A stretch of 64,000 nucleotides of DNA, taken from the NCBI RefSeq assembly GCF_037892605.1, contig NZ_JBBKTU010000001.1, forward strand, positions 2,232,001 to 2,296,000, written 5' to 3'. The DNA comes from Lacibacter sp. H407 (GTDB lineage Bacteria; Bacteroidota; Bacteroidia; Chitinophagales; Chitinophagaceae). The notes below the pieces were generated by a model. The model had not been told where the DNA came from, did no database searches, and was given only the letters and a program-made list of their open reading frames with translations. Positions 1 through 64,000 of the stretch are shown piece after piece (position 1 is the first letter of the stretch; each line of letters opens with the position of its first letter). Both the position numbers and the translations under genes were made by a program.

Positions 1-1
1 T

Positions 2-3000
2 AATCCGCACGGTAACAGCCCTGTTGCCAGCAACGATATTCAATATACGTCTGCCTCTACGTTGTATCCGGATAATGAAGATCTCAACAGAGACAATACG
101 TTGAATGAAGTGGAAGAATATTTCCAGTATCATTTAGAGCTTCGTCCTAAAGATGATCCGTTAATGCAGGTAGGTCAGAATTATATTGCTGACAGAAGAG
201 AAGTGGATGTGAAACTTGCTGATGGTAATACAAGAAAAGAAACCTGGTTCCTCTTCCGTATTCCTGTAAAAGAATACGAATCAAAAGTTGGAAATATTCC
301 CGATTTCAAATCGATCCGTTTTATGAGGATGTTTATGACGGGTTTTGAAGATTCATTGGTTGTACGTTTTGGTAAGTTGGAATTGGTGCGTAACATGTGG
401 CGTACTCATACATTTGATCTGGATACAACCGGCCAGTACAGGCCCCTCCAAAACCAAGGTATCACTTCGTTTAATGTAACGGCTGTTAACGTAGAAGAAA
501 ACGATAGACGTGTGCCGGTGAATTATGTAATACCACCGGGTATTGAGCGTGTACAACAATTGAGTAACAACGGTATCAACCTTTTGCAAAATGAAGCTTC
601 ATTAAGTATGCAGGTTTGTGATTTGCAGGATGGTGACAGCCGTGCTGTATTTAAAACAACCAATCTTGATCTTCGTCAATACAAGCGTGTGCGTATGTTC
701 ATGCATGCAGAATCAAGAGGTAAAACAGACAATCTGCAGGATGGAGAAGCCATTGCTGTGATCCGTTTTGGTACCGACTTCATTAATAATTATTATGAAG
801 TGCGGATGCCATTGAAAGCAACACGATGGGGAAGTTACCCAAGTCCGATAAACCCTGATGATACTTCGGCTGTTTGGCCGGGTGCAAATCAGTTTGATGT
901 AAACCTCGAAGATTTGGTGCGGTTTAAACTGCGTCGTACAGGTGGTGTAAATACTGCTTACTCCGAAGACAGAGGCAATGGTATCCGTTGGGCTGTGATG
1001 GGAAATCCAAATCTCGGTGAAGTAAAAGGCTTTCTTGTTGGGGTTGAAAATAACAACAACGACAATACGTCTAATATTTGTGCTGAAGTTTGGATCAATG
1101 AGCTTCGCTTAAGCGGTCTTGATGAAAAAGGTGGATGGGCTGCAACCGGACGGATTGATATTCAACTGGCAGACCTTGGTACCATTTCCGTTTCAGGTTC
1201 TGCACGTAGTGCCGGCTTTGGTACCATTGAACAACGTGTGAACGAACGTAGCAGGGAAAACTTTTATCAGTTTGATGTTGCTACTAATCTGCAACTCGGA
1301 AAATTATTGCCGAAAAAAGCTGCACTTGAAATTCCTTTTTACGCCAGCTATTCACAAACAGTGATGAATCCTGAATATGATCCATACGATCAGGATATTA
1401 AGTTCAAGGATAAACTGGCAACTGTAAATAATAAAGATTCCATCAAAAATATTGCACAGGATTTTTCTGCGATTACAACGGTGAACGTAACCAACATGCG
1501 GAAAAATAAAACCAATGGCAAGCCTGCCAAAATTTATGATGTTTCGAATTTTGATGTAAGCTATTCGTACACAAAAACCGAACGTCGCAATCCATTGATC
1601 GAAAATGATGTGATTGAAAAACACTATGGCGGTGTAGGATATAACTATGCCCCGCAACCGAAGTTTATAGAGCCATTCAAAAAGCTCATTAAATACCGCA
1701 GCCCTTGGTGGAATATTGTAAAGGATTTCAACTTCAACTATCGTCCAAGCCTGTTAAGTTTCCGTGCAGATGTGAATCGTCAGTTTGGTGCAGTACGTGC
1801 AAGAGAAGTAACCATACCGGGTGTGGCACCAAGTCCTTTTAAAATTCCTGAGACCTACGATAAGTATTTTGTGTTTGATCGTGTGTACAATATGCGTTGG
1901 GATGTAACACGTTCCATTAATATTGATTTCAGCGCTACCAACAATGCACGTGTAGATGAACCGATTGGACGAATTGATACGAAACAAAAGAAAGACAGTG
2001 TTCGCAGAAATTTATTTGACGGCGGACGGAATGTGATCTATCGTCAAACCGCCAATGCATCCTATAATTTGCCATTGGCAAAAATTCCTGCACTTGATTG
2101 GACAACTGCACGATTCAATTATAACACCACGTATAACTGGATCGGCGCATCACGTTTAGCAGTGAGTTTAGGTAACACGATCGAGAATTCACAAACAAGA
2201 GTATTTACCGGCCAGCTTGATTTTGTAAGGTTATACCAGAAATCAAAATTCCTTCGTTCGCTTGAAACTGAGAAAGACCCGAATGCAAAACCAGTGCTTG
2301 CATCGCCCAATATTAAATTCAATCCAAAAGATACGGTTGGAAAGAGTAAGAAATATGTAGCAAAATTATTCCGTCGTTTAAATCGATTGGAAGCGAAGAA
2401 AGATAACAGTCTGCAGGTTGAACCGGGCGATGCTTTAAAGTTCTTTGGACGAATGCTGACCTCAGTTAAAAACATAAACATAAATTATAACGAGTCGTTC
2501 AATTCACGACTGCCGGGCTACACCGACAGTACGCAGATCCTTGGACAGAACTGGGGTACCCGTGCACCGAGCCTTGCTTATGTATTTGGCAAACAGCCCG
2601 ATAATCGATGGCTCGATGAAGCAGCTTCAAAAAGATGGGTTACGAGAGACACCAACTTCAACTTCCTGTTTACACAAAGCTATCGTCAGGAATTGAAAAT
2701 GGAAGCAACGGTAGAGCCAATGCGTGACTTCACCATTGATCTCAACCTCACACGTTCCTTCAGTAAAAATTATTCGCAACTGTTCAAGGACACTACCGGT
2801 AACGGCGACTTCGGTCATTTGAGTCCGTTAGCAGCCGGTGGTTTTGATATTTCGTTCATCTCTTATCAAACCATGTTCAGGAAATATTCGGCTACAACGC
2901 CGGGCGAATCGTTCCTGCAGTTTGAACAAAACCGTTTACTCTTATCACAGCGATTGGGCGATGCAAATCCATACACGTTAGGCCAAATTAATCCCGATGG

Positions 3001-3856
3001 TTATTACAAAGGTTACGGCCGATATGCACAGGATGTGTTGATACCTGCGTTTATTGCAGCTTATACCAATCAGGATCCATTGAAAGTAGGATTGCTTGAT
3101 CAGAACAACCGACGTGTAAACGATAATCCGTTCAAACGTTATTTACCAAAACCTAACTGGCGGTTAACCTATAATGGTTTGTCCAGATTGCCGGGCCTCG
3201 ATCGCATCTTCACCAACTTTACAATTACACATGGTTACAGCAGTAATCTGAGTATGAATAATTTTACATCTGCTTTGTTGTATGCAGATCAGTTTGGATA
3301 TGGTTTCCCATCGTTTGTTGATCCGGTGTCGAACAACTTTGTGCCGTTCTTCATTGTACCCAACTTAACCATCAGCGAACGTTTTTCTCCATTGATTGGT
3401 GTGGATGTACAAATGACCAATCAGCTCAACTTCAAAGTTGATTATGGACGCAGCCGGACGATCAGTTTAAGTTTGATCGACTTCCAGGTGAGTGAAGTAC
3501 GCAGCATTGAAATTACCGTTGGTGCGGGATGGCGTAAGCGTGGTTTGAAGCTGCCGTTTAAAATACCATTCACAAAAGATGATTCAAAAACATTATCAAA
3601 CGATCTGAGTTTCCGTTTTGATATGACCTATCGAGATAATGCAACATCCAATAATATTCTTGATCAGCGGAACACCATACCAACCGGTGGACAAAAAATA
3701 TTGTCGATCAATCCTTCCATCGATTATGTACTAAACAATCGCATCCGTTTGCGTTTGTTCTTTGAGCAGAACAGGGTAGTAGGTTATATCGCCACACCGC
3801 CGCCTGTTGTAAATACAAGAGCAGGATTGCAGGTGAATATCAGTTTAGCACAGTAA
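2..3856 (+). CDS. sprA: Cell-surface protein SprA, type IX secretion translocon (C-terminal part)
   Basis: The frame is open from the window edge, so the true start lies outside; 1284 residues are visible. SprA is the very large outer-membrane barrel (about 2400 residues in Flavobacterium) through which type IX cargo leaves the cell, also needed for gliding. The visible part has the features of the SprA C-terminal half: long stretches rich in aromatic and Asn residues with alternating polar and hydrophobic residues typical of beta strands, an early WINELRLSG segment, and a C-terminal strand ending LQVNISLAQ. The gene is followed by a perfect palindromic terminator. Two proteins in this window carry type IX sorting tails, which agrees with a working system. 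Internal TTG or ATG codons near base 62 are not the true start. Confidence 0.9.
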   Translation, partial: NPHGNSPVASNDIQYTSASTLYPDNEDLNRDNTLNEVEEYFQYHLELRPKDDPLMQVGQNYIADRREVDVKLADGNTRKETWFLFRIPVKEYESKVGNIPDFKSIRFMRMFMTGFEDSLVVRFGKLELVRNMWRTHTFDLDTTGQYRPLQNQGITSFNVTAVNVEENDRRVPVNYVIPPGIERVQQLSNNGINLLQNEASLSMQVCDLQDGDSRAVFKTTNLDLRQYKRVRMFMHAESRGKTDNLQDGEAIAVIRFGTDFINNYYEVRMPLKATRWGSYPSPINPDDTSAVWPGANQFDVNLEDLVRFKLRRTGGVNTAYSEDRGNGIRWAVMGNPNLGEVKGFLVGVENNNNDNTSNICAEVWINELRLSGLDEKGGWAATGRIDIQLADLGTISVSGSARSAGFGTIEQRVNERSRENFYQFDVATNLQLGKLLPKKAALEIPFYASYSQTVMNPEYDPYDQDIKFKDKLATVNNKDSIKNIAQDFSAITTVNVTNMRKNKTNGKPAKIYDVSNFDVSYSYTKTERRNPLIENDVIEKHYGGVGYNYAPQPKFIEPFKKLIKYRSPWWNIVKDFNFNYRPSLLSFRADVNRQFGAVRAREVTIPGVAPSPFKIPETYDKYFVFDRVYNMRWDVTRSINIDFSATNNARVDEPIGRIDTKQKKDSVRRNLFDGGRNVIYRQTANASYNLPLAKIPALDWTTARFNYNTTYNWIGASRLAVSLGNTIENSQTRVFTGQLDFVRLYQKSKFLRSLETEKDPNAKPVLASPNIKFNPKDTVGKSKKYVAKLFRRLNRLEAKKDNSLQVEPGDALKFFGRMLTSVKNININYNESFNSRLPGYTDSTQILGQNWGTRAPSLAYVFGKQPDNRWLDEAASKRWVTRDTNFNFLFTQSYRQELKMEATVEPMRDFTIDLNLTRSFSKNYSQLFKDTTGNGDFGHLSPLAAGGFDISFISYQTMFRKYSATTPGESFLQFEQNRLLLSQRLGDANPYTLGQINPDGYYKGYGRYAQDVLIPAFIAAYTNQDPLKVGLLDQNNRRVNDNPFKRYLPKPNWRLTYNGLSRLPGLDRIFTNFTITHGYSSNLSMNNFTSALLYADQFGYGFPSFVDPVSNNFVPFFIVPNLTISERFSPLIGVDVQMTNQLNFKVDYGRSRTISLSLIDFQVSEVRSIEITVGAGWRKRGLKLPFKIPFTKDDSKTLSNDLSFRFDMTYRDNATSNNILDQRNTIPTGGQKILSINPSIDYVLNNRIRLRLFFEQNRVVGYIATPPPVVNTRAGLQVNISLAQ

Positions 3857-3903
3857 ATAGTTGTTGTCTGCTCACCTGAAAGGTGACTGACAATTGAGTG
3901 AAT

Positions 3904-3943
3904 AAACAAACAGCCATCATTGATCAATGATGGCTGTTTGTTT
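3904..3943. terminator. Bidirectional intrinsic terminator between sprA and the GNAT gene
   Basis: A perfect inverted repeat with 20-base arms (3904-3923 and 3924-3943) whose outer ends are A-rich on the left and T-rich on the right, so each strand reads as a hairpin ending in a U-rich tail. It lies between convergent sprA and the leftward GNAT gene and can end both transcripts. Confidence 0.85.
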
Positions 3944-3967
3944 TAATGAGGTTGTTGATGATTAAGG

Positions 3968-4246
3968 TCAAAGTACATCGCTGTACTCCGCTACTTTTTT
4001 GAACACACTGTTTGCAAAGGGGCACAGCGGCATAATTTTCAATCCCTTCTCTCTTGCAAACTCAACAGCTTTTGCCACTAATTGTTTGCCTGCGCCTTTC
4101 CCTGCAAGCTTGTCGCTTACTTCGGTGTGGTCAATAATGAATTTAGCATCGCCCGCCCACACATACGTCATCTCAGCAAGTCGTTCGCCGTTTTCTTCAA
4201 TGTAAAATGCTCCTTTTTTTCCGTCGTCGGATTGTAGAATCTCCAT
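3968..4246 (-). CDS. Small GNAT-type N-acetyltransferase (YidJ-like, PF14542 type)
   Basis: This 92-residue protein matches the short GCN5-related acetyltransferase family in which most of the fold consists of the acetyl-CoA-binding core. The acetyl-CoA loop reads GKGAGKQLV near residues 49-57, preceded by the strand IIDHTEV, and followed by the conserved C-terminal segment PLCPFANSVF (residues 73-82). The substrate is unknown for most members of this family. It is transcribed leftward, 71 bases after galK on the same strand, so read-through from galK is possible, but no functional link is evident. Confidence 0.85.
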   Translation of the reverse strand: MEILQSDDGKKGAFYIEENGERLAEMTYVWAGDAKFIIDHTEVSDKLAGKGAGKQLVAKAVEFAREKGLKIMPLCPFANSVFKKVAEYSDVL

Positions 4247-4317
4247 TTCGTAATATTATTAGAATAAAAAATAGTGATAAGAAGTTGTTGTATCAATGCA
4301 TCGTTATCCGCAATGCT

Positions 4318-5475
4318 TTAACTGATCTTGTTTGTTCCGTCTGATGTTTGCACGACGTAAGCTTCTGCATCAATTCCGAATTTTTCTTTGTACGCAGCAA
4401 GAGCTTCGTCAATAAACGGCTGCACTGTATTATTCGCTATAATGTTGATCGTGCATCCGCCAAAACCTCCACCCATCATTCTTGCACCCAGAACATTGTT
4501 ATTGGCTTTTGCCAGTTCCACCAAAAAATCAAGTTCGGTACAACTCACTTCGTATAATTTGCTTAAGCCTTCATGTGTTTGAAACATCAGTTTGCCAAAG
4601 CCAGGCAGATCATGTTGCTGCAATAATTTGGCCGCTTCCTGTGTACGTGCAATCTCCTGCACCACAAACAAACAACGGTTGAATACTTCTTCGCCCATGG
4701 TTGGTTCATAAGCGATCAGATCTTCCCACTTTGTTACATCACGAAACGAACGCACAGGGCTATCGCTCTGCATCAGTAGCAGCCCTTCTTCACATTCCTG
4801 CCTGCGACGGTTGTAAGCAGATGATGCAAGTGAATGATGCACTTTTGTATTGATGAGTACAATTGAATATCCATCCAATTGCAAAGGAAAATGTTGATGT
4901 TCCAGCGATTGGCAATCGAGTAAAATAACCGCATCTTTTTTTCCATGCATATTGGCAAACTGATCCATAATGCCGCATTTTACATTGGGGAAATCATGTT
5001 CGGCACGTTGGCAAAGCAAGGCCAGTTCTTTTCGGTTGTAGCCAGCATCAAACAATTCGTTTAATGCAAAGGCCAATCCTCCTTCCACTGCTGCTGATGA
5101 AGAGATGCCGGAGCCACGTGGAATATCGCCCGCCAGCACACAATCAAATCCGTGAATTTGTTTTCCTGCTTGTACAAATTGCTTCACAACACTCAATACA
5201 TAATTTTTCCATTCGCCTGCAGGGGTTAATGATGATATTGCTGTACTGTACGCTTCATTAAAATCAATACTGAAAAAATTACAATCACTTGTGCCGTTTG
5301 TTGCAATGGCATAATACACGCCTTTGTCAATGGCTGCAGGCAATACAAAACCATCATTGTAATCAACGTGTTCACCCAATAAATTAATACGACCCGGTGA
5401 AAAATAGAGTGAAGGTTCTTTTGAAAAGCGTTGAAGAAAAGCCGATCGGGTTTGTTCTGCCAGTTGATGATTCAC
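4318..5475 (-). CDS. galK: Galactokinase
   Basis: Phosphorylates alpha-D-galactose at C1 with ATP, the first committed step of the Leloir pathway. The GHMP-family galactokinase signature GRINLLGEHVDYNDG is at residues 28-42, the ATP-binding GSGISSSAAVE segment near 121-131, and the third motif GGGFGGCTI near the C terminus. I place the start at the GTG at 5475, giving 385 residues, the usual family length. The longer frame to 5595 would add 40 residues with no family counterpart and would run through the fabI promoter and start. No galT, galE or galM is adjacent, so the pathway partners lie elsewhere. It is divergent from fabI. Confidence 0.93.
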   Translation of the reverse strand: MNHQLAEQTRSAFLQRFSKEPSLYFSPGRINLLGEHVDYNDGFVLPAAIDKGVYYAIATNGTSDCNFFSIDFNEAYSTAISSLTPAGEWKNYVLSVVKQFVQAGKQIHGFDCVLAGDIPRGSGISSSAAVEGGLAFALNELFDAGYNRKELALLCQRAEHDFPNVKCGIMDQFANMHGKKDAVILLDCQSLEHQHFPLQLDGYSIVLINTKVHHSLASSAYNRRRQECEEGLLLMQSDSPVRSFRDVTKWEDLIAYEPTMGEEVFNRCLFVVQEIARTQEAAKLLQQHDLPGFGKLMFQTHEGLSKLYEVSCTELDFLVELAKANNNVLGARMMGGGFGGCTINIIANNTVQPFIDEALAAYKEKFGIDAEAYVVQTSDGTNKIS

Positions 5476-5583
5476 GTTTGTTCGAAATTTTATGATTGGT
5501 TGTAAAAATATCGAACTTTCCTTTTGCAACATCCTTCCGTTACTGCTAAACTTTACGGCTGATGTGATTTCCCTCATCTTCCT

Positions 5584-5591
5584 TACTTTTG
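5584..5591 (+). promoter_or_regulatory. Promoter -7 box of fabI
   Basis: TACTTTTG fits the Bacteroidota -7 consensus TAnnTTTG and lies 15 bases before the fabI ATG at 5607. No convincing TTG element was seen at the expected upstream distance. The box lies inside the long form of the galK frame, which supports the shorter galK start. Confidence 0.6.
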
Positions 5592-5606
5592 ACACAAATC
5601 AACGAT

Positions 5607-6422
5607 ATGAGTCATCAATTACTGAAAGGAAAAAAGGGCATCATCTTCGGTGCATTAGATGAAAAATCAATTGCCTGGAAAACGGCGTTGAAATGTTATG
5701 AAGAAGGAGCACAGATCGTATTGACCAATGCGCCGGTTGCCTTGCGTATGGGCGAGATCAATAAGCTGGCTGAAGCTTGTGGTAACGCTCCCGTTATTGG
5801 TGCCGATGTAACCAATATGGATGATCTGAAAAATCTGTTTGAAAAATCAATGGAGCATTTTGGTGGAAAGGTTGATTTTGTGCTGCATTCAATTGGTATG
5901 AGCCTGAATGTGCGGAAAGGCAAACATTATACTGAACTCAATTACGAGTGGAATACCAAAACTCTTGATATTTCTGCGATGAGTTTGCACCGTGTATTAC
6001 GCACCGCCTGGGATCTCGATGCGATCAATGAATGGGGTAGCGTAGTAGCACTCACTTATATTGCTGCACAACGTGTATTCCCCGATTACAATGAAATGGC
6101 GGATGCAAAATCATTACTGGAAAGTGTAACACGCAGCTTCGGTTATCATTATGCAGTAAAAAAGAAAGTACGTGTAAACACTATTTCACAATCACCAACA
6201 CGTACAACAGCCGGCAGTGGTGTAAAAGGATTTGATGGCTTTATTAATTATGCAGAAAAGATGAGTCCGTTGGGAAATGCCAGCAGTGAAGATTGTGCAA
6301 ATTATGTGGCAGTGATGTTCAGCGATCTTACCCGGATGGTAACCATGCAAAATCTTTTCCACGATGGAGGATTCAGCTTTACCGGTGTAACGGCTGAAGT
6401 GATTGAGCAGATGGAAAAGTAA
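5607..6422 (+). CDS. fabI: Enoyl-[acyl-carrier-protein] reductase (NADH)
   Basis: Catalyses the last reductive step of each fatty-acid elongation cycle, trans-2-enoyl-ACP to acyl-ACP. The 271-residue short-chain-dehydrogenase fold shows the FabI-type nucleotide-binding segment GALDEKSIAW (residues 15-24), the DFVLHSIGMS strand near 90-99, and the catalytic pair Y161-x6-K168 (YNEMADAK). The substrate loop QSPTRTTAGSGVKGF follows. The start is set at ATG 5607 (MSHQLLKG) because the -7 box lies immediately upstream; the TTG at 5589 overlaps that box. A weak hairpin lies after the gene. Confidence 0.95.
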   Translation: MSHQLLKGKKGIIFGALDEKSIAWKTALKCYEEGAQIVLTNAPVALRMGEINKLAEACGNAPVIGADVTNMDDLKNLFEKSMEHFGGKVDFVLHSIGMSLNVRKGKHYTELNYEWNTKTLDISAMSLHRVLRTAWDLDAINEWGSVVALTYIAAQRVFPDYNEMADAKSLLESVTRSFGYHYAVKKKVRVNTISQSPTRTTAGSGVKGFDGFINYAEKMSPLGNASSEDCANYVAVMFSDLTRMVTMQNLFHDGGFSFTGVTAEVIEQMEK

Positions 6423-6502
6423 GCCAGGTATGAAGTACGATGTTTGATGTGCGAGGCACGATGTGTTCCTGTTCATCTCTCTACTATAAAATTTACAGTT
6501 TG

Positions 6503-6531
6503 AAAAGTTGATGGGTATCCTGTCAACTTTT
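6503..6531 (+). terminator. Possible weak terminator after fabI
   Basis: Nine-base arms AAAAGTTGA (6503-6511) and TCAACTTTT (6523-6531) separated by 11 bases. The stem is A/T-rich and the T tail is short, so termination would be leaky; it could also be a leader structure in front of the SemiSWEET gene. Confidence 0.4.
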
Positions 6532-6551
6532 TAATGTTTAAACCAAATTTC

Positions 6552-6821
6552 ATGACACCATTTTGGGTAGAGGTTGTTGGTCTTTTTGGATCGTTTCTAA
6601 GCAGTATTACGTTTGTGCCGCAAGTGTACAAAGCATGGCGAAGCAAAAGTGTAGGCGACCTCAGTATTTACACCATTCTGATTGTTTCGAGCAGTACATT
6701 GGTTTGGTTGGTCTACGGTTTTTTCAATGAACCATTGCTGCTGCCTGTAGTATTGTGCAATGGGTTCATCTTTTTATTATCACTTGTACTTTTATATTTT
6801 AAGATCTCGTTTAAAAAGTAA
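6552..6821 (+). CDS. SemiSWEET-type small sugar transporter (PQ-loop)
   Basis: An 89-residue membrane protein with three hydrophobic helices and the PQ motif in the first helix (FVPQVYKAW, residues 21-29), the layout of bacterial SemiSWEETs, which dimerise to form a sugar channel-like facilitator. The second helix begins SIYTILIVSSSTLVW and the third PVVLCNGFIFLL. ATG 6552 gives the usual SemiSWEET N terminus; an in-frame ATG at 6534 lies just behind a hairpin and is less likely. The VOC gene begins two bases after this stop, so the two are probably co-transcribed. The transported sugar cannot be inferred. Confidence 0.85.
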   Translation: MTPFWVEVVGLFGSFLSSITFVPQVYKAWRSKSVGDLSIYTILIVSSSTLVWLVYGFFNEPLLLPVVLCNGFIFLLSLVLLYFKISFKK

Positions 6822-6823
6822 AT

Positions 6824-7213
6824 ATGCACATTGAGCACATTGCAATTTGGGTGAAAGATATCGAAGCAATGAAAGCATTCTTTTGCAAGTACTTTCATGC
6901 AACTGCAAATGATCAATACCTCAACAACACAAAACAATTTCGATCGTATTTTCTTTCGTTCGATGGTGGTCCACGATTGGAGTTGATGCAGATGCCTTCT
7001 GTTCCTGATTCGAAAGATGATGTGTATGATCAGTTTACCGGGTTGATTCATTTTGCTATATCGCTGGGGAGCAAAGAAAAAGTAGACGAGATGACAGCAC
7101 AATTTCGAAACGATGGATTTGAAGTGTTGGATGGCCCGAGAACTACGGGCGATGGATATTACGAAAGTGTAATTCTTGATCCGGAGAAAAACAGGATTGA
7201 ATTGACGGTTTGA
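6824..7213 (+). CDS. VOC-family (glyoxalase/bleomycin-resistance fold) protein
   Basis: A 129-residue single vicinal-oxygen-chelate module pair: the N-terminal strand MHIEHIAIWVKDIEAM with a metal-type His, a central PRLELMQMP segment giving a Glu, a second module starting IHFAISLGS and a last strand ending DPEKNRIELTV with a second Glu. This H-E-H-E pattern suggests a metal site like glyoxalase I or a related lyase, but the substrate cannot be read. It starts two bases after the SemiSWEET stop and is the last gene of that pair. Confidence 0.82.
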   Translation: MHIEHIAIWVKDIEAMKAFFCKYFHATANDQYLNNTKQFRSYFLSFDGGPRLELMQMPSVPDSKDDVYDQFTGLIHFAISLGSKEKVDEMTAQFRNDGFEVLDGPRTTGDGYYESVILDPEKNRIELTV

Positions 7214-7227
7214 GAAACGGGTTTCAA

Positions 7228-7320
7228 CATACGTACCTCGACTGCGCTCGATTCGAATGAAACTCCTTCGACTTCGCTCAGGGTTAAAAACAAACCCCGC
7301 CGTTGAAGGCAGGGTTCAAT
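7228..7320. repeat. Extragenic repeat-like segment with imperfect palindromes
   Basis: The gap after the VOC gene holds CTCGACTGCGCTCGA and TTCGACTTCGCTCAGG, two versions of the same self-complementary unit, then an imperfect hairpin AACCCCGCC/GGCAGGGTT (7293-7301 and 7308-7316, one mismatch). Part of the unit recurs reversed at 59634-59643 (CCTGAGCGAA). The layout is that of a repetitive extragenic palindrome; the last hairpin may also end the VOC transcript weakly. Confidence 0.5.
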
Positions 7321-7360
7321 GTATTTCACTCACAGCTAAAAGCTCGTAGCTCACAGCTTC

Positions 7361-7582
7361 TTAATACTCATCTTCATTAAAAAAGAAATCTTCCTGGCTC
7401 GGGTAATCCGGCCAGATGTCATCAATGCTTTCATAAATTTCGCCCTCGTCGTCCAGTTCCTGTAAATTCTCCACTACTTCAATGGGAGCACCACTGCGAA
7501 TAGAATAATCGATCAGTTCGTCCTTGGTAGCAGGCCAGGGAGCATCTTCGAGGTACGAGGCTAATTCAAGTGTCCAGAACAT
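7361..7582 (-). CDS. DUF2795 domain protein
   Basis: A 73-residue acidic protein beginning MFWTLELASYLEDAPWPATK, a sequence that is very strongly conserved in this family across Bacteroidota. The C terminus is rich in Asp and Glu (FFFNEDEY). The function is unknown. A TACTTTTG box lies 23 bases upstream. It is transcribed on its own, divergent from the LolD-like gene. Confidence 0.85.
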   Translation of the reverse strand: MFWTLELASYLEDAPWPATKDELIDYSIRSGAPIEVVENLQELDDEGEIYESIDDIWPDYPSQEDFFFNEDEY

Positions 7583-7605
7583 AAGGAAAACCCTTTAATT
7601 TTCCG

Positions 7606-7613
7606 CAAAAGTA
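7606..7613 (-). promoter_or_regulatory. Promoter -7 box of the DUF2795 gene
   Basis: Reads TACTTTTG on the minus strand (TAnnTTTG consensus), 23 bases before the ATG. Confidence 0.6.
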
Positions 7614-7714
7614 ACTTTCCTGCGGAAATAACCAAATCTGCTTTGTTAAGGCTGTGAATAAACTGTTTTTCAGATTTTTAGCTTTTGGCGCTGCTGCATC
7701 AAAATGCAAAGCCT

Positions 7715-7722
7715 TAGGTTTG
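7715..7722 (+). promoter_or_regulatory. Promoter -7 box of the LolD-like gene
   Basis: TAGGTTTG fits TAnnTTTG and ends 18 bases before the ATG at 7741. A TTTG lies upstream at 7684-7687, but the 27-base spacing is longer than usual. Confidence 0.5.
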
Positions 7723-7740
7723 TAAAACGGAGAACAAACT

Positions 7741-8406
7741 ATGCTAAGTTGTAAACAGATCACCAAACGTTATGGCAGCCTGGAAGTGTTGAAGGGCGTG
7801 GATTTGCAGATTGAAAAAGGCGAAATTGTGAGTCTTGTAGGCAGCAGCGGCGCCGGCAAAAGCACTTTGCTGCACATCCTCGGCACATTGGATGAAGCGG
7901 ATGGGGGACAGGTTTGGCTGAATAATGTGCAAATGAACCAGTTGAAAGGAAATCAACTGGCATCGTTCCGAAACAAACATATTGGCTTTGTTTTCCAGTT
8001 TCATCATTTATTGCCGGAGTTTACAGCTTTGGAAAATGTTTGTATTCCCGGATGGCTGGGCAACCGCAAAAAGAAAGAAGTGGAAGAACGGGCAAAAGAA
8101 TTGTTGAAAATGCTGGGCCTTGAAAGCCGCGTGGAAAACAAACCCTCGGAACTTTCGGGCGGAGAGCAGCAACGGGTGGCAGTAGCACGTGCTTTGATCA
8201 ACAACCCTGACATTATCATGGCCGATGAGCCAACCGGCAATTTAGACAGTACGCATGCCCGTGAGTTACACCAACTGTTTTTTGATTTGCGTAAACAATT
8301 CAATCAAACGTTTTTAATTGTAACGCATAACGAAGAGTTAGCTGCTCAGTGCGACAGAACTGTGCATATGAAAGATGGGAGAATAGTTGTTGGAGCTACG
8401 AATTAA
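7741..8406 (+). CDS. lolD: LolD-like ABC transporter ATP-binding protein
   Basis: A 221-residue ABC ATPase with Walker [10 protein letters not shown] (residues 34-42), Q-loop in [12 protein letters not shown], signature [15 protein letters not shown], Walker [13 protein letters not shown] and the switch His in LIVTHNEEL. The MacB/LolD-type insertion and [13 protein letters not shown] segment are typical of LolD, the ATPase that drives release of lipoproteins from the inner membrane. No LolC/E permease is adjacent, so the partner must be encoded elsewhere and the symbol is a family assignment. Confidence 0.82.
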
Positions 8407-8508
8407 GAAGAACGAGGTAAGAAGTACAACTTCTTCGGAGCACTTTAGTTATTGATGATGGTAGCGTCGCTACTTTGTACTTTCAACTTTTCACTTTCCA
8501 CTTTTCTT
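8402..8508. repeat. Degenerate short-period intergenic tract
   Basis: The gap between two convergent genes contains GAAGAACGAGGTAAGAAGTA followed by an imperfect 7-10 base reiteration of ACTTT (8470-8512 region: ACTTTgtACTTTcaACTTTtcACTTTccACTTTtc, written with its spacer bases in lower case). Similar degenerate tracts occur in several other gaps of this window. It is not coding in any frame. Confidence 0.55.
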
Positions 8509-9068
8509 CAAACTCTCGGCTTCCACGGGATTTCTTCTACACCCAATTGATGACCGGTATAACGGGCAAGTACAAATAAATAATCACTAAGGCGATTAAT
8601 GTATTTGATCACAAGCGGTTCAACAAACATTTCTTCCTGTTGCATGTGTACGCATAAACGTTCGCAGCGGCGGCATACACAACGGGCTACGTGCATTGTA
8701 CTTACAGAAACATGTCCGCCCGGTAAAACAAAGAATTTCATAGGCGGAATAGCGTCATTCATTTTATCCATTTCCTTTTCAAGCAAGGCCACATCTTTTT
8801 CTTTGAGATCAGGAATTTTCATCTTCGGTTCTTTCTCCGGATCACATGCAAGAGACGAACCAATGGTAAACAAACGATCTTGTATTTCCTTCAAAACAGC
8901 TTTTGTATGAATGTCGCTTACATGATCGGTAACAAGACCAATGTAAGAATTCAACTCGTCAACAGTGCCATAGGTTTCAATACGTATATGACTTTTGGGC
9001 ACTTTGGTTCCGCCAATTAAACTTGTTTTGCCAAGGTCACCTGTTTTGGTATATATTTTTGATGCCAT
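8508..9068 (-). CDS. Cob(I)alamin adenosyltransferase, PduO type
   Basis: Transfers the 5'-deoxyadenosyl group from ATP to cob(I)alamin to make adenosylcobalamin. This 186-residue protein has the PduO-type N-terminal ATP loop TKTGDLGKTSLIGG (residues 6-19), the segment RIETYGTVDELNS, and the helix VARCVCRRCERLCV carrying the conserved Arg residues of the active site. All are in the usual order and the length is normal. No cobalamin synthesis genes are nearby, so it probably serves salvage for B12-dependent enzymes elsewhere. A TACTTTTG box lies 25 bases upstream. Confidence 0.92.
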   Translation of the reverse strand: MASKIYTKTGDLGKTSLIGGTKVPKSHIRIETYGTVDELNSYIGLVTDHVSDIHTKAVLKEIQDRLFTIGSSLACDPEKEPKMKIPDLKEKDVALLEKEMDKMNDAIPPMKFFVLPGGHVSVSTMHVARCVCRRCERLCVHMQQEEMFVEPLVIKYINRLSDYLFVLARYTGHQLGVEEIPWKPRV

Positions 9069-9093
9069 ATAGTTATTTCAATTCTGCTGTTAA

Positions 9094-9101
9094 CAAAAGT
9101 A
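9094..9101 (-). promoter_or_regulatory. Promoter -7 box of the adenosyltransferase gene
   Basis: Minus-strand TACTTTTG, 25 bases before the ATG at 9068 and just beyond the terminator of the preceding leftward operon. Confidence 0.6.
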
Positions 9102-9121
9102 GACTCCAAAAGGTTGTAAAT

Positions 9122-9146
9122 AAAAAAGGAGAGTTAAAAACTCTCC
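9122..9146 (-). terminator. Intrinsic terminator of the gatC-ABC operon
   Basis: Stem GGAGAGTT/AACTCTCC (9128-9135 and 9139-9146) with a 3-base loop; on the minus strand it is followed by a run of T (complement of 9122-9127). It separates the ABC ATPase gene from the adenosyltransferase promoter. Confidence 0.75.
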
Positions 9147-9171
9147 ACATTTTCATTTCAAAAAAAGATTC

Positions 9172-9873
9172 TTACCGGGCAACCAATTGCTCTTGCAACA
9201 TATCCGTTTCAACCAGTCCATCACGCAAACGCACAACACGTTTGGCATAATGTGCAATATCTTCTTCGTGTGTAACAAGTACAACGGTATTGCCAAGCTT
9301 GTGAATATCTGTAATAAGCCCCATAATTTCAACCGATGTTTTTGAATCAAGATTACCCGTTGGTTCATCGGCAAGAATAATAGAAGGATTATTCACCAAC
9401 GCACGGGCAATGGCCACACGTTGAATTTGTCCACCACTTAATTCATTTGGTTTGTGATGCGATCGATCAGCGAGATTTACTTTCTCTAACATTTCCAATG
9501 CACGTTCTGTACGTTCTTTTTTGGGTACCCCTGCATAGATCAATGGCAACGCCACATTTTCCAATGCAGATAAGCGTGGCAGGAGGTTGAATTGTTGAAA
9601 CACAAACCCGATCTCCTGGTTTCTGATCTCGGCCAGTTCATTATCGTTCATTTGGCTCACATCATTTCCATTCAATACATATTTACCATCGCTCAATGTA
9701 TCTAAACATCCGAGGATATTCATCAAGGTACTTTTACCGGAACCCGATGGGCCCATCAACGCCACAAATTCATTTTTTTGAATGTCAAGGTCAATGCCTT
9801 TTAGCACCGGTAATTCCTGCTTGCCGAGATAATAACTTTTACGGAGTTGTTCGAGGTGAATAACAGATTGCAT
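9172..9873 (-). CDS. MacB/LolD-type ABC transporter ATP-binding protein
   Basis: A 233-residue ABC ATPase with Walker [10 protein letters not shown] (residues 41-49), [18 protein letters not shown] around the Q-loop, signature [15 protein letters not shown], Walker [13 protein letters not shown] and switch VLVTHEED. The sequence is that of ATPases working with MacB-like permeases (export of small molecules, siderophores or lipoproteins). No permease gene lies next to it. It starts 16 bases after gatC and is probably the second gene of that operon. It is a different subfamily member from the LolD-like ATPase 1 kb to the left. Confidence 0.85.
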
Positions 9874-9889
9874 AATGTTGAATATAGAA

Positions 9890-10180
9890 TTATTTTTTGA
9901 TCACTTTTGGTACCATAAAGAAGCTGTTGTTTTTGAGTTGTGCATTTTGTAATGCTTCTTCTCTTGAAACAGAACCTTTTACTTCATCGGGCCGAAGCAC
10001 ATTGATCTCTTCTGTTAAATGCATGAGCGGTTCAATGCCTGTTGTGTCGAGTTCCTGCAGCTTTTCAATAAAACCGATCATCTGTTGCAGATCATCCCGC
10101 AGCTTGTCTTTTTCATCCGGCTTAATTTCAAGGCGGGCCAGCAAGCTGAGTTTATCAATTAACGCATGGTTTACTTCCAT
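9890..10180 (-). CDS. gatC: Asp-tRNA(Asn)/Glu-tRNA(Gln) amidotransferase subunit C
   Basis: A 96-residue GatC, which stabilises the GatA-GatB complex that converts misacylated Asp-tRNA(Asn) or Glu-tRNA(Gln) to the correct amide forms. Family features are [13 protein letters not shown] near the start, the helix [19 protein letters not shown] and the typical [19 protein letters not shown] extended segment. The C-terminal [10 protein letters not shown] is also characteristic. gatA and gatB are not adjacent, as is common in Bacteroidota. A TATTTTTG box ends only four bases before the ATG, suggesting a very short or absent leader. Confidence 0.93.
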
Positions 10181-10184
10181 CGGT

Positions 10185-10192
10185 CAAAAATA
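10185..10192 (-). promoter_or_regulatory. Promoter -7 box of gatC
   Basis: Minus-strand TATTTTTG (TAnnTTTG) ending four bases before the ATG at 10180; if used, transcription would begin at or next to the start codon. Confidence 0.45.
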
Positions 10193-10239
10193 AGCAAATT
10201 GCGTGGTGATGAATTTATTTTAGATGAACGGACAAGCGG

Positions 10240-10785
10240 TTATTCCTGCTTTTGAGTTGAGGAATGGATCTGCTTCAACAACTCTAACTGTTGCTGCTGA
10301 ATTTCAAACAACGTTTTTAATTGTTCTTCGATCACCAGGTCGAATTTTTGGTGAAGACTACGAATCTCCAGTTCAGCTTTCAGGTTGATGAGATAATCGT
10401 TTTGAGCCCGTTGCCTGTCTTTTTCTTCCTGCCGGTTTTGGCTCATCATAATAATGGGTGCCTGCAAAGCTGCAATGCAGGATAACACAAGATTCATCAG
10501 AATAAAAGGATAAGGGTCAAACGTTTCGCCCGCCGGCAACAAACTGTTTAGCACGATCCAGCTGATCAGTACCACAAAAAACAGAATGATGAACATCCAG
10601 CTGCCTCCGAACCGGGCGATTTTATCCGATAAACTTTGTCCGGCTGTAAGATTTTCTTCGGGCGGATGCATCAGGTTGTTGATGATGAGTTCTTCATCTT
10701 TCATTGTTTGTTTTACAATACTGTGCAGTTTGCTGAGATGTTCGTTTTCAATCGAGAACAATTGATCATAATCTTTGGTATCCAT
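10240..10785 (-). CDS. DUF1003 family membrane protein
   Basis: A 181-residue protein with the DUF1003 core: the GQSLSDKIARFGGSWMFII entry to helix one, a short hydrophilic link, and a second helix FILMNLVLSCIAALQAPII followed by MMSQNRQEEKDRQRAQNDY. The C-terminal 50 residues form a Gln-rich predicted coiled coil. The family has no established role. It begins 26 bases after mgtE on the same strand, so it is probably co-transcribed with the magnesium transporter. Confidence 0.85.
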   Translation of the reverse strand: MDTKDYDQLFSIENEHLSKLHSIVKQTMKDEELIINNLMHPPEENLTAGQSLSDKIARFGGSWMFIILFFVVLISWIVLNSLLPAGETFDPYPFILMNLVLSCIAALQAPIIMMSQNRQEEKDRQRAQNDYLINLKAELEIRSLHQKFDLVIEEQLKTLFEIQQQQLELLKQIHSSTQKQE

Positions 10786-10811
10786 AAAACGTAATTAAGC
10801 AAGTTCAATTT

Positions 10812-12203
10812 TTACAACAACACGCCATTCAAAAACAGGTATGCCATTGAAAAATAGATCAAGAGCCCTGTTACATCTACTAATGTTGCTACAAAAGGGG
10901 TAGAAGAAGTGGCAGGATCTGCTCCGAACTTCTTCAGCAACAATGGTAACATAGAGCCCATTAAAGTGCCCCACAGCACAATACCAATAAGTGAGCAGCC
11001 TACCGTTAAACCAATCCGCAGTGAATGATCGCCAAATGTTGTACTGAAAGAGCTCCAGATAAAGATCATAGTCAATGCAATGATGCAAAGTGATGTTCCC
11101 AGTAATAAACCGGATGCAATTTCACGCTTCATGATGCGCCACCAATCAGCAATGCTGATTTCACCCAATGCCATGGCTTGTATAATGAGGGTAGATGTTT
11201 GCGATCCGCTGTTTCCACCGCTGGAAATAATGAGGGGAATAAATGTCGCAAGTATTACCACTTTCGCAATTTCGTCCTGGTAGCCCTGCATAGCCGAAAT
11301 AGTGAGCAGCTCTCCAAAAAACAATATGATGAGCCATACCACCCGTTTCTGAAATAATTTGAAGATCGGGATCTCAATATAAGGTTCATCGAGTGCGGCG
11401 GTACCTCCCATTTTCTGCATGTCTTCACTAAACTCTTCATTGGCTACCCACAATACGTCATCAATGGTAACAATGCCCAATAGCTTATTGGTATTACTTA
11501 CCACCGGCAGTGCATCCCGGTTATTCATTTTAAACGCTTCGTTAGCAGTTTCCTGATCGTCAAAAACATTGAGTGCAATGAAGCGTCCATCAATTAGTTC
11601 TTCCACCCGTTTATCAGGTGCAGCCAGAATAATATCACGGATGCGGATGTCATCGATCAATTCACCTTTTTCATTAATGATGTACAGAACGTTGATGGTT
11701 TCACTGTCTTTCCCATATTTACGGATGGTATCAAATACTTCAACAACAGTATTGTGCGGATAGATATACACATAATCCGGCGTCATCAAACGGCCCATAC
11801 TGTTTTCAGGATAACCCAGAAGCGACAGGGTGATCTTCCGTTCTTCTGGGTTCAGCAATTTGATTAGCTCACGTACAACACTACTTGGTAATTCTTCGAG
11901 GAAGGATGTACGATCATCCGCAGGGAGCTCATTCAACAGCTCGGCTGTTTTGAAAGGCGGCAGTTCTTTAATGATCTGTTTTTGAGTAGGCAGATCAAGG
12001 ATTTTAAACACACTCACCGCCCTGTGTACGCTCATATTGGCCAGCATCTGGCTTTCATAATCGGGAAATTCGTACACCAGTTCGGCCACATCGCTGATGT
12101 TCTGGTTATTGAGGAACTCCTGGATTTCCAATTTATCTTCACGTACCATTAAGGCTTCAAACTGCTCCTTTAATGATACTTCCTGTTCCAGTTCAAGACT
12201 CAT
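10812..12203 (-). CDS. mgtE: Magnesium transporter MgtE
   Basis: A 463-residue Mg2+ channel with the full domain order: N-terminal superhelical domain (about 1-130), a CBS pair (about 135-260, beginning GRLMTPDYVYIYP), a connecting helix and five membrane helices (about 285-463). The conserved pore region is seen in SGGNSGSQTSTL and ALGEI, and the last helix contains DVTGLLIYF with the Asp typical of the Mg2+-selectivity site. The cytosolic domains close the pore when Mg2+ is high. It leads a likely two-gene unit with the DUF1003 gene. Confidence 0.93.
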   Translation of the reverse strand: MSLELEQEVSLKEQFEALMVREDKLEIQEFLNNQNISDVAELVYEFPDYESQMLANMSVHRAVSVFKILDLPTQKQIIKELPPFKTAELLNELPADDRTSFLEELPSSVVRELIKLLNPEERKITLSLLGYPENSMGRLMTPDYVYIYPHNTVVEVFDTIRKYGKDSETINVLYIINEKGELIDDIRIRDIILAAPDKRVEELIDGRFIALNVFDDQETANEAFKMNNRDALPVVSNTNKLLGIVTIDDVLWVANEEFSEDMQKMGGTAALDEPYIEIPIFKLFQKRVVWLIILFFGELLTISAMQGYQDEIAKVVILATFIPLIISSGGNSGSQTSTLIIQAMALGEISIADWWRIMKREIASGLLLGTSLCIIALTMIFIWSSFSTTFGDHSLRIGLTVGCSLIGIVLWGTLMGSMLPLLLKKFGADPATSSTPFVATLVDVTGLLIYFSMAYLFLNGVLL

Positions 12204-12299
12204 AATTCAACTGTTTTTTGTAAGATAGATGCTTGATTTCTGCAATTTGGCTAAAGTTAGTTTCTTTGACTGAAAGAGCACTTCTCCATTAAAAACTTC

Positions 12300-12689
12300 A
12301 TGATGCGTTTACCTTGTTTATTTATTGCAGAAACAGAACAGAAAGGCCGGGCTGTGTTTACGAATGAGGCATTGGAAGCAGGCACGTTGCTGGAAACAGC
12401 ACCGGTGATCGTGATGACGGGCGAAGAGCGCAAACTGATCGACCAAACCCGACTGCACGATTATATTTTTGTGTGGGGCGATGATAATGATCAATGTGCG
12501 ATGGCGCTTGGCTGGATTTCGGTGTACAACCATTCTTACCAGAGCAATGCAGAGTATTACATGGATTTTGAAACTGAGCAGATGTTTGTAAAAACCGTTT
12601 GGCCCATTGCAGCAGGTGAAGAGGTGACGATCAATTACAACGGAACCTGGAACGATGAAACAAAAGTTTGGTTTGATGTAGTAGGCTGA
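12300..12689 (+). CDS. Short SET-domain protein
   Basis: A 129-residue protein that consists almost entirely of a SET domain, the fold of lysine methyltransferases. Recognisable parts are KGRAVFTNEALEAGTLLE near the N terminus, the pseudoknot-type motif YNHSYQSNAEY (where eukaryotic enzymes have NHSCxPN) and GEEVTINYNG near the C terminus. There is no pre-SET, post-SET or zinc-binding region. Small stand-alone SET proteins occur in many bacteria; substrates are mostly unknown. Two ATG codons are adjacent (12300 and 12303). The gene stands alone, divergent from mgtE. Confidence 0.85.
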   Translation: MMRLPCLFIAETEQKGRAVFTNEALEAGTLLETAPVIVMTGEERKLIDQTRLHDYIFVWGDDNDQCAMALGWISVYNHSYQSNAEYYMDFETEQMFVKTVWPIAAGEEVTINYNGTWNDETKVWFDVVG

Positions 12690-12747
12690 AATGCGCTGCT
12701 GTCGTAGATTTACGTATGCCTGATTCATAAAATAGTTATGATTAAAG

Positions 12748-12778
12748 TTGCTTTCTTGCAGAATGGATGCTACTTTTG
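12748..12778 (+). promoter_or_regulatory. Canonical Bacteroidota promoter of the type IX cargo gene
   Basis: TTG at 12748-12750, a 20-base spacer, then TACTTTTG at 12771-12778. This is the best fit to TTG-N(17-23)-TAnnTTTG in the window. The leader to the ATG at 12858 is about 75 bases. Confidence 0.7.
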
Positions 12779-12857
12779 CCCTACAACTTCCTTGAAAAAA
12801 CCGCACCTTTAATCTCCCTCACCTACGGAAACCAGTTAACAATTTAAACTATTCTAT

Positions 12858-14207
12858 ATGATTAGAAAGTTACTCTTGTTGCTGGTTGTTACAACAATCC
12901 TGCAAAACACATCTTACGGACAACAAGCTGATATTTTAGCAAATGCTTTTTATGACAACGCCAATAATCGTGTTGTGGTGCGATTAGCGATCAGAAATAA
13001 TACAGCAACTATTACCAACTTTGAAATTGTAGGTATATGCATTGGATTGCAATACCATTCTCCAAAAGTTTCATTCGCTGGTTATAAAAGCTACTTTTAT
13101 AATAATGGCAATCAATCTTCGTCATTGAACGATGCTAGTTTTTTAGCTCCGACGTTTGGAGCGGATTCAGGACCTAATCCATTTTTATACATAGGTCCTG
13201 ACCCTGGCAATGGTTCTGTTTTAGGAGTGGGGATCAAAGGGGGTAGTACAAACCAAACAAGAGACGCACCCGTTGCGACAGGTGGAACAAAAACAATGCA
13301 AATGCGTTTTTTTCAAAGATCAACCAGTAGTTGTACAGAAATATGGCCGGTCCCTCCACATACGTACCGATTGATGGTTGACTTTTATTTTACGTTGGTA
13401 AACATTGCAGACATATCCTATTACAAGTTAAATCAACCGGGTTATGGGTTTGATACCGACGAGTTTATTGCACAAGGATTGAGTGGTCATAGTGAGACAT
13501 TAAAAGATAATCATAAGGATATAGCGATTGTGTTGATACGAAACGCAAATCCTGAAAACGCTTACCAACCTTTTGACTTAAGTAACTGCAATGGTTCAAA
13601 TGTGAACCCAGTAACTATTGAAAAGGACTCCACGGTGAAATTTATTACCCCAATTAACGGTATTCTTGCTGGTAAAGCAATTGAAGCTAATGTACAGGAT
13701 AAAGACAATCACGTTTTGGTACAATGGAAATCTGAGTACAATCAATTGGTAGATTACTTCGAAGTGCAACGTAAAGACGGGAACGGCGAATTTAAAACCG
13801 TCGGATTAGTAATGGGCAAAGAGGGCACCGAGGCTGTTCAATACGAATTCAAGGATAAAATTACAGCACGGGATATTGAACCATCATACAGGATCAAAGT
13901 GATCAATAACGATAAAGTGATTACTTACAGCGATGTTAGAAAAATACGGTTAGGAAGCGAGCAAAATGTAACCGTTAAAGTATTCCCTAATCCAAGCAGT
14001 GAATCGTTACGCATTAATCTGCCGGTAAGCAATGGCATGTTTGTTTGCAGAATGTATAGTACAGAAGGACGTATGGTGCAAGTAACAAATGTATCAGCAG
14101 CAAACCCAACTGTGAATATTAAAACACTGCAAACAGGTTCTTACTTTATGGAATTGTATCAACCGCAAACGGGTAAGCGGTACTATACACAGTTCAGCAA
14201 ACAATAA
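12858..14207 (+). CDS. Secreted protein with type IX sorting domain, function unknown
   Basis: A 449-residue protein with a cleavable signal peptide (MIRKLLLLLVVTTILQNTSYGQ) and a C-terminal type A sorting domain for the type IX system, recognised by VKVFPNPSSESLRI, MYSTEGRMV and the final LQTGSYFMELYQPQTG. The first 250 residues are Asn- and Gly-rich with predicted beta strands and no family I recognise; about residues 275-365 look like a fibronectin-type or Ig-like beta sandwich (VQWKSEYNQLVDYFEVQRK). It should be exported by the Sec pathway, then across the outer membrane by SprA machinery. It has its own strong promoter and a terminator in the 3' end of the opposing gene. Confidence 0.85.
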   Translation: MIRKLLLLLVVTTILQNTSYGQQADILANAFYDNANNRVVVRLAIRNNTATITNFEIVGICIGLQYHSPKVSFAGYKSYFYNNGNQSSSLNDASFLAPTFGADSGPNPFLYIGPDPGNGSVLGVGIKGGSTNQTRDAPVATGGTKTMQMRFFQRSTSSCTEIWPVPPHTYRLMVDFYFTLVNIADISYYKLNQPGYGFDTDEFIAQGLSGHSETLKDNHKDIAIVLIRNANPENAYQPFDLSNCNGSNVNPVTIEKDSTVKFITPINGILAGKAIEANVQDKDNHVLVQWKSEYNQLVDYFEVQRKDGNGEFKTVGLVMGKEGTEAVQYEFKDKITARDIEPSYRIKVINNDKVITYSDVRKIRLGSEQNVTVKVFPNPSSESLRINLPVSNGMFVCRMYSTEGRMVQVTNVSAANPTVNIKTLQTGSYFMELYQPQTGKRYYTQFSKQ

Positions 14208-14210
14208 GTT

Positions 14211-14879
14211 TTAGATAATTATTCTTTTCAATGCTTCCCTTTCACTTAACGGTGAAAGGGAATGTTTTTTTACAAATGCCTGTACCCATGTTGCAGCGGT
14301 TTTGGAATATTCACGTAATGCCCAACCAATGGCCTTCTGAATAAAAAACTCCTTTGATTTTTTTAGCTGAAGAATGTGTTTTGAAAGTAGGGCTGTATCA
14401 GTTTGTTCTTTATACGCTTTCTGAAACATAATACTGCTGCGTTGTAACCAGATATTCTTACTCTTGTTCCACTTGGTTGTGATCTTTACTTGTTGCTCCG
14501 GAAATTTTTGAAAATAAGGTCCGGTTAAAGAACTGGCTGCGTGATCAACTGTTTCCCACCAGCTTTTGTGTGTAAGGATGTATTCGATCATATCAATCGT
14601 TTCTTTCTTCCATTCTTTTTGATAGCAGGCCAGTAATTCTATTGCAACATATTGCATCTCCCGTTTGGGATGTTGCCAACAGTCTTTAATGATTGCTTGA
14701 AGTCTTTCAAACGCTGGTAACGACTGTTTAAAATATTCTTTGCTGAGTTTTCGCCAAACAGGAGCTTTTAAACCATAAAAGTCAAATTGGTTTAGCATAT
14801 ATGCTTTCATACCCTGCGCATGAACAGGATTTGCTTCCTGTTCAAACTGTTTTATCAAAGGAATAAGATATGCGTGCAT
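14211..14879 (-). CDS. AlkD-like DNA alkylation repair protein
   Basis: A 222-residue all-helical HEAT-like repeat protein of the DNA alkylation repair (AlkC/AlkD) family, DNA glycosylases that excise N3- and N7-alkylated purines without base flipping. Family features are MKAYMLNQFDFYGLKAPVWR near the N terminus, HPKREMQYVAIELL, the THKSWWETVDHAA segment with the conserved Trp and Asp, LQRSSIMFQK, and KEFFIQKAIGWALREYSK near the C terminus. It begins nine bases after the gamma-glutamyltransferase-like gene and is probably in its transcript. Its last 50 coding bases contain the terminator of the opposing gene. Confidence 0.9.
   Translation of the reverse strand: MHAYLIPLIKQFEQEANPVHAQGMKAYMLNQFDFYGLKAPVWRKLSKEYFKQSLPAFERLQAIIKDCWQHPKREMQYVAIELLACYQKEWKKETIDMIEYILTHKSWWETVDHAASSLTGPYFQKFPEQQVKITTKWNKSKNIWLQRSSIMFQKAYKEQTDTALLSKHILQLKKSKEFFIQKAIGWALREYSKTAATWVQAFVKKHSLSPLSEREALKRIII
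14235..14271 (+). terminator. Terminator of the type IX cargo gene, inside the AlkD coding end
   Basis: Stem TTCCCTTTCAC/GTGAAAGGGAA (14235-14245 and 14252-14262) with a six-base loop, followed on the plus strand by TGTTTTTTT. It lies 27 bases after the cargo gene stop but within the last 20 codons of the convergent AlkD-like gene. Confidence 0.75.
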
Positions 14880-14888
14880 TTGTTTTAT

Positions 14889-16784
14889 TTACCAACCAAT
14901 GCCATAGTCTTCTCCATGATTACTGCTGCCACCCCAAAAACTTTTGTGTTTCCAATCAAACCAAATCGCATTGATTGGGCCACTTGTTCTGTCCTCAAAA
15001 AAGAGTGTATAACCCATTTTTCGTAGTTCTTTTCTCACCCATTCGGAAGTATTGGTATGTAATAACAAATGTCCGGGTTTCGGTTTTCGGTCTTCTGTTT
15101 TACTTCCACCTAGTGATAACCAAAGTTGGTTGCTGTTAATGTTTGCTGCTTCACATGCTTCCTGCACGTTCATGCCAAATTCAACGATGTTTAAAAAGAA
15201 CTGCAATAAATTTTGATCCTGCGTATCGCCTCCCTGTACAGCAAATGATAAATACGGCTTTCCATCTTTCAATGCCATGGTTGGAGTTAATGTTACTCTG
15301 GGGCGTTTGCCTGGTTCAATTACATTGAATGGATTGAGTGCAGGATCAAGTACAAAACTTTGTCCACGCTGACTCATACCTACACCTGTATTACCAGCAA
15401 TGGTTGCCGGCAACCATCCACCCGACGGCGTAATGGAAACAACCCAGCCTTCTGCATCGGCTGCTTCAACTGTAGTTGTTCCTCTCCATAAACGGTCCAT
15501 GTATTCAGCATCGGCAGCGGCCACAGCTTCATTTCGGACATCATGTGCAGGGGCAAAATTTCGTGTTTGTATTGATGTTGTATCCATATTGAATCCACGT
15601 TTCTTCAACACATCCATAAATGGATTTGTTTTTCCTTCAAACGGATATGGATCGCCCGGACCAATGTTTGGCATATTCCGTTCCATTGAAATTTGCTTTG
15701 CTCTGTATTTTGCATATTCTTTACTTAACAAACCTTGCATTGGCTCAGCAGGAGGAAAGGCAGGGTCGCCATAATAAAAATCACGGTCGGCAAATGTCAT
15801 ATTCATGGTTTGGTAAACAGTATGAATATATTTTGCACTGTTATAACCCATGCTCTTCAAATCAAAATTCTCAAGGATGTTTAAACTCTGTAATAACATC
15901 GGTCCTTGCGTCCATTGCTGCAGTTTATAAACTTCAATGCCTTTGTAATTAACGTGCATGGGTTCTTCTTCAAGCGGCTTCCAGTTGGCCAGATCATTCA
16001 TTGTAATTAAACCGCCTTGTTCCTGGCAACCACGCACAAATTCTTTGGCAATATCACCTTTGTAAAACCGATCATACGCCGCCATTATCGCTTCTTTTCT
16101 GCTCTTGCCTTTTTTTAATGCGTCTTGCTCCGCCTGTACCATTTTGGTAAGCGTTTCCAACAGATCTTTTTGAACAAAAATTTCACCCGCTTCAGGTGCT
16201 TCCCGTTTTTCACCAAGATGTGGAAGAAAAACTTTTTTACTGTACGGCCATTGTTTGATGCGTTCTTTTCCACGCTCCATGCTGTTGGCAGTTTGCGCTT
16301 CAATGGGATAACCTGCCGCTAACTCCATTGCAGGCGCCAACACTTCTTTCAAACTCATGGTACCGTAATTCGCCAACATATGACAGATGCCACCTGGTGT
16401 GCCTGGCGTAACCGCTGCTAACGGCCCATACTCCGGCGGGAAATTATAACCTTTGCTTTTATAAAATTCTGCAGTAGCGCCCGTTGGTGCAACACCCAAT
16501 GCATTGATGCCAATTACTTTTCCGGTTTTTGGATTGTAAATAAGTGCCTGCGTTTCGCCTCCCCAACTCAGCACATCCCACATGGTACATGTGGCCGCCA
16601 ACATAGCGCATGCAGCATCAACTGCATTGCCACCTTTCTGAAACACCATACTGCCGGCAGTTGCAGCTAACGGTTTACCTGTAATAGCCATCCAGTTTTT
16701 GCCGTGTAGAACCGGCTTTTGTGTTTGCTGTGCAAAGCTGCATTGTGCCGAAACGGCAACTGCTAAAAGAAGAAGGAGTCTCAT
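14889..16784 (-). CDS. Exported gamma-glutamyltransferase-family protein
   Basis: A 631-residue member of the gamma-glutamyltransferase superfamily of self-cleaving Ntn hydrolases, with a signal peptide (first 19 residues). Large-subunit features include QKGGNAVDAACAML and PGTPGGICHML. The nucleophile region reads TTTVEAADAEG, where T436 aligns with the autoprocessing Thr of typical enzymes (TTH). However the His after the two Thr is Thr, and the Ser-Ser of the oxyanion/substrate motif (RPLSSMSPT) is V-T (RPRVTLTPT, 494-502). I therefore infer a divergent subfamily with another acyl substrate, not a standard glutathione hydrolase. AlkD follows nine bases downstream. Confidence 0.85.
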   Translation of the reverse strand: MRLLLLLAVAVSAQCSFAQQTQKPVLHGKNWMAITGKPLAATAGSMVFQKGGNAVDAACAMLAATCTMWDVLSWGGETQALIYNPKTGKVIGINALGVAPTGATAEFYKSKGYNFPPEYGPLAAVTPGTPGGICHMLANYGTMSLKEVLAPAMELAAGYPIEAQTANSMERGKERIKQWPYSKKVFLPHLGEKREAPEAGEIFVQKDLLETLTKMVQAEQDALKKGKSRKEAIMAAYDRFYKGDIAKEFVRGCQEQGGLITMNDLANWKPLEEEPMHVNYKGIEVYKLQQWTQGPMLLQSLNILENFDLKSMGYNSAKYIHTVYQTMNMTFADRDFYYGDPAFPPAEPMQGLLSKEYAKYRAKQISMERNMPNIGPGDPYPFEGKTNPFMDVLKKRGFNMDTTSIQTRNFAPAHDVRNEAVAAADAEYMDRLWRGTTTVEAADAEGWVVSITPSGGWLPATIAGNTGVGMSQRGQSFVLDPALNPFNVIEPGKRPRVTLTPTMALKDGKPYLSFAVQGGDTQDQNLLQFFLNIVEFGMNVQEACEAANINSNQLWLSLGGSKTEDRKPKPGHLLLHTNTSEWVRKELRKMGYTLFFEDRTSGPINAIWFDWKHKSFWGGSSNHGEDYGIGW

Positions 16785-16984
16785 GCTGAAGAATTTAATA
16801 CTTAAAGTTAGGGATAGAATAAGTTTATCGATGATGATTGGATGAACGGCTGCAATACCAGACCAGGTGGTGATGACAAATAGCAGAAATAATTACTGCG
16901 ATCAGTTTGCCTGAAACCGGCTTTGCGGACTTTTATTCGTAAATTGAAGAAGTTGATTGCTTGCAAATAAATAAAAGTGTGACT

Positions 16985-17620
16985 ATGAAATGGATCGTAT
17001 CACTGAAAGAAAAAAAGAAAGCAGCCGTAGCGCTGTTTGTTGTGCTGGCAGTAATTCTTTTGAACATGTTTTTTAACAGCAAGGATTATGATAAGCTTGA
17101 TAGAAACATGTCATCGATCTATAACGATCGATTGATGCCTGCCGGTTATCTGTTTCAGATCAGCGATCACCTGTATCAGAAACAATTGCTGCATATGGAT
17201 GAACGAATTCCTGCAACTGACCTGAAGCAACAATTACAGCAACATGATCTCTCAATAGCAAAACTTGTAAAGGCATACGAAGCAACCTACCTTACCGCAG
17301 CCGAAAAACAACATTGGAATAAGTTGTTACAAAGTATGGCAGCATACCAACTTGCTGAAGATAAAGAGGTGGAGTTACAAACTAAAGTAATGGAGGCAAG
17401 TTTTATTAATGCCCAGTTGGCGTTGAATCAACTGAATACCATACAGGCAACAGAGGGTAGCTTGTTGCAACGAAGTTCAAAAGCAATTATCAGTGAAACG
17501 GTGTTGCACACTTATCTTGAAATTACCATGATCATTGTGCTGGCGGTGATTGTATTATCGTTGTTGGCTGGAAGAGAAAATCCATTTTTCCCGATCGAAC
17601 AAAAACATATCCTCAATTAA
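16985..17620 (+). CDS. Orphan 4HB_MCP-type sensory membrane protein
   Basis: A 211-residue protein with two membrane helices (AAVALFVVLAVILLNMFF near the N terminus and YLEITMIIVLAVIVLSLLAG near the C terminus) around a periplasmic helical domain of about 140 residues that resembles the four-helix-bundle sensor of chemotaxis receptors (SSIYNDRLMPAGYLFQISDHLY). Unlike a receptor it ends about 15 residues after the second helix, with no HAMP or methyl-accepting domain. The start is set at ATG 16985; the TTG at 16961 would add eight residues. It stands alone, so any signalling partner is unknown. Confidence 0.75.
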   Translation: MKWIVSLKEKKKAAVALFVVLAVILLNMFFNSKDYDKLDRNMSSIYNDRLMPAGYLFQISDHLYQKQLLHMDERIPATDLKQQLQQHDLSIAKLVKAYEATYLTAAEKQHWNKLLQSMAAYQLAEDKEVELQTKVMEASFINAQLALNQLNTIQATEGSLLQRSSKAIISETVLHTYLEITMIIVLAVIVLSLLAGRENPFFPIEQKHILN

Positions 17621-17769
17621 TGGGTTTACCTTTTTGTTAGGTGTTTAAATTCATGGACGTTTTATTACCTCGAAAATTATTTTGTCCATTTTCGGCGGGT
17701 GGTTGATATCGAAACCATCTTTTGCTCATCACTCATTCTCCAATAAAGTTGCTCATTGCTTTTATAGCT

Positions 17770-18252
17770 TCAATATTTCATCTTTAACGGACTTGTTTTC
17801 CATTTCTCAAATGCAATCAATGCTTCTTCACGTAACAATTGTTGAGTGGTAAGTTTTCTTCCGGTATGTGAAAGGTCGATCTCATCATAAATAAATTTAT
17901 CATCAAAGTCAGCAGATGCTGCATCTTCTTTTGTGTTGGCAAAATAAATTTTTGCAGCCCGTGCCCAATAGATGGCACCGAGGCACATGGGGCAGGGTTC
18001 GCAACTGCAATAAATTTCACATCCATCTAATTGAAAGGAATGTAATGTTGAACATGCCTTTCGGATAGCTACTACTTCAGCATGAGCAGTAGGATCTTTA
18101 CTGCTGGTAACTTCATTTACACCACTTGCTATGATCTTACCATCTTTTACAATCACAGCTGCAAAAGGACCGCCTTTTCCGCTCTCAACGTTGTCAATGG
18201 AAAGCCGGATAGCTTCACGCATAAAATCTTCTTTAGTTACAAATTGAGACAT
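17770..18252 (-). CDS. Nucleoside/guanine deaminase (CDA superfamily)
   Basis: A 160-residue zinc-dependent deaminase with the HAE motif (TAHAEVVAIRKA) and PCPMCLGAIYWA, which supply the Zn ligands (one His, two Cys) and the proton-shuttling Glu. The N-terminal FMREAIRLSIDNVESGKGGPFAAVIVKDGKII and the C-terminal domain-swapped tail fit guanine deaminase (GuaD of Bacillus) better than tRNA adenosine deaminase, which usually has PCVMCAGA. The likely reaction is guanine to xanthine in purine salvage. A terminator separates it from aconitase. Confidence 0.85.
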   Translation of the reverse strand: MSQFVTKEDFMREAIRLSIDNVESGKGGPFAAVIVKDGKIIASGVNEVTSSKDPTAHAEVVAIRKACSTLHSFQLDGCEIYCSCEPCPMCLGAIYWARAAKIYFANTKEDAASADFDDKFIYDEIDLSHTGRKLTTQQLLREEALIAFEKWKTSPLKMKY

Positions 18253-18280
18253 CGCTTTTTATTAAAGTTGTTCAGATAAA

Positions 18281-18308
18281 AAATCCCCCGTTTCAAAACG
18301 GGGGATTT
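18281..18308 (-). terminator. Terminator downstream of aconitase
   Basis: Stem of up to 13 base pairs (arms 18281-18293 and 18296-18308, core CCCCCG/CGGGGG); on the minus strand the stem is followed by a run of six T. It ends the aconitase transcript. Confidence 0.8.
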
Positions 18309-18320
18309 AATTTTATTATC

Positions 18321-18347
18321 GTTCAGGTCGCTTTAAGCGCTCCGGCC
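18321..18347. repeat. Extragenic palindromic unit, copy 1
   Basis: This 27-base unit starts GTTCAGGTCGCTTTAAGCGC and ends TCCGGCC. It matches 29104-29130 at 24 of 27 positions. Both copies lie just beyond a terminator and next to the stop codon of a leftward gene. Confidence 0.55.
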
Positions 18348-18358
18348 GGAATCAATGA

Positions 18359-20629
18359 TTATCCTTTTGCAAATTCTGCTCTGATTACGTTCAACGCACC
18401 ACCTGCTTTAAACCATTCGATCTGCTGCGCATTGTAGCTGTGGTTAACAGTAATGGTTTCACTGCTTCCATCAGCATGATTCAATACCAACTCTAATGGC
18501 ACTCCAGGAGTGAATGAAGTTAAACCTATCACATCAATGCTGTCATCTTCAAGGATCTTATCGTAATCTTCTTTGTTCGCAAAAGTCAACGCCAACATAC
18601 CTTGCTTCTTCAGGTTTGTTTCGTGAATACGTGCAAATGATTTCACCAATACCACACGTACACCCAAATGACGAGGCTCCATTGCTGCATGTTCACGACT
18701 TGAACCTTCACCATAGTTTTCATCACCCACTACAATTGATCCAACACCGGCTGCTTTGTAAGCACGTTGTGTATTTGGTACCGTACCGTATTCGCTGGTC
18801 AACTGATTTTTTACGCTATCAGTTTTTTCATTGAAGAAATTGGTAGCACCAATCAACAGGTTGTTACTGATATTATCTAAGTGTCCACGGAATTTCAACC
18901 ATGGGCCTGCCATTGAAATATGATCAGTAGTACATTTCCCTTTTGCTTTGATGAGGAGTTTCAATCCTTTGATATCAACACCTTCCCATGCAGAGAACGG
19001 ATATAATAATTGCAGACGTTTGCTATCTGATTTCACATCTAATACAACAGTGCTTCCATCTTCAGCAGGAGCCTGGTAACCGGCATCTTCAACCGCAAAT
19101 CCTTTAGTTGGCAATTCATCACCACTTGGAGGATCGAGTTTTACCTGCTCACCTTTATCATTGGTTAATGTATCAGTAAGCGGGTTAAATGTAAGATCAC
19201 CTGCAATTGCCAATGCCGTTACCAATTCAGGACTTGCAACAAACGCCAATGTGTTTGGATTGCCGTCAGCACGTTTTGCAAAGTTTCTATTGAATGAATG
19301 AACGATGGTATTGCGTTCTGCTTTTTCAGCACCAACCCTGTCCCACATACCAATACAAGGTCCGCATGCATTTGCAAATACAGTCGCACCAATTTTTTCA
19401 AACACACCTAAGTAACCATCACGCTCAATGGTATAACGAACGAGCTCGCTACCTGGAGTGATCGTGAATTCAGATTTCAACTTCAATCCTTTATCACTTA
19501 CCTGTTCTGCAAGACTTACTGCACGGCTGATGTCTTCGTAAGAAGAGTTGGTACAGCTGCCAATTAAACCCACTTCAATTTTTGTAGGCCATCCGTTTTT
19601 AGCAGCAGCTTCTTTCATTTGAGAAATTGGTGTTGCTAAATCCGGAGTGAAAGGCCCGTTCAAGTGCGGTTCCAATTCACTGAGGTTGATCTCAATTACT
19701 TTATCGAAATATTTTTCAGGGTTTGCATATACATCAGCATCGCCTGTTAAATAATCCTTGATTTTATCTGCTGCATCAGCAACTTCTGCACGACCGGTTG
19801 CTTTCAGGTAACGGCTCATGCTTTCATCGTAACCGAATGTTGAAGTGGTAGCGCCAATTTCAGCACCCATATTACAAATGGTTCCTTTACCAGTACAGCT
19901 CATGCTTGTTGCACCTTCTCCAAAATATTCAACAATTGCATTCGTACCACCTTTTACAGTTAAGATACCAGCCACTTTCAGAATTACATCTTTTGGAGCT
20001 GTCCAGCCATTAAGTTTGCCGGTTAACTTAACGCCGATCAATTTCGGCATCAACAATTCCCAGCTAAGGCCGGCCATAACATCACAAGCATCAGCACCAC
20101 CTACACCAATCGCCACCATACCCAAACCACCGGCATTTACCGTATGGCTATCGGTACCAATCATCATACCACCCGGGAATGCATAGTTTTCCAAAACTAC
20201 CTGGTGTATGATACCGGCACCCGGTTTCCAGAATCCAATGCCATATTTATTTGAGATCGATGAAAGGAAGTTGTACACCTCTTCATTATCAGTGACAGCT
20301 TTTACCAGGTCTTCTTTCCCTTCTGTTTTTGCAACGATCAGGTGATCGCAATGCACAGTTGAAGGAACTGCTACTTTTTTACGCCCCGTTGTGTCAAACT
20401 GCAGCAAGGCCATTTGAGCTGTTGCATCCTGCATTGCCACACGATCGGGTGCAAAATCAACATACGCTTTTCCACGCTCGAAATCCTGTACATCTACTCC
20501 CTTCCACAAATGGGAGAACAATATTTTTTCTGCCAATGTTAACGGGCGGCCCAGTGCGTTACGGGCAGCATCCACTTTGGCAGGCATTTCACTATACAAT
20601 TTTTTGATGAGGTCTAAATCAAATGCCAT
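18359..20629 (-). CDS. acn: Aconitate hydratase
   Basis: Isomerises citrate to isocitrate in the TCA cycle using a [4Fe-4S] cluster. The 756-residue protein has the cluster Cys in [14 protein letters not shown] and [13 protein letters not shown], the early [10 protein letters not shown] segment with active-site His/Asp, [13 protein letters not shown], and the C-terminal swivel domain with [19 protein letters not shown]. The sequence is of the mitochondrial-type aconitase common in Bacteroidota. ATG 20629 ([12 protein letters not shown]) is preferred over the TTG/ATG 33 bases upstream, which adds a non-conserved tail. The partner icd is at 27.7 kb, not in the same operon. Confidence 0.95.
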
Positions 20630-20817
20630 GTGTAAGAATTTAAGATTTTTCGAAATATTCACTGCAGATTAAAGGGGTGCCCGGTTGATAGTTGGCTGGT
20701 CTGTAAGCCGCAGTTGCAATTCTGTAATTGATTGGGGTGCGAATTTACCGATTTATCAGGAACTTTTTGAACCAAGTGGGCGAAAGAATTGTATAATAAA
20801 GTAATTTCACAGTATAA

Positions 20818-21045
20818 ATGAAAAGCATGGGTCGTTTACGTCATCTTATTGAGTGGAATGTGTTTGGGGTTTGCAGCTGGCTGGGCGAACGCATGGGGAT
20901 TGCTACAAGTACCATCCGTAAATACTTTATCTATATCTCCTTCCTCACCATGGGGTCACCTCTGATCATCTATTTCTTTGTTGCTTTCTGGATGAACATC
21001 CGCCAATACATTTGGTTCAGAAAACGAAATCCCTTACGTTATTAA
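20818..21045 (+). CDS. PspC-domain small membrane protein
   Basis: A 75-residue protein matching the PspC core: an amphipathic N-terminal segment ending in FGVCSWLGERMGI, then TIRKYFIYISFLTMGSPL and a hydrophobic helix IIYFFVAFWMNI. In enterobacteria PspC is part of the envelope-stress system, but the rest of the Psp system is absent here and small stand-alone PspC proteins are common in Bacteroidota. It stands 60 bases ahead of the first AraC-type regulator and could be co-transcribed with it. Confidence 0.8.
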   Translation: MKSMGRLRHLIEWNVFGVCSWLGERMGIATSTIRKYFIYISFLTMGSPLIIYFFVAFWMNIRQYIWFRKRNPLRY

Positions 21046-21105
21046 AATAACCAGGATCATTGTATTTGCGATTTCCTTTGTTTAATTTGAGGGAGTAAGC
21101 CGATC

Positions 21106-22095
21106 ATGTTCTCATTTGAGTATATACATTCCAGTTACAGCGATATGATCAGGGATCTTGCGGCACAACTGCAGGTAAAACTCAAGGACAACTGGTTATT
21201 TTTTCCTGAAGAAATTGCAAGTGGATATTACAGAGTATTGCAATTATCAAACGGACTGGATGTAAATATTGTGAATTGCCGGATCAACACGGATTGGTTT
21301 TTGAAACGTAAAGGCGACAAGGAAGAATATTACACGCTTCGATTTGATGAATTAACGGTTGAAAAGGAGATCAGCATTGGCATTGATACAGATGTGGTGG
21401 AAAAGAAAAAAGAAACCATTGCTGTTGCCTACCTTACCAGTTCCCTGTTCGATTGGTACTATCATGGTACCAAGGGTACACATTTTAAAGGCGTTAATAT
21501 TTTAATTCCGAAAGAATGGCTGGGTAAGTTAATGGGCATTGAAATCTTTGATGATATACTGCCGGCTTACATTGCATTGAAAAGCCGCAGTTTTACAATG
21601 GAACCGCTGGATGCGGTCTATTATAAACTGATGCGTGAGATCATGGATGAAGAACCGGATGCCGCCTTTCCTCATCTCTATATTGAAAACAGGGTGCAGT
21701 TGTTGATGGAGCGTTTTTTTACACGCATCCATTCACGTGTTTCACTGGCCGATGTACAAAGTAATATCAAACCCGATGATATCTATACCGTACTGGAAAT
21801 TGAAAAATTGCTGGTTGAAAATTTTTCGCACAAACCCAGATCCATCGAAGAACTTTCCCGCAAAGCAACCATGAGTTCTACCAAACTGAAAAAGATTTTT
21901 AAATCTGTTTTTGGTGTGCCTATTTACGAATACTACCAACAAAAACGTATGGAACGTGCCGGCGAATTGCTGGCAACCGGTAAGTATTCGGTAAAGCAGG
22001 TAGCAGGCATTATTGGTTACAGTAACATGAGCAATTTTACCACAGCGTTCAGAAAGTACATGAAGCAGGAACCATCTGAGTTTAGTGCGAACTGA
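21106..22095 (+). CDS. AraC-family transcriptional regulator, first of a tandem pair
   Basis: A 329-residue regulator with an uncharacterised N-terminal ligand or oligomerisation domain (about 1-235) and a C-terminal double helix-turn-helix. The DNA-binding part reads SIEELSRKATMSSTKLKKIF for the first helix pair and KQVAGIIGYSNMSNFTTAFRK for the second, with the conserved GY(S/T)N. The N-terminal domain is not a cupin I recognise. A paralogue follows 30 bases downstream with the same layout. No target gene is evident nearby. Confidence 0.88.
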   Translation: MFSFEYIHSSYSDMIRDLAAQLQVKLKDNWLFFPEEIASGYYRVLQLSNGLDVNIVNCRINTDWFLKRKGDKEEYYTLRFDELTVEKEISIGIDTDVVEKKKETIAVAYLTSSLFDWYYHGTKGTHFKGVNILIPKEWLGKLMGIEIFDDILPAYIALKSRSFTMEPLDAVYYKLMREIMDEEPDAAFPHLYIENRVQLLMERFFTRIHSRVSLADVQSNIKPDDIYTVLEIEKLLVENFSHKPRSIEELSRKATMSSTKLKKIFKSVFGVPIYEYYQQKRMERAGELLATGKYSVKQVAGIIGYSNMSNFTTAFRKYMKQEPSEFSAN

Positions 22096-22125
22096 AAACT
22101 GTATACACGTATTTAATTTTTTTCT

Positions 22126-23112
22126 GTGATCACGTTACAGTTAAAACATACCAGCTATTCAGCAGTATTGCAAAGTATTTCGCAACAATTGAATGTTGAT
22201 GTGAAAGATGGATATCTGTATTTGCCTTCAACTGCAGGCGATGGATATTTACAGGTAGTGGAGCTTCCCAATGGATTAGAAGCATTGCTGTCTGATATCC
22301 GATACAAAACAGATGTTACTTATAAACGGGAAAAAACGGATGATTATTTCTGTATTCTTCATTTTAATGATGTTGAGATAAGCGACCCCCTTCATTTTAT
22401 ACGAAACGGGAAACAACTGTTCGACAAAAGTGTAAGAAGGGCAGGAGTGGCCATGAGTTCCAGTGCAAATGATATAAGTATTACGGTAAAGGCCAATACA
22501 AAAGCAAAGAGCATAAACATTTTGCTGCCCGGCAAATGGATCAATGAAAATCTCAATAAGTATAACGAGTTGCAGGTACTGTCACGTTACAATTCGCTAC
22601 GTAATACGTTAACGCATCCTGAGCCTTTTGATGCGCAAAACAGAATTTTGTTTGATGAGGTGTTTCAACCCGAACAGGGAAACCCGTTGCATACAATGAT
22701 CGTTAAGAACCGTATCATGTTGCTGTTAGAACATTTCCTGTCGAAGATCTACCGGAAAATGCAGCAGGAAACCGATGTACCTCCCCGCAAGATCAAGGCA
22801 ACGGATATGAGTAAGTTGATGGAAATTGAATCGTTGCTGGTAAGCGATTTCAGCAAACCTCCCCCTACCATAGTATCGTTAGCAGCACGAACCGGCATGA
22901 GTGTATCAAAACTAAAATCTGCCTATAAGCGGGTGTACGGCACGGGTATTTATGAATATTTCCAGAAGAACCGTATGCAAAAAGCACGCTCAATGTTGCT
23001 CACCGGCCAATACAATGTAAAAGAAGTGGGTACACAACTGGGCTATACCAACCTCAGTAACTTTTCACTGGCGTTCAGAAAGGAATTCGGGATACTTCCC
23101 AGCCAGGTATAG
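22126..23112 (+). CDS. AraC-family transcriptional regulator, second of a tandem pair
   Basis: A 328-residue paralogue of the preceding regulator, roughly one-third identical along its whole length by eye, including the N-terminal domain (HTSYSAVLQSISQQLNV against HSSYSDMIRDLAAQLQV). The C-terminal helix-turn-helix is TIVSLAARTGMSVSKLKSAY and KEVGTQLGYTNLSNFSLAFRK. The start is GTG at 22126; no in-frame ATG precedes it after the upstream stop. Tandem duplication followed by divergence is the simplest origin. Confidence 0.87.
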   Translation: MITLQLKHTSYSAVLQSISQQLNVDVKDGYLYLPSTAGDGYLQVVELPNGLEALLSDIRYKTDVTYKREKTDDYFCILHFNDVEISDPLHFIRNGKQLFDKSVRRAGVAMSSSANDISITVKANTKAKSINILLPGKWINENLNKYNELQVLSRYNSLRNTLTHPEPFDAQNRILFDEVFQPEQGNPLHTMIVKNRIMLLLEHFLSKIYRKMQQETDVPPRKIKATDMSKLMEIESLLVSDFSKPPPTIVSLAARTGMSVSKLKSAYKRVYGTGIYEYFQKNRMQKARSMLLTGQYNVKEVGTQLGYTNLSNFSLAFRKEFGILPSQV

Positions 23113-23411
23113 AAATTTTATTTCATTTATTATTATTTTTCTTACATTTAAAGAACAACTCAAGCGAAGGCTTCTAACCTCCTGTTACAACATCCGGTTC
23201 GTTTTTAATTCTTGCATCCTCTGAGCCCCAATCCCACACACTGTAAAGCGTTTCATAGTTGCATATGAATCATTCCTGTCTGTCCATGTAATGCCCATGC
23301 GTTACAGGAAACCTTTGTCGTTGCATCCTGATGAAGACGCAAGTTTATCCATCCCCCACAAAAAAGAGGCTCTTGCATAAGAGCCTCAATTTTTTTATTC
23401 CGACGAGAAAA
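23113..23411. other. Gene-free gap between the AraC pair and the outer-membrane protein
   Basis: About 300 bases without a convincing frame. Only the terminator at its right end is recognisable; no RNA gene or repeat from elsewhere in the window was seen. Confidence 0.6.
23361..23397. terminator. Bidirectional terminator
   Basis: Stem GAGGCTCTT/AAGAGCCTC (23366-23374 and 23379-23387) with a GCAT loop, flanked by an A run on the left and a T run on the right. It serves the leftward outer-membrane gene and possibly the AraC transcript. Confidence 0.8.
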
Positions 23412-24197
23412 TTATAAGTCAAAAAGAAGGCCCAACTTCACTTGCAGTTGTTGCAATGGACTGTTATAAAGCCGTGCCACTGTATGGTTGTGAATGCGGT
23501 TGGTATTGATATTTACAAATTGCATCGTCAACGGTTTACTATCGTCGGGTGCAGGTTGTGTTGCAATGGGTTCTTCCAGCTGCTTTACATTTACATAATC
23601 AATTCGTCCACCGTGGATGCGTGTAACAGAAAGGTTCAATGATGTGCCACTTTGTTGACTGCATTTACTGCGTGTGCCAAGCTTCATTAACAAGCCTGCA
23701 CCGTAGCCCCATACCATTGTGCCTTTGCGATAGGTTACTTCATTTTCAAGTGGTGCACAATCGTCACGATTATTTTCATCATACACATTAATGCGTACTC
23801 TGGTGCCTAAGGATTGACGTCCGCCCAACATTTGTACATACGGCGTAATGTTTTTATTCTTCACGAGCTCATACCGCAAATTGAGATGATTAAAGCTGGC
23901 GAAGTTGATATAGTTCACCGGGTACTCAGCGGCGGTGCTCATATCTTCATTCTGAAAGCTCTGTGTTACTTTTTGTTTGCCGTAACGGCCGTTTCCTGTT
24001 TCAAACGAAGCCACAAATTGTTTTCCTGCAAACGGGAGTCGGTACCCCACCTGGAAGTTAAAGCCATGTGCCGGACTTATGTTTTCAGCCATATTGCCGA
24101 GCGGCGTTTGATTGCTGTAACCAAATCCCAATTCTAATTGTGCAAATGATGTAAGGTACAGGCAGGAGCCTGTAATGATGAGTAAAGTTTTTTTCAT
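23412..24197 (-). CDS. Outer-membrane beta-barrel-like protein, function unknown
   Basis: A 261-residue protein with a signal peptide (MKKTLLIITGSCLYLTSFAQ) followed by ELGFGYSNQTPLGNMAE and alternating strands ending in a C-terminal QLQVKLGLLFDL, typical of small outer-membrane barrels. It has three Cys residues in the middle (one at DDCAPL, one at SKCSQQ). A 7-base inverted repeat AAAGAGC/GCTCTTT (24200-24220) sits directly before the ATG and could hinder initiation. I do not recognise a family with a known role. Confidence 0.6.
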   Translation of the reverse strand: MKKTLLIITGSCLYLTSFAQLELGFGYSNQTPLGNMAENISPAHGFNFQVGYRLPFAGKQFVASFETGNGRYGKQKVTQSFQNEDMSTAAEYPVNYINFASFNHLNLRYELVKNKNITPYVQMLGGRQSLGTRVRINVYDENNRDDCAPLENEVTYRKGTMVWGYGAGLLMKLGTRSKCSQQSGTSLNLSVTRIHGGRIDYVNVKQLEEPIATQPAPDDSKPLTMQFVNINTNRIHNHTVARLYNSPLQQLQVKLGLLFDL

Positions 24198-24276
24198 ATA
24201 AAGAGCTTTTGATGCTCTTTAAAGTTCGTGAAACTTATTGTTAAATAAAAGCTGAAAATGAGAACGGCAACAAAAA

Positions 24277-25095
24277 TTAAATTGCTTTTCTGAGCTTCAC
24301 TAATTGCTCCAGTAAACCTTTCAGTTTATCTAGCTGTAACATATTTGCGCCATCGCTTTTTGCTACTGCAGGGTTGGGGTGTGTTTCAATAAACAATCCA
24401 TCAACACCTGTTGCAATGGCGGCTTTGGCAATAGTGCCGATGAGTTGAGGATTACCTCCGGTAACGCCGGTTGTTTGGTTGGGTTGCTGCAATGAATGTG
24501 TGCAATCCATGATCACCGGAACATTCAATTCTTTCATCCAGGTAATGTTGCGGTAGTCAACCACCAGATCAGTATAACCAAATGTGTTTCCTCTTTCAGT
24601 AAGCATGATATTATTATTGCCTGCTTTGCGGATCTTCTCAACTGCAAACTTCATCGAAGGTCCACTCAGGAACTGACCTTTTTTTACGTTCACTATTTTT
24701 CCTGTTTCTGCAGCCGCTTCCAACAGATCGGTTTGGCGGCAAAGAAATGCAGGTATCTGTAAAATATCAATATAAGGAGAAGCCATTGCAGCTTCTTCAT
24801 GTGCATGAATATCTGATGTTGCGGGGAGGTTATATTTCTTTCTTACTTTATCAATCAAACTCAAACCTGTATCATCGCCTAAGCCCGTGAACGAAGCGGC
24901 ACTTGTTCTGTTGGCTTTTCTGTAAGATGCTTTGAACACATAAGGAATGCCCAACTCTTTGCAAATAGTTGACACTTTATCTGCTACTTCCATCACCAGT
25001 TCTTCACTTTCAACTACACATGGTCCGGCAATGAGGAAAAAGTTTTTTTCGTCGTACGATTGGTTGGCAAACAGGTCTTTCAGAAATTGTTCCAT
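24277..25095 (-). CDS. kdsA: 3-deoxy-8-phosphooctulonate synthase (KDO-8-P synthase)
   Basis: Condenses phosphoenolpyruvate with arabinose-5-phosphate to make KDO-8-phosphate for the lipopolysaccharide inner core. The 272-residue protein has the DAHP-synthase-type TIM barrel: FFLIAGPCVVES (residues 20-31), FKASYRKANRTS, the KKGQFLSGPSMKF segment, LTERGNTFGY, DCTHSLQQPN and the C-terminal GLFIETHPNPA. Asn replaces the metal-ligand Cys early in the protein in some KdsA enzymes; here PCVVESEEL leaves a Cys at the metal-ligand position, so a metal-dependent form is possible. A TATCTTTG box ends four bases before the ATG. Confidence 0.95.
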   Translation of the reverse strand: MEQFLKDLFANQSYDEKNFFLIAGPCVVESEELVMEVADKVSTICKELGIPYVFKASYRKANRTSAASFTGLGDDTGLSLIDKVRKKYNLPATSDIHAHEEAAMASPYIDILQIPAFLCRQTDLLEAAAETGKIVNVKKGQFLSGPSMKFAVEKIRKAGNNNIMLTERGNTFGYTDLVVDYRNITWMKELNVPVIMDCTHSLQQPNQTTGVTGGNPQLIGTIAKAAIATGVDGLFIETHPNPAVAKSDGANMLQLDKLKGLLEQLVKLRKAI

Positions 25096-25160
25096 GCGGC
25101 AAAGATAATGGGAAGTGGGAAGTTAGAAGTAGGAGGTACGAAGTACGGATGATCTCTGAT
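25096..25160. repeat. Degenerate short-period intergenic tract
   Basis: After the kdsA promoter the gap contains GGGAAGTGGGAAGTTAGAAG, TAGGAGGTACGAAGTACGG, an imperfect reiteration of GAAGT every 7-10 bases, like tracts elsewhere in the window. Confidence 0.5.
25100..25107 (-). promoter_or_regulatory. Promoter -7 box of kdsA
   Basis: Minus-strand TATCTTTG (TAnnTTTG) ending four bases before the ATG, so the kdsA mRNA may have almost no leader. Confidence 0.5.
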
Positions 25161-25298
25161 GGATGATTTAGGATGGCTGATTTGTAAGGCAGTTAGCAAC
25201 TCGGTATATTTTAATCAGGCAAATCAGTTTAATCTATCCAAACCATGATTCAGACAATTGCGCAAACGAATGAATGTTCGTCTATTTGTTTTTCCACC

Positions 25299-25306
25299 TA
25301 ATTTTG
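25299..25306 (+). promoter_or_regulatory. Promoter -7 box of the threonine dehydrogenase gene
   Basis: TAATTTTG (TAnnTTTG) lies 20 bases before the ATG at 25327, and supports that start over the upstream ATG at 25258. Confidence 0.55.
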
Positions 25307-25326
25307 GCACTCAATTGATTATTGCT

Positions 25327-26265
25327 ATGGTAAAAGAAAAAATATTAGTGATTGGCGCTTCCGGTCAGATAGGTGTTGAGTTAACATTGGCACTGCGTAA
25401 ACTGTATGGTAATGCAAATGTGATCGCTTCGGATCTGCGTGAGCAAAATCCTTTGCTTGAAGGCACAGGTCCTTACGTAAGTCTTGATGTCATGAACAAA
25501 GAGATGCTGCATGTGCAGGTCATCCGTCAAAACATCACACAGATCTATTTGCTGGCGGCAATTCTTTCGGCAACTGGTGAAAAAAATCCCAACCTCGCAT
25601 GGAATCTCAACATGACAGGTTTATTGAATGTATTGGACATAGCACGTGAAGAAAAACTGCACAAGGTTTATTGGCCAAGCTCCATTGCGGTATTCGGTCC
25701 AACATCACCCAAACAAAATTGTCCGCAACAAACCATTATTGAGCCAACAACTGTTTACGGCATCAGCAAATATGCAGGAGAGTTTTGGTGCAACTATTAT
25801 TTTCAACGCTATGGGGTTGATGTAAGAAGTCTGCGTTATCCCGGTTTGATCTCTTATAAATCGGCTCCCGGCGGCGGCACCACCGATTATGCGGTGGAAA
25901 TTTTTCATGAAGCATTAGAAGAAAATAAATACGAATGCTTTTTACAGGAAGATACTTACCTGCCAATGATGTATATGCCCGATGCTATCCGTGCAACTAT
26001 TGAGTTGATGGAAGCACCGGCAGAGAAGATCTCTATTCGCCATTCCTACAATATTTCTTCGATGAGTTTTTCGCCGAAGGAAATTGCTGCAGAAGTGGTG
26101 AAACATCGTCCGGGTTTTGAAATGACCTACAAACCCGATTACCGTCAGCAGATCGCCAACAGCTGGCCACAAAGCATTGATGACAGTGTTGCAAGAAGGG
26201 ATTGGGGTTGGAAACACGACTATGAATTACCTGAGATGACAAAGGACATGTTTGAAAATTTATAA
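25327..26265 (+). CDS. tdh: L-threonine 3-dehydrogenase, epimerase (SDR) type
   Basis: An NAD-dependent SDR protein of 312 residues: Rossmann motif VIGASGQIGVEL (residues 7-18), YWPSSIAVFGPT, catalytic YGISK, and the substrate region PGLISYKSAPGGGTTDYAV. The combination is typical of the epimerase-like threonine dehydrogenases (oxidising threonine to 2-amino-3-oxobutyrate) found in Bacteroidota and psychrophilic bacteria, distinct from the zinc-type Tdh. The KBL ligase that would complete the route to glycine is not adjacent. The start at 25327 is favoured by the promoter box and by the Rossmann strand. A terminator follows. Confidence 0.88.
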   Translation: MVKEKILVIGASGQIGVELTLALRKLYGNANVIASDLREQNPLLEGTGPYVSLDVMNKEMLHVQVIRQNITQIYLLAAILSATGEKNPNLAWNLNMTGLLNVLDIAREEKLHKVYWPSSIAVFGPTSPKQNCPQQTIIEPTTVYGISKYAGEFWCNYYFQRYGVDVRSLRYPGLISYKSAPGGGTTDYAVEIFHEALEENKYECFLQEDTYLPMMYMPDAIRATIELMEAPAEKISIRHSYNISSMSFSPKEIAAEVVKHRPGFEMTYKPDYRQQIANSWPQSIDDSVARRDWGWKHDYELPEMTKDMFENL

Positions 26266-26315
26266 GAACCTTCACAGTTCTGCAAAGAAGCTGTCGGAGC
26301 CATGACCATATGAGA

Positions 26316-26349
26316 AAGCTGCAAGCCTTACCTTGCAGCTTCGTTTTTT
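26316..26349 (+). terminator. Terminator after the threonine dehydrogenase gene
   Basis: Ten-base arms AAGCTGCAAG/CTTGCAGCTT (26316-26325 and 26332-26341) with a six-base loop, then CGTTTTTT. It lies just before the redoxin gene. Confidence 0.8.
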
Positions 26350-26383
26350 AATGATAAGCATGAGCGAAAAATCTGGTATTTAC

Positions 26384-27619
26384 ATGAAGCAAGTTTTACT
26401 TTCAATAATAGTGGCTCTTTTTTTCAGTACAACAGTGTTTACTCAATCTACGAGCAAACTGCTCACAGGTTGGTATCGTGCTACTATTGTTCGTGAAGAT
26501 GGTGCAGAAATTATTTTCAATGCAGAAGTGCAATTGAAGAATGGAAAACAGGTGATGTATATCCGCAATGCTGCAGAGCGTTTATTGGTGGATGATATTA
26601 AACTGAAAGGCGATTCCGTAAACATTGAAATGCCCTTCTTTGAATCATTCTTTCGCTTGCAAATACAGAAAGATGGAAAACTGGTTGGCAAGTGGTTTAA
26701 AGCAGGAAGTTTAAAACTGCTCGAGTTTCCCGTTGAGTTTGTGTATGGAAATAAAGAACGTTTCGCTGTAACAAAGGCTGCTACTGAAAACAGTACCGGT
26801 CGTTGGCAGGTTTCCTTTACAAGGCCCAATGGAACAGACCGCCCGGCCATTGCAGAGTTTCAACAAAAAGGTTCTGCATTAACCGGAACGTTTTTAACAC
26901 CAAGCGGCGACTATCGTTTTTTAGAAGGCGTTGTAGATGGTGATAGTTTATTGCTGAGTTGTTTCGATGGTAGTCATGCCTATCTTTTTACTGCAACCAT
27001 CAGCGGTAACGAAATAAAGAACGGTATATATTACAGCAGTGCTGTACCCGCTGAAAAATGGCGTGCAACAAAAAACGAAAAAGCGGTCTTACCCGATACT
27101 ACGCAGACTACGGAGCTTAAGCCCGGAGAAAGCAAATTGAATTTCACGTTCAAAGATGTGAATGAAAAAAATATTTCCATCAATGATGCACGGTTTAAGA
27201 ATAAAGTAGTGGTAATACAGATCATGGGAAGCTGGTGCCCCAACTGTATGGACGAAAGTAAATTCCTTAGCAGCTTTTACAAGGAATATAAAAACAAAGG
27301 AGTTGAAGTGATAGCACTGGCTTATGAATACAGTACCGATTTCAACCGTTCCAAAGCAAGTGTACAAAAGTTCATTAAACGCTTCGGTATTCAATATCCT
27401 GTGCTTATTACTCCCACAACTACAAGTGATGAACAACGGACAGAAAAAACATTACCGCAGCTAACTCCTATTCGTTCGTTTCCAACAACGATCTTTCTTT
27501 CAAAGAACGGGAACGTTGCCAAAATTCACCAAGGCTTCTATGGCCCGGGCACAGGCGATTTCTATACCGAGTATAAAGCTGAGTTTTATCGTACCATCCG
27601 CTCCTTACTGGCAGAATAA
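26384..27619 (+). CDS. Exported TlpA-like thioredoxin-fold protein
   Basis: A 411-residue protein with a signal peptide (MKQVLLSIIVALFFSTTVF) and a C-terminal thioredoxin-like domain (about 250-411). The redox motif is WCPNC in MGSWCPNCMDES, close to the WCxxC of TlpA/ResA proteins that act in the periplasm; the cis-Pro is in RSFPTTIFLSKNG. The first 230 residues are a beta-rich region of unknown family (RATIVREDGAEIIFNAEVQ). Bacteroidota have many such proteins with variable N-terminal domains. The start at ATG 26384 is chosen because it opens the signal peptide; upstream starts overlap the terminator hairpin. Confidence 0.82.
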   Translation: MKQVLLSIIVALFFSTTVFTQSTSKLLTGWYRATIVREDGAEIIFNAEVQLKNGKQVMYIRNAAERLLVDDIKLKGDSVNIEMPFFESFFRLQIQKDGKLVGKWFKAGSLKLLEFPVEFVYGNKERFAVTKAATENSTGRWQVSFTRPNGTDRPAIAEFQQKGSALTGTFLTPSGDYRFLEGVVDGDSLLLSCFDGSHAYLFTATISGNEIKNGIYYSSAVPAEKWRATKNEKAVLPDTTQTTELKPGESKLNFTFKDVNEKNISINDARFKNKVVVIQIMGSWCPNCMDESKFLSSFYKEYKNKGVEVIALAYEYSTDFNRSKASVQKFIKRFGIQYPVLITPTTTSDEQRTEKTLPQLTPIRSFPTTIFLSKNGNVAKIHQGFYGPGTGDFYTEYKAEFYRTIRSLLAE

Positions 27620-27645
27620 CCGCTTACTTTTTCGTGTTACACAAC

Positions 27646-27653
27646 TATCTTTG
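27646..27653 (+). promoter_or_regulatory. Promoter -7 box of icd
   Basis: TATCTTTG (TAnnTTTG) lies 97 bases before the icd ATG. The leader contains a small hairpin CCCTG/CAGGG around 27658-27674. Confidence 0.55.
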
Positions 27654-27750
27654 CTGACCCTGAAAAAACAGGGGCATCAACCACCTGCATGTAAAGGTTG
27701 CTGTGAACAATCATATTGTTTGAATTACTTAACATTTAAAGACTAAACTG

Positions 27751-28983
27751 ATGGCAGCGAAAATTAAAGTAGCCAACCCGGTTGTTGAACTGGATGGTGA
27801 TGAGATGACAAGGATCATCTGGAAATTTATTAAAGAGAAATTAATTCTTCCTTATCTCGAACTGGATATTAAATACTACGACCTTGGTGTTGAGTACAGA
27901 GATGAAACCAATGACCAGGTAACGATCGATGCTGCAAATGCAATTAAACAATATGGCGTTGGTATCAAATGCGCTACCATTACTCCAGATGAGCAACGTG
28001 TAGAAGAGTTTAAACTCAAACAAATGTGGAAGAGCCCGAACGGAACTATCCGCAACATCTTAGATGGTACAGTATTCCGTGAGCCGATCGTTATCAATAA
28101 TATCCCACGTTTGGTTACAAACTGGACAGCACCCATCATTGTTGGTCGTCATGCATTTGGTGATCAATACCGTGCAACTGATACGGTGATCAAAGGCAAA
28201 GGAAAGTTAACCATGACCTTTACACCGGAAGGTGGTGGCGAACCACAAACTTTTGAAGTATATAATTTCAAAGGCGATGGTGTTGCAATGAGCATGTACA
28301 ATACCGATGAAAGTATCATGGGTTTTGCACGCAGCTGTTTCAATATGGCGCTTAGCAAAAAATGGCCGTTGTATCTTTCTACAAAAAATACCATCCTGAA
28401 AAAATATGATGGACGTTTCAAAGATATTTTTGAAGAGATCTATCAAAACGAATTCAAAGCACAGTTTGTTGAAGCAGGCATCGTGTACGAACATCGTTTA
28501 ATTGATGACATGGTTGCGAGTGCATTGAAATGGAACGGCAATTTTGTATGGGCTTGTAAGAACTATGATGGTGATGTACAAAGTGATACCGTTGCACAAG
28601 GTTTCGGTTCACTTGGTTTAATGACTTCTGTATTGGTTACACCTGATGGTAAAACAATGGAAGCAGAAGCTGCACATGGTACCGTAACACGTCACTACCG
28701 TGAGCACCAGAAAGGTCGTCCAACTTCTACAAATCCGATTGCATCTATTTTTGCATGGACACGTGGGTTGGCTTTCCGTGGCAAATTAGATGGCAACCAA
28801 CCGTTGATCAATTTTGCAAATGCATTGGAAGCTGTTTGTATTGAAACAGTAGAAAGCGGTAAGATGACAAAAGATCTTGCTGTATGTGTGCATGGCAACA
28901 AAGTAAATCACGGCGATCATTATTTGTATACAGAAGAATTCCTGGATGCAATTGATGCAAACCTGAAAGCAAAGCTTGGTTAA
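27751..28983 (+). CDS. icd: NADP-dependent isocitrate dehydrogenase
   Basis: Oxidatively decarboxylates isocitrate to 2-oxoglutarate. The 410-residue protein is of the homodimeric, eukaryote-like subfamily: [16 protein letters not shown] near the start, the substrate region [34 protein letters not shown], the catalytic/metal segment [14 protein letters not shown] and C-terminal [20 protein letters not shown]. The Arg-His pair of TVTRHYREH is typical of NADP preference. Monocistronic, with its own promoter and terminator. Confidence 0.95.
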
Positions 28984-29021
28984 TCCTGAGTGATAGTCGA
29001 AATTCCGATCATTTGAAATAG

Positions 29022-29053
29022 AAATCCCTCAGCATTTGCTGAGGGATTTTTTT
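29022..29053 (+). terminator. Terminator of icd
   Basis: Twelve-base arms AAATCCCTCAGC/GCTGAGGGATTT (29022-29033 and 29038-29049) with an ATTT loop and a T run. Confidence 0.85.
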
Positions 29054-29103
29054 ATTACAATCTGGACGGTTTCGCCGGCCTGAACGATTGGAACGGATAG
29101 ATG

Positions 29104-29130
29104 GTTCAGGTCGCTTTTAGCGCCCCGACC
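29104..29130. repeat. Extragenic palindromic unit, copy 2
   Basis: Begins GTTCAGGTCGCTTTTAGCGC and ends CCCGACC; 24 of 27 bases match copy 1 at 18321. It can fold by GGTCG/CGACC. It lies next to the stop of the leftward DUF1905 gene, beyond the icd terminator. A related inverted piece GCCTGAAC is at 29074-29081. Confidence 0.55.
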
Positions 29131-29133
29131 CTA

Positions 29134-29616
29134 TCAAAGCGACTCCCTGCCAACAAAACTTCCGTTGCCACTCAAAAAGTTGATGGCTCTTGTAATATTT
29201 CGTTCAACACTTGCTGCTGTTTTTAAATTGGAAATATAACGGATGATCTCCTGTTGACGGGATGCAGGTAGCTGTTTGAAATTTTTGTTTGCCGTTTTAT
29301 TCTTTGCCAATGCTTTCTCAAGTCCTTCGTGCATATTTAATTTCCTGTCGGCGGGATCAAATGCAATACTGATGGATACGGTTTCACCAATTCGTTTCGG
29401 TGAATCTTTTAACATGATGGTGTTGATGTATAAGCGCCAATGCCCGGCATACTTTACCAATGTTTGTCGGTAAGGGGTTTTATTGATCACACCTTTTATT
29501 GGGATGGGTCCTTTTTCTTTGCCTGCTTCCTGCAAAACAGCAGCAAGTATTTTTTCAGGAACAAATACAAATGGGTTGATCCCGATCAGTTCAATGGTTG
29601 CTTTGAATTTCTGCAT
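29134..29616 (-). CDS. DUF1905 plus YdeI-like protein
   Basis: A 160-residue protein: the N-terminal DUF1905 part (residues 1-90, with FVFVPEKI and VINKTPYRQTLVKYAGHWRL) and a C-terminal YdeI/OmpD-associated helical part with PASRQQEIIRYISNLKTAAS, RNITRAINFL. Proteins with this architecture are common in Bacteroidota and have no proven biochemical role. It stands alone between the palindromic unit and the phosphoesterase on the same strand, which starts about 30 bases upstream of its own end; weak co-transcription is possible. Confidence 0.82.
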   Translation of the reverse strand: MQKFKATIELIGINPFVFVPEKILAAVLQEAGKEKGPIPIKGVINKTPYRQTLVKYAGHWRLYINTIMLKDSPKRIGETVSISIAFDPADRKLNMHEGLEKALAKNKTANKNFKQLPASRQQEIIRYISNLKTAASVERNITRAINFLSGNGSFVGRESL

Positions 29617-29647
29617 GCTTACTGGAAATGATCAACTGATTTTTTAG

Positions 29648-30571
29648 TTACGAAAGCTTCATCATTTTTCTGGCGAACGTTCCGTCATCATAAAAATCAA
29701 ACACTGCATAGGCAGGTTCAAATTCCTGGAACGCACCTTTCCACCAATTGCCTGAAACGGCTCCGTTGCAAAAATATTTCACACCGAGATAATCCACCTC
29801 ATCCTGTAAGTGAATATGACCGCTTAAGCAGACTTTAATATTGGGATTTCCCAGGAATAGTTTCTTCAACGCAAAAAAATCGGTGTGCATCAGGTTGCGT
29901 TGGATCTTCAGGTCGCCATTGGCTTCTGTTTTATTAAAGAATAAACCTGCACAAATTGATAAAATGGGGATGTGCGAAACAATACAGATGAATTTATCTT
30001 TTGCATTGTTCAGTTCCTGTTGCAGCCAATCCAGTTGCGCAGGATCAACATAAGCAATATAGCCGCCCGCAGGATTTAGTTGTGTACTGTCAAGTATAAT
30101 AAACTGCCATTTGTTTTTTGTAAAGCTATAATAGCGTTTTGGCAACGCCAATGTTTCAACCACCCATTGTTTGCCATACAGCTTATCTGCTTCGGGCCGG
30201 TCGTTTTTAATGAACCAGCCCCACACATCGTGGTTGCCGATACAATGATAAACCGGCAGACTGTTTTCTTTCTTCAGGATCGAGTGAAACAGATCCCATT
30301 GTGTTTTTGTTTTTTGTTTATCTGCATCCAGTGAATCCATAATGGAGTCACCGCCATTGATAATAAAATCAACTTTTTCTTTTAATGATTGCACATGTTG
30401 AAACGCTTTTGCCATACCTGCTTCAGCAACAGCATCAGGTTTTACATGAATATCGGTGACATAGGCAAAGCGTATCTTACCTGTTTTACTGTTTTCTGCT
30501 GAGCTGTGAAAAGGCAGGAGACTGCTGCCAACAAGTGCAGCGGATGTTTGTAAAAAATCACTTCGTTTCAT
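29648..30571 (-). CDS. Exported calcineurin-type metallophosphoesterase
   Basis: A 307-residue protein with the five metal-site motifs of the family: YVTDIH, GGDSIMD, GNHD, SHIP and SGHIH. The N terminus MKRSDFLQTSAALVGSSLL resembles a Tat signal with Lys-Arg in place of Arg-Arg, so export with bound metals is plausible. Substrate unknown; relatives act on phosphodiesters, cyclic nucleotides or phospho-glycans. The DUF1905 gene follows 31 bases downstream on the same strand. Confidence 0.87.
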   Translation of the reverse strand: MKRSDFLQTSAALVGSSLLPFHSSAENSKTGKIRFAYVTDIHVKPDAVAEAGMAKAFQHVQSLKEKVDFIINGGDSIMDSLDADKQKTKTQWDLFHSILKKENSLPVYHCIGNHDVWGWFIKNDRPEADKLYGKQWVVETLALPKRYYSFTKNKWQFIILDSTQLNPAGGYIAYVDPAQLDWLQQELNNAKDKFICIVSHIPILSICAGLFFNKTEANGDLKIQRNLMHTDFFALKKLFLGNPNIKVCLSGHIHLQDEVDYLGVKYFCNGAVSGNWWKGAFQEFEPAYAVFDFYDDGTFARKMMKLS

Positions 30572-30669
30572 GAGCGGTTTTCTTTGCTAAAAAGTACAAA
30601 AAAGATTTGAGGGATGTACGGATAAATTTATAAAGCTTCTTCTGCCGAATTTTTCGTTGCATCGCATTT

Positions 30670-30984
30670 TCAACCCGGCACAGCAGGTGTTTCAATGATC
30701 AAATTGCCGGTGCTTTTGGTAAATGTAATATTCAAATAAACGGTTCGTTCTTTTTTTGAAGAGGAGTGCAGGTATTCAAATTTATCCATGCTGATCGTAG
30801 CTGCCAATTCGTTGTACAGTTGGTCTATGTTGATTTCGCCCACTTCAATCGTCATTGTTAACGAAATATCAGAAAAGAGTTTGAAATCGACGATGTCACC
30901 ATGCGTTGCTACCACCGTTTTTATTGTGTTGATGGATGCATGTCGTTCTTCGTTGGTGTAGCCTGTCCAAAAAATATTTCCCAT
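30670..30984 (-). CDS. Conserved hypothetical protein
   Basis: A 104-residue protein with a predicted alpha-beta fold: MGNIFWTGYTNEERHASINT, an acidic second strand DIVDFKLFSDISLTMTIEV and a C-terminal strand ERTVYLNITFTK. It carries no motif I can name and no signal peptide. It is the gene that follows repeat copy A when read leftward. Confidence 0.5.
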   Translation of the reverse strand: MGNIFWTGYTNEERHASINTIKTVVATHGDIVDFKLFSDISLTMTIEVGEINIDQLYNELAATISMDKFEYLHSSSKKERTVYLNITFTKSTGNLIIETPAVPG

Positions 30985-31013
30985 TAGTTGTAACCTGGTA
31001 GTTGATGAATATT

Positions 31014-31225
31014 CTCAGCAATGTTTCTGCCCGCAAAGCATAAGTTATTTGTAAAGAAAATGTCGCAGGACTTTGCGTGCTACAATTTAGCTTTTTTATT
31101 TTTCAGTGATGAGTGGGAATGATGTGTTTAATTCTTACTAAGCACCGCCCCATTTTGCTTTGGTACAGGCACTTATCTTTATCTATTGGGATACAGTGCT
31201 GCAAAGGAAGTTTATTCCGTCAGCC
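31014..31225 (-). repeat. Cassette-like repeat, copy A
   Basis: About 210 bases that align over their whole length with 31804-32030 in the same orientation. Best-conserved blocks are the TACAATTTAGCTTTTTTATT segment, the GCACCGCCCCATTTTGCTTT segment, GGATACAGTGCTG and the terminal CCGTCAG. Identity by eye is about 70 percent overall and 80-90 percent in the blocks. Read leftward, it begins four bases after the stop of the 168-residue membrane gene. Confidence 0.7.
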
Positions 31226-31228
31226 ATG

Positions 31229-31735
31229 CTATTGCAGATGCACTTGTTGTGTGTTGTGCTTTTGTCCCTTTCGTTTTATCTGTCTACCGAACCAAATGCC
31301 AACTAATAAAGCTGGAATAATTCCAAAGAGTGTCACCCAATAAAGTGGCTTGAAAATGTAGTCTTCAAAAGGATTGTCATTTGTGCCAATATTGTCAATG
31401 CCTTCTTGAAAAAAGCCTGTCCAGCTCGAAGCAAAAGCGGTTGTAAATAAAACAGTCATACCGCATAAGAACCCAACTAAAATGGGATTTCTTTTTTTGA
31501 TCAAAATAGCTTTGCCTGCAAGTTGTCCGTAGAAGTGCCCACAAAGAAGTAAGATAATGACGCCAATAAACAGGTTCAGTTTGTAGTTTACTCTTGTAAA
31601 CCAAAAGAATGCTTTAAAAAGATTTTGGTCAGATGAAATCATCGTTGTCATAGTTAGCTGGGCTATAAATAAGCCAAGTCCAGCGCAAACCAGCCCTTGC
31701 CGACTACCAATTTTTTTAGCTTCTGTTTCTGTCAT
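31229..31735 (-). CDS. Unrecognised four-helix membrane protein
   Basis: A 168-residue protein with about four hydrophobic helices: VCAGLGLFIAQLTMTTM, LNLFIGVIILLLCGHF, PILVGFLCGMTVLFTTAFA and PLYWVTLFGIIPALLVGIWF, and a basic tail (RQIKRKGQK). No family recognised. It lies between the two copies of the cassette-like repeat: the repeat B copy precedes it by 69 bases and repeat A begins four bases after its stop. Both location and lack of known family suggest an accessory gene. Confidence 0.6.
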   Translation of the reverse strand: MTETEAKKIGSRQGLVCAGLGLFIAQLTMTTMISSDQNLFKAFFWFTRVNYKLNLFIGVIILLLCGHFYGQLAGKAILIKKRNPILVGFLCGMTVLFTTAFASSWTGFFQEGIDNIGTNDNPFEDYIFKPLYWVTLFGIIPALLVGIWFGRQIKRKGQKHNTQQVHLQ

Positions 31736-31803
31736 GGTTACAATTCGATCACTAATAGCACTTTAAAATTGGGACATGTAAAACGCATAGTACATCTCCT
31801 TTT

Positions 31804-32030
31804 CTGAGCAACGTCTCTGCTTGCACCTGGAAAATTACTTGTACAAAAGCCAAGGCAGGACGTTGCATGGTACAATTTAACTTTTTTTATTTTTCGGGTG
31901 CCAATGTAAATGTGGTATTGAATCCTTACTACGCACCGTCCCCATTATGCTTTGGTAAAGGTTCTCATCTTGTCAATTCGGATACAGTGCTGGGAAAGAA
32001 GAGTTGGCGTAGCGGTTTTTTCCCGTCAGT
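31804..32030 (-). repeat. Cassette-like repeat, copy B
   Basis: Second copy of the unit at 31014-31225, about 227 bases. Its blocks are TACAATTTAACTTTTTTTAT, the GCACCGTCCCCATTATGCTT segment, GGATACAGTGCTG and CCCGTCAGT. Read leftward, its first bases contain the stop codon of the lipoprotein gene (TGA in ACTGACGGG). Confidence 0.7.
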
Positions 32031-32808
32031 AATAAGAATATTGAAACTGCTGAGCTTTCTTTAAATAAAAATTATTGTCAATTAATTTGTCCAAAGTTGC
32101 AACATGCTTTAAAAGTTCATTTTCTCTTTCTTTCTTATTGATTCTTTGAGGAATTTCATTGTCCGCTTCTATTTCTCTGTGAATTATTTCTTTCAAAGAG
32201 TTTAAGTAATTTTTTTTCAGTTTTCTAATATCAACCAGCTTATTATCGATGTCCGAAAACGACTTGTATTCGTAAACTCCATACTCGGCATAGCCATTTA
32301 TTCGGTTGAATTGATGTACAAAGAAAGTTCCACCATATTGTAAGTAGCCAAAAATGTCATTTATTGTTTGGTAAATGGTTATCAGATTTTCCCTGACTGT
32401 ATCCAAACTTTTCTCATTTTGCTTTTGCCTCAAAAAGTACGAGTATAAAATGTAGTAAGTATCTTGCCCTTGTTCACTTCCAAATGTTAAATGCTTTTTT
32501 CTGCCGTTATCTTCAACAATATCTTTGAAGTAGCCACTTTGTGCATAGGAAATGTCAGGGTTTACGGGAATTGAAGAATATAATGACGGGAAATTGTCAA
32601 CTATTTGATTAAAATGCTCTTTTGAATATTTGATTGTGTCAAAGTGTTTTGATGATATAATTACACTGTCTCCTTTTGCATATATTTGAGATTTGTCGAT
32701 TGATGCTTGGTTCTTAACAACGATTGTATCAAACTGTTTTGAAGGATTATTTGTTTGACTATTGCAGCCAAAAAAAGGTAATGACAATATGAAAGTTATG
32801 ATCTTCAT
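32026..32808 (-). CDS. Predicted lipoprotein, unknown function
   Basis: A 260-residue protein with a lipoprotein signal (MKIITFILSLPFFGC, Cys15 as lipobox Cys). The mature part is Asn, Lys and Tyr rich, mostly helical after residue 100, and has no recognised domain (GYFKDIVEDNGRKKHLTFGS and YLQYGGTFFVHQFNRING). ATG 32808 opens the lipoprotein signal; the start at 32895 adds an unlikely 29 residues. The gene is AT-rich compared with its neighbours and its stop lies in repeat copy B, which suggests acquisition as a gene-plus-repeat module. Confidence 0.65.
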   Translation of the reverse strand: MKIITFILSLPFFGCNSQTNNPSKQFDTIVVKNQASIDKSQIYAKGDSVIISSKHFDTIKYSKEHFNQIVDNFPSLYSSIPVNPDISYAQSGYFKDIVEDNGRKKHLTFGSEQGQDTYYILYSYFLRQKQNEKSLDTVRENLITIYQTINDIFGYLQYGGTFFVHQFNRINGYAEYGVYEYKSFSDIDNKLVDIRKLKKNYLNSLKEIIHREIEADNEIPQRINKKERENELLKHVATLDKLIDNNFYLKKAQQFQYSYY

Positions 32809-32936
32809 AAAGTTGCAAGCAACAAAAATATACCTTATATAAGATGTTATTTCTTGAAAAATACTATAATTGAAAATCCATCGTATAGTATTCAATTTTT
32901 TAGATTGTCGTTAGTACACTCAAGTCCGCAAACAAT

Positions 32937-33209
32937 TCATCTCACCACCTCAAACCCTACAAATGCCTTCAACTCTCTCTCATCAACTGTAACAGAAGTA
33001 ACCTTGCTCTTGGGCGAGCCCATCCAGCACCATTCAATAAAATCGGCTAATTGATCTTCGGTGCCGGTGGCAACAACCGCCACATCGCCATCATCCGTGT
33101 TGCGCACGGTGCCGGTAAGTTGTAATTGTTGCGCTTTCTCAAGTGTATACCGGCGAAACCAAACGCCCTGCACCTTTCCTCTAACGGTTATGGCTACTGT
33201 TTTTTGCAT
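32937..33209 (-). CDS. acyP: Acylphosphatase
   Basis: Hydrolyses carboxyl-phosphate bonds. The 90-residue alpha/beta sandwich shows the two signatures RGKVQGVWFRRYT (phosphate-binding Arg) and GTVRNTDDGDVAVVATG (catalytic Asn). The start is ATG 33209, whose A is also the last base of the Rrf2 stop (TAATG), so translation is probably coupled with the Rrf2 gene. The 28 residues of the longer frame are not part of the fold. Confidence 0.92.
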   Translation of the reverse strand: MQKTVAITVRGKVQGVWFRRYTLEKAQQLQLTGTVRNTDDGDVAVVATGTEDQLADFIEWCWMGSPKSKVTSVTVDERELKAFVGFEVVR

Positions 33210-33613
33210 TACACAATATCGGCTACGGTTCGCTTTTCCAGGATCTTTAAATTGGCATCCCGTACAGTGATCATCATATCGTGCAGGCCGCAATGTTTTT
33301 CATCGCAGTTTTTGCAACGTTCGTAAAAGTGCAAGCTCACGCAGGAGAGGGGAGCAATGGGGCCATCCAGCAAACGGATCACCCGTGCCAGTGTGATCTG
33401 CGATGGTTTCATTTTAAAATAGTAACCGCCGCCTTTTCCTTTTTTACTTTCCAGGATGCCATCTTTCCGCATCAGCAATAAAATGTTCTCTAAGAATTTG
33501 AGCGGTATCTTTTTCTTCTTCGCAATATCAGCGATCAACAACGGCTCATTGTTTTTTTGCTGGGCCATATAGCTCAGTGCCTGGAATGCGTACTGTGTTT
33601 TTTTTGAAAGCAT
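33209..33613 (-). CDS. Rrf2-family transcriptional regulator with four Cys
   Basis: A 134-residue Rrf2 protein: winged helix MLSKKTQYAFQALSYMAQ, PLLIADIAKKKKIPLKFLEN and the wing KKGKGGGYYF. C-terminal to it are C91, C100, C103 and C108 (CX8CX2CX4C), in the region where IscR, NsrR and RirA bind an Fe-S cluster; the spacing differs from IscR (CX5CX5C), so a cluster or zinc is possible but unproved. The start is ATG 33613; an upstream extension is not conserved-looking. It is divergent from the tandem barrel genes, which are natural candidate targets, and overlaps acyP. Confidence 0.88.
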   Translation of the reverse strand: MLSKKTQYAFQALSYMAQQKNNEPLLIADIAKKKKIPLKFLENILLLMRKDGILESKKGKGGGYYFKMKPSQITLARVIRLLDGPIAPLSCVSLHFYERCKNCDEKHCGLHDMMITVRDANLKILEKRTVADIV

Positions 33614-33697
33614 CGTATTGTATTCGTTTAAAACTAAGTGGAAGCGGGTATTTTGTCTGTTGGCAAAGTTGCTATTTTTATTTTTAAAATTCACTAT

Positions 33698-34204
33698 ATG
33701 CCAAAATCCACATTTTTACTGGCCCTGATATTCGTGGCCGCCTCGTTTCAAACTGCAAGAGCGCAAAAAACAAATCTCTTTCTGGGTGGCAACCTCATTG
33801 TTGGTTTTCCCAGTGGTGATTTTAAAAATGGCTACAAACGTGCCACCGGTATTGAAGGCTCCATGGGCCTCGGCAGTTCCAAATTCATTGTACTGGGAAC
33901 ATTGGGCTACATGTCGTACAAAGAAAAAGAGGGTAACCAGTTTGGAAAAATTACAGTGATCCCGTTGAAAGCAGGTATCCGTGTTTACCCCACTAATATG
34001 TTATTCCTGACCGGTAATGCCGGTGTTGGTTTTTTGAAAGATGAGACCATGAATTCCCGTGAAACAAGATTTGTGTATGATGCGGGTGTTGGTCTGCATA
34101 TTATTCTTGGACAGATCAGCGTACACTACGATGCCTGGAAACGACAAAATACAAACGGTTATACTGGCTCGGTATTACTCAAACTTGGGTTGGCCTTAAA
34201 ATAA
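33698..34204 (+). CDS. Small outer-membrane beta-barrel protein, first of a tandem pair
   Basis: A 168-residue porin-like protein with a signal peptide (MPKSTFLLALIFVAASFQTARAQ is the region, cut after ARA). Strands include LFLGGNLIVGFPSGDF, KITVIPLKAGIRVYPTN, LFLTGNAGVGFLKDE and a C-terminal SVLLKLGLAL. No Trp-rich OmpW motif is seen. It is about half identical to the next gene. The start at 33698 opens the signal peptide. The 85-base gap to the divergent Rrf2 gene holds both promoters. Confidence 0.75.
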   Translation: MPKSTFLLALIFVAASFQTARAQKTNLFLGGNLIVGFPSGDFKNGYKRATGIEGSMGLGSSKFIVLGTLGYMSYKEKEGNQFGKITVIPLKAGIRVYPTNMLFLTGNAGVGFLKDETMNSRETRFVYDAGVGLHIILGQISVHYDAWKRQNTNGYTGSVLLKLGLALK

Positions 34205-34222
34205 TTGCTGCCGGTTATTTCC

Positions 34223-34270
34223 AAAAGCTGCAAGGTCTTGTTAAAGAAATTACAAGCCTTGCAGCTTTTT
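34223..34270 (+). terminator. Terminator between the tandem barrel genes
   Basis: Arms AAAAGCTGCAAGG (34223-34235) and CCTTGCAGCTTTT (34257-34269), plus an inner stem CTTGT/ACAAG, then T residues. The two barrel genes therefore probably have separate transcripts. Confidence 0.75.
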
Positions 34271-34314
34271 GTGTTTGGTACAATATTGGCAAAACAGCTT
34301 TCTAAAATCACGTT

Positions 34315-34824
34315 ATGAAACAAAAAATGTTGTTTTCCCTTCTTGCAGCCTTTCTTGGTTTGATGCCCATAACATTTGCACAAAAAGGCAATACCATCTT
34401 TGGTGGTAATGTAATTGTTGGTGCACCACTCGGCGATCTGCGAAACGATTACAGAAGTGTATTTGGTATCGAAGGATTGGCCGGATTTGGTGTGGCTGAG
34501 AGTGTGTACATTACCGGTACCATTGGGTTTCAATCGTACGCACCGGAAACCTATAACCCGTATGGTAAAATAACAATGGTGCCGTTGAAAGCGGGTGTGC
34601 GTTTTTATCCAATCAAAAATTTATTTCTTACTGGTAATGCCGGTGTTGGATTGATAAAAGATGAAACCATTGATGCACGGGAAAGCCGCTTTGCGTATGA
34701 TGTGGGTGCGGGGTTGAGCTTTTCTATTTTTAATGCAAGTGTACACTACGATGGATGGCAGAAGAAAAATACCAATGGCGGATCAAATTCGGTATTACTG
34801 AAGCTGGGTATTGCCATTCGCTAA
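34315..34824 (+). CDS. Small outer-membrane beta-barrel protein, second of a tandem pair
   Basis: A 169-residue paralogue of the preceding gene, with signal peptide MKQKMLFSLLAAFLGLMPITFA and the shared strands IFGGNVIVGAPLGDL, KITMVPLKAGVRFYP, NLFLTGNAGVGLIKDE and ASVHYDGWQKKNTNGG; the C terminus is SVLLKLGIAIR. Its stop overlaps the stop of the convergent response regulator by three to four bases. A terminator separates it from the first copy, suggesting independent regulation after duplication. Confidence 0.75.
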   Translation: MKQKMLFSLLAAFLGLMPITFAQKGNTIFGGNVIVGAPLGDLRNDYRSVFGIEGLAGFGVAESVYITGTIGFQSYAPETYNPYGKITMVPLKAGVRFYPIKNLFLTGNAGVGLIKDETIDARESRFAYDVGAGLSFSIFNASVHYDGWQKKNTNGGSNSVLLKLGIAIR

Positions 34825-35462
34825 ACAAGCTTGTGCTCGTAGGCATATTTAATTAACCCGATCACTGAATTGGTTTTTGTTTTGCGGAAGATATTTTTTC
34901 TGTGTGTTTCAACGGTACGTTCGCTCAGGAATAATTCTTCCGCAATTTTTTTATTGCTGTATTCCTTTTCAATGAGGCGTACGATCTCTACTTCACGGTT
35001 GGTGAGTTTACTCTCATCGTTCACCTGTTTACGTTCGCTGGCTTTGAGCATTTCCTGCAGCACTTCATCGCTGAAATAAATTCCACCTGCTGCAATTTTA
35101 TTAAGGGCCGTAATAAATTCTGTTTGTCCAATATTTTTCAACAGGTAACCGCTGATGTCGCTTTCTTCAATCATCTGGTTTACCAGGCTGCCTTCACCAT
35201 TCATCGATAATGCAATGATCTTGACGGAAGGGAAATCCTTTTTCACCGTTCTTGCAAGTTCCACACCCGTCATTACCGGCATCATTACATCGGTAAGCAT
35301 CATATCAACCTGCTGCTGTTGTAACAGCGATGGAATTGTTTCGGGATGATTGGATTCAATGACGATCTCGTATTGATCATATCCTTTCAAAAGTGAACGT
35401 AATCCATCGATCACGATCTGATGGTCATCAACAATAGCTAATTTATATTTTGTGGCAGACAT
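34821..35462 (-). CDS. NarL/FixJ-family response regulator
   Basis: A 213-residue regulator: receiver domain with acidic pair D12-D13, phospho-acceptor D58 (MLTDVMMP), Thr/Ser in ALSMNGEG and Lys in YLLKNIG, then a LuxR-type helix-turn-helix SKLTNREVEIVRLIEKEYSNKKIAEELFLSERTVETH (given in parts: LTNREVEIVRLI and SERTVETHRKNIF). It is the last gene of the leftward string and lies 32 bases after a TPR kinase, its obvious partner. Confidence 0.93.
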   Translation of the reverse strand: MSATKYKLAIVDDHQIVIDGLRSLLKGYDQYEIVIESNHPETIPSLLQQQQVDMMLTDVMMPVMTGVELARTVKKDFPSVKIIALSMNGEGSLVNQMIEESDISGYLLKNIGQTEFITALNKIAAGGIYFSDEVLQEMLKASERKQVNDESKLTNREVEIVRLIEKEYSNKKIAEELFLSERTVETHRKNIFRKTKTNSVIGLIKYAYEHKLV

Positions 35463-35494
35463 AATACGTGAGGTTGACCGAAGATATTAAAAAA

Positions 35495-37450
35495 TTACTG
35501 TTCAACTGTTTTGTTCTTACCTGCAGGTAAATGAATGGCTACTAACGTTCCTTTGCCTGGCGCCGTATCAAAATCGATACTGCCATGCAAATAGTCAATT
35601 CGTGCTTTCATGTTTTTAAGTCCCATGCCTGCTTCTTCGGGTAATTGATCTTTATCGAATCCTTTTCCATTGTCTTCGATTGTTACACTTACACCATCTT
35701 TATCTTTAATGAGCGAAATATCCAGTTCTGTTGCAGCCGAATGTTTGATCACGTTGTTCACACATTCCTGCATTACACGGTATAATACAATTTCACTGTT
35801 TTCTTCGATCCGCTCATTTAATCCTTCTGTGTAGAGATTTACTTTGATGATGCGTTGATCGATCTTATCAAGAAATTCAGCTACTGCTTTTGCAAGACCC
35901 GATTTCAGTAACATGTTCGGCATCATCTGGTGTGATACGGTGCGTACCTCCTTTACACTTTCATCAACAAGGCTGATGATGCGTTCAAACGAAAGCTTAT
36001 GCTCAGGGTTTTGAAACTGCATGTCTTGTTCAAATGCAGATAAATTCATTTTAGCAGCACTCATCATTTGGCCCACACCATCGTGCAGATCTTTAGCAAT
36101 GCGTTGCCGTTCTTTTTCTTCAGCTTCCATTACAGCCGCTGCCGCTAATTGCTGCTGTTCAAAAACGGCTTTTTGCATCTTTGCTTCCTGTTGAATTTTT
36201 TTACGGCGGTAATAGGAGAAGATCAACAAGGCAAGAAGAATGCCGACAACCAAAATGCCGGATATCCAATAATTTTTTACAGCGATCACATGCTGTTGCC
36301 GTTCGATCTCTTTTTCTTTTTCGAGTGTTTGATATTTTGTTTCAAGTTCAGCAAATTTATCGCCGAGGTTGTCGGTAAACAGCGAATCTTTTGTACTGGC
36401 GTACGATTTATACATTAACAGTGCTTCATCATCTCTATTCAATGCTTCATACGATCTGGAAAGGGCGAGATAGGTTTGATTGATCTCCGGCAAACAGTTG
36501 TCGGCCGGTTTCCCGATCGTTAATGCTGCATTTAAAACGGCTAATGAAGAATCGAATAATCGTTGTTCCTGTAAAAGAAGGCCGAGGTTATTCATGCAGC
36601 TAACCTGTCCTTTTGTATCGTTGAGATCTTTACGTAATTGAAGCGATTCATTAATGGCCTCAAGTGCTTCCTTGTACAATTGCCGGTTAATGTAAAGCGA
36701 TCCGATATTGTTTAAACCATTGGCCAGGTATTCTTTATCGCCCAGTTCACGACTAATGGTAATGGCTTTCTTATAAAACTCAATTGCTTTTGCATCGTTG
36801 CCTTTGATCTTGTAAATGTTGGCGATGTTTACAAACGAACCGGCAAGACCGTAATTGTCCTTTAATTTTTCTTTGATCTCAATTGACTGTAACTGGTATT
36901 TAATGGCTTCATCGTACCGGCCAAGATTTTGATTGAGGATACCGATATTATTTAATGAATAGGAAACACCGATATCGTTTTTGTATTGTGAAAAAAGTGC
37001 GAGGGCTTGCAATTGATTCTCCAACGCTTTATCAAACGCACCCTTTTTCTGATACACGATACCGATCTTGTTATACAATTTTGCAATGCCGAGTCCATCG
37101 TTTAACTGTTTTCTGATCTTATTTGATTCCTGGTAAAAGACAATGGCGCTGTCGTACTTCTCCTGATCGTATAATAAAATACCGAGATCATTATACGCTT
37201 GTGCGATCCCTGATGGGTAGTTTGATTTTTTTGCCTGTGCAATAGCTTTGTACCCATAGTTCATGGCTTTGTCACGATCTACAAGCCGATACTCCCAGGT
37301 AAGATCATTGTAAATTTTTACAAGTTGACTGTCTTTGGTTACAGCTACCATTTTTTCGAGACTATCGATCACAGATTTATTTTTCTGCGCATGCAATAAG
37401 GTTGAGCAAATCAGCAGAACAGGAATGATCAGGAAATGTTTTAAAAGCAT
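35495..37450 (-). CDS. TPR-containing sensor histidine kinase (HisKA_3 type), copy 1
   Basis: A 651-residue kinase: signal peptide, six to seven tetratricopeptide repeats in the periplasm (about 80-350, each with an NxxG turn such as LNNIGILNQNLGRYDEAI), a coiled coil, one membrane helix (about 394-414), then the NarX/DesK-type dimerisation domain with His456 in IAKDLHDGVGQ and an ATPase domain with VMQECVNNVIKH and DNGKGFD. It is about 70 percent identical to copy 2 in the kinase part by eye. It sits 19 bases after copy 2 and 32 before the response regulator. Confidence 0.92.
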   Translation of the reverse strand: MLLKHFLIIPVLLICSTLLHAQKNKSVIDSLEKMVAVTKDSQLVKIYNDLTWEYRLVDRDKAMNYGYKAIAQAKKSNYPSGIAQAYNDLGILLYDQEKYDSAIVFYQESNKIRKQLNDGLGIAKLYNKIGIVYQKKGAFDKALENQLQALALFSQYKNDIGVSYSLNNIGILNQNLGRYDEAIKYQLQSIEIKEKLKDNYGLAGSFVNIANIYKIKGNDAKAIEFYKKAITISRELGDKEYLANGLNNIGSLYINRQLYKEALEAINESLQLRKDLNDTKGQVSCMNNLGLLLQEQRLFDSSLAVLNAALTIGKPADNCLPEINQTYLALSRSYEALNRDDEALLMYKSYASTKDSLFTDNLGDKFAELETKYQTLEKEKEIERQQHVIAVKNYWISGILVVGILLALLIFSYYRRKKIQQEAKMQKAVFEQQQLAAAAVMEAEEKERQRIAKDLHDGVGQMMSAAKMNLSAFEQDMQFQNPEHKLSFERIISLVDESVKEVRTVSHQMMPNMLLKSGLAKAVAEFLDKIDQRIIKVNLYTEGLNERIEENSEIVLYRVMQECVNNVIKHSAATELDISLIKDKDGVSVTIEDNGKGFDKDQLPEEAGMGLKNMKARIDYLHGSIDFDTAPGKGTLVAIHLPAGKNKTVEQ

Positions 37451-37469
37451 ATGGTTTCAGTAGTTGAAA

Positions 37470-39293
37470 TTATACGTTTACTTGATGCGGTACATGAATG
37501 GCAACCAATGTTCCTTTTCCGGGTGCTGAATCGAAATCAACAGTACCTTTTAAGAACTGGATACGGCTTCGGATATTGCTCAACCCAATGCCTTCATTCT
37601 CCTGCTGCGGATCGTACGCAAATCCTTTCCCATTGTCTTCAATGGTAACACTAATGCCATCTTCATCATTGATGAGTGAAATATCCAGATCTGTTGCTTC
37701 AGCATGTTTGATGGTATTGTTCACACATTCCTGAATAATGCGGTAGAGAATGGTTTCGGTGTTAGAGTTAAAGCGTTCAGTAAATCCTTCGCTGTAAAAA
37801 TTCAGTTTCAACGCATCGCTGCTCACTTTTGAAGTTAGCTCAGCTACTGCATCGGGCAAGCCTTTGCTTAATAAAGCGGCCGGCATCATACTATGCGATA
37901 CGGCTCTTACTTCTTTACAACTATCATCTACCAGTTGAATAATATTCTGCAGTGATTGGTTTTGTTCCTGGTCCGGAATGTTTGCCGTGTTGTAATACGA
38001 TGAGAGATTCATACGTGCGGCACTCATCATTTGTCCTACACCATCGTGCAGGTCTTTGGCAATCCGGCTTCGTTCTTTTTCTTCTGCTTCCAATACTGAT
38101 CTGGCAGCCAACTCCTGTTGCAGCATGATCTCATTTTGCAGTTTTACCTGTTGTTTCCAACGGTAACGGTTGTAAAAAAGATAAGCAATAACAGCAGCGA
38201 GCAGTACAATGCCAAGTATGAGGAAGATGAGGTTATTTCTTTTTTTTATGGTGAGTTGCTGTACCTGTATCTGCTGTTCTTTTTTATTGGTTTCATACAA
38301 AGTACTCAGCTCTTCAATTTGTCTTGTTTTTTGCGCATTGAACAACGAATCTTTCAATTGTGTATGCCAGGTGTAATAATCAAGTGCCCGTTTGTAATCG
38401 CCGGTAACATTGGCAATGCGGCTTAGCTCTGCATAATTGTTCGACATTAATTCTTTGTATTGCATTTTTTCAGCCAGCTTACTGCTTTCTTCGAGATAAT
38501 ACACAGCCCGTTCATATTTGCCCCAGGCGCTGTACATCACACCAAGATCAGCATAGCTGACTGTAATGGCAAACGTGTCTTTTAATTTTTGGCGGATGCC
38601 TAAGGTTTGAAGATTGTAATCTTCAGCAAGTAAAAATTTACTTTGCAATGTATAAATACCGGCAAGAAATGAAAGCGACCAACCTTTGCCAGCCTCATCT
38701 TTTAAATTCTCTGCAATTTGTAACGATGCTTTGTAACGACGGATCGCTTCTTCAAGATTTCCCTGGTATTCGTACACTACACCACTTTCGTTCATCACCA
38801 TCTGTATACCACTTGAATCGTTCATAGCTCTGAACACTGCTAATGCTTTTTCATAGTTTTCAGCAGCCCGTTTCAGATCTCTTGTTTTACGGTAGAGTTT
38901 GGCAATATCGTTATACACATATCCTACTGCTTTTTGATCGCCGCTGCGTTCGTAAACTCCTGCTGCTACATAATAACTGGCAGCTGCTTTTTCATAATCG
39001 CCTTTAAAGTAATTGGCCATACCGATATAACGGTTCAACTCGGCATACGCCAATGAATCGTTGAGTTTGGCAGCCAGTTGTAAACCTTCATCACCAATGC
39101 GGATGGTTTCGTTAAAACTGATGAGACTTAGTTTGCCGGTGAGCAACACATACGCTTTCAGCTTAGTTTCATCTTTAGCAGATGATTGCACAGTTGCACG
39201 TAAGCTATCGATCGTTGTATCCTGCGAAAAAGCGAACAGGGTACAACAGAAGAGCAGTAGGGTAAGTAAAGCAGATCTTGGGTTCAGCCACAT
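37470..39293 (-). CDS. TPR-containing sensor histidine kinase (HisKA_3 type), copy 2
   Basis: A 607-residue paralogue of the preceding kinase: signal peptide, five to six tetratricopeptide repeats (about 85-320), a membrane helix (about 354-374), His416 in IAKDLHDGVGQ and the ATPase motifs IIQECVNNTIKH and DNGKGFA, GIGLSNIRSRI. It starts five bases after dapB, so it appears to share the parB-DUF5683-dapB transcript. Tandem duplication of the kinase with a single regulator downstream suggests two inputs to one output. Confidence 0.92.
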   Translation of the reverse strand: MWLNPRSALLTLLLFCCTLFAFSQDTTIDSLRATVQSSAKDETKLKAYVLLTGKLSLISFNETIRIGDEGLQLAAKLNDSLAYAELNRYIGMANYFKGDYEKAAASYYVAAGVYERSGDQKAVGYVYNDIAKLYRKTRDLKRAAENYEKALAVFRAMNDSSGIQMVMNESGVVYEYQGNLEEAIRRYKASLQIAENLKDEAGKGWSLSFLAGIYTLQSKFLLAEDYNLQTLGIRQKLKDTFAITVSYADLGVMYSAWGKYERAVYYLEESSKLAEKMQYKELMSNNYAELSRIANVTGDYKRALDYYTWHTQLKDSLFNAQKTRQIEELSTLYETNKKEQQIQVQQLTIKKRNNLIFLILGIVLLAAVIAYLFYNRYRWKQQVKLQNEIMLQQELAARSVLEAEEKERSRIAKDLHDGVGQMMSAARMNLSSYYNTANIPDQEQNQSLQNIIQLVDDSCKEVRAVSHSMMPAALLSKGLPDAVAELTSKVSSDALKLNFYSEGFTERFNSNTETILYRIIQECVNNTIKHAEATDLDISLINDEDGISVTIEDNGKGFAYDPQQENEGIGLSNIRSRIQFLKGTVDFDSAPGKGTLVAIHVPHQVNV

Positions 39294-39298
39294 GGTGC

Positions 39299-40015
39299 TT
39301 ACAAGTTAAGCACTTCTTTCATTCCGAAGAAACCGGTTTTATTTTTTAAAAATTCAGCAGCCAATACAGCGCCTAATGCAAAGCCGGTGCGGTTATGGGC
39401 GGTATGGATAATTTCAATATCATCAACTGCCGAACTGTATTTTACAAAGTGAGTGCCGGGTGCCGGATCAATGCGTTCGCTGATGATGGAGAGGTCAGAT
39501 TCGTTACTGCTTTCATCGTTCACCCATTTTTCTTTTCGTGGTACAGCATCCAATACCTGTTCAGCTAACGATATGGCGGTGCCACTTGGTGCATCTTTTT
39601 TTGCGGTATGATGAATTTCTTTTAATGATACATCATAACTATCCTGCCCGGCCATGAGTTGTGCCAGGCGTTTGTTTACTTCAAAGAAAATGTTTACACC
39701 AACGCTGAAGTTACTGGCAACGATCAATCCTGTTCTTGCAGCTTCTGCAATTGCTTTTGCTTCGTCCAGTTTGTCGAGCCATCCGGTTGAACCACATACA
39801 ACCGGTACGCTTTGCTGCAAACAAAAGGTTACGTTTTTAAATGCGGTATGCGGACTGGTAAACTCAATTACCACATCGGCCTTCTTTATATTTTCGGGAG
39901 TAAGATCGTGCAGGTTATCTGCATCAATGATCAACACCGCTTCATGTCCACGTTGTTTTGCAATTTCATGAATGGCTTTCCCCATTTTTCCATAGCCGAT
40001 CAATGCAATGTTCAT
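39299..40015 (-). CDS. dapB: 4-hydroxy-tetrahydrodipicolinate reductase
   Basis: A 238-residue enzyme of lysine and diaminopimelate synthesis. It has the Rossmann motif IALIGYGKMGKAI (residues 3-15), FTSPHTAF, VVCGSTGWLD, SNFSVGVNIF, the catalytic pair region EIHHTAKKDAPSGTA, and the C-terminal TAHNRTGFALGAVLAAEF. This is the short form of DapB seen in Bacteroidota. Its place after parB and a DUF5683 gene is the usual Bacteroidota arrangement. Confidence 0.95.
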   Translation of the reverse strand: MNIALIGYGKMGKAIHEIAKQRGHEAVLIIDADNLHDLTPENIKKADVVIEFTSPHTAFKNVTFCLQQSVPVVCGSTGWLDKLDEAKAIAEAARTGLIVASNFSVGVNIFFEVNKRLAQLMAGQDSYDVSLKEIHHTAKKDAPSGTAISLAEQVLDAVPRKEKWVNDESSNESDLSIISERIDPAPGTHFVKYSSAVDDIEIIHTAHNRTGFALGAVLAAEFLKNKTGFFGMKEVLNL

Positions 40016-40059
40016 TCCGTTAGTTTAGTTGTTGGTTATATGCTTATCAGAAAAGTAAA

Positions 40060-40674
40060 TTACTTCGCTGTATATTTTTTACCGAAGTTGAAGACCAAAC
40101 CTACTGCTGCCTGTTTTGTTTGCGGCACATACGTAGGATTGATCTGCATTGATAAGTTATCACTTACTTCAAATGCTTTCAAATGTCCGTCAACCGTTGC
40201 ATCCACCACATTCAATCCCCACAATAAAAGAAAGGCAAGTACTGAATAATCTACATATTGACGTACGCCGATTCTGTATTGTCGCACTGCTTCCGGATCC
40301 CGTTGACTGAATCTCGGTTTAATGAGATAATCATTTGATGGGTCGTTGTCTTTCATGTTCCGGTAGGCATCTCTTGCATCAATGTATTCTCTGTTATTAT
40401 AAACAAAGAAGCCAACTGCTGTTCCAAGTGCTCCGTATACAATGGGAATTTTCCAATACTTTTTATTGTAAGCCTGTCCCCAACCGGGAAGAATGGCTGA
40501 GCGGATGGTGGCTTTGCGGGGCGAATGTTCTTTCATCAACACTGCTGTTGTTGATGCCTGTGTTGTATCTGTTTGTGTGCCCTTGATGGTTGTATCAGCT
40601 GCAACAGTTTCCTGTGCATGTAACTGTGTTAACCAACAGCATTGTAATAATATAAAAAAAACGAATTGCCTCAT
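40060..40674 (-). CDS. DUF5683 family envelope protein
   Basis: A 204-residue protein with a signal peptide (MRQFVFFILLQCCWLTQLHAQ), a helical middle with RSAILPGWGQAYNKKYWKIPIVYGALGTA as its conserved core (in parts: PGWGQAYNKKYWKIP, VYGALGTAVGF) and a C-terminal beta region ending VGLVFNFGKKY. DUF5683 genes are regularly found next to parB and dapB in Bacteroidota. It starts three bases after parB; role unknown. Confidence 0.87.
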   Translation of the reverse strand: MRQFVFFILLQCCWLTQLHAQETVAADTTIKGTQTDTTQASTTAVLMKEHSPRKATIRSAILPGWGQAYNKKYWKIPIVYGALGTAVGFFVYNNREYIDARDAYRNMKDNDPSNDYLIKPRFSQRDPEAVRQYRIGVRQYVDYSVLAFLLLWGLNVVDATVDGHLKAFEVSDNLSMQINPTYVPQTKQAAVGLVFNFGKKYTAK

Positions 40675-40677
40675 GTG

Positions 40678-41589
40678 TCATTCAACATCGGTACCCAGTT
40701 GCTTCAATATCTGGTTGAATTGTTCAAGCGAGTAATACTCAATAAAAATACTTCCGTTTCCTTTTTTGCTATGGCTGAGTTTTACTTTGGTGCCGAATTG
40801 CGATGCTAAGTTATCTTCAATCCGTTTAAATGCCTCAGGCAAACTGCCCTTTACGGCATTTTTAACAGGAGCTGATTTATATAATTGCCGAACAAGGCTT
40901 TCAGTTTGGCGAACCGATAACCCTTTTTCTTTGATATGATGAAACACATACAATTGCTTGTCGATTGTATCTACATTGATCAAGGCACGAGCATGGCCCA
41001 TACTCAGATCACCGGTGCGAACAGCCAGTTGAATATCGGGCGGGAGTTTCAGTAAGCGGATATAGTTGGTAACCGTAGTTCTGTCTTTCCCCATGCGTTC
41101 GGCCACCTGTTCCTGTGTGTAATCCAGTTCTTCCATCAGTCGTTTGTAGCTGAGGGCAATTTCCACTGCATTCAGGTTTTCACGTTGCAGGTTTTCGAGC
41201 AGGGCCAGTTCCAGCAGTTCCTGATCGTTGGCCTGGCGGATGTACGCCGGAATATCAACAAGACCCGCCATTTTGGAAGCCCGCCATCTGCGTTCACCGG
41301 AGATCAACCGGTACTTTCCGGTGCTGACCTTTGAAACTGTAACCGGCTGAATGATGTCGTGCATCTTGATGCTGTCGGCCAGTTCTTTGAGAGCCTGTTC
41401 GTCAAAATCCCGACGGGGTTGTTTGGGGTTGATGTCAATATCACTGATTGGAATACGAATGATCCCTGTAACGGCCTCTGTTACAGTTGGTTTCAACTGG
41501 CCAGCCGTTGTTTTCAGATCTTCATCAATACTTTGCAGCAATGAACGGATTCCTTTTCCTAACGCATCTTTTTTTCCGGGGGTAGACAT
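40678..41589 (-). CDS. parB: Chromosome-partitioning protein ParB
   Basis: A 303-residue centromere-binding CTPase: conserved N-terminal RIPISDIDINPKQPRRDFDE, CTP-binding ISGERRWRAS, LLENLQRENLNAVE, the helix-turn-helix YTQEQVAERMGKDRTTVTNY and a C-terminal dimerisation domain. It loads on parS sites and slides as a clamp. No parA precedes it: the upstream neighbour is a glycine-rich protein gene, so parA must lie elsewhere. First gene of a leftward string with DUF5683, dapB, two kinases and a response regulator. Confidence 0.95.
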   Translation of the reverse strand: MSTPGKKDALGKGIRSLLQSIDEDLKTTAGQLKPTVTEAVTGIIRIPISDIDINPKQPRRDFDEQALKELADSIKMHDIIQPVTVSKVSTGKYRLISGERRWRASKMAGLVDIPAYIRQANDQELLELALLENLQRENLNAVEIALSYKRLMEELDYTQEQVAERMGKDRTTVTNYIRLLKLPPDIQLAVRTGDLSMGHARALINVDTIDKQLYVFHHIKEKGLSVRQTESLVRQLYKSAPVKNAVKGSLPEAFKRIEDNLASQFGTKVKLSHSKKGNGSIFIEYYSLEQFNQILKQLGTDVE

Positions 41590-41639
41590 ATTATCGTGTT
41601 GTTACAGTCTGCGAAGTACCTGAAAAAAAACCAAAAAAC

Positions 41640-41702
41640 AAGATGGGAAAGTTGGTAGTGGATAGTGGTTAGTTTTTAGTCGCATAGTGCTTAGCTTAAG
41701 AG
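41640..41702. repeat. Degenerate short-period intergenic tract
   Basis: Imperfect reiterations of TAGTGGTTAG (GTTGGTAGTGGATAGTGGTT, AGTCGCATAGTGCTTAGC), noncoding, in the gap before parB. Similar tracts occur near 42840 and 57510. Confidence 0.5.
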
Positions 41703-41729
41703 CTGCTGTTGGACTGCGGAAAGCGCTTA

Positions 41730-42455
41730 CTAATCACCTCCGCCACATCCGCTACTGCAACTTGAACCACAACTTGAGCTCCCGCCATCATTGGCATCAC
41801 CAAAGTCGCCACCTGCACCTCCGCCGCCAAAATCACCACCGTTAAAATCAGAAAAGTGAGGATCGTTAAAATAACTCGATAACGGTGCTTCGTTTCCATA
41901 ACCTGAATTGCCACCGTCACTGTAAACGGTATTCAATTGCCGTTGGTAGTTTTTTTTAGCAACGCTAAGCTGATTCTCACTAAACTTTGGCAAATCCCAA
42001 ATTGCAACCGGGGCATCAAAACCAAATTCAGCACGGTAGAGTAAAAGTGTTTTTATATACTGTTCGGCGAATGCTTCCGTTTGATCATCAAACGGTATAT
42101 GCTCAGGATGATGATCGAAATTGTATTGAATCACTTCGTCACAAAATTGACGATAGGGTTTTGTGAAAAGCAAATGCTCATGCCAAACAATATCGATGAT
42201 CTTGGAAGGAGTTACCTGAAAATTGCTGATAACACCCAGGTAAACAAATTTTTTATACTCGTGGATAGCATGCAAAGCAAAATTGCTTGTCCAGTTATGT
42301 TTTCTTTTTATTTTGTCAGCAAATGCTTTCGTCGAAGCGTCTTCACCGCCAAATAATTCTGTGATCTTATTCCAAACATTCGGAGGAACAATATGGTTGA
42401 AATGATACGAATCCAATTGTAACCATAATTGCTTTTTGTTGATTTCAGTTACCAT
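41730..42455 (-). CDS. Glycine-rich-domain-type protein with Gly/Ser/Cys tail
   Basis: A 241-residue cytosolic protein. The first 170 residues resemble glycine-rich-domain proteins (GRDP family), with the conserved DIVWHEHLLFTKPYRQFCDE segment and LLYRAEFGFDA. The last 40 residues are a low-complexity tail with GGDFGGGGAGGDFGDAND and then CGSSCSSGCGGGD. The tail could be disordered, adhesive or metal-binding. In plants and some bacteria GRDPs are of unknown biochemical role. Next to crcB, with 16 bases between. Confidence 0.7.
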   Translation of the reverse strand: MVTEINKKQLWLQLDSYHFNHIVPPNVWNKITELFGGEDASTKAFADKIKRKHNWTSNFALHAIHEYKKFVYLGVISNFQVTPSKIIDIVWHEHLLFTKPYRQFCDEVIQYNFDHHPEHIPFDDQTEAFAEQYIKTLLLYRAEFGFDAPVAIWDLPKFSENQLSVAKKNYQRQLNTVYSDGGNSGYGNEAPLSSYFNDPHFSDFNGGDFGGGGAGGDFGDANDGGSSSCGSSCSSGCGGGD

Positions 42456-42470
42456 GAAATTATTATGTAA

Positions 42471-42833
42471 TTACTTGAGCAAACTATAACCCAGCCATGT
42501 TGCCGCTAATCCCAGCAATAAACTTCCAATCACATATAGAAAAAACATACCGATCCGTTGCTGTTGCAACAATGATAAACTTTCCAATGAAAAAGCGGAG
42601 AAAGTAGTAAAGCCGCCGCAGATGCCTGCTGCCAGAAACAACCGCCAGTTGATGGCAAAGCTTTCGCTGCGAAGGGCATAGGCAAACACAAGTCCAATCA
42701 CAAAACTGCCAATGATATTCACCAAAAAAGTTGCAAGCGGGAACGATGCATGTTTCAACCAAACTGAAAACGCATAACGTAACATACTGCCCGCCGCACC
42801 ACCAAGACCAACAAGTAAAAAATTTTTCAGCAT
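42471..42833 (-). CDS. crcB: Fluoride channel CrcB/Fluc
   Basis: A 120-residue four-helix dual-topology channel that exports fluoride. Conserved parts are GGAAGSMLRYAFS in the first helix, NIIGSFVIGLVFA, and GFCGGFTTFSAFS-type in the third, here GICGGFTTFSAFSLES with the central Phe box and Na+ site. It is separated by 15 bases from the glycine-rich gene on the same strand. No fluoride riboswitch was seen upstream. Confidence 0.93.
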   Translation of the reverse strand: MLKNFLLVGLGGAAGSMLRYAFSVWLKHASFPLATFLVNIIGSFVIGLVFAYALRSESFAINWRLFLAAGICGGFTTFSAFSLESLSLLQQQRIGMFFLYVIGSLLLGLAATWLGYSLLK

Positions 42834-42837
42834 TGTG

Positions 42838-42910
42838 CAAGTAGTTAGTTGTTAGCCGATAGTTATTAATGGTATATGGCTACCATCTACTGGCTTCCGG
42901 CTATCGGCTT
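42838..42910. repeat. Degenerate short-period intergenic tract
   Basis: The gap between crcB and the DUF4878 gene holds GTAGTTAGTTGTTAGCCGAT and GGCTTCCGGCTATCGGC, i.e. TAG-type reiterations and an inverted piece (GCCGATAG/CTATCGGC). It is of the same character as tracts at 41640 and 57510. Confidence 0.5.
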
Positions 42911-42912
42911 TC

Positions 42913-43317
42913 TTATAGGTTCCCCGTAAATGTATAATTGAAATCAACCTGCCAAATACCATCACGCTTGATCACTTTCACCGGCATTTGTTTCTTTTTG
43001 TAAGAATTCGAATAGTTAACGATCACCACCGTGTCGCTTACGTTATCAATGGAATGGATAATGATGGAAGAACTTTTGTATCCCTCTTTATCCTTCTTGC
43101 TCATTTCGTCGTTGTATTTTTTTTCGATGATGTCCAGTTCATATAAATTCAGACTGTCTTTGATCATCAGCTCACGTGCCCAATCATAATCGCCATCCAG
43201 GGAACTGCGGATGAATTCACGGGCTGTGTCCAACGCTTCAGCAGGGCGTTCTCTTTTTTGCTGGCAGGCATACACGCTCAGTGCGACAATAAGGAACAAT
43301 ACAAGTTTCTTCATCAT
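42913..43317 (-). CDS. DUF4878-like lipoprotein
   Basis: A 134-residue protein with a lipoprotein signal (MMKKLVLFLIVALSVYAC) and a NTF2-like fold of the DUF4878 type: ALDTAREFIRSSLDGDYDWARELM, then strands DTVVIVNYSNSYKKKQMPV and GIWQVDFNYTF. Such small periplasmic lipoproteins are common in Bacteroidota and have no known activity. TTG at 43323 is a less likely start than the tandem ATGs at 43317 and 43314. Confidence 0.75.
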   Translation of the reverse strand: MMKKLVLFLIVALSVYACQQKRERPAEALDTAREFIRSSLDGDYDWARELMIKDSLNLYELDIIEKKYNDEMSKKDKEGYKSSSIIIHSIDNVSDTVVIVNYSNSYKKKQMPVKVIKRDGIWQVDFNYTFTGNL

Positions 43318-43398
43318 GCCCAAATGTACAAAAGGGATTGAATAGAAAAGAACGTTTTAACACATTACGGTTGATTTTTTGAAAGGGACTGTTTACAA

Positions 43399-44580
43399 TT
43401 ATCGGAATTTTTCTTTAAGCTTAAGGAAAGGTTTTTCTATGAAATAATAACTAGCTGACGCCACTATTATGGTTGATAAAATAACCATGCTGTAAATGAT
43501 AAAATTCTGGCTAATAATATCAATATCCGGCAAGTTAGAAATCACGAATTTATATAACACAGCAATTACAAACATATGAAGCAGGTAAATGCTGTAAGAA
43601 ATTTTCCCCAGGTAATTCAAAATTCGATTATCAATTCTAACAATAGATTTTTCATATGTAGCCATACTTAAAATCATTGACATAAAAAGAAATGAATACC
43701 ATTGGTGAATAATGGGCAACTTATAAAATAAATTTGCAAGTATGGTTAAAATAAGCAGAGTGTATGTAATTACCTGTGCTGTATAGTTGGCGAAAGAGTA
43801 ATAATTGATTTGAAGCCTTCCGATTTTAATGCTGTGCCCCTTGTATAAGAGAGCCGCAATAGCCCCAATAAATAAACAATCGTATCGTGTAATATTTACA
43901 AGAATCCATATTTTGTGAATGAAATTTCCGGGGTTGCTGAAATAAAGTAAAGCCGCTTTGAAAATAAAGATGGACAGTATAATAAGCAAAAGCCTTTTCA
44001 TTAATGATTCTAATCTGGTCTTTATCAAAACCCAAGGCCAAAAAATATAAAATTGCTCTTCTATTCCAATGGACCAAACTGGCGTACCCAACGGTGGGGG
44101 CTTATGTAAGGCGTATGTAATATTTGTGAGAAAAAGAGCATTTAAAACGAACGAGGAAGTATAGGCATAACGACTATAAGAAGGGAAGAATTGGGGAACA
44201 ATAATATAAGAAATAAAAAGGGTAAGGTAAAATAGCGGCCATATTCTGAGTGTTCGACGTATGTAAAATTCTTTCAAAAAAATTTTTTGTTTTTCCTCTT
44301 TCTCGTTTACAAGCAGATAGGTAATCAGAAAGCCACTAAGAACAAAGAATAAAGTTACGGCTATATTTGCGCCGATGTCAAATATGGAATATAGCGGAAT
44401 CCTTTTTAATCTAAACCCAGGTTTTAAAAATTCAATATGTCCTAAAACCACAAAAATTGCGGCAATCCCTCTCAAGGCGTCAAGGTTTGGAAAATAAGTT
44501 TGTTTAAGCCGAGTAGAAGGCAAATTTTTTAGCAAATATATTAAGTGGCGAACACTCTGTTCAAAAAAATCCCGTCTCAT
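43399..44580 (-). CDS. Acyltransferase 3 family (OafA/YrhL) membrane protein
   Basis: A 393-residue, ten-helix membrane protein of the acyltransferase 3 family that O-acetylates surface polysaccharides or peptidoglycan. Visible motifs are NLDALRGIAAIFVVLGHIEF (the family Arg and His), RIWPLFY and SIGIEEQFYIFWPW. The SGNH-hydrolase extension of OafA-like proteins is absent, so it is the short form. The start is ATG 44580 after the TTG at 44643. It is visibly AT-rich compared with neighbouring genes and has no polysaccharide genes next to it, which suggests transfer. Confidence 0.88.
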   Translation of the reverse strand: MRRDFFEQSVRHLIYLLKNLPSTRLKQTYFPNLDALRGIAAIFVVLGHIEFLKPGFRLKRIPLYSIFDIGANIAVTLFFVLSGFLITYLLVNEKEEKQKIFLKEFYIRRTLRIWPLFYLTLFISYIIVPQFFPSYSRYAYTSSFVLNALFLTNITYALHKPPPLGTPVWSIGIEEQFYIFWPWVLIKTRLESLMKRLLLIILSIFIFKAALLYFSNPGNFIHKIWILVNITRYDCLFIGAIAALLYKGHSIKIGRLQINYYSFANYTAQVITYTLLILTILANLFYKLPIIHQWYSFLFMSMILSMATYEKSIVRIDNRILNYLGKISYSIYLLHMFVIAVLYKFVISNLPDIDIISQNFIIYSMVILSTIIVASASYYFIEKPFLKLKEKFR

Positions 44581-44687
44581 CACTGAAACGGGAAAGGTTG
44601 AACTGCTGCATTCATTCAGGGTTGCCAGCTGTTGAGCCAACAAATGAATTTTACAGTTCTATATGCTGGGGTGTAAGTACCAAAATA

Positions 44688-45674
44688 CTATCGACGGTTG
44701 CCATTCGGTTGCTCCTGATCGATCTTGTGATCCTTATCATACGCCCTGATAATGGCTTTCACCAAACGGTGACGAACCACATCTTCTTCATCCAATTCAA
44801 TATGACTTATACCATCGATGTTCTTTAAAATGCGGATCCCTTTTTCCAAACCACTACGCTGGTTCTTTGGCAGATCCACCTGTGTCATATCACCTGTAAT
44901 GATGGCTTTTGCATTTGCACCAATACGGGTAAGGAACATTTTCAACTGCAGATCAGTTGTATTCTGTGCCTCATCTAAAATGATGAATGCATTATCCAAT
45001 GTACGTCCACGCATGTAAGCCAACGGTGCAATTTCAATTACACGTGTGCTCATGTAATAACCAAGTTTATCAGCAGGGATCATATCATCCAACGCATCGT
45101 ATAACGGACGGAGATATGGATCGATCTTTTCTTTCAAATCTCCGGGTAAGAAACCAAGACTTTCACCAGCTTCAACAGCAGGTCGTGTAAGTATGATCTT
45201 CTTCACCAATTTGTTTTTTAATGCACGTACTGCAAGTGCAACAGCGGTATAGGTTTTGCCGGTACCTGCTGGCCCTATTGCAAATACAATATCATTTTTA
45301 TCAACAGCACCTACCATCCGTTTCTGGTTTTGGGTACGTGCACGAACGGTGCGGCCATTGGGCCCAAACACCAACACTTCGCTGGGATTACGTTCTACAA
45401 ATGCATCTACTGTTTCCTGGTCGTCGCCGCCAAGAATTTGTTCAAAATAATTTTCGCTGAGTTGACCGTTCCGCTCCAGATAAGCAATCAGCAGATCAAT
45501 TTTTTCTTTTGCCTGGTCAACCTGTTCGGGGCTGCCGCTAAGTTTGATCTGTGTGCCACGAGATAAAATTTTTAAGAGCGGGAATTTCTTTTTGAGGAGA
45601 TCGAGCTTGCCGTTGTTTACACCAAAAAATTCAATCGGGTTAACGGTTTCGAGGTTAATGATTGTTTCAGTCAA
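44688..45674 (-). CDS. phoH: PhoH-like ATPase
   Basis: A 328-residue PhoH protein: an N-terminal KH-like part, then a P-loop ATPase with Walker A GPAGTGKT, Walker B AFIILDEAQNT, and the conserved GDMTQVDLPK. The start is TTG (complement of 45672-45674), since no ATG fits the N-terminal TETIINLETVNP. PhoH proteins are linked to RNA metabolism and phosphate stress, but their exact substrate is open. Start region faces a 420-base gap. Confidence 0.93.
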   Translation of the reverse strand: MTETIINLETVNPIEFFGVNNGKLDLLKKKFPLLKILSRGTQIKLSGSPEQVDQAKEKIDLLIAYLERNGQLSENYFEQILGGDDQETVDAFVERNPSEVLVFGPNGRTVRARTQNQKRMVGAVDKNDIVFAIGPAGTGKTYTAVALAVRALKNKLVKKIILTRPAVEAGESLGFLPGDLKEKIDPYLRPLYDALDDMIPADKLGYYMSTRVIEIAPLAYMRGRTLDNAFIILDEAQNTTDLQLKMFLTRIGANAKAIITGDMTQVDLPKNQRSGLEKGIRILKNIDGISHIELDEEDVVRHRLVKAIIRAYDKDHKIDQEQPNGNRR

Positions 45675-46095
45675 AGTTTTTTCAGTTTAGCGGTCGGTAC
45701 CGGAATAATGTTTACTACGTGTGGCCTTTGCGTAGCAGTACGATTTCAGAACCAAACCATGTTCACAATAAAGTAGCATTTGGGTTATGATACTTCTAAC
45801 CAATCCATCTGTTACCAATATTAATCATTGAAAACAGATTTTCATAAAGGTACTTATTCACAGGATGTGGAAACGTTAACGCCGGGTGAAGAATATTTTT
45901 CGGTACGTGCAATACCGGCGGTAGTTATTTACGTAAATGAAACTGCAATGATCTGTTGAAAAAATACAAACCGTTCATCACCAATCAATCAACTGAATTG
46001 GCATAGTAATAGTAACTGTTATGAGCACCTCAATATAAAAACAGAAGATCCAGAAAGAAAGTATTAAATTGTTGAGTTACGCTGTATGAACTTAT
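45675..46095. other. Gene-free gap between phoH and the DUF4403 gene
   Basis: A 421-base divergent intergenic region. It must hold both promoters but no clear TAnnTTTG box was seen near either gene. A perfect 12-base palindrome ATTTACGTAAAT lies at 45927-45938. No frame, RNA gene or repeat from elsewhere in the window was found. Confidence 0.6.
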
Positions 46096-47541
46096 ATGAA
46101 ATTAGCACCTGCCATATCACTTGTTTTCTTACTTGCACTTTTATTGCAGGGCTGCAATGGTTGTTTTCAAAGAAGTGTTGTTGTGAAGCCGCAACCTGTA
46201 ACAGATAGCATAACGGTTGATCTGCCGCTATCCATTTTTAATATTCCTGTGCGGTACGATCTCCAGAATTTTGAAATATGGATCAACCAGGTGATCAAAG
46301 GGAAATTTCTTGAAACAGTTATCAATCCGCTCAACGATAAACGGGATGAAGCACGATTGATTTTAACAAAGACAGGAACGATCCGGGTAAGTTCAAATGG
46401 GAAAAAATTGATTTGCTTAGTTCCATTGCAGTTAGAAGCTGTGTTGTTGAAAAGCAGGATGGGGAAGGGGCTTACTAATTCAGCAGACACAGTGCTTACA
46501 ACAGTGAACATTGAGTTATCCACTCCTGTTTCGTTAGATAAAAACTGGAATCTTGTAACAGCTTTTGAAATAGAAAAGTTGCAATGGATCAAAGAACCTG
46601 TTTTTCAAATCGGCCCGTTTAAAAAGAATCTGAAAAAGAAGATCAACGAATGGCTGGAGGAAAATGAAGATATGCTCACGAAGATCATGGATCGGGAAAT
46701 CAATAAAACCGTATCAATGGAGCCGCCATTGGAAAAGGTGTGGAAGGATCTGCAAAAGCCAATTATCATTCACAAAAAGCAACCGAATGTTTGGCTAACG
46801 TTCAACTGTGAATCGATTGAAGGAAAAATTGTATTAGGTCCATCAACCATTACCTGTGAAACAAGAGTAAGGGCAACAACAAAAATTATTACTGATACCA
46901 CTGCAATGCCGGCAGCAAGTCCATTACCAGCCTACCATTTACTAAAAGATGCATCAACCGAATCGGATATTCATTTATATGCCTTCACTTCGTTTGCAGA
47001 AATAAATGAGGAATTAAACAGTCAGTTGAAAGAAAAAATATTTAATGCAGAAGGTTATTCTCTGAGTGTAAAAGGTATCAATGCATATGCTTCAGAAGCA
47101 GGTCTTTCTATTGAAATACAAACCAGCAGAGATGTGAAAGGAAAATTGATCGCAAGTGGAAAACTGGAATTTGATCCGGAAACGCAGTCATTAATGATCA
47201 GGAATTTTGATTATTCCGTAAGCAGTAACAACACACTGGTCAACGCAGGTGATATGCTGTTGCATCAACAGGTAAAAGATACGATTGCTTCCCGTTTGAT
47301 CATTGGCATGCGTGCTTTGATCGATACTGTTCCTCAACTGGTAGAAACAGCGATTGCGAAAGGAAAGTCGAGCGATAAAATTGACCTTGAGTTTGAGCAC
47401 CTTGCTGTACACCGTTGTGAAATTTCAATGGGAGCGGAAGGGATTCATTTTATCATTCATGCTGAAGCTACTGCAGGTATTCTGCTGAAGAAATTAAAAC
47501 CGGGCAAACGGTTACGCATCAAAAAAGCGCAGAAGGAATAA
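46096..47541 (+). CDS. DUF4403 family lipoprotein
   Basis: A 481-residue protein with lipoprotein signal MKLAPAISLVFLLALLLQGC. It is of the DUF4403 type: repeated tubular lipid-binding-like modules (SITVDLPLSIFNIPVRYDL, ITAFEIEKLQWIKEPVFQIG-type strands; here VTAFEIEKLQW and ASGKLEFDPETQSLMIRNF). The fold resembles tubular lipid-binding proteins and the family is common in Gram-negative bacteria, so an envelope lipid role can only be inferred. Transcribed alone before the MBL gene. Confidence 0.82.
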   Translation: MKLAPAISLVFLLALLLQGCNGCFQRSVVVKPQPVTDSITVDLPLSIFNIPVRYDLQNFEIWINQVIKGKFLETVINPLNDKRDEARLILTKTGTIRVSSNGKKLICLVPLQLEAVLLKSRMGKGLTNSADTVLTTVNIELSTPVSLDKNWNLVTAFEIEKLQWIKEPVFQIGPFKKNLKKKINEWLEENEDMLTKIMDREINKTVSMEPPLEKVWKDLQKPIIIHKKQPNVWLTFNCESIEGKIVLGPSTITCETRVRATTKIITDTTAMPAASPLPAYHLLKDASTESDIHLYAFTSFAEINEELNSQLKEKIFNAEGYSLSVKGINAYASEAGLSIEIQTSRDVKGKLIASGKLEFDPETQSLMIRNFDYSVSSNNTLVNAGDMLLHQQVKDTIASRLIIGMRALIDTVPQLVETAIAKGKSSDKIDLEFEHLAVHRCEISMGAEGIHFIIHAEATAGILLKKLKPGKRLRIKKAQKE

Positions 47542-47612
47542 CAGAAGAAGCCTTCATAAAGCAGTTAAACGAATGTTGAACCTGCCTGCCGATCCCTTAT
47601 TTTTACACTATC

Positions 47613-48455
47613 ATGGCGGTTTATTTTTCTTCGTTGAATTCGGGCAGTAATGCCAATTGCTATTATATCGGTAATGGCAACGAGGCAATACTTGTTGATG
47701 CAGGGTTATCCTGTAAGGAAACCGAAAAGCGGATGCAGCGGCTTGGGTTGAAGATGGAAAGCCTGAAAGCTGTTTTTATTTCTCACGAACACAGCGATCA
47801 TATTACCGGCATACAAACACTCAGCAAAAAGTATCAGCTTCCGGTTTACATCACACAAAAAACATTAGCCAATTCAAATCTGGTTCTTGACGAGCAATTC
47901 ATCCGTTATTTTCGAAAAGATGAAACAATTGCTGTTGGTGGTATGCAGGTAAAATGTTTCAGCAAATCGCATGATGCTGCCGATCCACATAGTTTTATGA
48001 TCAGCACACAATCAGTTAATATTTCTGTGATCACTGATATTGGTTATCCCTGCAAACAAGTGCTGCATTTTTTCAAGCAAAGCCATGTGTCATTTCTTGA
48101 AGCTAATTATTGTGATGATATGTTGGCGAATGGCAGCTATCCTTACTATTTGAAAAAACGTATCAGTGGCGATGAAGGGCATCTGTCCAATAAACAGGCA
48201 CTTGATCTGTTTTTGCATCACCGTCCGAAACAATTAAGTCACCTCATCTTATCGCATCTTTCAAAAAATAATAACAAGCCCGAGTTGGTTGAGGCGTTGT
48301 TTCAACCGCATGCAGGCAACACAACGATTATTGTGGCCTCCCGTTATGAAGAATCTCCTTTGTATAGCATTGATGGAGTAAAGGTGGCAGTTCGCAAATC
48401 ACTGAAAGCGGGTAATAAGCAAACGAGGAATGAATCGCAGTTGTCGTTATTTTAA
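47613..48455 (+). CDS. MBL-fold metallo-hydrolase (YycJ/WalJ-like)
   Basis: A 280-residue metallo-beta-lactamase-fold protein with the HxHxDH motif in FISHEHSDHITG, further ligands in SKSHDAADPHSFM and SDTGYPC-like VITDIGYPC. The N-terminal FSSLNSGSNANCYYIG matches the YycJ subgroup, linked in other bacteria to cell-wall or DNA double-strand break processing. It is followed 17 bases later by the TatD gene, so the two form a unit with tcdA. Confidence 0.87.
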   Translation: MAVYFSSLNSGSNANCYYIGNGNEAILVDAGLSCKETEKRMQRLGLKMESLKAVFISHEHSDHITGIQTLSKKYQLPVYITQKTLANSNLVLDEQFIRYFRKDETIAVGGMQVKCFSKSHDAADPHSFMISTQSVNISVITDIGYPCKQVLHFFKQSHVSFLEANYCDDMLANGSYPYYLKKRISGDEGHLSNKQALDLFLHHRPKQLSHLILSHLSKNNNKPELVEALFQPHAGNTTIIVASRYEESPLYSIDGVKVAVRKSLKAGNKQTRNESQLSLF

Positions 48456-48472
48456 TTCAGCAGAGAAACAGC

Positions 48473-49132
48473 ATGTACATCAACGTTCATAGTCATCAAG
48501 CCGAAATTGTTGCAGGAGTTCTTACAATACAGAATCTGTATAAAAACTTTCCATCCGTTACATCCGATGGTTATTTTTCTGTTGGACTGCACCCCTGGTT
48601 CCTCAATGAAGAAACATGGGCGCATGAATTTGGTGAAGTAAAAAAGTGGAGTGTCGAACAACATGTGTTGGCAATTGGTGAAGCAGGTTTAGATAAAGTA
48701 TGTGAAACGGATATGGAGTTGCAGAAGAAAATATTTGCAGCACATATTCAATGGGCCAACGAGATTCGGAAACCATTGATCGTTCATTGTGTGAGGGCAC
48801 ATGCCGAAGTGATGCAGTTGCTTACAATTCATCAGAATAAAATGCCGGTTATTTTTCATGGGTTTAATAAAAGTAAAGAACTGGCATTGCAGCTTACTTC
48901 ACATGGATATTATCTGTCGTTTGGCAAAGACATTGAAAAGAGTTCTATAGCAGAGGTAATGACGGCTGTACCAAAGAAGCAACTATTTTTGGAAACAGAT
49001 AAAAGCGAAATTTCGATACAACAACTCTACACATTGGCAGCTTCCGCTTTTCAGATTCAGGAAGATTCACTTAGTTTGCAACTTTACAAAAATGCAGCCA
49101 CCGTTTTTGGCGCTGCGCTTACAACAGTATGA
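48473..49132 (+). CDS. TatD-family metal-dependent hydrolase
   Basis: A 219-residue TIM-barrel hydrolase, shorter than the usual 255 residues. Motifs are VHSH at residues 4-7 (metal His pair), GLHPWFL, GEAGLDK (where typical members have GEIGLD), VHCVRAHAEVM, HGFN and ETDKSE (usually ETDSP). TatD proteins are 3'-5' DNases or dipeptidases in quality control. Stop and start overlap with tcdA by four bases (ATGA), so the genes are coupled. Confidence 0.87.
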   Translation: MYINVHSHQAEIVAGVLTIQNLYKNFPSVTSDGYFSVGLHPWFLNEETWAHEFGEVKKWSVEQHVLAIGEAGLDKVCETDMELQKKIFAAHIQWANEIRKPLIVHCVRAHAEVMQLLTIHQNKMPVIFHGFNKSKELALQLTSHGYYLSFGKDIEKSSIAEVMTAVPKKQLFLETDKSEISIQQLYTLAASAFQIQEDSLSLQLYKNAATVFGAALTTV

Positions 49133-49878
49133 TGAATGATCTTTCCTGGCTTTCACGCACCAGTTTATTAATCGGCGCAGAAACGCTGCGTGCGCTCACA
49201 ACCAAACATGTAATGATCGTTGGGTTGGGTGGTGTAGGTTCCTTTGCTGCAGAATTTATTGCCCGTAGCGGTATTGGTATCATGACCATTATTGACGGTG
49301 ATGTGGTTGATCCAACCAATCGTAATCGTCAGTTGCCTGCATTGGCTACCAACCATGGTGTATCAAAAGCAGAGATCATGGCGGAGCGATTGAAAGCAAT
49401 CAATCCAGAATTAGAATTGAATGTGGTGAAACAATTTGTGAATCCTGAGATGGTGTTGCAATTGCTTGCAGCAAAGCCGGATTATATTATTGATGCCATT
49501 GATAGTGTTACGCCGAAGCTGACATTTATTCGTCTTGCTTATGAAAGTGGATTGCCGTTGGTAAGCAGTATGGGTGCCGGCGCAAAACTGGATCCTACAC
49601 AATTGAGAGTAGTTGATATTTCCAAAACCTATAACTGTCCGTTTGCTCAACAAGTGCGTAAAACATTGAAGGGACATGGTATTCGTAAAGGCGTAAAAGT
49701 TGTGTTTTCACCGGAAGCACCTATCAAAGAAAGTTTGATGTTGACCGATGGAAAAAATTACAAGAAGTCGGCGTATGGTACCATCTCGTATTTACCGGCT
49801 GTGTTTGGTGCAGTAACTGCATCGGTTGTGATCAGGGATTTGATTGATAAAATAAAAAGCGAAATAGTTGGTTCATAA
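49129..49878 (+). CDS. tcdA: tRNA threonylcarbamoyladenosine dehydratase
   Basis: Cyclises t6A37 of tRNAs to ct6A, an ATP-dependent step. The 249-residue E1-like ThiF fold has the nucleotide-binding MIVGLGGVGSFAAEFIARSG (near residue 25), the LTDGDV-like IIDGDVVDPTNRNRQL, and the catalytic Cys region YNCPFAQQVRK, followed by the KVVFSPEAPI segment. It overlaps the TatD stop codon, and an unknown small gene follows 30 bases later. Confidence 0.93.
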   Translation: MMNDLSWLSRTSLLIGAETLRALTTKHVMIVGLGGVGSFAAEFIARSGIGIMTIIDGDVVDPTNRNRQLPALATNHGVSKAEIMAERLKAINPELELNVVKQFVNPEMVLQLLAAKPDYIIDAIDSVTPKLTFIRLAYESGLPLVSSMGAGAKLDPTQLRVVDISKTYNCPFAQQVRKTLKGHGIRKGVKVVFSPEAPIKESLMLTDGKNYKKSAYGTISYLPAVFGAVTASVVIRDLIDKIKSEIVGS

Positions 49879-49908
49879 CTGGCGGTGAGCTTTTCAGTAA
49901 CTTACAGT

Positions 49909-50337
49909 ATGCAACGAAAAAAAGCAGATGTGGATGTGGTGCGGGATGTGTTACAACAAATGTTGGTCGCAAGGCCCGATTCAACGTTCATTAAAAGTCT
50001 TGCATTTCAATATGAAGAGCGTGGTGGATTGAGTAAAAAACAACTGGAGGGTCTACTGCAAAAAGCAGCAAAAGTTCCGGAAGTGCCGGAGCACAAACTT
50101 GCTACACTCGAAGCCATCATTCTGAAAAAACCGACGAGAGAACGAGCTGCTGCATCGGCACCTACCGCTTTCTTTACAAAAGATGAAGCGATTGGTGCAG
50201 TATTAGATGCAATTCTTGTAAAATATCCTTTACACAAGCAAGTACTGTTCTTAAAAAATAAATACGACAACAACGAAGTTTTATCTTCTGCAGAGATCAC
50301 CGATCTCAAACGATTGGAAAAAGTATTGAAGAAATAA
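49909..50337 (+). CDS. Hypothetical protein linked to tcdA
   Basis: A 142-residue protein, Lys- and Leu-rich and predicted all-helical (DVVRDVLQQMLVARPDSTF, LSKKQLEGLLQKAAKVPEV, then a variable Ala-rich middle and LKRLEKVLKK). No domain recognised. The ATG at 49909 is preferred to GTG 49885. It starts 30 bases after tcdA and its stop faces the convergent methyltransferase with two bases between. Conserved helical pairs could suggest RNA or protein binding, but this is not shown. Confidence 0.6.
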   Translation: MQRKKADVDVVRDVLQQMLVARPDSTFIKSLAFQYEERGGLSKKQLEGLLQKAAKVPEVPEHKLATLEAIILKKPTRERAAASAPTAFFTKDEAIGAVLDAILVKYPLHKQVLFLKNKYDNNEVLSSAEITDLKRLEKVLKK

Positions 50338-50339
50338 GA

Positions 50340-50978
50340 TCACTCTTCCCGCAGCACATAAATAGAACAGGCTACAATGGGAGTTGAGTTGCTTACAAAT
50401 TTTTCATCCCAAAAAATACTGTAAGGTAAAATTCGATCAATGAATGGTTTTGCCATCAGCCGTTGCGGTGTAGACAGAAGCACTGTTGTTCCTTTTCGCA
50501 TAAACGATACAATTACATTGAATACCGTTTCAAATACCTGTGGTTCGTAATTTATATCGCTGAGCAATAATACATCACACGACAGATCATCGGGTACATT
50601 GTTCCAATCAATTACAGTTGCTTTGATATTCGTGAGTTGATTTTTTTCAATCGATTGCTGCATGAGTTCAACTGCAGCGGGCACATGATCGCTGCATACT
50701 ATTTCTGATGCAAATTGGGCAGCTAAAAGAGAAGGTAATCCCAGGCCTGCTGCCAGTTCCAATACTTTTTTATTTTGCAGCCAATCGGGTTGTGAAGCTA
50801 TGAATTCGCAAAGTGCATAGGCTGATGGCCACACCTGTGCCCAGTAAGGTGTGGGTGTTGTTGGATCTGTTTGCAGTTGTTTTGTATACCATTGCTGCAA
50901 TACCAATGGATCGGGAACAATTGCTTTTACTTCGTAATCGCCAAACCGGAACGGTTGAAATGTTGTTTGAAATTCCAT
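50340..50978 (-). CDS. Class I SAM-dependent methyltransferase (Methyltransf_16/Nnt1-like)
   Basis: A 212-residue methyltransferase with SAM motif I VLELAAGLGLPSLLAA (about residues 72-87), acidic residue in CSDHVPAAVELM, and motif DVLLLSDINYEPQVF with the post-I Asp-x-x-Tyr typical of the PF10294/METTL21-Nnt1 group. The N-terminal PYWAQVWPSAYALCEFI is also a feature of protein methyltransferases of that group. A protein lysine or N-terminal target is likely but the substrate cannot be read. Convergent with the hypothetical gene. Confidence 0.87.
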   Translation of the reverse strand: MEFQTTFQPFRFGDYEVKAIVPDPLVLQQWYTKQLQTDPTTPTPYWAQVWPSAYALCEFIASQPDWLQNKKVLELAAGLGLPSLLAAQFASEIVCSDHVPAAVELMQQSIEKNQLTNIKATVIDWNNVPDDLSCDVLLLSDINYEPQVFETVFNVIVSFMRKGTTVLLSTPQRLMAKPFIDRILPYSIFWDEKFVSNSTPIVACSIYVLREE

Positions 50979-51050
50979 TGCTGCAAAGTAAAGGCCTGCG
51001 ATAATTTTTTGGGAAAGATGTTGATGAAATGTTTTCGTCCTGTGTGAGTG

Positions 51051-51149
51051 GAGATGTCTCGTGCTTCGACATGACGAGTCTCTGTAAGTTTAGGCTGTTT
51101 ACAAATACTCAAAATCGTAAGTACGTCATGTCGAGACACGAGACATCTC
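51051..51149. repeat. Extragenic inverted repeat
   Basis: Two 26-base arms at 51051-51076 and 51124-51149, matching at 24 of 26 positions (arm starts GAGATGTCTCGTG), around a 47-base spacer. It lies between the methyltransferase gene and the acyl-CoA synthetase gene, both leftward. No open frame or transposase is present. It resembles extragenic palindromic repeats of other Chitinophagaceae. Confidence 0.65.
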
Positions 51150-51198
51150 TCAAATGGAAGACTGCTAAATAATAAAGTTGCAGCCCAAATTTGAAATA

Positions 51199-52842
51199 CT
51201 ATTCCCAGATCACTTTTCCTTCAACGGCAAACCATTTCGGATAAAACGCCTGATGAATTTTTTCCACCTGGTTTCGTTTTACTTTCATTGTAGGAGTAAG
51301 TAATCCATTTTCAATGGTCCAGTTCTCTTTCATTACTACTGCTTTTTCGATCCGTTCATGTTTTTCAAGATGCGGGTTGATAGCAGCCAATGATGCAGCA
51401 AGACTTTCACTGATCTCTTCTTTTGTTTTTTGTTTACCAATGTCAGACAATGTAACCAACGCAATCGGCTGCGGAATAGCCATGCCTACTACACAGGTTT
51501 GTTCAATGTCAGCATTGGCCAGTATTTTCATTTCGATCGGTGCCGGCGAAATATATTTTCCTTTATCTGTTTTGAATTGATCTTTCAAACGACCGGTTAC
51601 AAACAAAAATCCATCATGATCGTATTCGCAGATATCACCTGTTTTTAAAAATCCCTCTTCATCAAACATTTCGGCAGTCATCTCCGGTTCTTTGTAATAA
51701 CCAATCATATTACTTTCACTCTTCACCCGTAATTCACCTTCATCAGAAATTTTCACCTGCAAACCGCTGAATGGTTTTCCAACTGAACCATGACGAAAAT
51801 CAAACGGCCGTTCAAAGTGTGCGTACACACAATCCTCCGTCATGCCCAATGCCTGAATGACTTTTACATCCAGTTTATAAAACCATTTCAACAGATCAAC
51901 AGCGATAGGAGCAGAGGCGCTGTAAATATGAGAAGCCCTTGCTAAGCCCAGTTTTTTCTTGATACTTTTTTTAATGATGTTGTTGATGATGGGTATCGAC
52001 AGTAACAGATCCAATTTCTTTTGTGGTAGTTTTTTCAGAATACCTTCTCTGAACTTGCCCCACAATCTCGGCACAGCAAAAAATAATTCAGGTTGAACTT
52101 CCGCTACATTTTTTGCAAACGTATCAACCGATTCTGCAAACGAAATAACAGATCCATTGTAAAGTCCGTTCATTTCAATTCCCACACGTTCTGCAATATG
52201 GCTGAGAGGTAAATAGGAGATCAACGCAGAACGATGTGGTAAACGCAATTCAGCAGTTGCCGTTTGCAATACACGATCAAAATTACCGGCCGTGTGCATT
52301 ACACCTTTTGGTTTGCCTGTGGTGCCCGATGTATAAATGATCGTCATTAATTCATCCTGCTGCCATTCATGCGTATGTTGTAACGGTTGATGTTGCTGTA
52401 TCAATTCACTCCAGTTGTAACGTTCGTTTCGTTCATATGCATCAAAACCAATGCGGATCAGTTGAGGTGGAATGCCATGTTCCTGCGATTTAAAATCATC
52501 CAGTTTACCAATGAAAATTGCTTTTGCATCGCTGTGTTCCAGAATTGGTTGAATGGATGCGGCTGTTAATGTGGGATAGATGGGAATCGAAATGCAGCCC
52601 GCCATCATGATCGCCATATCAGCCATCATCCAATGTGCACAGTTCTTTGACAGAATGGCTATATGCGAACCTTTTGGTAATTGCATTGAATGCAATGCCG
52701 TGGCAATACGTCGGCTTTCATCAGCTGCTTGTTTCCATGTCCAAGTAGTCCATTCACCATTGAAAGGTTGACGTAAAAAAATATCGTTTGAATATTCCTG
52801 TTCGTTTTTCAGGAACTGATGCAGGGGTGTGGATTTGTGCAT
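51199..52842 (-). CDS. Long-chain acyl-CoA synthetase (AMP-forming)
   Basis: A 547-residue ANL-superfamily enzyme activating fatty acids to acyl-AMP and then acyl-CoA. It has motif IIYTSGTTGKPKGVMH, ALGMTEDCVYAHFE, FLKTGDICEYDHDGF and the hinge/linker FVTGRLKDQFKTDKGKY. The N-terminal QAADESRRIATALHSMQLPK is typical of FadD-like ligases of Bacteroidota. The family name is secure; chain length is not. Monocistronic by its distance to neighbours. Confidence 0.92.
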   Translation of the reverse strand: MHKSTPLHQFLKNEQEYSNDIFLRQPFNGEWTTWTWKQAADESRRIATALHSMQLPKGSHIAILSKNCAHWMMADMAIMMAGCISIPIYPTLTAASIQPILEHSDAKAIFIGKLDDFKSQEHGIPPQLIRIGFDAYERNERYNWSELIQQHQPLQHTHEWQQDELMTIIYTSGTTGKPKGVMHTAGNFDRVLQTATAELRLPHRSALISYLPLSHIAERVGIEMNGLYNGSVISFAESVDTFAKNVAEVQPELFFAVPRLWGKFREGILKKLPQKKLDLLLSIPIINNIIKKSIKKKLGLARASHIYSASAPIAVDLLKWFYKLDVKVIQALGMTEDCVYAHFERPFDFRHGSVGKPFSGLQVKISDEGELRVKSESNMIGYYKEPEMTAEMFDEEGFLKTGDICEYDHDGFLFVTGRLKDQFKTDKGKYISPAPIEMKILANADIEQTCVVGMAIPQPIALVTLSDIGKQKTKEEISESLAASLAAINPHLEKHERIEKAVVMKENWTIENGLLTPTMKVKRNQVEKIHQAFYPKWFAVEGKVIWE

Positions 52843-52955
52843 GACAATCGTTTTGGTGATCTAATCTACTGAATTAAATGCAGCATCACGAAAACAATGG
52901 CTTGTTTTTATTGCATGCGAAAATCTGACTGACGATGGTCAGGTTTATCAACCTT

Positions 52956-53588
52956 TTATTGTTTAAGAAAACGCAGTTGTTGCTGATGACCTTTGCTGTT
53001 GCTCGCCTGTAAAATGTATTGACCGGCCGGCAAGCTTTGAAGATTCAGTTGCACTTGGTTGCTTCCTGCCTGTAATTGTTCCTGACGAACTGAATGGCGT
53101 TTGCCGCTGATGTCGGTAATAGTAAGCTGCAATCGATCTGTTTCTGCTGATGAAATACTGAGCACGGCATTTGATTGCACCAGTGATGGTAACAATGCAT
53201 TTAATGCAAACCCTTTGCTTCCGTTGAGCACGGCAACAATAAATGAGTTGACAGATGTATTGGCGGGTGTAGTAAGTTTAATGCGGTAATAGTTTGTTCC
53301 TTCACGGCGTTGCAGATCGGTATAATCAAACGGTTCAGCACAGCGGATCTGGTCGGCAGTAAAACTATGGAGGACAGTAAAATTTTGATTGTCGCTCGAA
53401 TGTTGTACTTCAAATGCAGCAAAATCGGATGTGCATGGTGCCAGCCAACGCAACACATTGAACTGACTTATTTTTTGCGCCTGAAAAAATTTCAGTTCAA
53501 TCGGAAATACGAGATACGGATCATTTACCTGCGCAAAACCAGTTACAGCTGTAAAGAAAAATACGATGGCGGTGATGAATGTTTTCAT
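52956..53588 (-). CDS. Small secreted protein with type IX sorting domain
   Basis: A 210-residue protein: signal peptide MKTFITAIVFFFTAVTGFAQ, a beta-rich part (residues 25-120, with FNVLRWLAPCTSDFAAFEVQ, a fibronectin-type-like sandwich) and a C-terminal type A sorting region with LQLTITDISGKR and LPAGQYILQASNSKGH. It would be an exceptionally small type IX cargo. The start is ATG 53588 at the signal peptide. It is the nearest gene upstream of the TonB receptor's end, but leftward in the same direction after it. Confidence 0.75.
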   Translation of the reverse strand: MKTFITAIVFFFTAVTGFAQVNDPYLVFPIELKFFQAQKISQFNVLRWLAPCTSDFAAFEVQHSSDNQNFTVLHSFTADQIRCAEPFDYTDLQRREGTNYYRIKLTTPANTSVNSFIVAVLNGSKGFALNALLPSLVQSNAVLSISSAETDRLQLTITDISGKRHSVRQEQLQAGSNQVQLNLQSLPAGQYILQASNSKGHQQQLRFLKQ

Positions 53589-53766
53589 ACTCCTGAATTT
53601 ACGATATAAAGATAGGTTGGGATTGGGTGGAATCAAAGTCGGTGGGGTGACAAAAGCAATTTTTCATCCACCCCTTTCAGCAGCACTTTTGTTTAACATT
53701 TTAACACATCTCCCTAAAGTGTATAAACATTCTGCAGCTCGGCAAACTATCAACTACAGGCTGCTT

Positions 53767-56250
53767 CTACCACCTCGCCACAATCTTGAAATTGATCAGT
53801 CTCGGTGTTAAACGATTCGGAATTGAAAAAATCGTGTTGCTGAAATCTTTGATGAGCAAATAGGAAATGGTATTGGGTCGATCGATCACATTAAAAATTT
53901 CTAAGCTGGCCCAGACATTATTGAACTCACGAAAAGGATTGCGGCTGCGGCGTTTGCTTTTTTCACCATCAAGCAACAAGGCACTGAAACCAAAATCGAC
54001 ACGGATGTATGGATCGATGGTCAATGCATTTCTGTACTTCGCACTGTTGGGAATATTGTAAGGAAGATTGGTGCCATATAAAAAGTTCATGGAGAATTTA
54101 AAGTTCTTATTGGTTGAAAGATAATCCTGGTAGAACATACCGAATGTAAGGAAGCGATCGGTTGGTCGTCTGATCCAGCCACCTTGCACCAAGGTACTAT
54201 CGATGGGTTGGTTCAACGAATCCAATGCATAATTATACCACTGATCGTTATCTAAATTTTCACGTGTGCGCATCAAGCCAATACTTACCCAGCTTTCAGC
54301 ATCTTTCACCAACTCACCAAACAAACGGGCTTCAATACCTGTTGCATAAGCTTTGGCACTGTTGCTGCCGAAATAGCGGATGCGAACATTATCTACATCA
54401 TACGGCACAATATCATACATGTGTTTGTAATACGCTTCGGCCTGCAGTTTAAATGGTCGATTGCCCCAGCCTTTGAAATTATAATCAAAGCCTGCTACCA
54501 CCTGCCAACTTTTTTGCGCTTTTACTGATTCGTTTACAGTACCATCATACCGACGCAGTTCACGGTAGAAGGGTGGTTGATGATAGGCACCTGCTGCTGC
54601 ACGAAATACAATATCTTTTTTACCGAGTGGCTGCATCGCAAACTGCACTCTTGGTTGAATCAATACCTCGTTGTTGAGTGTGTTATAATTGTAACGTACA
54701 CCGATCTGCAGCGTCATGTTCAATGAATCGTTCAGAATAATGTTATCCTGCACATAACCTGTTGTGCGGAAGAAAACAAGATCTGATTTTGATTTGATGA
54801 CTTTTGTTAACTGCAGTTGATTGGGATCAAACGGTAAGGTATAACCGGCGCTATCCGTCAGTTCCCATTCATTCAACTTATCGTTGATGCTTTGGCGTTC
54901 GAGACTATGGCCCCACTGAATAAAATGGTTTCCTTTTTCCAAACTGCCTTTGTGCGTGGCGTTTTGAATTTGAATGTTGAGTTGGTTGCGTGCAAAATTC
55001 TGGAACACTCCGGCACCCAACGGATTTACAATTAAACCAAAACTTGAACGGCTGCGATCAAAATCACGTTCACCAAATAAATACGCACCTTGTATATCGA
55101 ACGATTCTTCTTCGTTATTACTGAAATGACTCAGCATCCATTTCAACTTCAAATTTTTATGCGGCTGAAAAGTAGTTGCAATGCCGGCCATTGCTGTGCT
55201 GTAACGATCACGTTCACCACCTGCAAAATAAATATCCAAACCAAGATTGGCAGTGAAGAATGGTGAGAACACAGATGCTGTCTGGCTGCTGAATTTAGGA
55301 TTTAATTTGAATTGTGTACGGGAATAATTACCCATTGCTTCAAACATCCATTTGATATTTGGTTGCCAGGTAACATAGCCCTGCAGGTCGTTACTGGAAG
55401 GAACATAATTCCCTTTTGTTTGCTGACTGCTTAATAAATTTTGATTGCTTCTGTTACGTGCACCAACAGTAAAACTTACTTTTTCATCTTTGGAGCCACC
55501 TTCAAAATGCAATCCCTGTTCGAGTAAAGAAACATACGCTGAGCCGCCGAATTTCTTTGCACGTTTGTATTGAATATCCAGCACACTACTCATCTTATCA
55601 CCATAGCGTGACTGAAAGCCTCCGTTGTAAAATGTAAGACTGCGAACCATTTCAGGATTGATAAAACTCAACCCTTCCTGTTGCCCTTGTCGAACGAGAT
55701 AAGGACGGAACACTTCAAAATCGTTTACGTAAATAAGATTCTCATCATAATTGCCCCCACGTACAGAATATTGTGAAGTGAGTTCGTTATTGCTGCCCAC
55801 AAATATTTTTAATAATCCTTCCACACCGCCAACAGCCGATGGAAGTAGCAATGCATTTTTCGGATTGATGCGGATGGCCGATGCTTCGGATCGTATGCGG
55901 TTGTCGGTTACCGTTACTTCCTGCAATTCTTTGCTGCCCCGTTCGAGCCGCATCACCATTCGTTCTTCTTCATCATCATTTAAAAAGAAATTCCGTTGTT
56001 CTGAACGGTAGGAGGTGTATGAAAAAATTAATGCAACGGCTTTGCCCGATGGAACTTTAATGCTGAAATAACCGGAATCGTTTGTGGTAACGCCTGCACT
56101 GCGGCCAAGAATAACAACCGATACATTACTGAGCGGATTTTCATTTTCATCGAGCACCTTACCGGTTACGGTAGCTGATTTCTTTTGGGCAAAAGAAACA
56201 ACAGATGCCAGCAGCATTACAAGGAGGAAGCAGGTTTTGGTTGCCTTCAT
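53767..56250 (-). CDS. TonB-dependent receptor with carboxypeptidase-like plug extension
   Basis: An 827-residue outer-membrane receptor: signal peptide, then a CarboxypepD_reg-like domain (TVTGKVLDENENPLSNVSVV, residues 25-105), plug domain with GVEGLLKIFVGSNNELTSQYSVRGG and NYDENLIYVNDFEV, and a 22-strand barrel to a final aromatic-rich strand (VARW). The architecture is common in Bacteroidota for uptake of oligosaccharides or siderophores; no SusD or extracytoplasmic sigma pair is adjacent, so it is not a canonical polysaccharide locus receptor. Ligand unknown. Confidence 0.93.
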   Translation of the reverse strand: MKATKTCFLLVMLLASVVSFAQKKSATVTGKVLDENENPLSNVSVVILGRSAGVTTNDSGYFSIKVPSGKAVALIFSYTSYRSEQRNFFLNDDEEERMVMRLERGSKELQEVTVTDNRIRSEASAIRINPKNALLLPSAVGGVEGLLKIFVGSNNELTSQYSVRGGNYDENLIYVNDFEVFRPYLVRQGQQEGLSFINPEMVRSLTFYNGGFQSRYGDKMSSVLDIQYKRAKKFGGSAYVSLLEQGLHFEGGSKDEKVSFTVGARNRSNQNLLSSQQTKGNYVPSSNDLQGYVTWQPNIKWMFEAMGNYSRTQFKLNPKFSSQTASVFSPFFTANLGLDIYFAGGERDRYSTAMAGIATTFQPHKNLKLKWMLSHFSNNEEESFDIQGAYLFGERDFDRSRSSFGLIVNPLGAGVFQNFARNQLNIQIQNATHKGSLEKGNHFIQWGHSLERQSINDKLNEWELTDSAGYTLPFDPNQLQLTKVIKSKSDLVFFRTTGYVQDNIILNDSLNMTLQIGVRYNYNTLNNEVLIQPRVQFAMQPLGKKDIVFRAAAGAYHQPPFYRELRRYDGTVNESVKAQKSWQVVAGFDYNFKGWGNRPFKLQAEAYYKHMYDIVPYDVDNVRIRYFGSNSAKAYATGIEARLFGELVKDAESWVSIGLMRTRENLDNDQWYNYALDSLNQPIDSTLVQGGWIRRPTDRFLTFGMFYQDYLSTNKNFKFSMNFLYGTNLPYNIPNSAKYRNALTIDPYIRVDFGFSALLLDGEKSKRRSRNPFREFNNVWASLEIFNVIDRPNTISYLLIKDFSNTIFSIPNRLTPRLINFKIVARW

Positions 56251-56296
56251 GGTAGATAAAACTAAGCCTTTCTGTTAAAACGAAAAGCGGTACAAG

Positions 56297-56749
56297 TTAT
56301 TTTTTCAGGTAAAGATTATCGAAAGAAAGATTTGTTTCCACTCCATTTACCTTACAGGACACAATGCCATTTCTGCAATATGGCTTTTTCATTGACTTGC
56401 GGCCTTCCTGTTGCGGTTCAAGAACTTCTGTTATTTGGTATTGGCTGCCGGTAGCTGGAATCAAAATCCGGTAGTCGAAATCAGACCTGAGATTTGCAAC
56501 ACTTGACGAAGATGTCCATTGCAATGTATCGTTACTAAGCCTGTAGCTTATTACAGAAGCATCAAGGATCATAGAGTCAATCAAGTTACTAAAGCTGCTT
56601 CCTTTCGAATATCTCTTTACAGTGTAGGTGCTTGCTTCCTGCTCAGTATAGGAGATGAAATTAATGATGAAGCCGTCAGATTTTCCGCAAGGATACGTAC
56701 AACTGCTAAGCAGAAAAAGGAGAATAATAGTATAGGCGAGTTGTTTCAT
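56297..56749 (-). CDS. Hypothetical lipoprotein
   Basis: A 150-residue protein with lipoprotein signal MKQLAYTIILLFLLSSC and beta-rich mature region (IINFISYTEQEASTYTVKRY, DFDYRILIPATGSQYQITEV), ending in a basic segment. It has four Cys in the mature part (CTYPC near the start, then CRNG and SCKV). No recognised family. The start at 56749 opens the lipobox; the longer frame is not signal-like. Co-directional with the TonB receptor, 46 bases from its start. Confidence 0.6.
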   Translation of the reverse strand: MKQLAYTIILLFLLSSCTYPCGKSDGFIINFISYTEQEASTYTVKRYSKGSSFSNLIDSMILDASVISYRLSNDTLQWTSSSSVANLRSDFDYRILIPATGSQYQITEVLEPQQEGRKSMKKPYCRNGIVSCKVNGVETNLSFDNLYLKK

Positions 56750-56790
56750 ATTTGATTGACTAAAATATATTGGAAAGCGCTGCATAAATG

Positions 56791-56819
56791 TGAAACCACC
56801 CAATGGCAGAGTGGTTTCA
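56791..56819 (-). terminator. Possible terminator of rpe
   Basis: Arms TGAAACCAC/GTGGTTTCA (56791-56799 and 56811-56819) in the gap after rpe. The T tract on the minus strand is poor, so termination may be weak. Confidence 0.45.
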
Positions 56820-56858
56820 TTCAGACTTTTCTGAATTGCCCGCTTTTTGACTTCCGAA

Positions 56859-57506
56859 TTATATCTTCTTCAACAATGAGATCATCTCCGTTGGGTTGGG
56901 TGCTTTGAACACGGTGTTTCCTGCCACCAACACCGTTGCGCCGGCATCCACAATACTTTGTGCATTTGCAAGCGTAACACCGCCATCAATTTCAATCTCT
57001 ACGTTCAATCCTTTTTCATCGATCATGTTACGGAGTTCTTTGATCTTGTTGAGCGTTTGCGGAATAAATGCCTGTCCGCCAAAACCGGGATTCACACTCA
57101 TCAAACAAACCATATCAATATCGGCCAATACATCTTTCAACAATGAAACAGGTGTATGCGGATTCAATGCAATCCCTGCTTTCATACCCAGCCCTTTGAT
57201 CTGTTGAATATTGCGGTGCAAATGGGTGCATGCTTCGTAATGCACCGTGAGAATATCGGCACCGGCTTTTTGAAATGCTTCAGCATATTTCTCCGGCTCT
57301 TCGATCATCAAATGCACATCACACACTTTGGTGGTGGCTTTGCGAAAGAACTCGATGATCATGGGCCCAAAGCTGATATTGGGTACAAAGCGGCCATCCA
57401 TTACATCGAGGTGATACCAATCCGCTTCACTCGCATTGAGCATATCACAATCGGCCTGTAGATGAATATAGTTGGCACTTAATAAAGAAGGGGCTACAAT
57501 CGGCAT
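56859..57506 (-). CDS. rpe: Ribulose-phosphate 3-epimerase
   Basis: Interconverts ribulose-5-phosphate and xylulose-5-phosphate in the pentose phosphate route. The 215-residue TIM barrel has IVAPSLLSANYIHL near the start, HLDVMDGRFVPNISFGP with the metal His and catalytic Asp, CDVHLMIEEP, MSVNPGFGGQ and the second catalytic Asp in EIEIDGGV. Length is typical. It lies alone; a degenerate TAG-rich tract lies upstream. Confidence 0.95.
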   Translation of the reverse strand: MPIVAPSLLSANYIHLQADCDMLNASEADWYHLDVMDGRFVPNISFGPMIIEFFRKATTKVCDVHLMIEEPEKYAEAFQKAGADILTVHYEACTHLHRNIQQIKGLGMKAGIALNPHTPVSLLKDVLADIDMVCLMSVNPGFGGQAFIPQTLNKIKELRNMIDEKGLNVEIEIDGGVTLANAQSIVDAGATVLVAGNTVFKAPNPTEMISLLKKI

Positions 57507-57580
57507 AAAAAATTCAAAGTTTGTAGTTGATAGTTTATAGTTAGTTGTATTCTACTCATTGCTCATCATTCATCACTCAT
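57507..57580. repeat. Degenerate short-period intergenic tract
   Basis: The gap before rpe holds GTAGTTGATAGTTTATAGTT and then CATCATTCATCACTCATCAT, imperfect 7-8 base reiterations of TAGTT and CATCA, noncoding. Confidence 0.5.
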
Positions 57581-58404
57581 CATTTTACGACTCCCAATCT
57601 CTTCAACGCATCTTTCGCTTCAGTAATACTTTGATCGAGTGCGAGGGAACGTTTATAGTTATCAATGGCTTCAGTTTTGCGGTTGAGTTTTTCTTCCGTT
57701 TTTGCCATCCAGAAATAACCATCGGCAAATTTGTTACTTACATTGGTACTTTGTGTAAAAACTTTGTGGGCCTCATCAAATTTTTTCTGATCGTAATAGA
57801 TCAATCCTTTTTCAATGTATGCATCGAGGTAAGTATAATCTTCCCGGATGATCTGGTTGTAAACAGCCATTGCTTTTGATGACTCTTTTACTTTCGTATG
57901 GTAAGCTGCTTTTATAAAAAGAATATCGCTTCGGAATTGAACGGCAGCTGCATCTTTCAACAACGCATCACACAAAACCAGTGCTTTTTGATTACCGGTT
58001 TCGGCGTACAGAGATGCCAGCCGCAACTCAGCCTGGGTAAACAAACCTGCTGCCCCAATAGATTGCTCATAGGTTGCTATTGCATTGGATGTATCGCCTT
58101 TGCGCTCCAGTGCATCAGCTTTCATAAATAAGTAGGCCGGGTTGTTGGGTTGTTTTTGCAGAAGTTGTTCAATTTGCAGCAATGCGTTATCGTACTCATC
58201 ATTTTGTACAAGCTGTTCCACAAATTCTTCACGAATACTATCCACCTGTGGTTCCTGTTGCAGTTTGTTTTCCAGTTCCTGTAGTTTAGTATCGGTGGTG
58301 GTTGCGGAAGTTGGTTCCTGTGCCTTGGATTTGGGGGAATCGTTGGTACAGGCAAATAAACTGAGGGTCACAAATCCGGTGAGCAAAGCGGCTTTCAACT
58401 GCAT
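57580..58404 (-). CDS. Tetratricopeptide-repeat lipoprotein
   Basis: A 274-residue protein with lipoprotein signal MQLKAALLTGFVTLSLFAC, a low-complexity linker of Asn/Ser/Thr/Gln (residues 20-45) and five to six tetratricopeptide repeats, e.g. DNALLQIEQLLQKQPNNPAY, DTSNAIATYEQSIGAAGLFT and KTEAIDNYKRSLALDQSIT. It is likely anchored in the periplasm and acts as a scaffold; some TPR lipoproteins assist outer-membrane protein or type IX secretion. No specific partner is shown. Confidence 0.85.
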   Translation of the reverse strand: MQLKAALLTGFVTLSLFACTNDSPKSKAQEPTSATTTDTKLQELENKLQQEPQVDSIREEFVEQLVQNDEYDNALLQIEQLLQKQPNNPAYLFMKADALERKGDTSNAIATYEQSIGAAGLFTQAELRLASLYAETGNQKALVLCDALLKDAAAVQFRSDILFIKAAYHTKVKESSKAMAVYNQIIREDYTYLDAYIEKGLIYYDQKKFDEAHKVFTQSTNVSNKFADGYFWMAKTEEKLNRKTEAIDNYKRSLALDQSITEAKDALKRLGVVK

Positions 58405-58474
58405 GGCGCAAAGCTAAATTATTTTAGGCTGCTGGTTCTTACATTTTCCTGACATTTGCGGGCATTTCAAAAAC

Positions 58475-58482
58475 TACATTTG
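58475..58482 (+). promoter_or_regulatory. Promoter -7 box of the TolB-like gene
   Basis: TACATTTG (TAnnTTTG) with a TTG at 58456-58458, spacer 16 bases, lies 15 bases before the ATG at 58498. Confidence 0.6.
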
Positions 58483-58497
58483 CTCAAAATCTGTAAT

Positions 58498-59607
58498 ATG
58501 CACAAGTCCGCTCTGTTGTTTGCCTTACCTTTTGCCTTGGTTGTAATGTTGTCGTTTAAAAATGGGAGTAAAGGAGTTGCTGAAAAAACAGCAACAACCA
58601 ATGACACAATTCTTTACCCCGACGAAAAGCATTTTAAAAATATTCAGCAGCTCACATTTGGCGGCGATAATGCTGAAGCTTATTTCAGTTTTGATGGCAA
58701 ATGGCTCATCTTCCAAAAGACCTATGCAAAAGAGGGTATATCCTGCGACCAGATGTATATCGCAAAAGTTCCAACAAAAGCTGGTGAAAAGTTTACTCCT
58801 AAACTGGTAAGCACTGGCAAAGGACGCACAACCTGTGGGGCTTTTATGAAAGATGGTAAACACATTATTTATGCATCTACACATTTAGGTAGTGGCGATT
58901 GTCCTCCCATTCCTGACCGCAGTAAATATGGCAACAAATACATCTGGCCTTTGTACGACAGCTACGATATTTTTATCGCCGATCTGAATGGAAAAATTGT
59001 AAAGCAACTCACCAACAGCAAAGGTTATGATGCTGAAGCAACACTTTCTCCCGATGGAAAGAAAATGTTATACACGAGTACGAAAGATGGTGATATTGAT
59101 ATGTATGTGATGGACTTGAAAACAGGGAAAGAAATTAAAGTGACCAACCTGTTGGGTTATGATGGTGGTGGCTGGTTTAGTCCTGATGGTAAAAAACTTA
59201 TCTGGCGTGCAAGTCGTCCAAAAACAGAAGCAGAGATCAAAGAATACAAAGAGTTGTTGGCACAGGGATTAGTTGCTCCTACGAATATGGAAGTGTGGGT
59301 AGCAAATGCGGATGGCACAAATGCCAAACAGGTTTCTTCTTTTGGACAAGCGAACTGGGCACCGGCCTACATGCCCGATAACAAGCGCATCATCTTCGCC
59401 AGCAATCATGAATACAAACGTGGCTTTCCGTTCAATTTATATACAATGAATGAAGACGGTAGCAATCTCACCAAGATCAGCAGAGATAAAGGGTTTGATG
59501 CATTTCCGATGTTTAGCCCCGATGGAAAGAAGATCGTTTTCTGCAGCAACCGCAACAACGGTGGTACAAGAGATACCAATATTTTTATTGCTGATTGGGA
59601 GGAATGA
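58498..59607 (+). CDS. Secreted TolB-like (PD40) beta-propeller protein
   Basis: A 369-residue protein with signal peptide MHKSALLFALPFALVVMLSF and about six PD40/WD40-like propeller blades, recognised by repeated SPDGKK turns: AEAYFSFDGKWLIFQK, EATLSPDGKKMLYTST, GWFSPDGKKLIWRAS and FPMFSPDGKKIVFCS. Such propellers bind periplasmic partners or glycans; there is no peptidase domain attached, unlike DPP-type proteins. The start is ATG 58498, behind the promoter box. Confidence 0.85.
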   Translation: MHKSALLFALPFALVVMLSFKNGSKGVAEKTATTNDTILYPDEKHFKNIQQLTFGGDNAEAYFSFDGKWLIFQKTYAKEGISCDQMYIAKVPTKAGEKFTPKLVSTGKGRTTCGAFMKDGKHIIYASTHLGSGDCPPIPDRSKYGNKYIWPLYDSYDIFIADLNGKIVKQLTNSKGYDAEATLSPDGKKMLYTSTKDGDIDMYVMDLKTGKEIKVTNLLGYDGGGWFSPDGKKLIWRASRPKTEAEIKEYKELLAQGLVAPTNMEVWVANADGTNAKQVSSFGQANWAPAYMPDNKRIIFASNHEYKRGFPFNLYTMNEDGSNLTKISRDKGFDAFPMFSPDGKKIVFCSNRNNGGTRDTNIFIADWEE

Positions 59608-59665
59608 TGAGTAATGAATGATGAGTAATCAGTCCTGAGCGAACCCGTATCAAGCGGGAGTCGAG
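59608..59665. repeat. Degenerate tract with extragenic palindromic piece
   Basis: ATGAGTAATGAATGATGAGT is an imperfect 7-8 base reiteration after the TolB-like gene, followed by CCTGAGCGAA (59634-59643), the reverse complement of the TTCGCTCAGG at 7273-7282, and a small CCCG/CGGG hairpin. Confidence 0.45.
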
Positions 59666-59706
59666 ATTGACGCTTCTATTTATCGTTTTGTAGATATCTG
59701 CTTCGC

Positions 59707-60102
59707 TTACCGTTCAATCTTTTCTTTTGGAGCAGGCCGCTGCTTGTATTGATATATCTTAAACGGAGTTTTTTGAATGAGGGAATCAACCTTTTGCGTT
59801 GACCCGTTTCCGTAATTTTTCTTTGGATAATAAGGATTCGGCATAACCGTACTGAGTGGATTTGTTCGTCCACTCACCGGCATGTTCGATGTAAATGAAC
59901 TATCGGGTACAAACACGGGCATATTATCCTGCGGCAATGCATAAATGGTTCCGTTGTTTGTTTTGCCGATGATCCTGTTGGGAAAAAGTAATTGTTGTAG
60001 AAGAATTGGCTTGCTTGAATCGCTTACAAAAAGTTTATCGGATTGTGCAAACACTGATTGTGCTGTGCAAAAAGTTACAAGTGTGATCAGAAGTTTCTTC
60101 AT
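59707..60102 (-). CDS. Hypothetical secreted protein
   Basis: A 131-residue protein with signal peptide MKKLLITLVTFCTAQSVFAQ, then an extended, Pro- and Asn-rich segment (NRIIGKTNNGTIYALPQDNM, VFVPDSSFTSNMPVSGRTNP) and a basic C terminus (KQRPAPKEKIER). No recognised domain. It could be a small periplasmic or cell-surface protein. No partner nearby on the same strand. Confidence 0.6.
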   Translation of the reverse strand: MKKLLITLVTFCTAQSVFAQSDKLFVSDSSKPILLQQLLFPNRIIGKTNNGTIYALPQDNMPVFVPDSSFTSNMPVSGRTNPLSTVMPNPYYPKKNYGNGSTQKVDSLIQKTPFKIYQYKQRPAPKEKIER

Positions 60103-60228
60103 AGCTGCTAATTAAGACATTTCAAGATAGTTATTTTTCTGTAAAAACAGTTTTGCAAAGTCCTTTTCTGCGCCTTACTTTGTAAAGGAATCGTTATAAT
60201 TTCTTCATCTTCAAATTTTCAAATTACC

Positions 60229-60669
60229 ATGTATACCGGATTGCTTCATCTGCACAATGTGCTCCGCTGGGTTATTCTTATTTTATTACTCATTGCATTG
60301 TTTCAGGCTTTCACAAAAAAAGGCGGCTTGCAAAAGACCAGTTTATTTTTGCTGATTGCTGCACACATTACGTTGTTGCTCGGATTGTTTCAATATTTCA
60401 ACAATGAAGCAGTAGGCTTTCACATGATCGAACGACTTGGTGGTTTCGGAAATGTAATGAAAGACAGTTTCGCCCGTTTCTGGGTTGTTGAACATATTTC
60501 GGCAATGATCCTTGCTATTGTAATGATCACTGTAGCAAGAGGTAAAGTAAAGAAACAAAACTTTGGCGCTGCATCGTGGTTGTATGTAATTGCTCTCGTA
60601 TTGATTATTGCGGCTGTGCCCTGGCCATTCCGTGAAGGAATTGCAAGGCCGTGGTTTCCCGGTATGTAA
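60229..60669 (+). CDS. Four-helix membrane protein of the 'cytochrome b'-like small family
   Basis: A 146-residue protein with four hydrophobic helices (LHNVLRWVILILLLIALFQA, TSLFLLIAAHITLLLGLFQ, EHISAMILAIVMITVA, WLYVIALVLIIAAVPWPF). It is often annotated as cytochrome b-like in Bacteroidota; His residues in helices 1, 2 and 3 could bind heme, but that is not shown. Ends in a terminator that is shared with the convergent gene. Confidence 0.65.
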   Translation: MYTGLLHLHNVLRWVILILLLIALFQAFTKKGGLQKTSLFLLIAAHITLLLGLFQYFNNEAVGFHMIERLGGFGNVMKDSFARFWVVEHISAMILAIVMITVARGKVKKQNFGAASWLYVIALVLIIAAVPWPFREGIARPWFPGM

Positions 60670-60678
60670 CTCATAATA

Positions 60679-60704
60679 AAAAGGCCTCCGATAGGAGGCC
60701 TTTT
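60679..60704. terminator. Bidirectional terminator between convergent genes
   Basis: Eleven-base stem AAAAGGCCTCC/GGAGGCCTTTT (60679-60689 and 60694-60704) with a GATA loop; T and A runs at either side give both strands a U tail. Confidence 0.85.
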
Positions 60705-60708
60705 ATGT

Positions 60709-61134
60709 TTATTTCTTTTTGTCTTCCCGGTAAAATATTTTACTAACGATCTTCCAGCCTTCTTTAGTTTTGATCAGGCTCATCATGTCGTGAAAGTAAA
60801 AAGTAGGATACTCTATGGTTAGTTTGGCCGTAGCAGCATTTCCAAATACTTCTATCCGATCGATCTTCGTGGTGCGGTTTTGTTTTACACCTGTATTTCT
60901 TGTGCGTGCCATAAAATCCTTCAATGAAACATTCATCAAGGTATCGTTCCGCATATAACGCATTTGTCCGGCAGGGTCAAACGCTTTTGAAAACATCACA
61001 CTGTCGCCGTTGGTGCCACCAATCAAATAATAATTACAAACAGTTTCAATGTCTTTGATAGTTTGTGCATCAGCCTGCGCCTTTACATAACTATGAATAA
61101 AAAGGATGCCGATGATCAGGAGAATTGGTTTCAT
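60709..61134 (-). CDS. Periplasmic NTF2-like (lumazine-binding type) protein
   Basis: A 141-residue protein with signal peptide MKPILLIIGILFIHSYVKA and an NTF2-like cone: KDIETVCNYYLIGGTNGDSV, KAFDPAGQMRYMRNDTL, IEVFGNAATAKLTIEYP and EGWKIVSKIFYRED. It resembles the putative lumazine-binding family (PF12893). Role unknown. Stop lies next to the shared terminator. Confidence 0.8.
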   Translation of the reverse strand: MKPILLIIGILFIHSYVKAQADAQTIKDIETVCNYYLIGGTNGDSVMFSKAFDPAGQMRYMRNDTLMNVSLKDFMARTRNTGVKQNRTTKIDRIEVFGNAATAKLTIEYPTFYFHDMMSLIKTKEGWKIVSKIFYREDKKK

Positions 61135-61224
61135 AATTTTTTTGTTTGAAGAAAAATAAACAGATCAATTGTAATTACTTCGTTAAAAATCTGTGAATGG
61201 AAAGATGCTGTGTTGAACGATTGG

Positions 61225-61290
61225 CGAGACAAAGCATAAGGCACATAGCACAAGTGTGGTAGCAATTACAAACCACTAACTACAAACTTG
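61225..61290. repeat. Degenerate short-period intergenic tract
   Basis: CATAAGGCACATAGCACAAG and CAAACCACTAACTACAAAC, imperfect 7-10 base reiterations before the aminotransferase stop, like other tracts in the window. Confidence 0.4.
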
Positions 61291-61296
61291 AATTTA

Positions 61297-62394
61297 TCAA
61301 CTTAATAAAGCCGCGGCCGCTTTTTTCATTTCATCCTGTGTACCTATGCTTAACCGTAACCACTTTGTTCCTTCTTCAAATGAGCGTGCACCAACAATGC
61401 CTTTTGCTTCCAGCATGGCTTTTACATCTTTTCCGAAATTTGCCGTGTTGAAATACACAAAACTTGTGTGCGATGGAATATACGGAATGCCGGCCTTCTC
61501 CAATGCTTTGTAAAATATAGCACGGGCTGCTGCATTTTCTTTTTTACAATAATCAATAAACACTTTGTCTTTAATTGCTGCCAATGCACCCGCCAATGAA
61601 ACAGCACTTGCGCCCGCATTGGCCCACGGCTGAAGTTCATTTAATTTTTTAACGGTTGCAGGATGTGCCAATACATAGCCAACCCTTGCACCTGCCATGC
61701 CGTATACTTTTGAAAATGTTTTAGCAATTACAAGATTTGGATAATCGTTTACCAGATGTGCCATGCTGGGTTCATCACAAAATTCGGTATAGGCTTCATC
61801 GAGTAACACAATTACTTTGGGTGCTACTTCTTTTATAAATGCTTCGAGTTCATTAGCAGGAATAATAGTGCCGGTGGGGTTGCCGGGGTTACACAGATAA
61901 ACCATTTTAGTTTCTGCATTCATGGCCTCTTTCATGCGCTGCAGATCAGTTTCCTTTTTTTCTGTTAGCGGAACGAGTTTAATGTCGAGTCCAGTTTTAC
62001 GTGCAGCCGGCATCCATAAACGAAAAGTAGGATCGGGAGCAACCGCATTCCCTTTTTGCGTGGCGGCCCATACTGCAGTTAAGCCCAGCAATTCCGATGA
62101 CCCTGCTCCAATTACAATATGTTCTTTGGTATGTCCTGTGAGTGCGCCAATTTCTTCTCTCAGTTTAGTAGTAACATCCCAGGGATAGCGGTTACTGCCA
62201 TTCACAGCATCCATCATTGCTTTGCGTGATGCTGGCGATGGACCGTGCGGATTTTCGTTGGAACTTAATTTGATGACTTTGTCAACATCGGGGAGCTGAA
62301 TAAATTTTTCTGCTTCGGCGGCAAACAGATCCCGGCTAAAAGAGAAGGCGGCCAATGTAAGAGCGGTTTGTTTCAACAGATCACGACGTTGCAT
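61297..62394 (-). CDS. Tat-exported HisC-like PLP aminotransferase
   Basis: A 365-residue fold-type I aminotransferase related to histidinol-phosphate aminotransferase: SSNENPHGPS near residue 43, GAGSSELLGL, CNPGNPTGTIIP, LLDEAYTEF and PLP-lysine in TFSKVYGMAGARVGY, then SFEEGTKWLRLSIGT. The N terminus MQRRDLLKQTALTLAAFSF is a twin-arginine signal, as for a periplasmic enzyme whose PLP must be inserted before export. Family-level substrate could be histidinol phosphate or an aromatic/acidic amino acid; no his operon is adjacent, so another role is likely. Confidence 0.88.
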   Translation of the reverse strand: MQRRDLLKQTALTLAAFSFSRDLFAAEAEKFIQLPDVDKVIKLSSNENPHGPSPASRKAMMDAVNGSNRYPWDVTTKLREEIGALTGHTKEHIVIGAGSSELLGLTAVWAATQKGNAVAPDPTFRLWMPAARKTGLDIKLVPLTEKKETDLQRMKEAMNAETKMVYLCNPGNPTGTIIPANELEAFIKEVAPKVIVLLDEAYTEFCDEPSMAHLVNDYPNLVIAKTFSKVYGMAGARVGYVLAHPATVKKLNELQPWANAGASAVSLAGALAAIKDKVFIDYCKKENAAARAIFYKALEKAGIPYIPSHTSFVYFNTANFGKDVKAMLEAKGIVGARSFEEGTKWLRLSIGTQDEMKKAAAALLS

Positions 62395-62455
62395 AGCTGT
62401 TTGTTTTAGTTCTGAAAGTTAATTCAAAAATATTTTTCCGGCTACGGGAATTGAG

Positions 62456-62956
62456 TCAACGGTTGCCCAGCTCTATTATTTCGCAGTTTTTCATATCTGA
62501 TCCGTCGATCACAAAACGGATCAGCGTACGCACTTTGTGCCAGCCTTGTTTGCCTGCTGCACCGGGATTCATGTGCAGACAATTGATCTTGTCATCATAG
62601 ATCACTTTTAAAATATGTGAATGACCGGCAATGAACAGGTTGGGTTGATGCAGTTGCAATTCCTTTCTTGTGTCGGGGTTGTATTTGGGCGGCGCACCAC
62701 CAATATGCCGGATCATCACTTTCACTTCTTCACAATAAAAAATCAATTGTTCGGGATAAATAGATCGAACATCCTGTCCATCAATATTGCCGTAAACACC
62801 TCGTATCGATTTGCCACTTTGAGTTGCCAGACGATTAGCTAATTCAATAGTTCCAAAATCACCTGCATGCCATATTTCATCGCAATTTTTAAAATGATCG
62901 AAGACAGTTTCGTCAAGGAAACCATGCGTGTCGGATATAAGTCCAATGCTTGTCAA
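62456..62956 (-). CDS. YfcE/MJ0936-type phosphodiesterase
   Basis: A 166-residue metallophosphoesterase with the short family layout: SDTHGFLD near the start, HAGDFG, VYGNIDGQD (a GNxD variant of GNHD), IGGAPP and AGHSHILK, plus MNPGAAGKQG near the end. The Asp, His and Asn metal ligands are present. Such enzymes hydrolyse phosphodiesters in vitro; cellular substrate unknown. Head-to-head with homogentisate dioxygenase across a 188-base gap. Confidence 0.9.
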   Translation of the reverse strand: MTSIGLISDTHGFLDETVFDHFKNCDEIWHAGDFGTIELANRLATQSGKSIRGVYGNIDGQDVRSIYPEQLIFYCEEVKVMIRHIGGAPPKYNPDTRKELQLHQPNLFIAGHSHILKVIYDDKINCLHMNPGAAGKQGWHKVRTLIRFVIDGSDMKNCEIIELGNR

Positions 62957-63143
62957 TGTTGTAAGTAAAGTTTAGTAGATTTGATTTCCTGAAATGATGC
63001 TATGCCTTTCAACCGCAATTTCACATATTGGATCGATAAACGGAAGTGGAAATATATTTTTCTGCTGGCATCGTTAGAACTTTGCAAGAATTGATAATTG
63101 ACAAGTGTTCGAAATTATCAATTAACCAATTATCAGTTATTTT

Positions 63144-64000
63144 ATGGCACATTATTATACATTGGGAAATATTCCCCACAAACGTCATACACAGTTCCGC
63201 AAGCCCGATGGTGGTTTGTACAGCGAACAATTATTTTCAACCGAAGGTTTTAGTGATGATTATTCGTTGCTGTACCATTGTCATCCGCCAACGCAGATCA
63301 TTAAAACAGAGCCGCAGATTGATGTAAGTCCGCAGATTGCAGAAGAAAAAATGTTGCAGCACCGTTGTTTTGAAGGGTTTCATTTAAAACCTGGCGGTGA
63401 ATTTTTAGAAAGCCGTGTTCCTGTTTTAGTGAATGGCGATTGCCATATTGTTTTAGCAGCACCAACCAGTGGAACAAACGGTTATTTCTATAAAAATACA
63501 GATGCAGATGAAATGATCTTTGTACATGAAGGGAGCGGCACCGTGAAAACACAATATGGTGAATTGCCGTTCGGTTATGGTGATTACATTGTATTGCCAA
63601 GAGGAACCATCTATCAAATTGAATTCAATGATGCGAACAACCGCCTGTTTATTGTAGAATCGTTTACACCACTACGTTATCCAAAACGTTACATGAGTAA
63701 GTTTGGACAGTTGATGGAGCATGCTCCTTATTGCGAACGGGATATCCGTAAACCACAAGATCTCAAAACGCATGATGAGCATGGCGATTTTCTCATCCGG
63801 GCAAAAAAGAAGGGCATGTTATATGGTTTGCATTACGGCACACATCCATTTGATGTTGTAGGTTGGGATGGATGTTGTTATCCATATATTTTTTCCATTC
63901 ATGATTTTGAACCTATCACTGGTCGTGTACATCAGCCGCCACCAGTTCACCAAACATTTGAAACGAATGCATTTGTGGTTTGCTCGTTTGTACCGAGGTT
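63144..64000 (+). CDS. hmgA: Homogentisate 1,2-dioxygenase (partial, right edge)
   Basis: Opens the aromatic ring of homogentisate to 4-maleylacetoacetate in tyrosine and phenylalanine breakdown. The visible 285 codons run off the window; full enzymes of this type are about 380-390 residues. Evidence is MAHYYTLGNIPHKRHTQFRK at the start, MIFVHEGSGTVKTQYGELPF, DYIVLPRGTIYQI and, near the edge, GRVHQPPPVHQTFET followed by CSFVPR, where the last segments match the catalytic half. The start is ATG 63144; an overlapping forward frame from 63046 is out of register and not coding. Confidence 0.9.
   Translation, partial: MAHYYTLGNIPHKRHTQFRKPDGGLYSEQLFSTEGFSDDYSLLYHCHPPTQIIKTEPQIDVSPQIAEEKMLQHRCFEGFHLKPGGEFLESRVPVLVNGDCHIVLAAPTSGTNGYFYKNTDADEMIFVHEGSGTVKTQYGELPFGYGDYIVLPRGTIYQIEFNDANNRLFIVESFTPLRYPKRYMSKFGQLMEHAPYCERDIRKPQDLKTHDEHGDFLIRAKKKGMLYGLHYGTHPFDVVGWDGCCYPYIFSIHDFEPITGRVHQPPPVHQTFETNAFVVCSFVPR

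Follow-up and report, generated by a model that had tools for sequence, protein, structure and literature searches.

The two repeats that stand behind unrelated genes in this stretch of DNA are very probably inverted pairs of ∼80-base hairpin units, which together represent a BIME/REP-like, non-autonomous mobile repeat of the genus. Decayed elements of this type are the most likely identity of both copies, and the repeat family most likely belongs to a kind of element that is already known. One of the two genes, gene B, appears to have a separate history; we think it likely that this gene is the remnant of a cassette from an integron class that is widespread in Chitinophagaceae and apparently undescribed. 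The class would be characterised by a XerA-like recombinase that lacks the IntI insertion, an attI of conserved sequence (about GCGTATATTTAwGwGTT), long attC-like hairpins, cassette-specific boxes of ∼13 nt and arrays of unrelated genes. Throughout, the window is the whole 64,000-nt stretch that was analysed, and coordinates without a locus label are positions in it. G numbers denote genomes, G000 being the window's own genome, and L numbers denote fetched loci; the genus in all counts is that of the window, from which 13 other genomes were covered.

The repeats in the window and in related genomes

The features of the region are as follows.

30670–30984, minus strand: 104-residue ORF past copy A, no Pfam family over the cut-off
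31011–31210, minus strand: copy A, a decayed REP/BIME-like element made of two units as an inverted pair, from BLASTN, alignment and the unit model
31011–31094, plus strand: unit A2, inverted; other-genome model E=0.003, fold no better than shuffles
31124–31210, minus strand: unit A1, a ∼80-base hairpin unit; other-genome model E=2.3e-7, fold no better than shuffles
31229–31735, minus strand: gene A, a 168-residue membrane protein, no Pfam family over the cut-off
31799–32001, minus strand: copy B, a two-unit (inverted pair) REP/BIME-like element, from BLASTN, alignment and the unit model
31799–31885, plus strand: unit B2; other-genome model E=2e-7, fold z −2.5
31917–32001, minus strand: unit B1; other-genome model E=8.8e-5, fold no better than shuffles
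32003–32015, minus strand: CCGCTACGCCAAC, an R''-like box common to the G058 cassette, where it reads CTGCTACCAAC
32026–32808, minus strand: gene B, a 260-residue lipoprotein-like protein, its start taken at ATG (a TTG start is listed at 32895)
32812–32823, minus strand: GTTGCTTGCAAC, a putative core box on the 5' side of the gene B cassette, at the position of the G058 cassette border

As an earlier, sequence-only reading of the window had described, copies A and B are homologous and share both their orientation and the order of their blocks, with 73–74% identity over ∼200 positions (E = 1.9e-24 in a BLASTN search of G000 with copy B). The same search identifies a third, half-length copy, copy C, which corresponds to one unit (C1:187936-188020, 76%, E = 6e-10) and begins ∼58 bp past the stop codon of a 126-residue gene; these are the only three repeat places known in G000. 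Identities of 74% between A and B, 77% between A and the copy in G396, and 73% between B and that same copy suggest that A and B do not look like recent duplicates of each other.

Each repeat does lie shortly 3' of the stop codon of a minus-strand gene. Copy A ends at 31210, ∼19 bases before the gene A stop at 31229, and in copy B the units supported by relatives end at 32001, ∼25 bases from the stop at 32026, and the presence of this stop codon within repeat B, which had been supposed, is not confirmed. Genes A and B are indeed unrelated, with no common Pfam family over the cut-off and no mutual blastp match at E ≤ 1. Their description as AT-rich holds for gene B (GC 0.31 against 0.41 for the window) and only slightly for gene A (0.38).

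Further copies, for which a search had been proposed, are found not only as copy C but also in the genus at large. A covariance model built from A, B and C, which is sequence-only and far more sensitive than plain BLASTN, detects copies at E ≤ 1e-4 in seven of the 13 other genus genomes (G396, G258, G083, G160, G395, G394 and G213; best E = 2e-34) among 186 relatives searched. The best match outside the genus in these 186 genomes, at E 3.8e-4, is treated as chance. Plain BLASTN of copy B against 394 family genomes gives nothing convincing beyond G000: six genomes match, the own genome counted, and the matches in L020, L022 and L023 were rejected as repeat copies because they fall within ORFs. 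That in L021 was also rejected, its sequence being almost that of L022, and that in L019 comprises 32 bases adjoining a stop codon. The exact core pattern of A, B and C has no match in the GTDB 220 genomes or IMG/VR, from which records of the own genome are possibly absent. With one mismatch allowed, it matches once outside G000 in the 394 family genomes (G086), compared with two matches for the reversed control pattern, and the G086 match is therefore attributed to chance. The plasmids searched give no match.

The hairpin unit, its placement and its probable mobility

An iterated profile on the genus loci gives 48 hits, on both strands at the same places, which merge to 23 places in the searched genus loci, the window and L018. 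Alignment of 37 half units reveals one unit of ∼80 bases that occurs in either orientation and comprises an outer arm, TTCYCAGCAACGTCTCYC, a loop of ∼35 nt and an inner arm, GGGGACGTTGCGTRC. Two such units arranged tail to tail make up the full element. Single and tandem units are seen too (L218, L220, L222 and L224), as are mosaics. There is no GTAG or CGTC tag at the foot of the stem, where the inner flank varies (GTAC, GTGC, GTGT, GTAT and others). The inverted symmetry of the elements is visible in the profiles, but not in simple alignment, by which whole-element self-complementarity (48–59%) is hardly above that of shuffles (mean 50, maximum 57).

A model trained solely on nine units from genomes other than G000 recovers all four units of A and B with the E values listed above, and copy C at E 9e-5. 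The nine training units are single, tandem or mosaic and had first been identified by a profile that itself started from A, B and C, and the test is thus not wholly independent. When folded, the relatives' units that were tested are all better than shuffles (5/5, z −2.3 to −5.6), whereas only one of five G000 units is so; B2 alone among the four window units keeps such a hairpin, and A1, A2, B1 and C are no better than shuffles. The conserved structure for which a check had been proposed is thus seen in the tested units of relatives and, in G000, in B2 alone, so that the copies there look decayed. An alternative offered by the sequence-only reading, that of a decayed repeat family, proves to be the right one, with units in relatives and worn copies in G000.

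All 23 elements are extragenic, lying in gaps between main ORFs by a count from which any ORF sharing more than 40 bases with an element was excluded; a mechanical listing places 8/23 in ORFs, of which seven are of 73–91 residues and one is the early start of the RAYT-like ORF described below. Fifteen elements lie between tandem, seven between convergent and one between divergent genes, the corresponding numbers for 139 other gaps being 96, 20 and 23. The preference for gene 3' ends that had been expected is not significant in this count (divergent 1/23 against 23/139, Fisher p=0.20; convergent p=0.07), and relatives have copies that follow other genes or lie between convergent ones, singly or in tandem. 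Since an extragenic place is usual for REPs, the gene-then-repeat order in the window would be compatible with ordinary placement of this sort, with no need for a cassette rule.

Regulatory RNA or terminator structures, shared at 3' ends and held under selection, might likewise account for hairpins that follow genes in the intervals between main ORFs. We give this explanation almost no credence, given that Rfam has no family for the repeats at E ≤ 1, that the A1, A2, B1 and C hairpins do not exceed their shuffles, and that the patchy presence of the units and their link with a RAYT-like gene speak for mobility.

That gene is seen in a sister species (G083, locus L215), in which a RAYT-like ORF is located between two inverted units, at 6488-6569 on the plus strand and 7173-7257 on the minus strand, that touch its ends. 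The encoded protein matches NF047646, the REP-associated tyrosine transposase, with E=2.6e-16 (59.8 bits; curated cut-off 80) and PF01797 weakly (17.6 bits; Pfam cut-off 23), and has NHMH and Y.H.NP motifs. A protein 95% identical to it in G395 (L220) has one unit, at the 3' side only. The gene was found by reading between units and not by the Pfam Y1 search, which gives 49 matches in the genus, in 12 of the 13 genomes; in 30 loci examined from these 49 matches, no unit lies within 1.5 kb of other Y1 genes. No RAYT of the L215 subfamily is among the fetched G000 loci. G083 also contains a second RAYT-like sequence (L216:11053-11430), 35% identical to that of L215 and ∼1.1 kb from an Rrf2 gene in the same locus; the GTTGGTC-type palindromes around it perhaps represent another REP type.

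The size of the full elements (∼160–200 bp) and their inverted ends (TTCYCAG.../...CTGRGAA) would fit MITE-like elements that carry terminal inverted repeats and depend on some DNA transposase. Against this reading, single half units and tandem and mosaic arrangements exist; no target duplication is seen by eye in 11 flank pairs, and the transposase that does lie between units is RAYT-like. This origin is accordingly improbable. From the arrangement in the sister species we infer instead that a RAYT (HUH/Y1) transposase was the mover of these units and most likely spread them as single-stranded DNA; by their appearance, the G000 copies would be fossils of that activity.

Gene content between the isocitrate dehydrogenase and acylphosphatase genes (28987-32951) is highly variable across the genus. 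G000, G396, G258 and G292 differ in their genes there, three of the four hold the repeat, and G258 has a cytosine-methylase-like gene with a partner. Elsewhere in the window, two adjacent outer-membrane-like proteins (33638-34824) are similar by eye, as are two sensor kinases (35495-39293); each pair is perhaps a tandem duplication.

Gene B and an integron-like array system

The closest relative found for gene B, in 195 genomes searched, is 85% identical in amino acid sequence and belongs to another genus (G058). There, in L057, it is one of four cassettes, the genes of which have no mutual blastp match. Three repeats of ∼200 bp, 87–91% identical, are located behind three of the genes, and a diverged fourth behind the remaining one. 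The similarity between G000 and G058 starts a few bases after GTTGCTTGCAAC, which is also a few bases before the gene B start codon, and ends at CCGCTACGCCAAC, with element B starting within a few bases. From the homologue in an array and the cassette-like borders kept in G000, we infer that gene B in G000 is a cassette that lost its attC, with a REP-like element now in place. Of the attC-like site only the first box would remain, at the point where element B starts. Element B appears to have taken the place of the attC. The proposal of a movable gene-plus-repeat module stands in part: the repeats do not define one, but the suspicion of a cassette was right for gene B, by way of its G058 homologue. 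In G058 itself (L057:5875-6082), the core box before the homologue is degenerate (AAC followed by ATAAGTACTAA) and the ATG that serves as start in G000 is altered, and this cassette may therefore be inactive.

Could A and B themselves be the attC-like sites of two gene cassettes, with gene and repeat moving together? The gene–repeat order and the shared orientation would follow, the lengths of A and B (196 and 193) compare with an attC-like mean of 190, and gene B is a cassette elsewhere, in G058. The inner hairpin of B pairs above chance (p=0.005), and an inner box of B fits the gene B 5' box at 6/9 positions, a match to which we give little weight because several boxes were tried. The outer arms, however, pair at chance level against a window null (A p 0.60, B p 0.24), as do the inner hairpins of A (p 0.43) and C (p 0.45), and the outer boxes match at 1/9 for gene A and for gene B alike. 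Five rounds of profile search reveal no homology to the attC-like family, and iterated profiles, arm pairing and inner hairpins have all failed to place A and B in it. The conserved part in A, B and C extends beyond GTT, and the units also occur in solitary form and beside the RAYT-like gene.

The loci of the gene homologues are likewise without units, none being found at E ≤ 1e-3 at those of gene A (G160), gene B (G058) and the gene preceding copy C (G160). The gene A homologue, 75% identical, is located elsewhere in G160; it and the homologue of the gene preceding copy C are conserved as genes alone, with unlike sequence on either side and no repeat. Because these homologues are placed elsewhere, they provide no clean empty site for A or C. 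We regard it as very unlikely that A and B are cassette sites, and retain their identification as REP-like elements, with gene B alone as a putative cassette of the family's integron-like system of XerA-like recombinase, attI and attC-like sites.

In the arrays of this system the genes are unrelated, and every one has its own, different site of ∼190 bases behind it. The G058 site type is found at E ≤ 1e-5 in 134/384 family genomes and 53/101 genera, in a search that scored at most two candidates per genome. Its core occurs in 48 stretches of GTDB 220, mostly from Chitinophagaceae, plus Runella, Siphonobacter and Flectobacillus. The G058-type repeat starts with AAC and ends with GTT. Across 56 neighbouring pairs, the bases that follow GTT agree at 6.55/9 positions with the reverse-complemented sequence preceding the next AAC, compared with 3.70/9 for mismatched pairs, and none of 10,000 permutations reaches 6.55. 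A box-only search with 131 5' boxes finds the partner at a known repeat in 36 cases, elsewhere in 35 and not at all in 60; the 35 partners elsewhere, some of which look like chance, show further site types. In the R family the arms pair at -17.8 kcal/mol (null -6.5 kcal/mol). For the other site types, 25 of the 35 have a CGTT end at a set distance, and cognate arms pair at -17.8 vs -10.0 kcal/mol (0/10,000 permutations). One array contains an identical 264-base stretch twice (L168:12420-12683 and 14731-14994), as if a cassette had been duplicated.

XerA/XerC-like proteins of ∼370–400 residues are located upstream of the arrays. At nine loci (L168-L176), five of which were chosen for repeats already known in their vicinity, there are 57 sites downstream of the recombinase on its own strand and none upstream on that strand. 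Loci fetched without such knowledge have downstream sites in 4/11 cases, several others having little room. Against this pattern, L182, with 9.8 kb of room, has no downstream site and three on the opposite strand, and L180 has one site, on the opposite strand. Also counting against it, no same-strand site is found at 19 further recombinase loci in the ≤1.5 kb downstream of each. The first sites in the nine loci start 734 to 1497 bases from the recombinase. In L175 the recombinase is split between frames, and on C2 of G000 (L176) it is truncated (113 residues), accompanied by a candidate attI and one site; apart from this locus, G000 has an array with four sites on C1 (L144).

By the logic of the boxes, a candidate attI is seen ∼100–280 bases behind the recombinase in eight of the nine array loci. 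Shuffled spacers give a candidate in 117/900 cases, and any single attI may therefore be chance, but eight of nine hardly so. The first attC-like site in each of these eight loci has the partner box at its start, and a GCGTATATTTA-like sequence, which was not part of the search criterion, is common to most of them. The box match, the arm pairing and the candidate attI suggest that the attC-like sites behave like integron attC sites, and it is probably the XerA-like protein that recombines the cassettes.

The TIGR02249 cut-off is passed in 0/147 genomes and in none of 14 control genomes either, and is thus not validated here. Typical TIGR02249 hits align to 1-180 and 240-315 of the model, the two parts being joined by a short stretch, and the predicted recombinase would lack the IntI insertion. 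It scores best with the NF040815 family (207 and 219 bits, slightly below the cut-off of 220) and, for solved structures, with PDB 4a8e and 5hxy, IntI4 (2a3v) being third. It has ∼85–110 extra residues at its N-terminus.

Comparison with known systems

The REPs of E. coli are extragenic palindromic units that occur singly or as inverted dimers. The present repeats share these properties with the REP/BIME elements of PMC3733652, as far as its account of GTAG- and CGTC-tagged repeats extends, but differ in their longer unit and loop, in having no GTAG/CGTC tag and in their few copies in G000. The arrangement in L215 looks like that of RAYT subclass 2.6, which, in the portion of PMC6006769 cited here, is a Bacteroidetes subclass with atypical secondary structures on its flanks, copies of which occur at other genomic places. 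In both, a transposase gene of Bacteroidota lies between hairpin units that have distant copies, and NH.H, Y.H.NP and SS motifs are readable in the L215 protein. The W motif, by contrast, is by our reading WE and not WQ, and the units here are of ∼80 bases with ∼35-nt loops. A RAYT-type repeat family thus explains a tempting gene-then-repeat layout, which is a caution for cassette hunting.

No paper joining integron, attC and Chitinophagaceae was found in the open-licence literature that was searched, and a prior description elsewhere is possible. Bacteroidota are included among integron-bearing phyla in the relevant passages of PMC8618304 and PMC9668308, and those of PMC9024848 name one complete integron in Bacteroidetes proper, that of Salinibacter ruber. 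The IntI insertion is called essential or necessary for integron recombination in the passages concerned of PMC8138268 and PMC9668308. Should the array system prove to be a functional integron, this insertion would be dispensable in some cases, and environmental Bacteroidota, in a large group, would possess a gene-capture platform that is missed by searches relying on an IntI cut-off.

Compared with the integron attC cassettes and CALINs of PMC9024848 and PMC9668308, as represented in the parts of those papers used here, the array system shows the same combination of attI, attC-like hairpins, gene cassettes and a core GTT, whereas neither copy A nor copy B qualifies as an attC site. It differs in that its recombinase is XerA/XerC-like and apparently without the IntI insertion, its boxes are of ∼13 nt and most of its sites of ∼190 bases, and its array is located downstream of the recombinase and co-oriented with it. 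Unlike the XerA/XerC-like recombinases of NF040815, the array recombinase adjoins a candidate attI and a cassette array.
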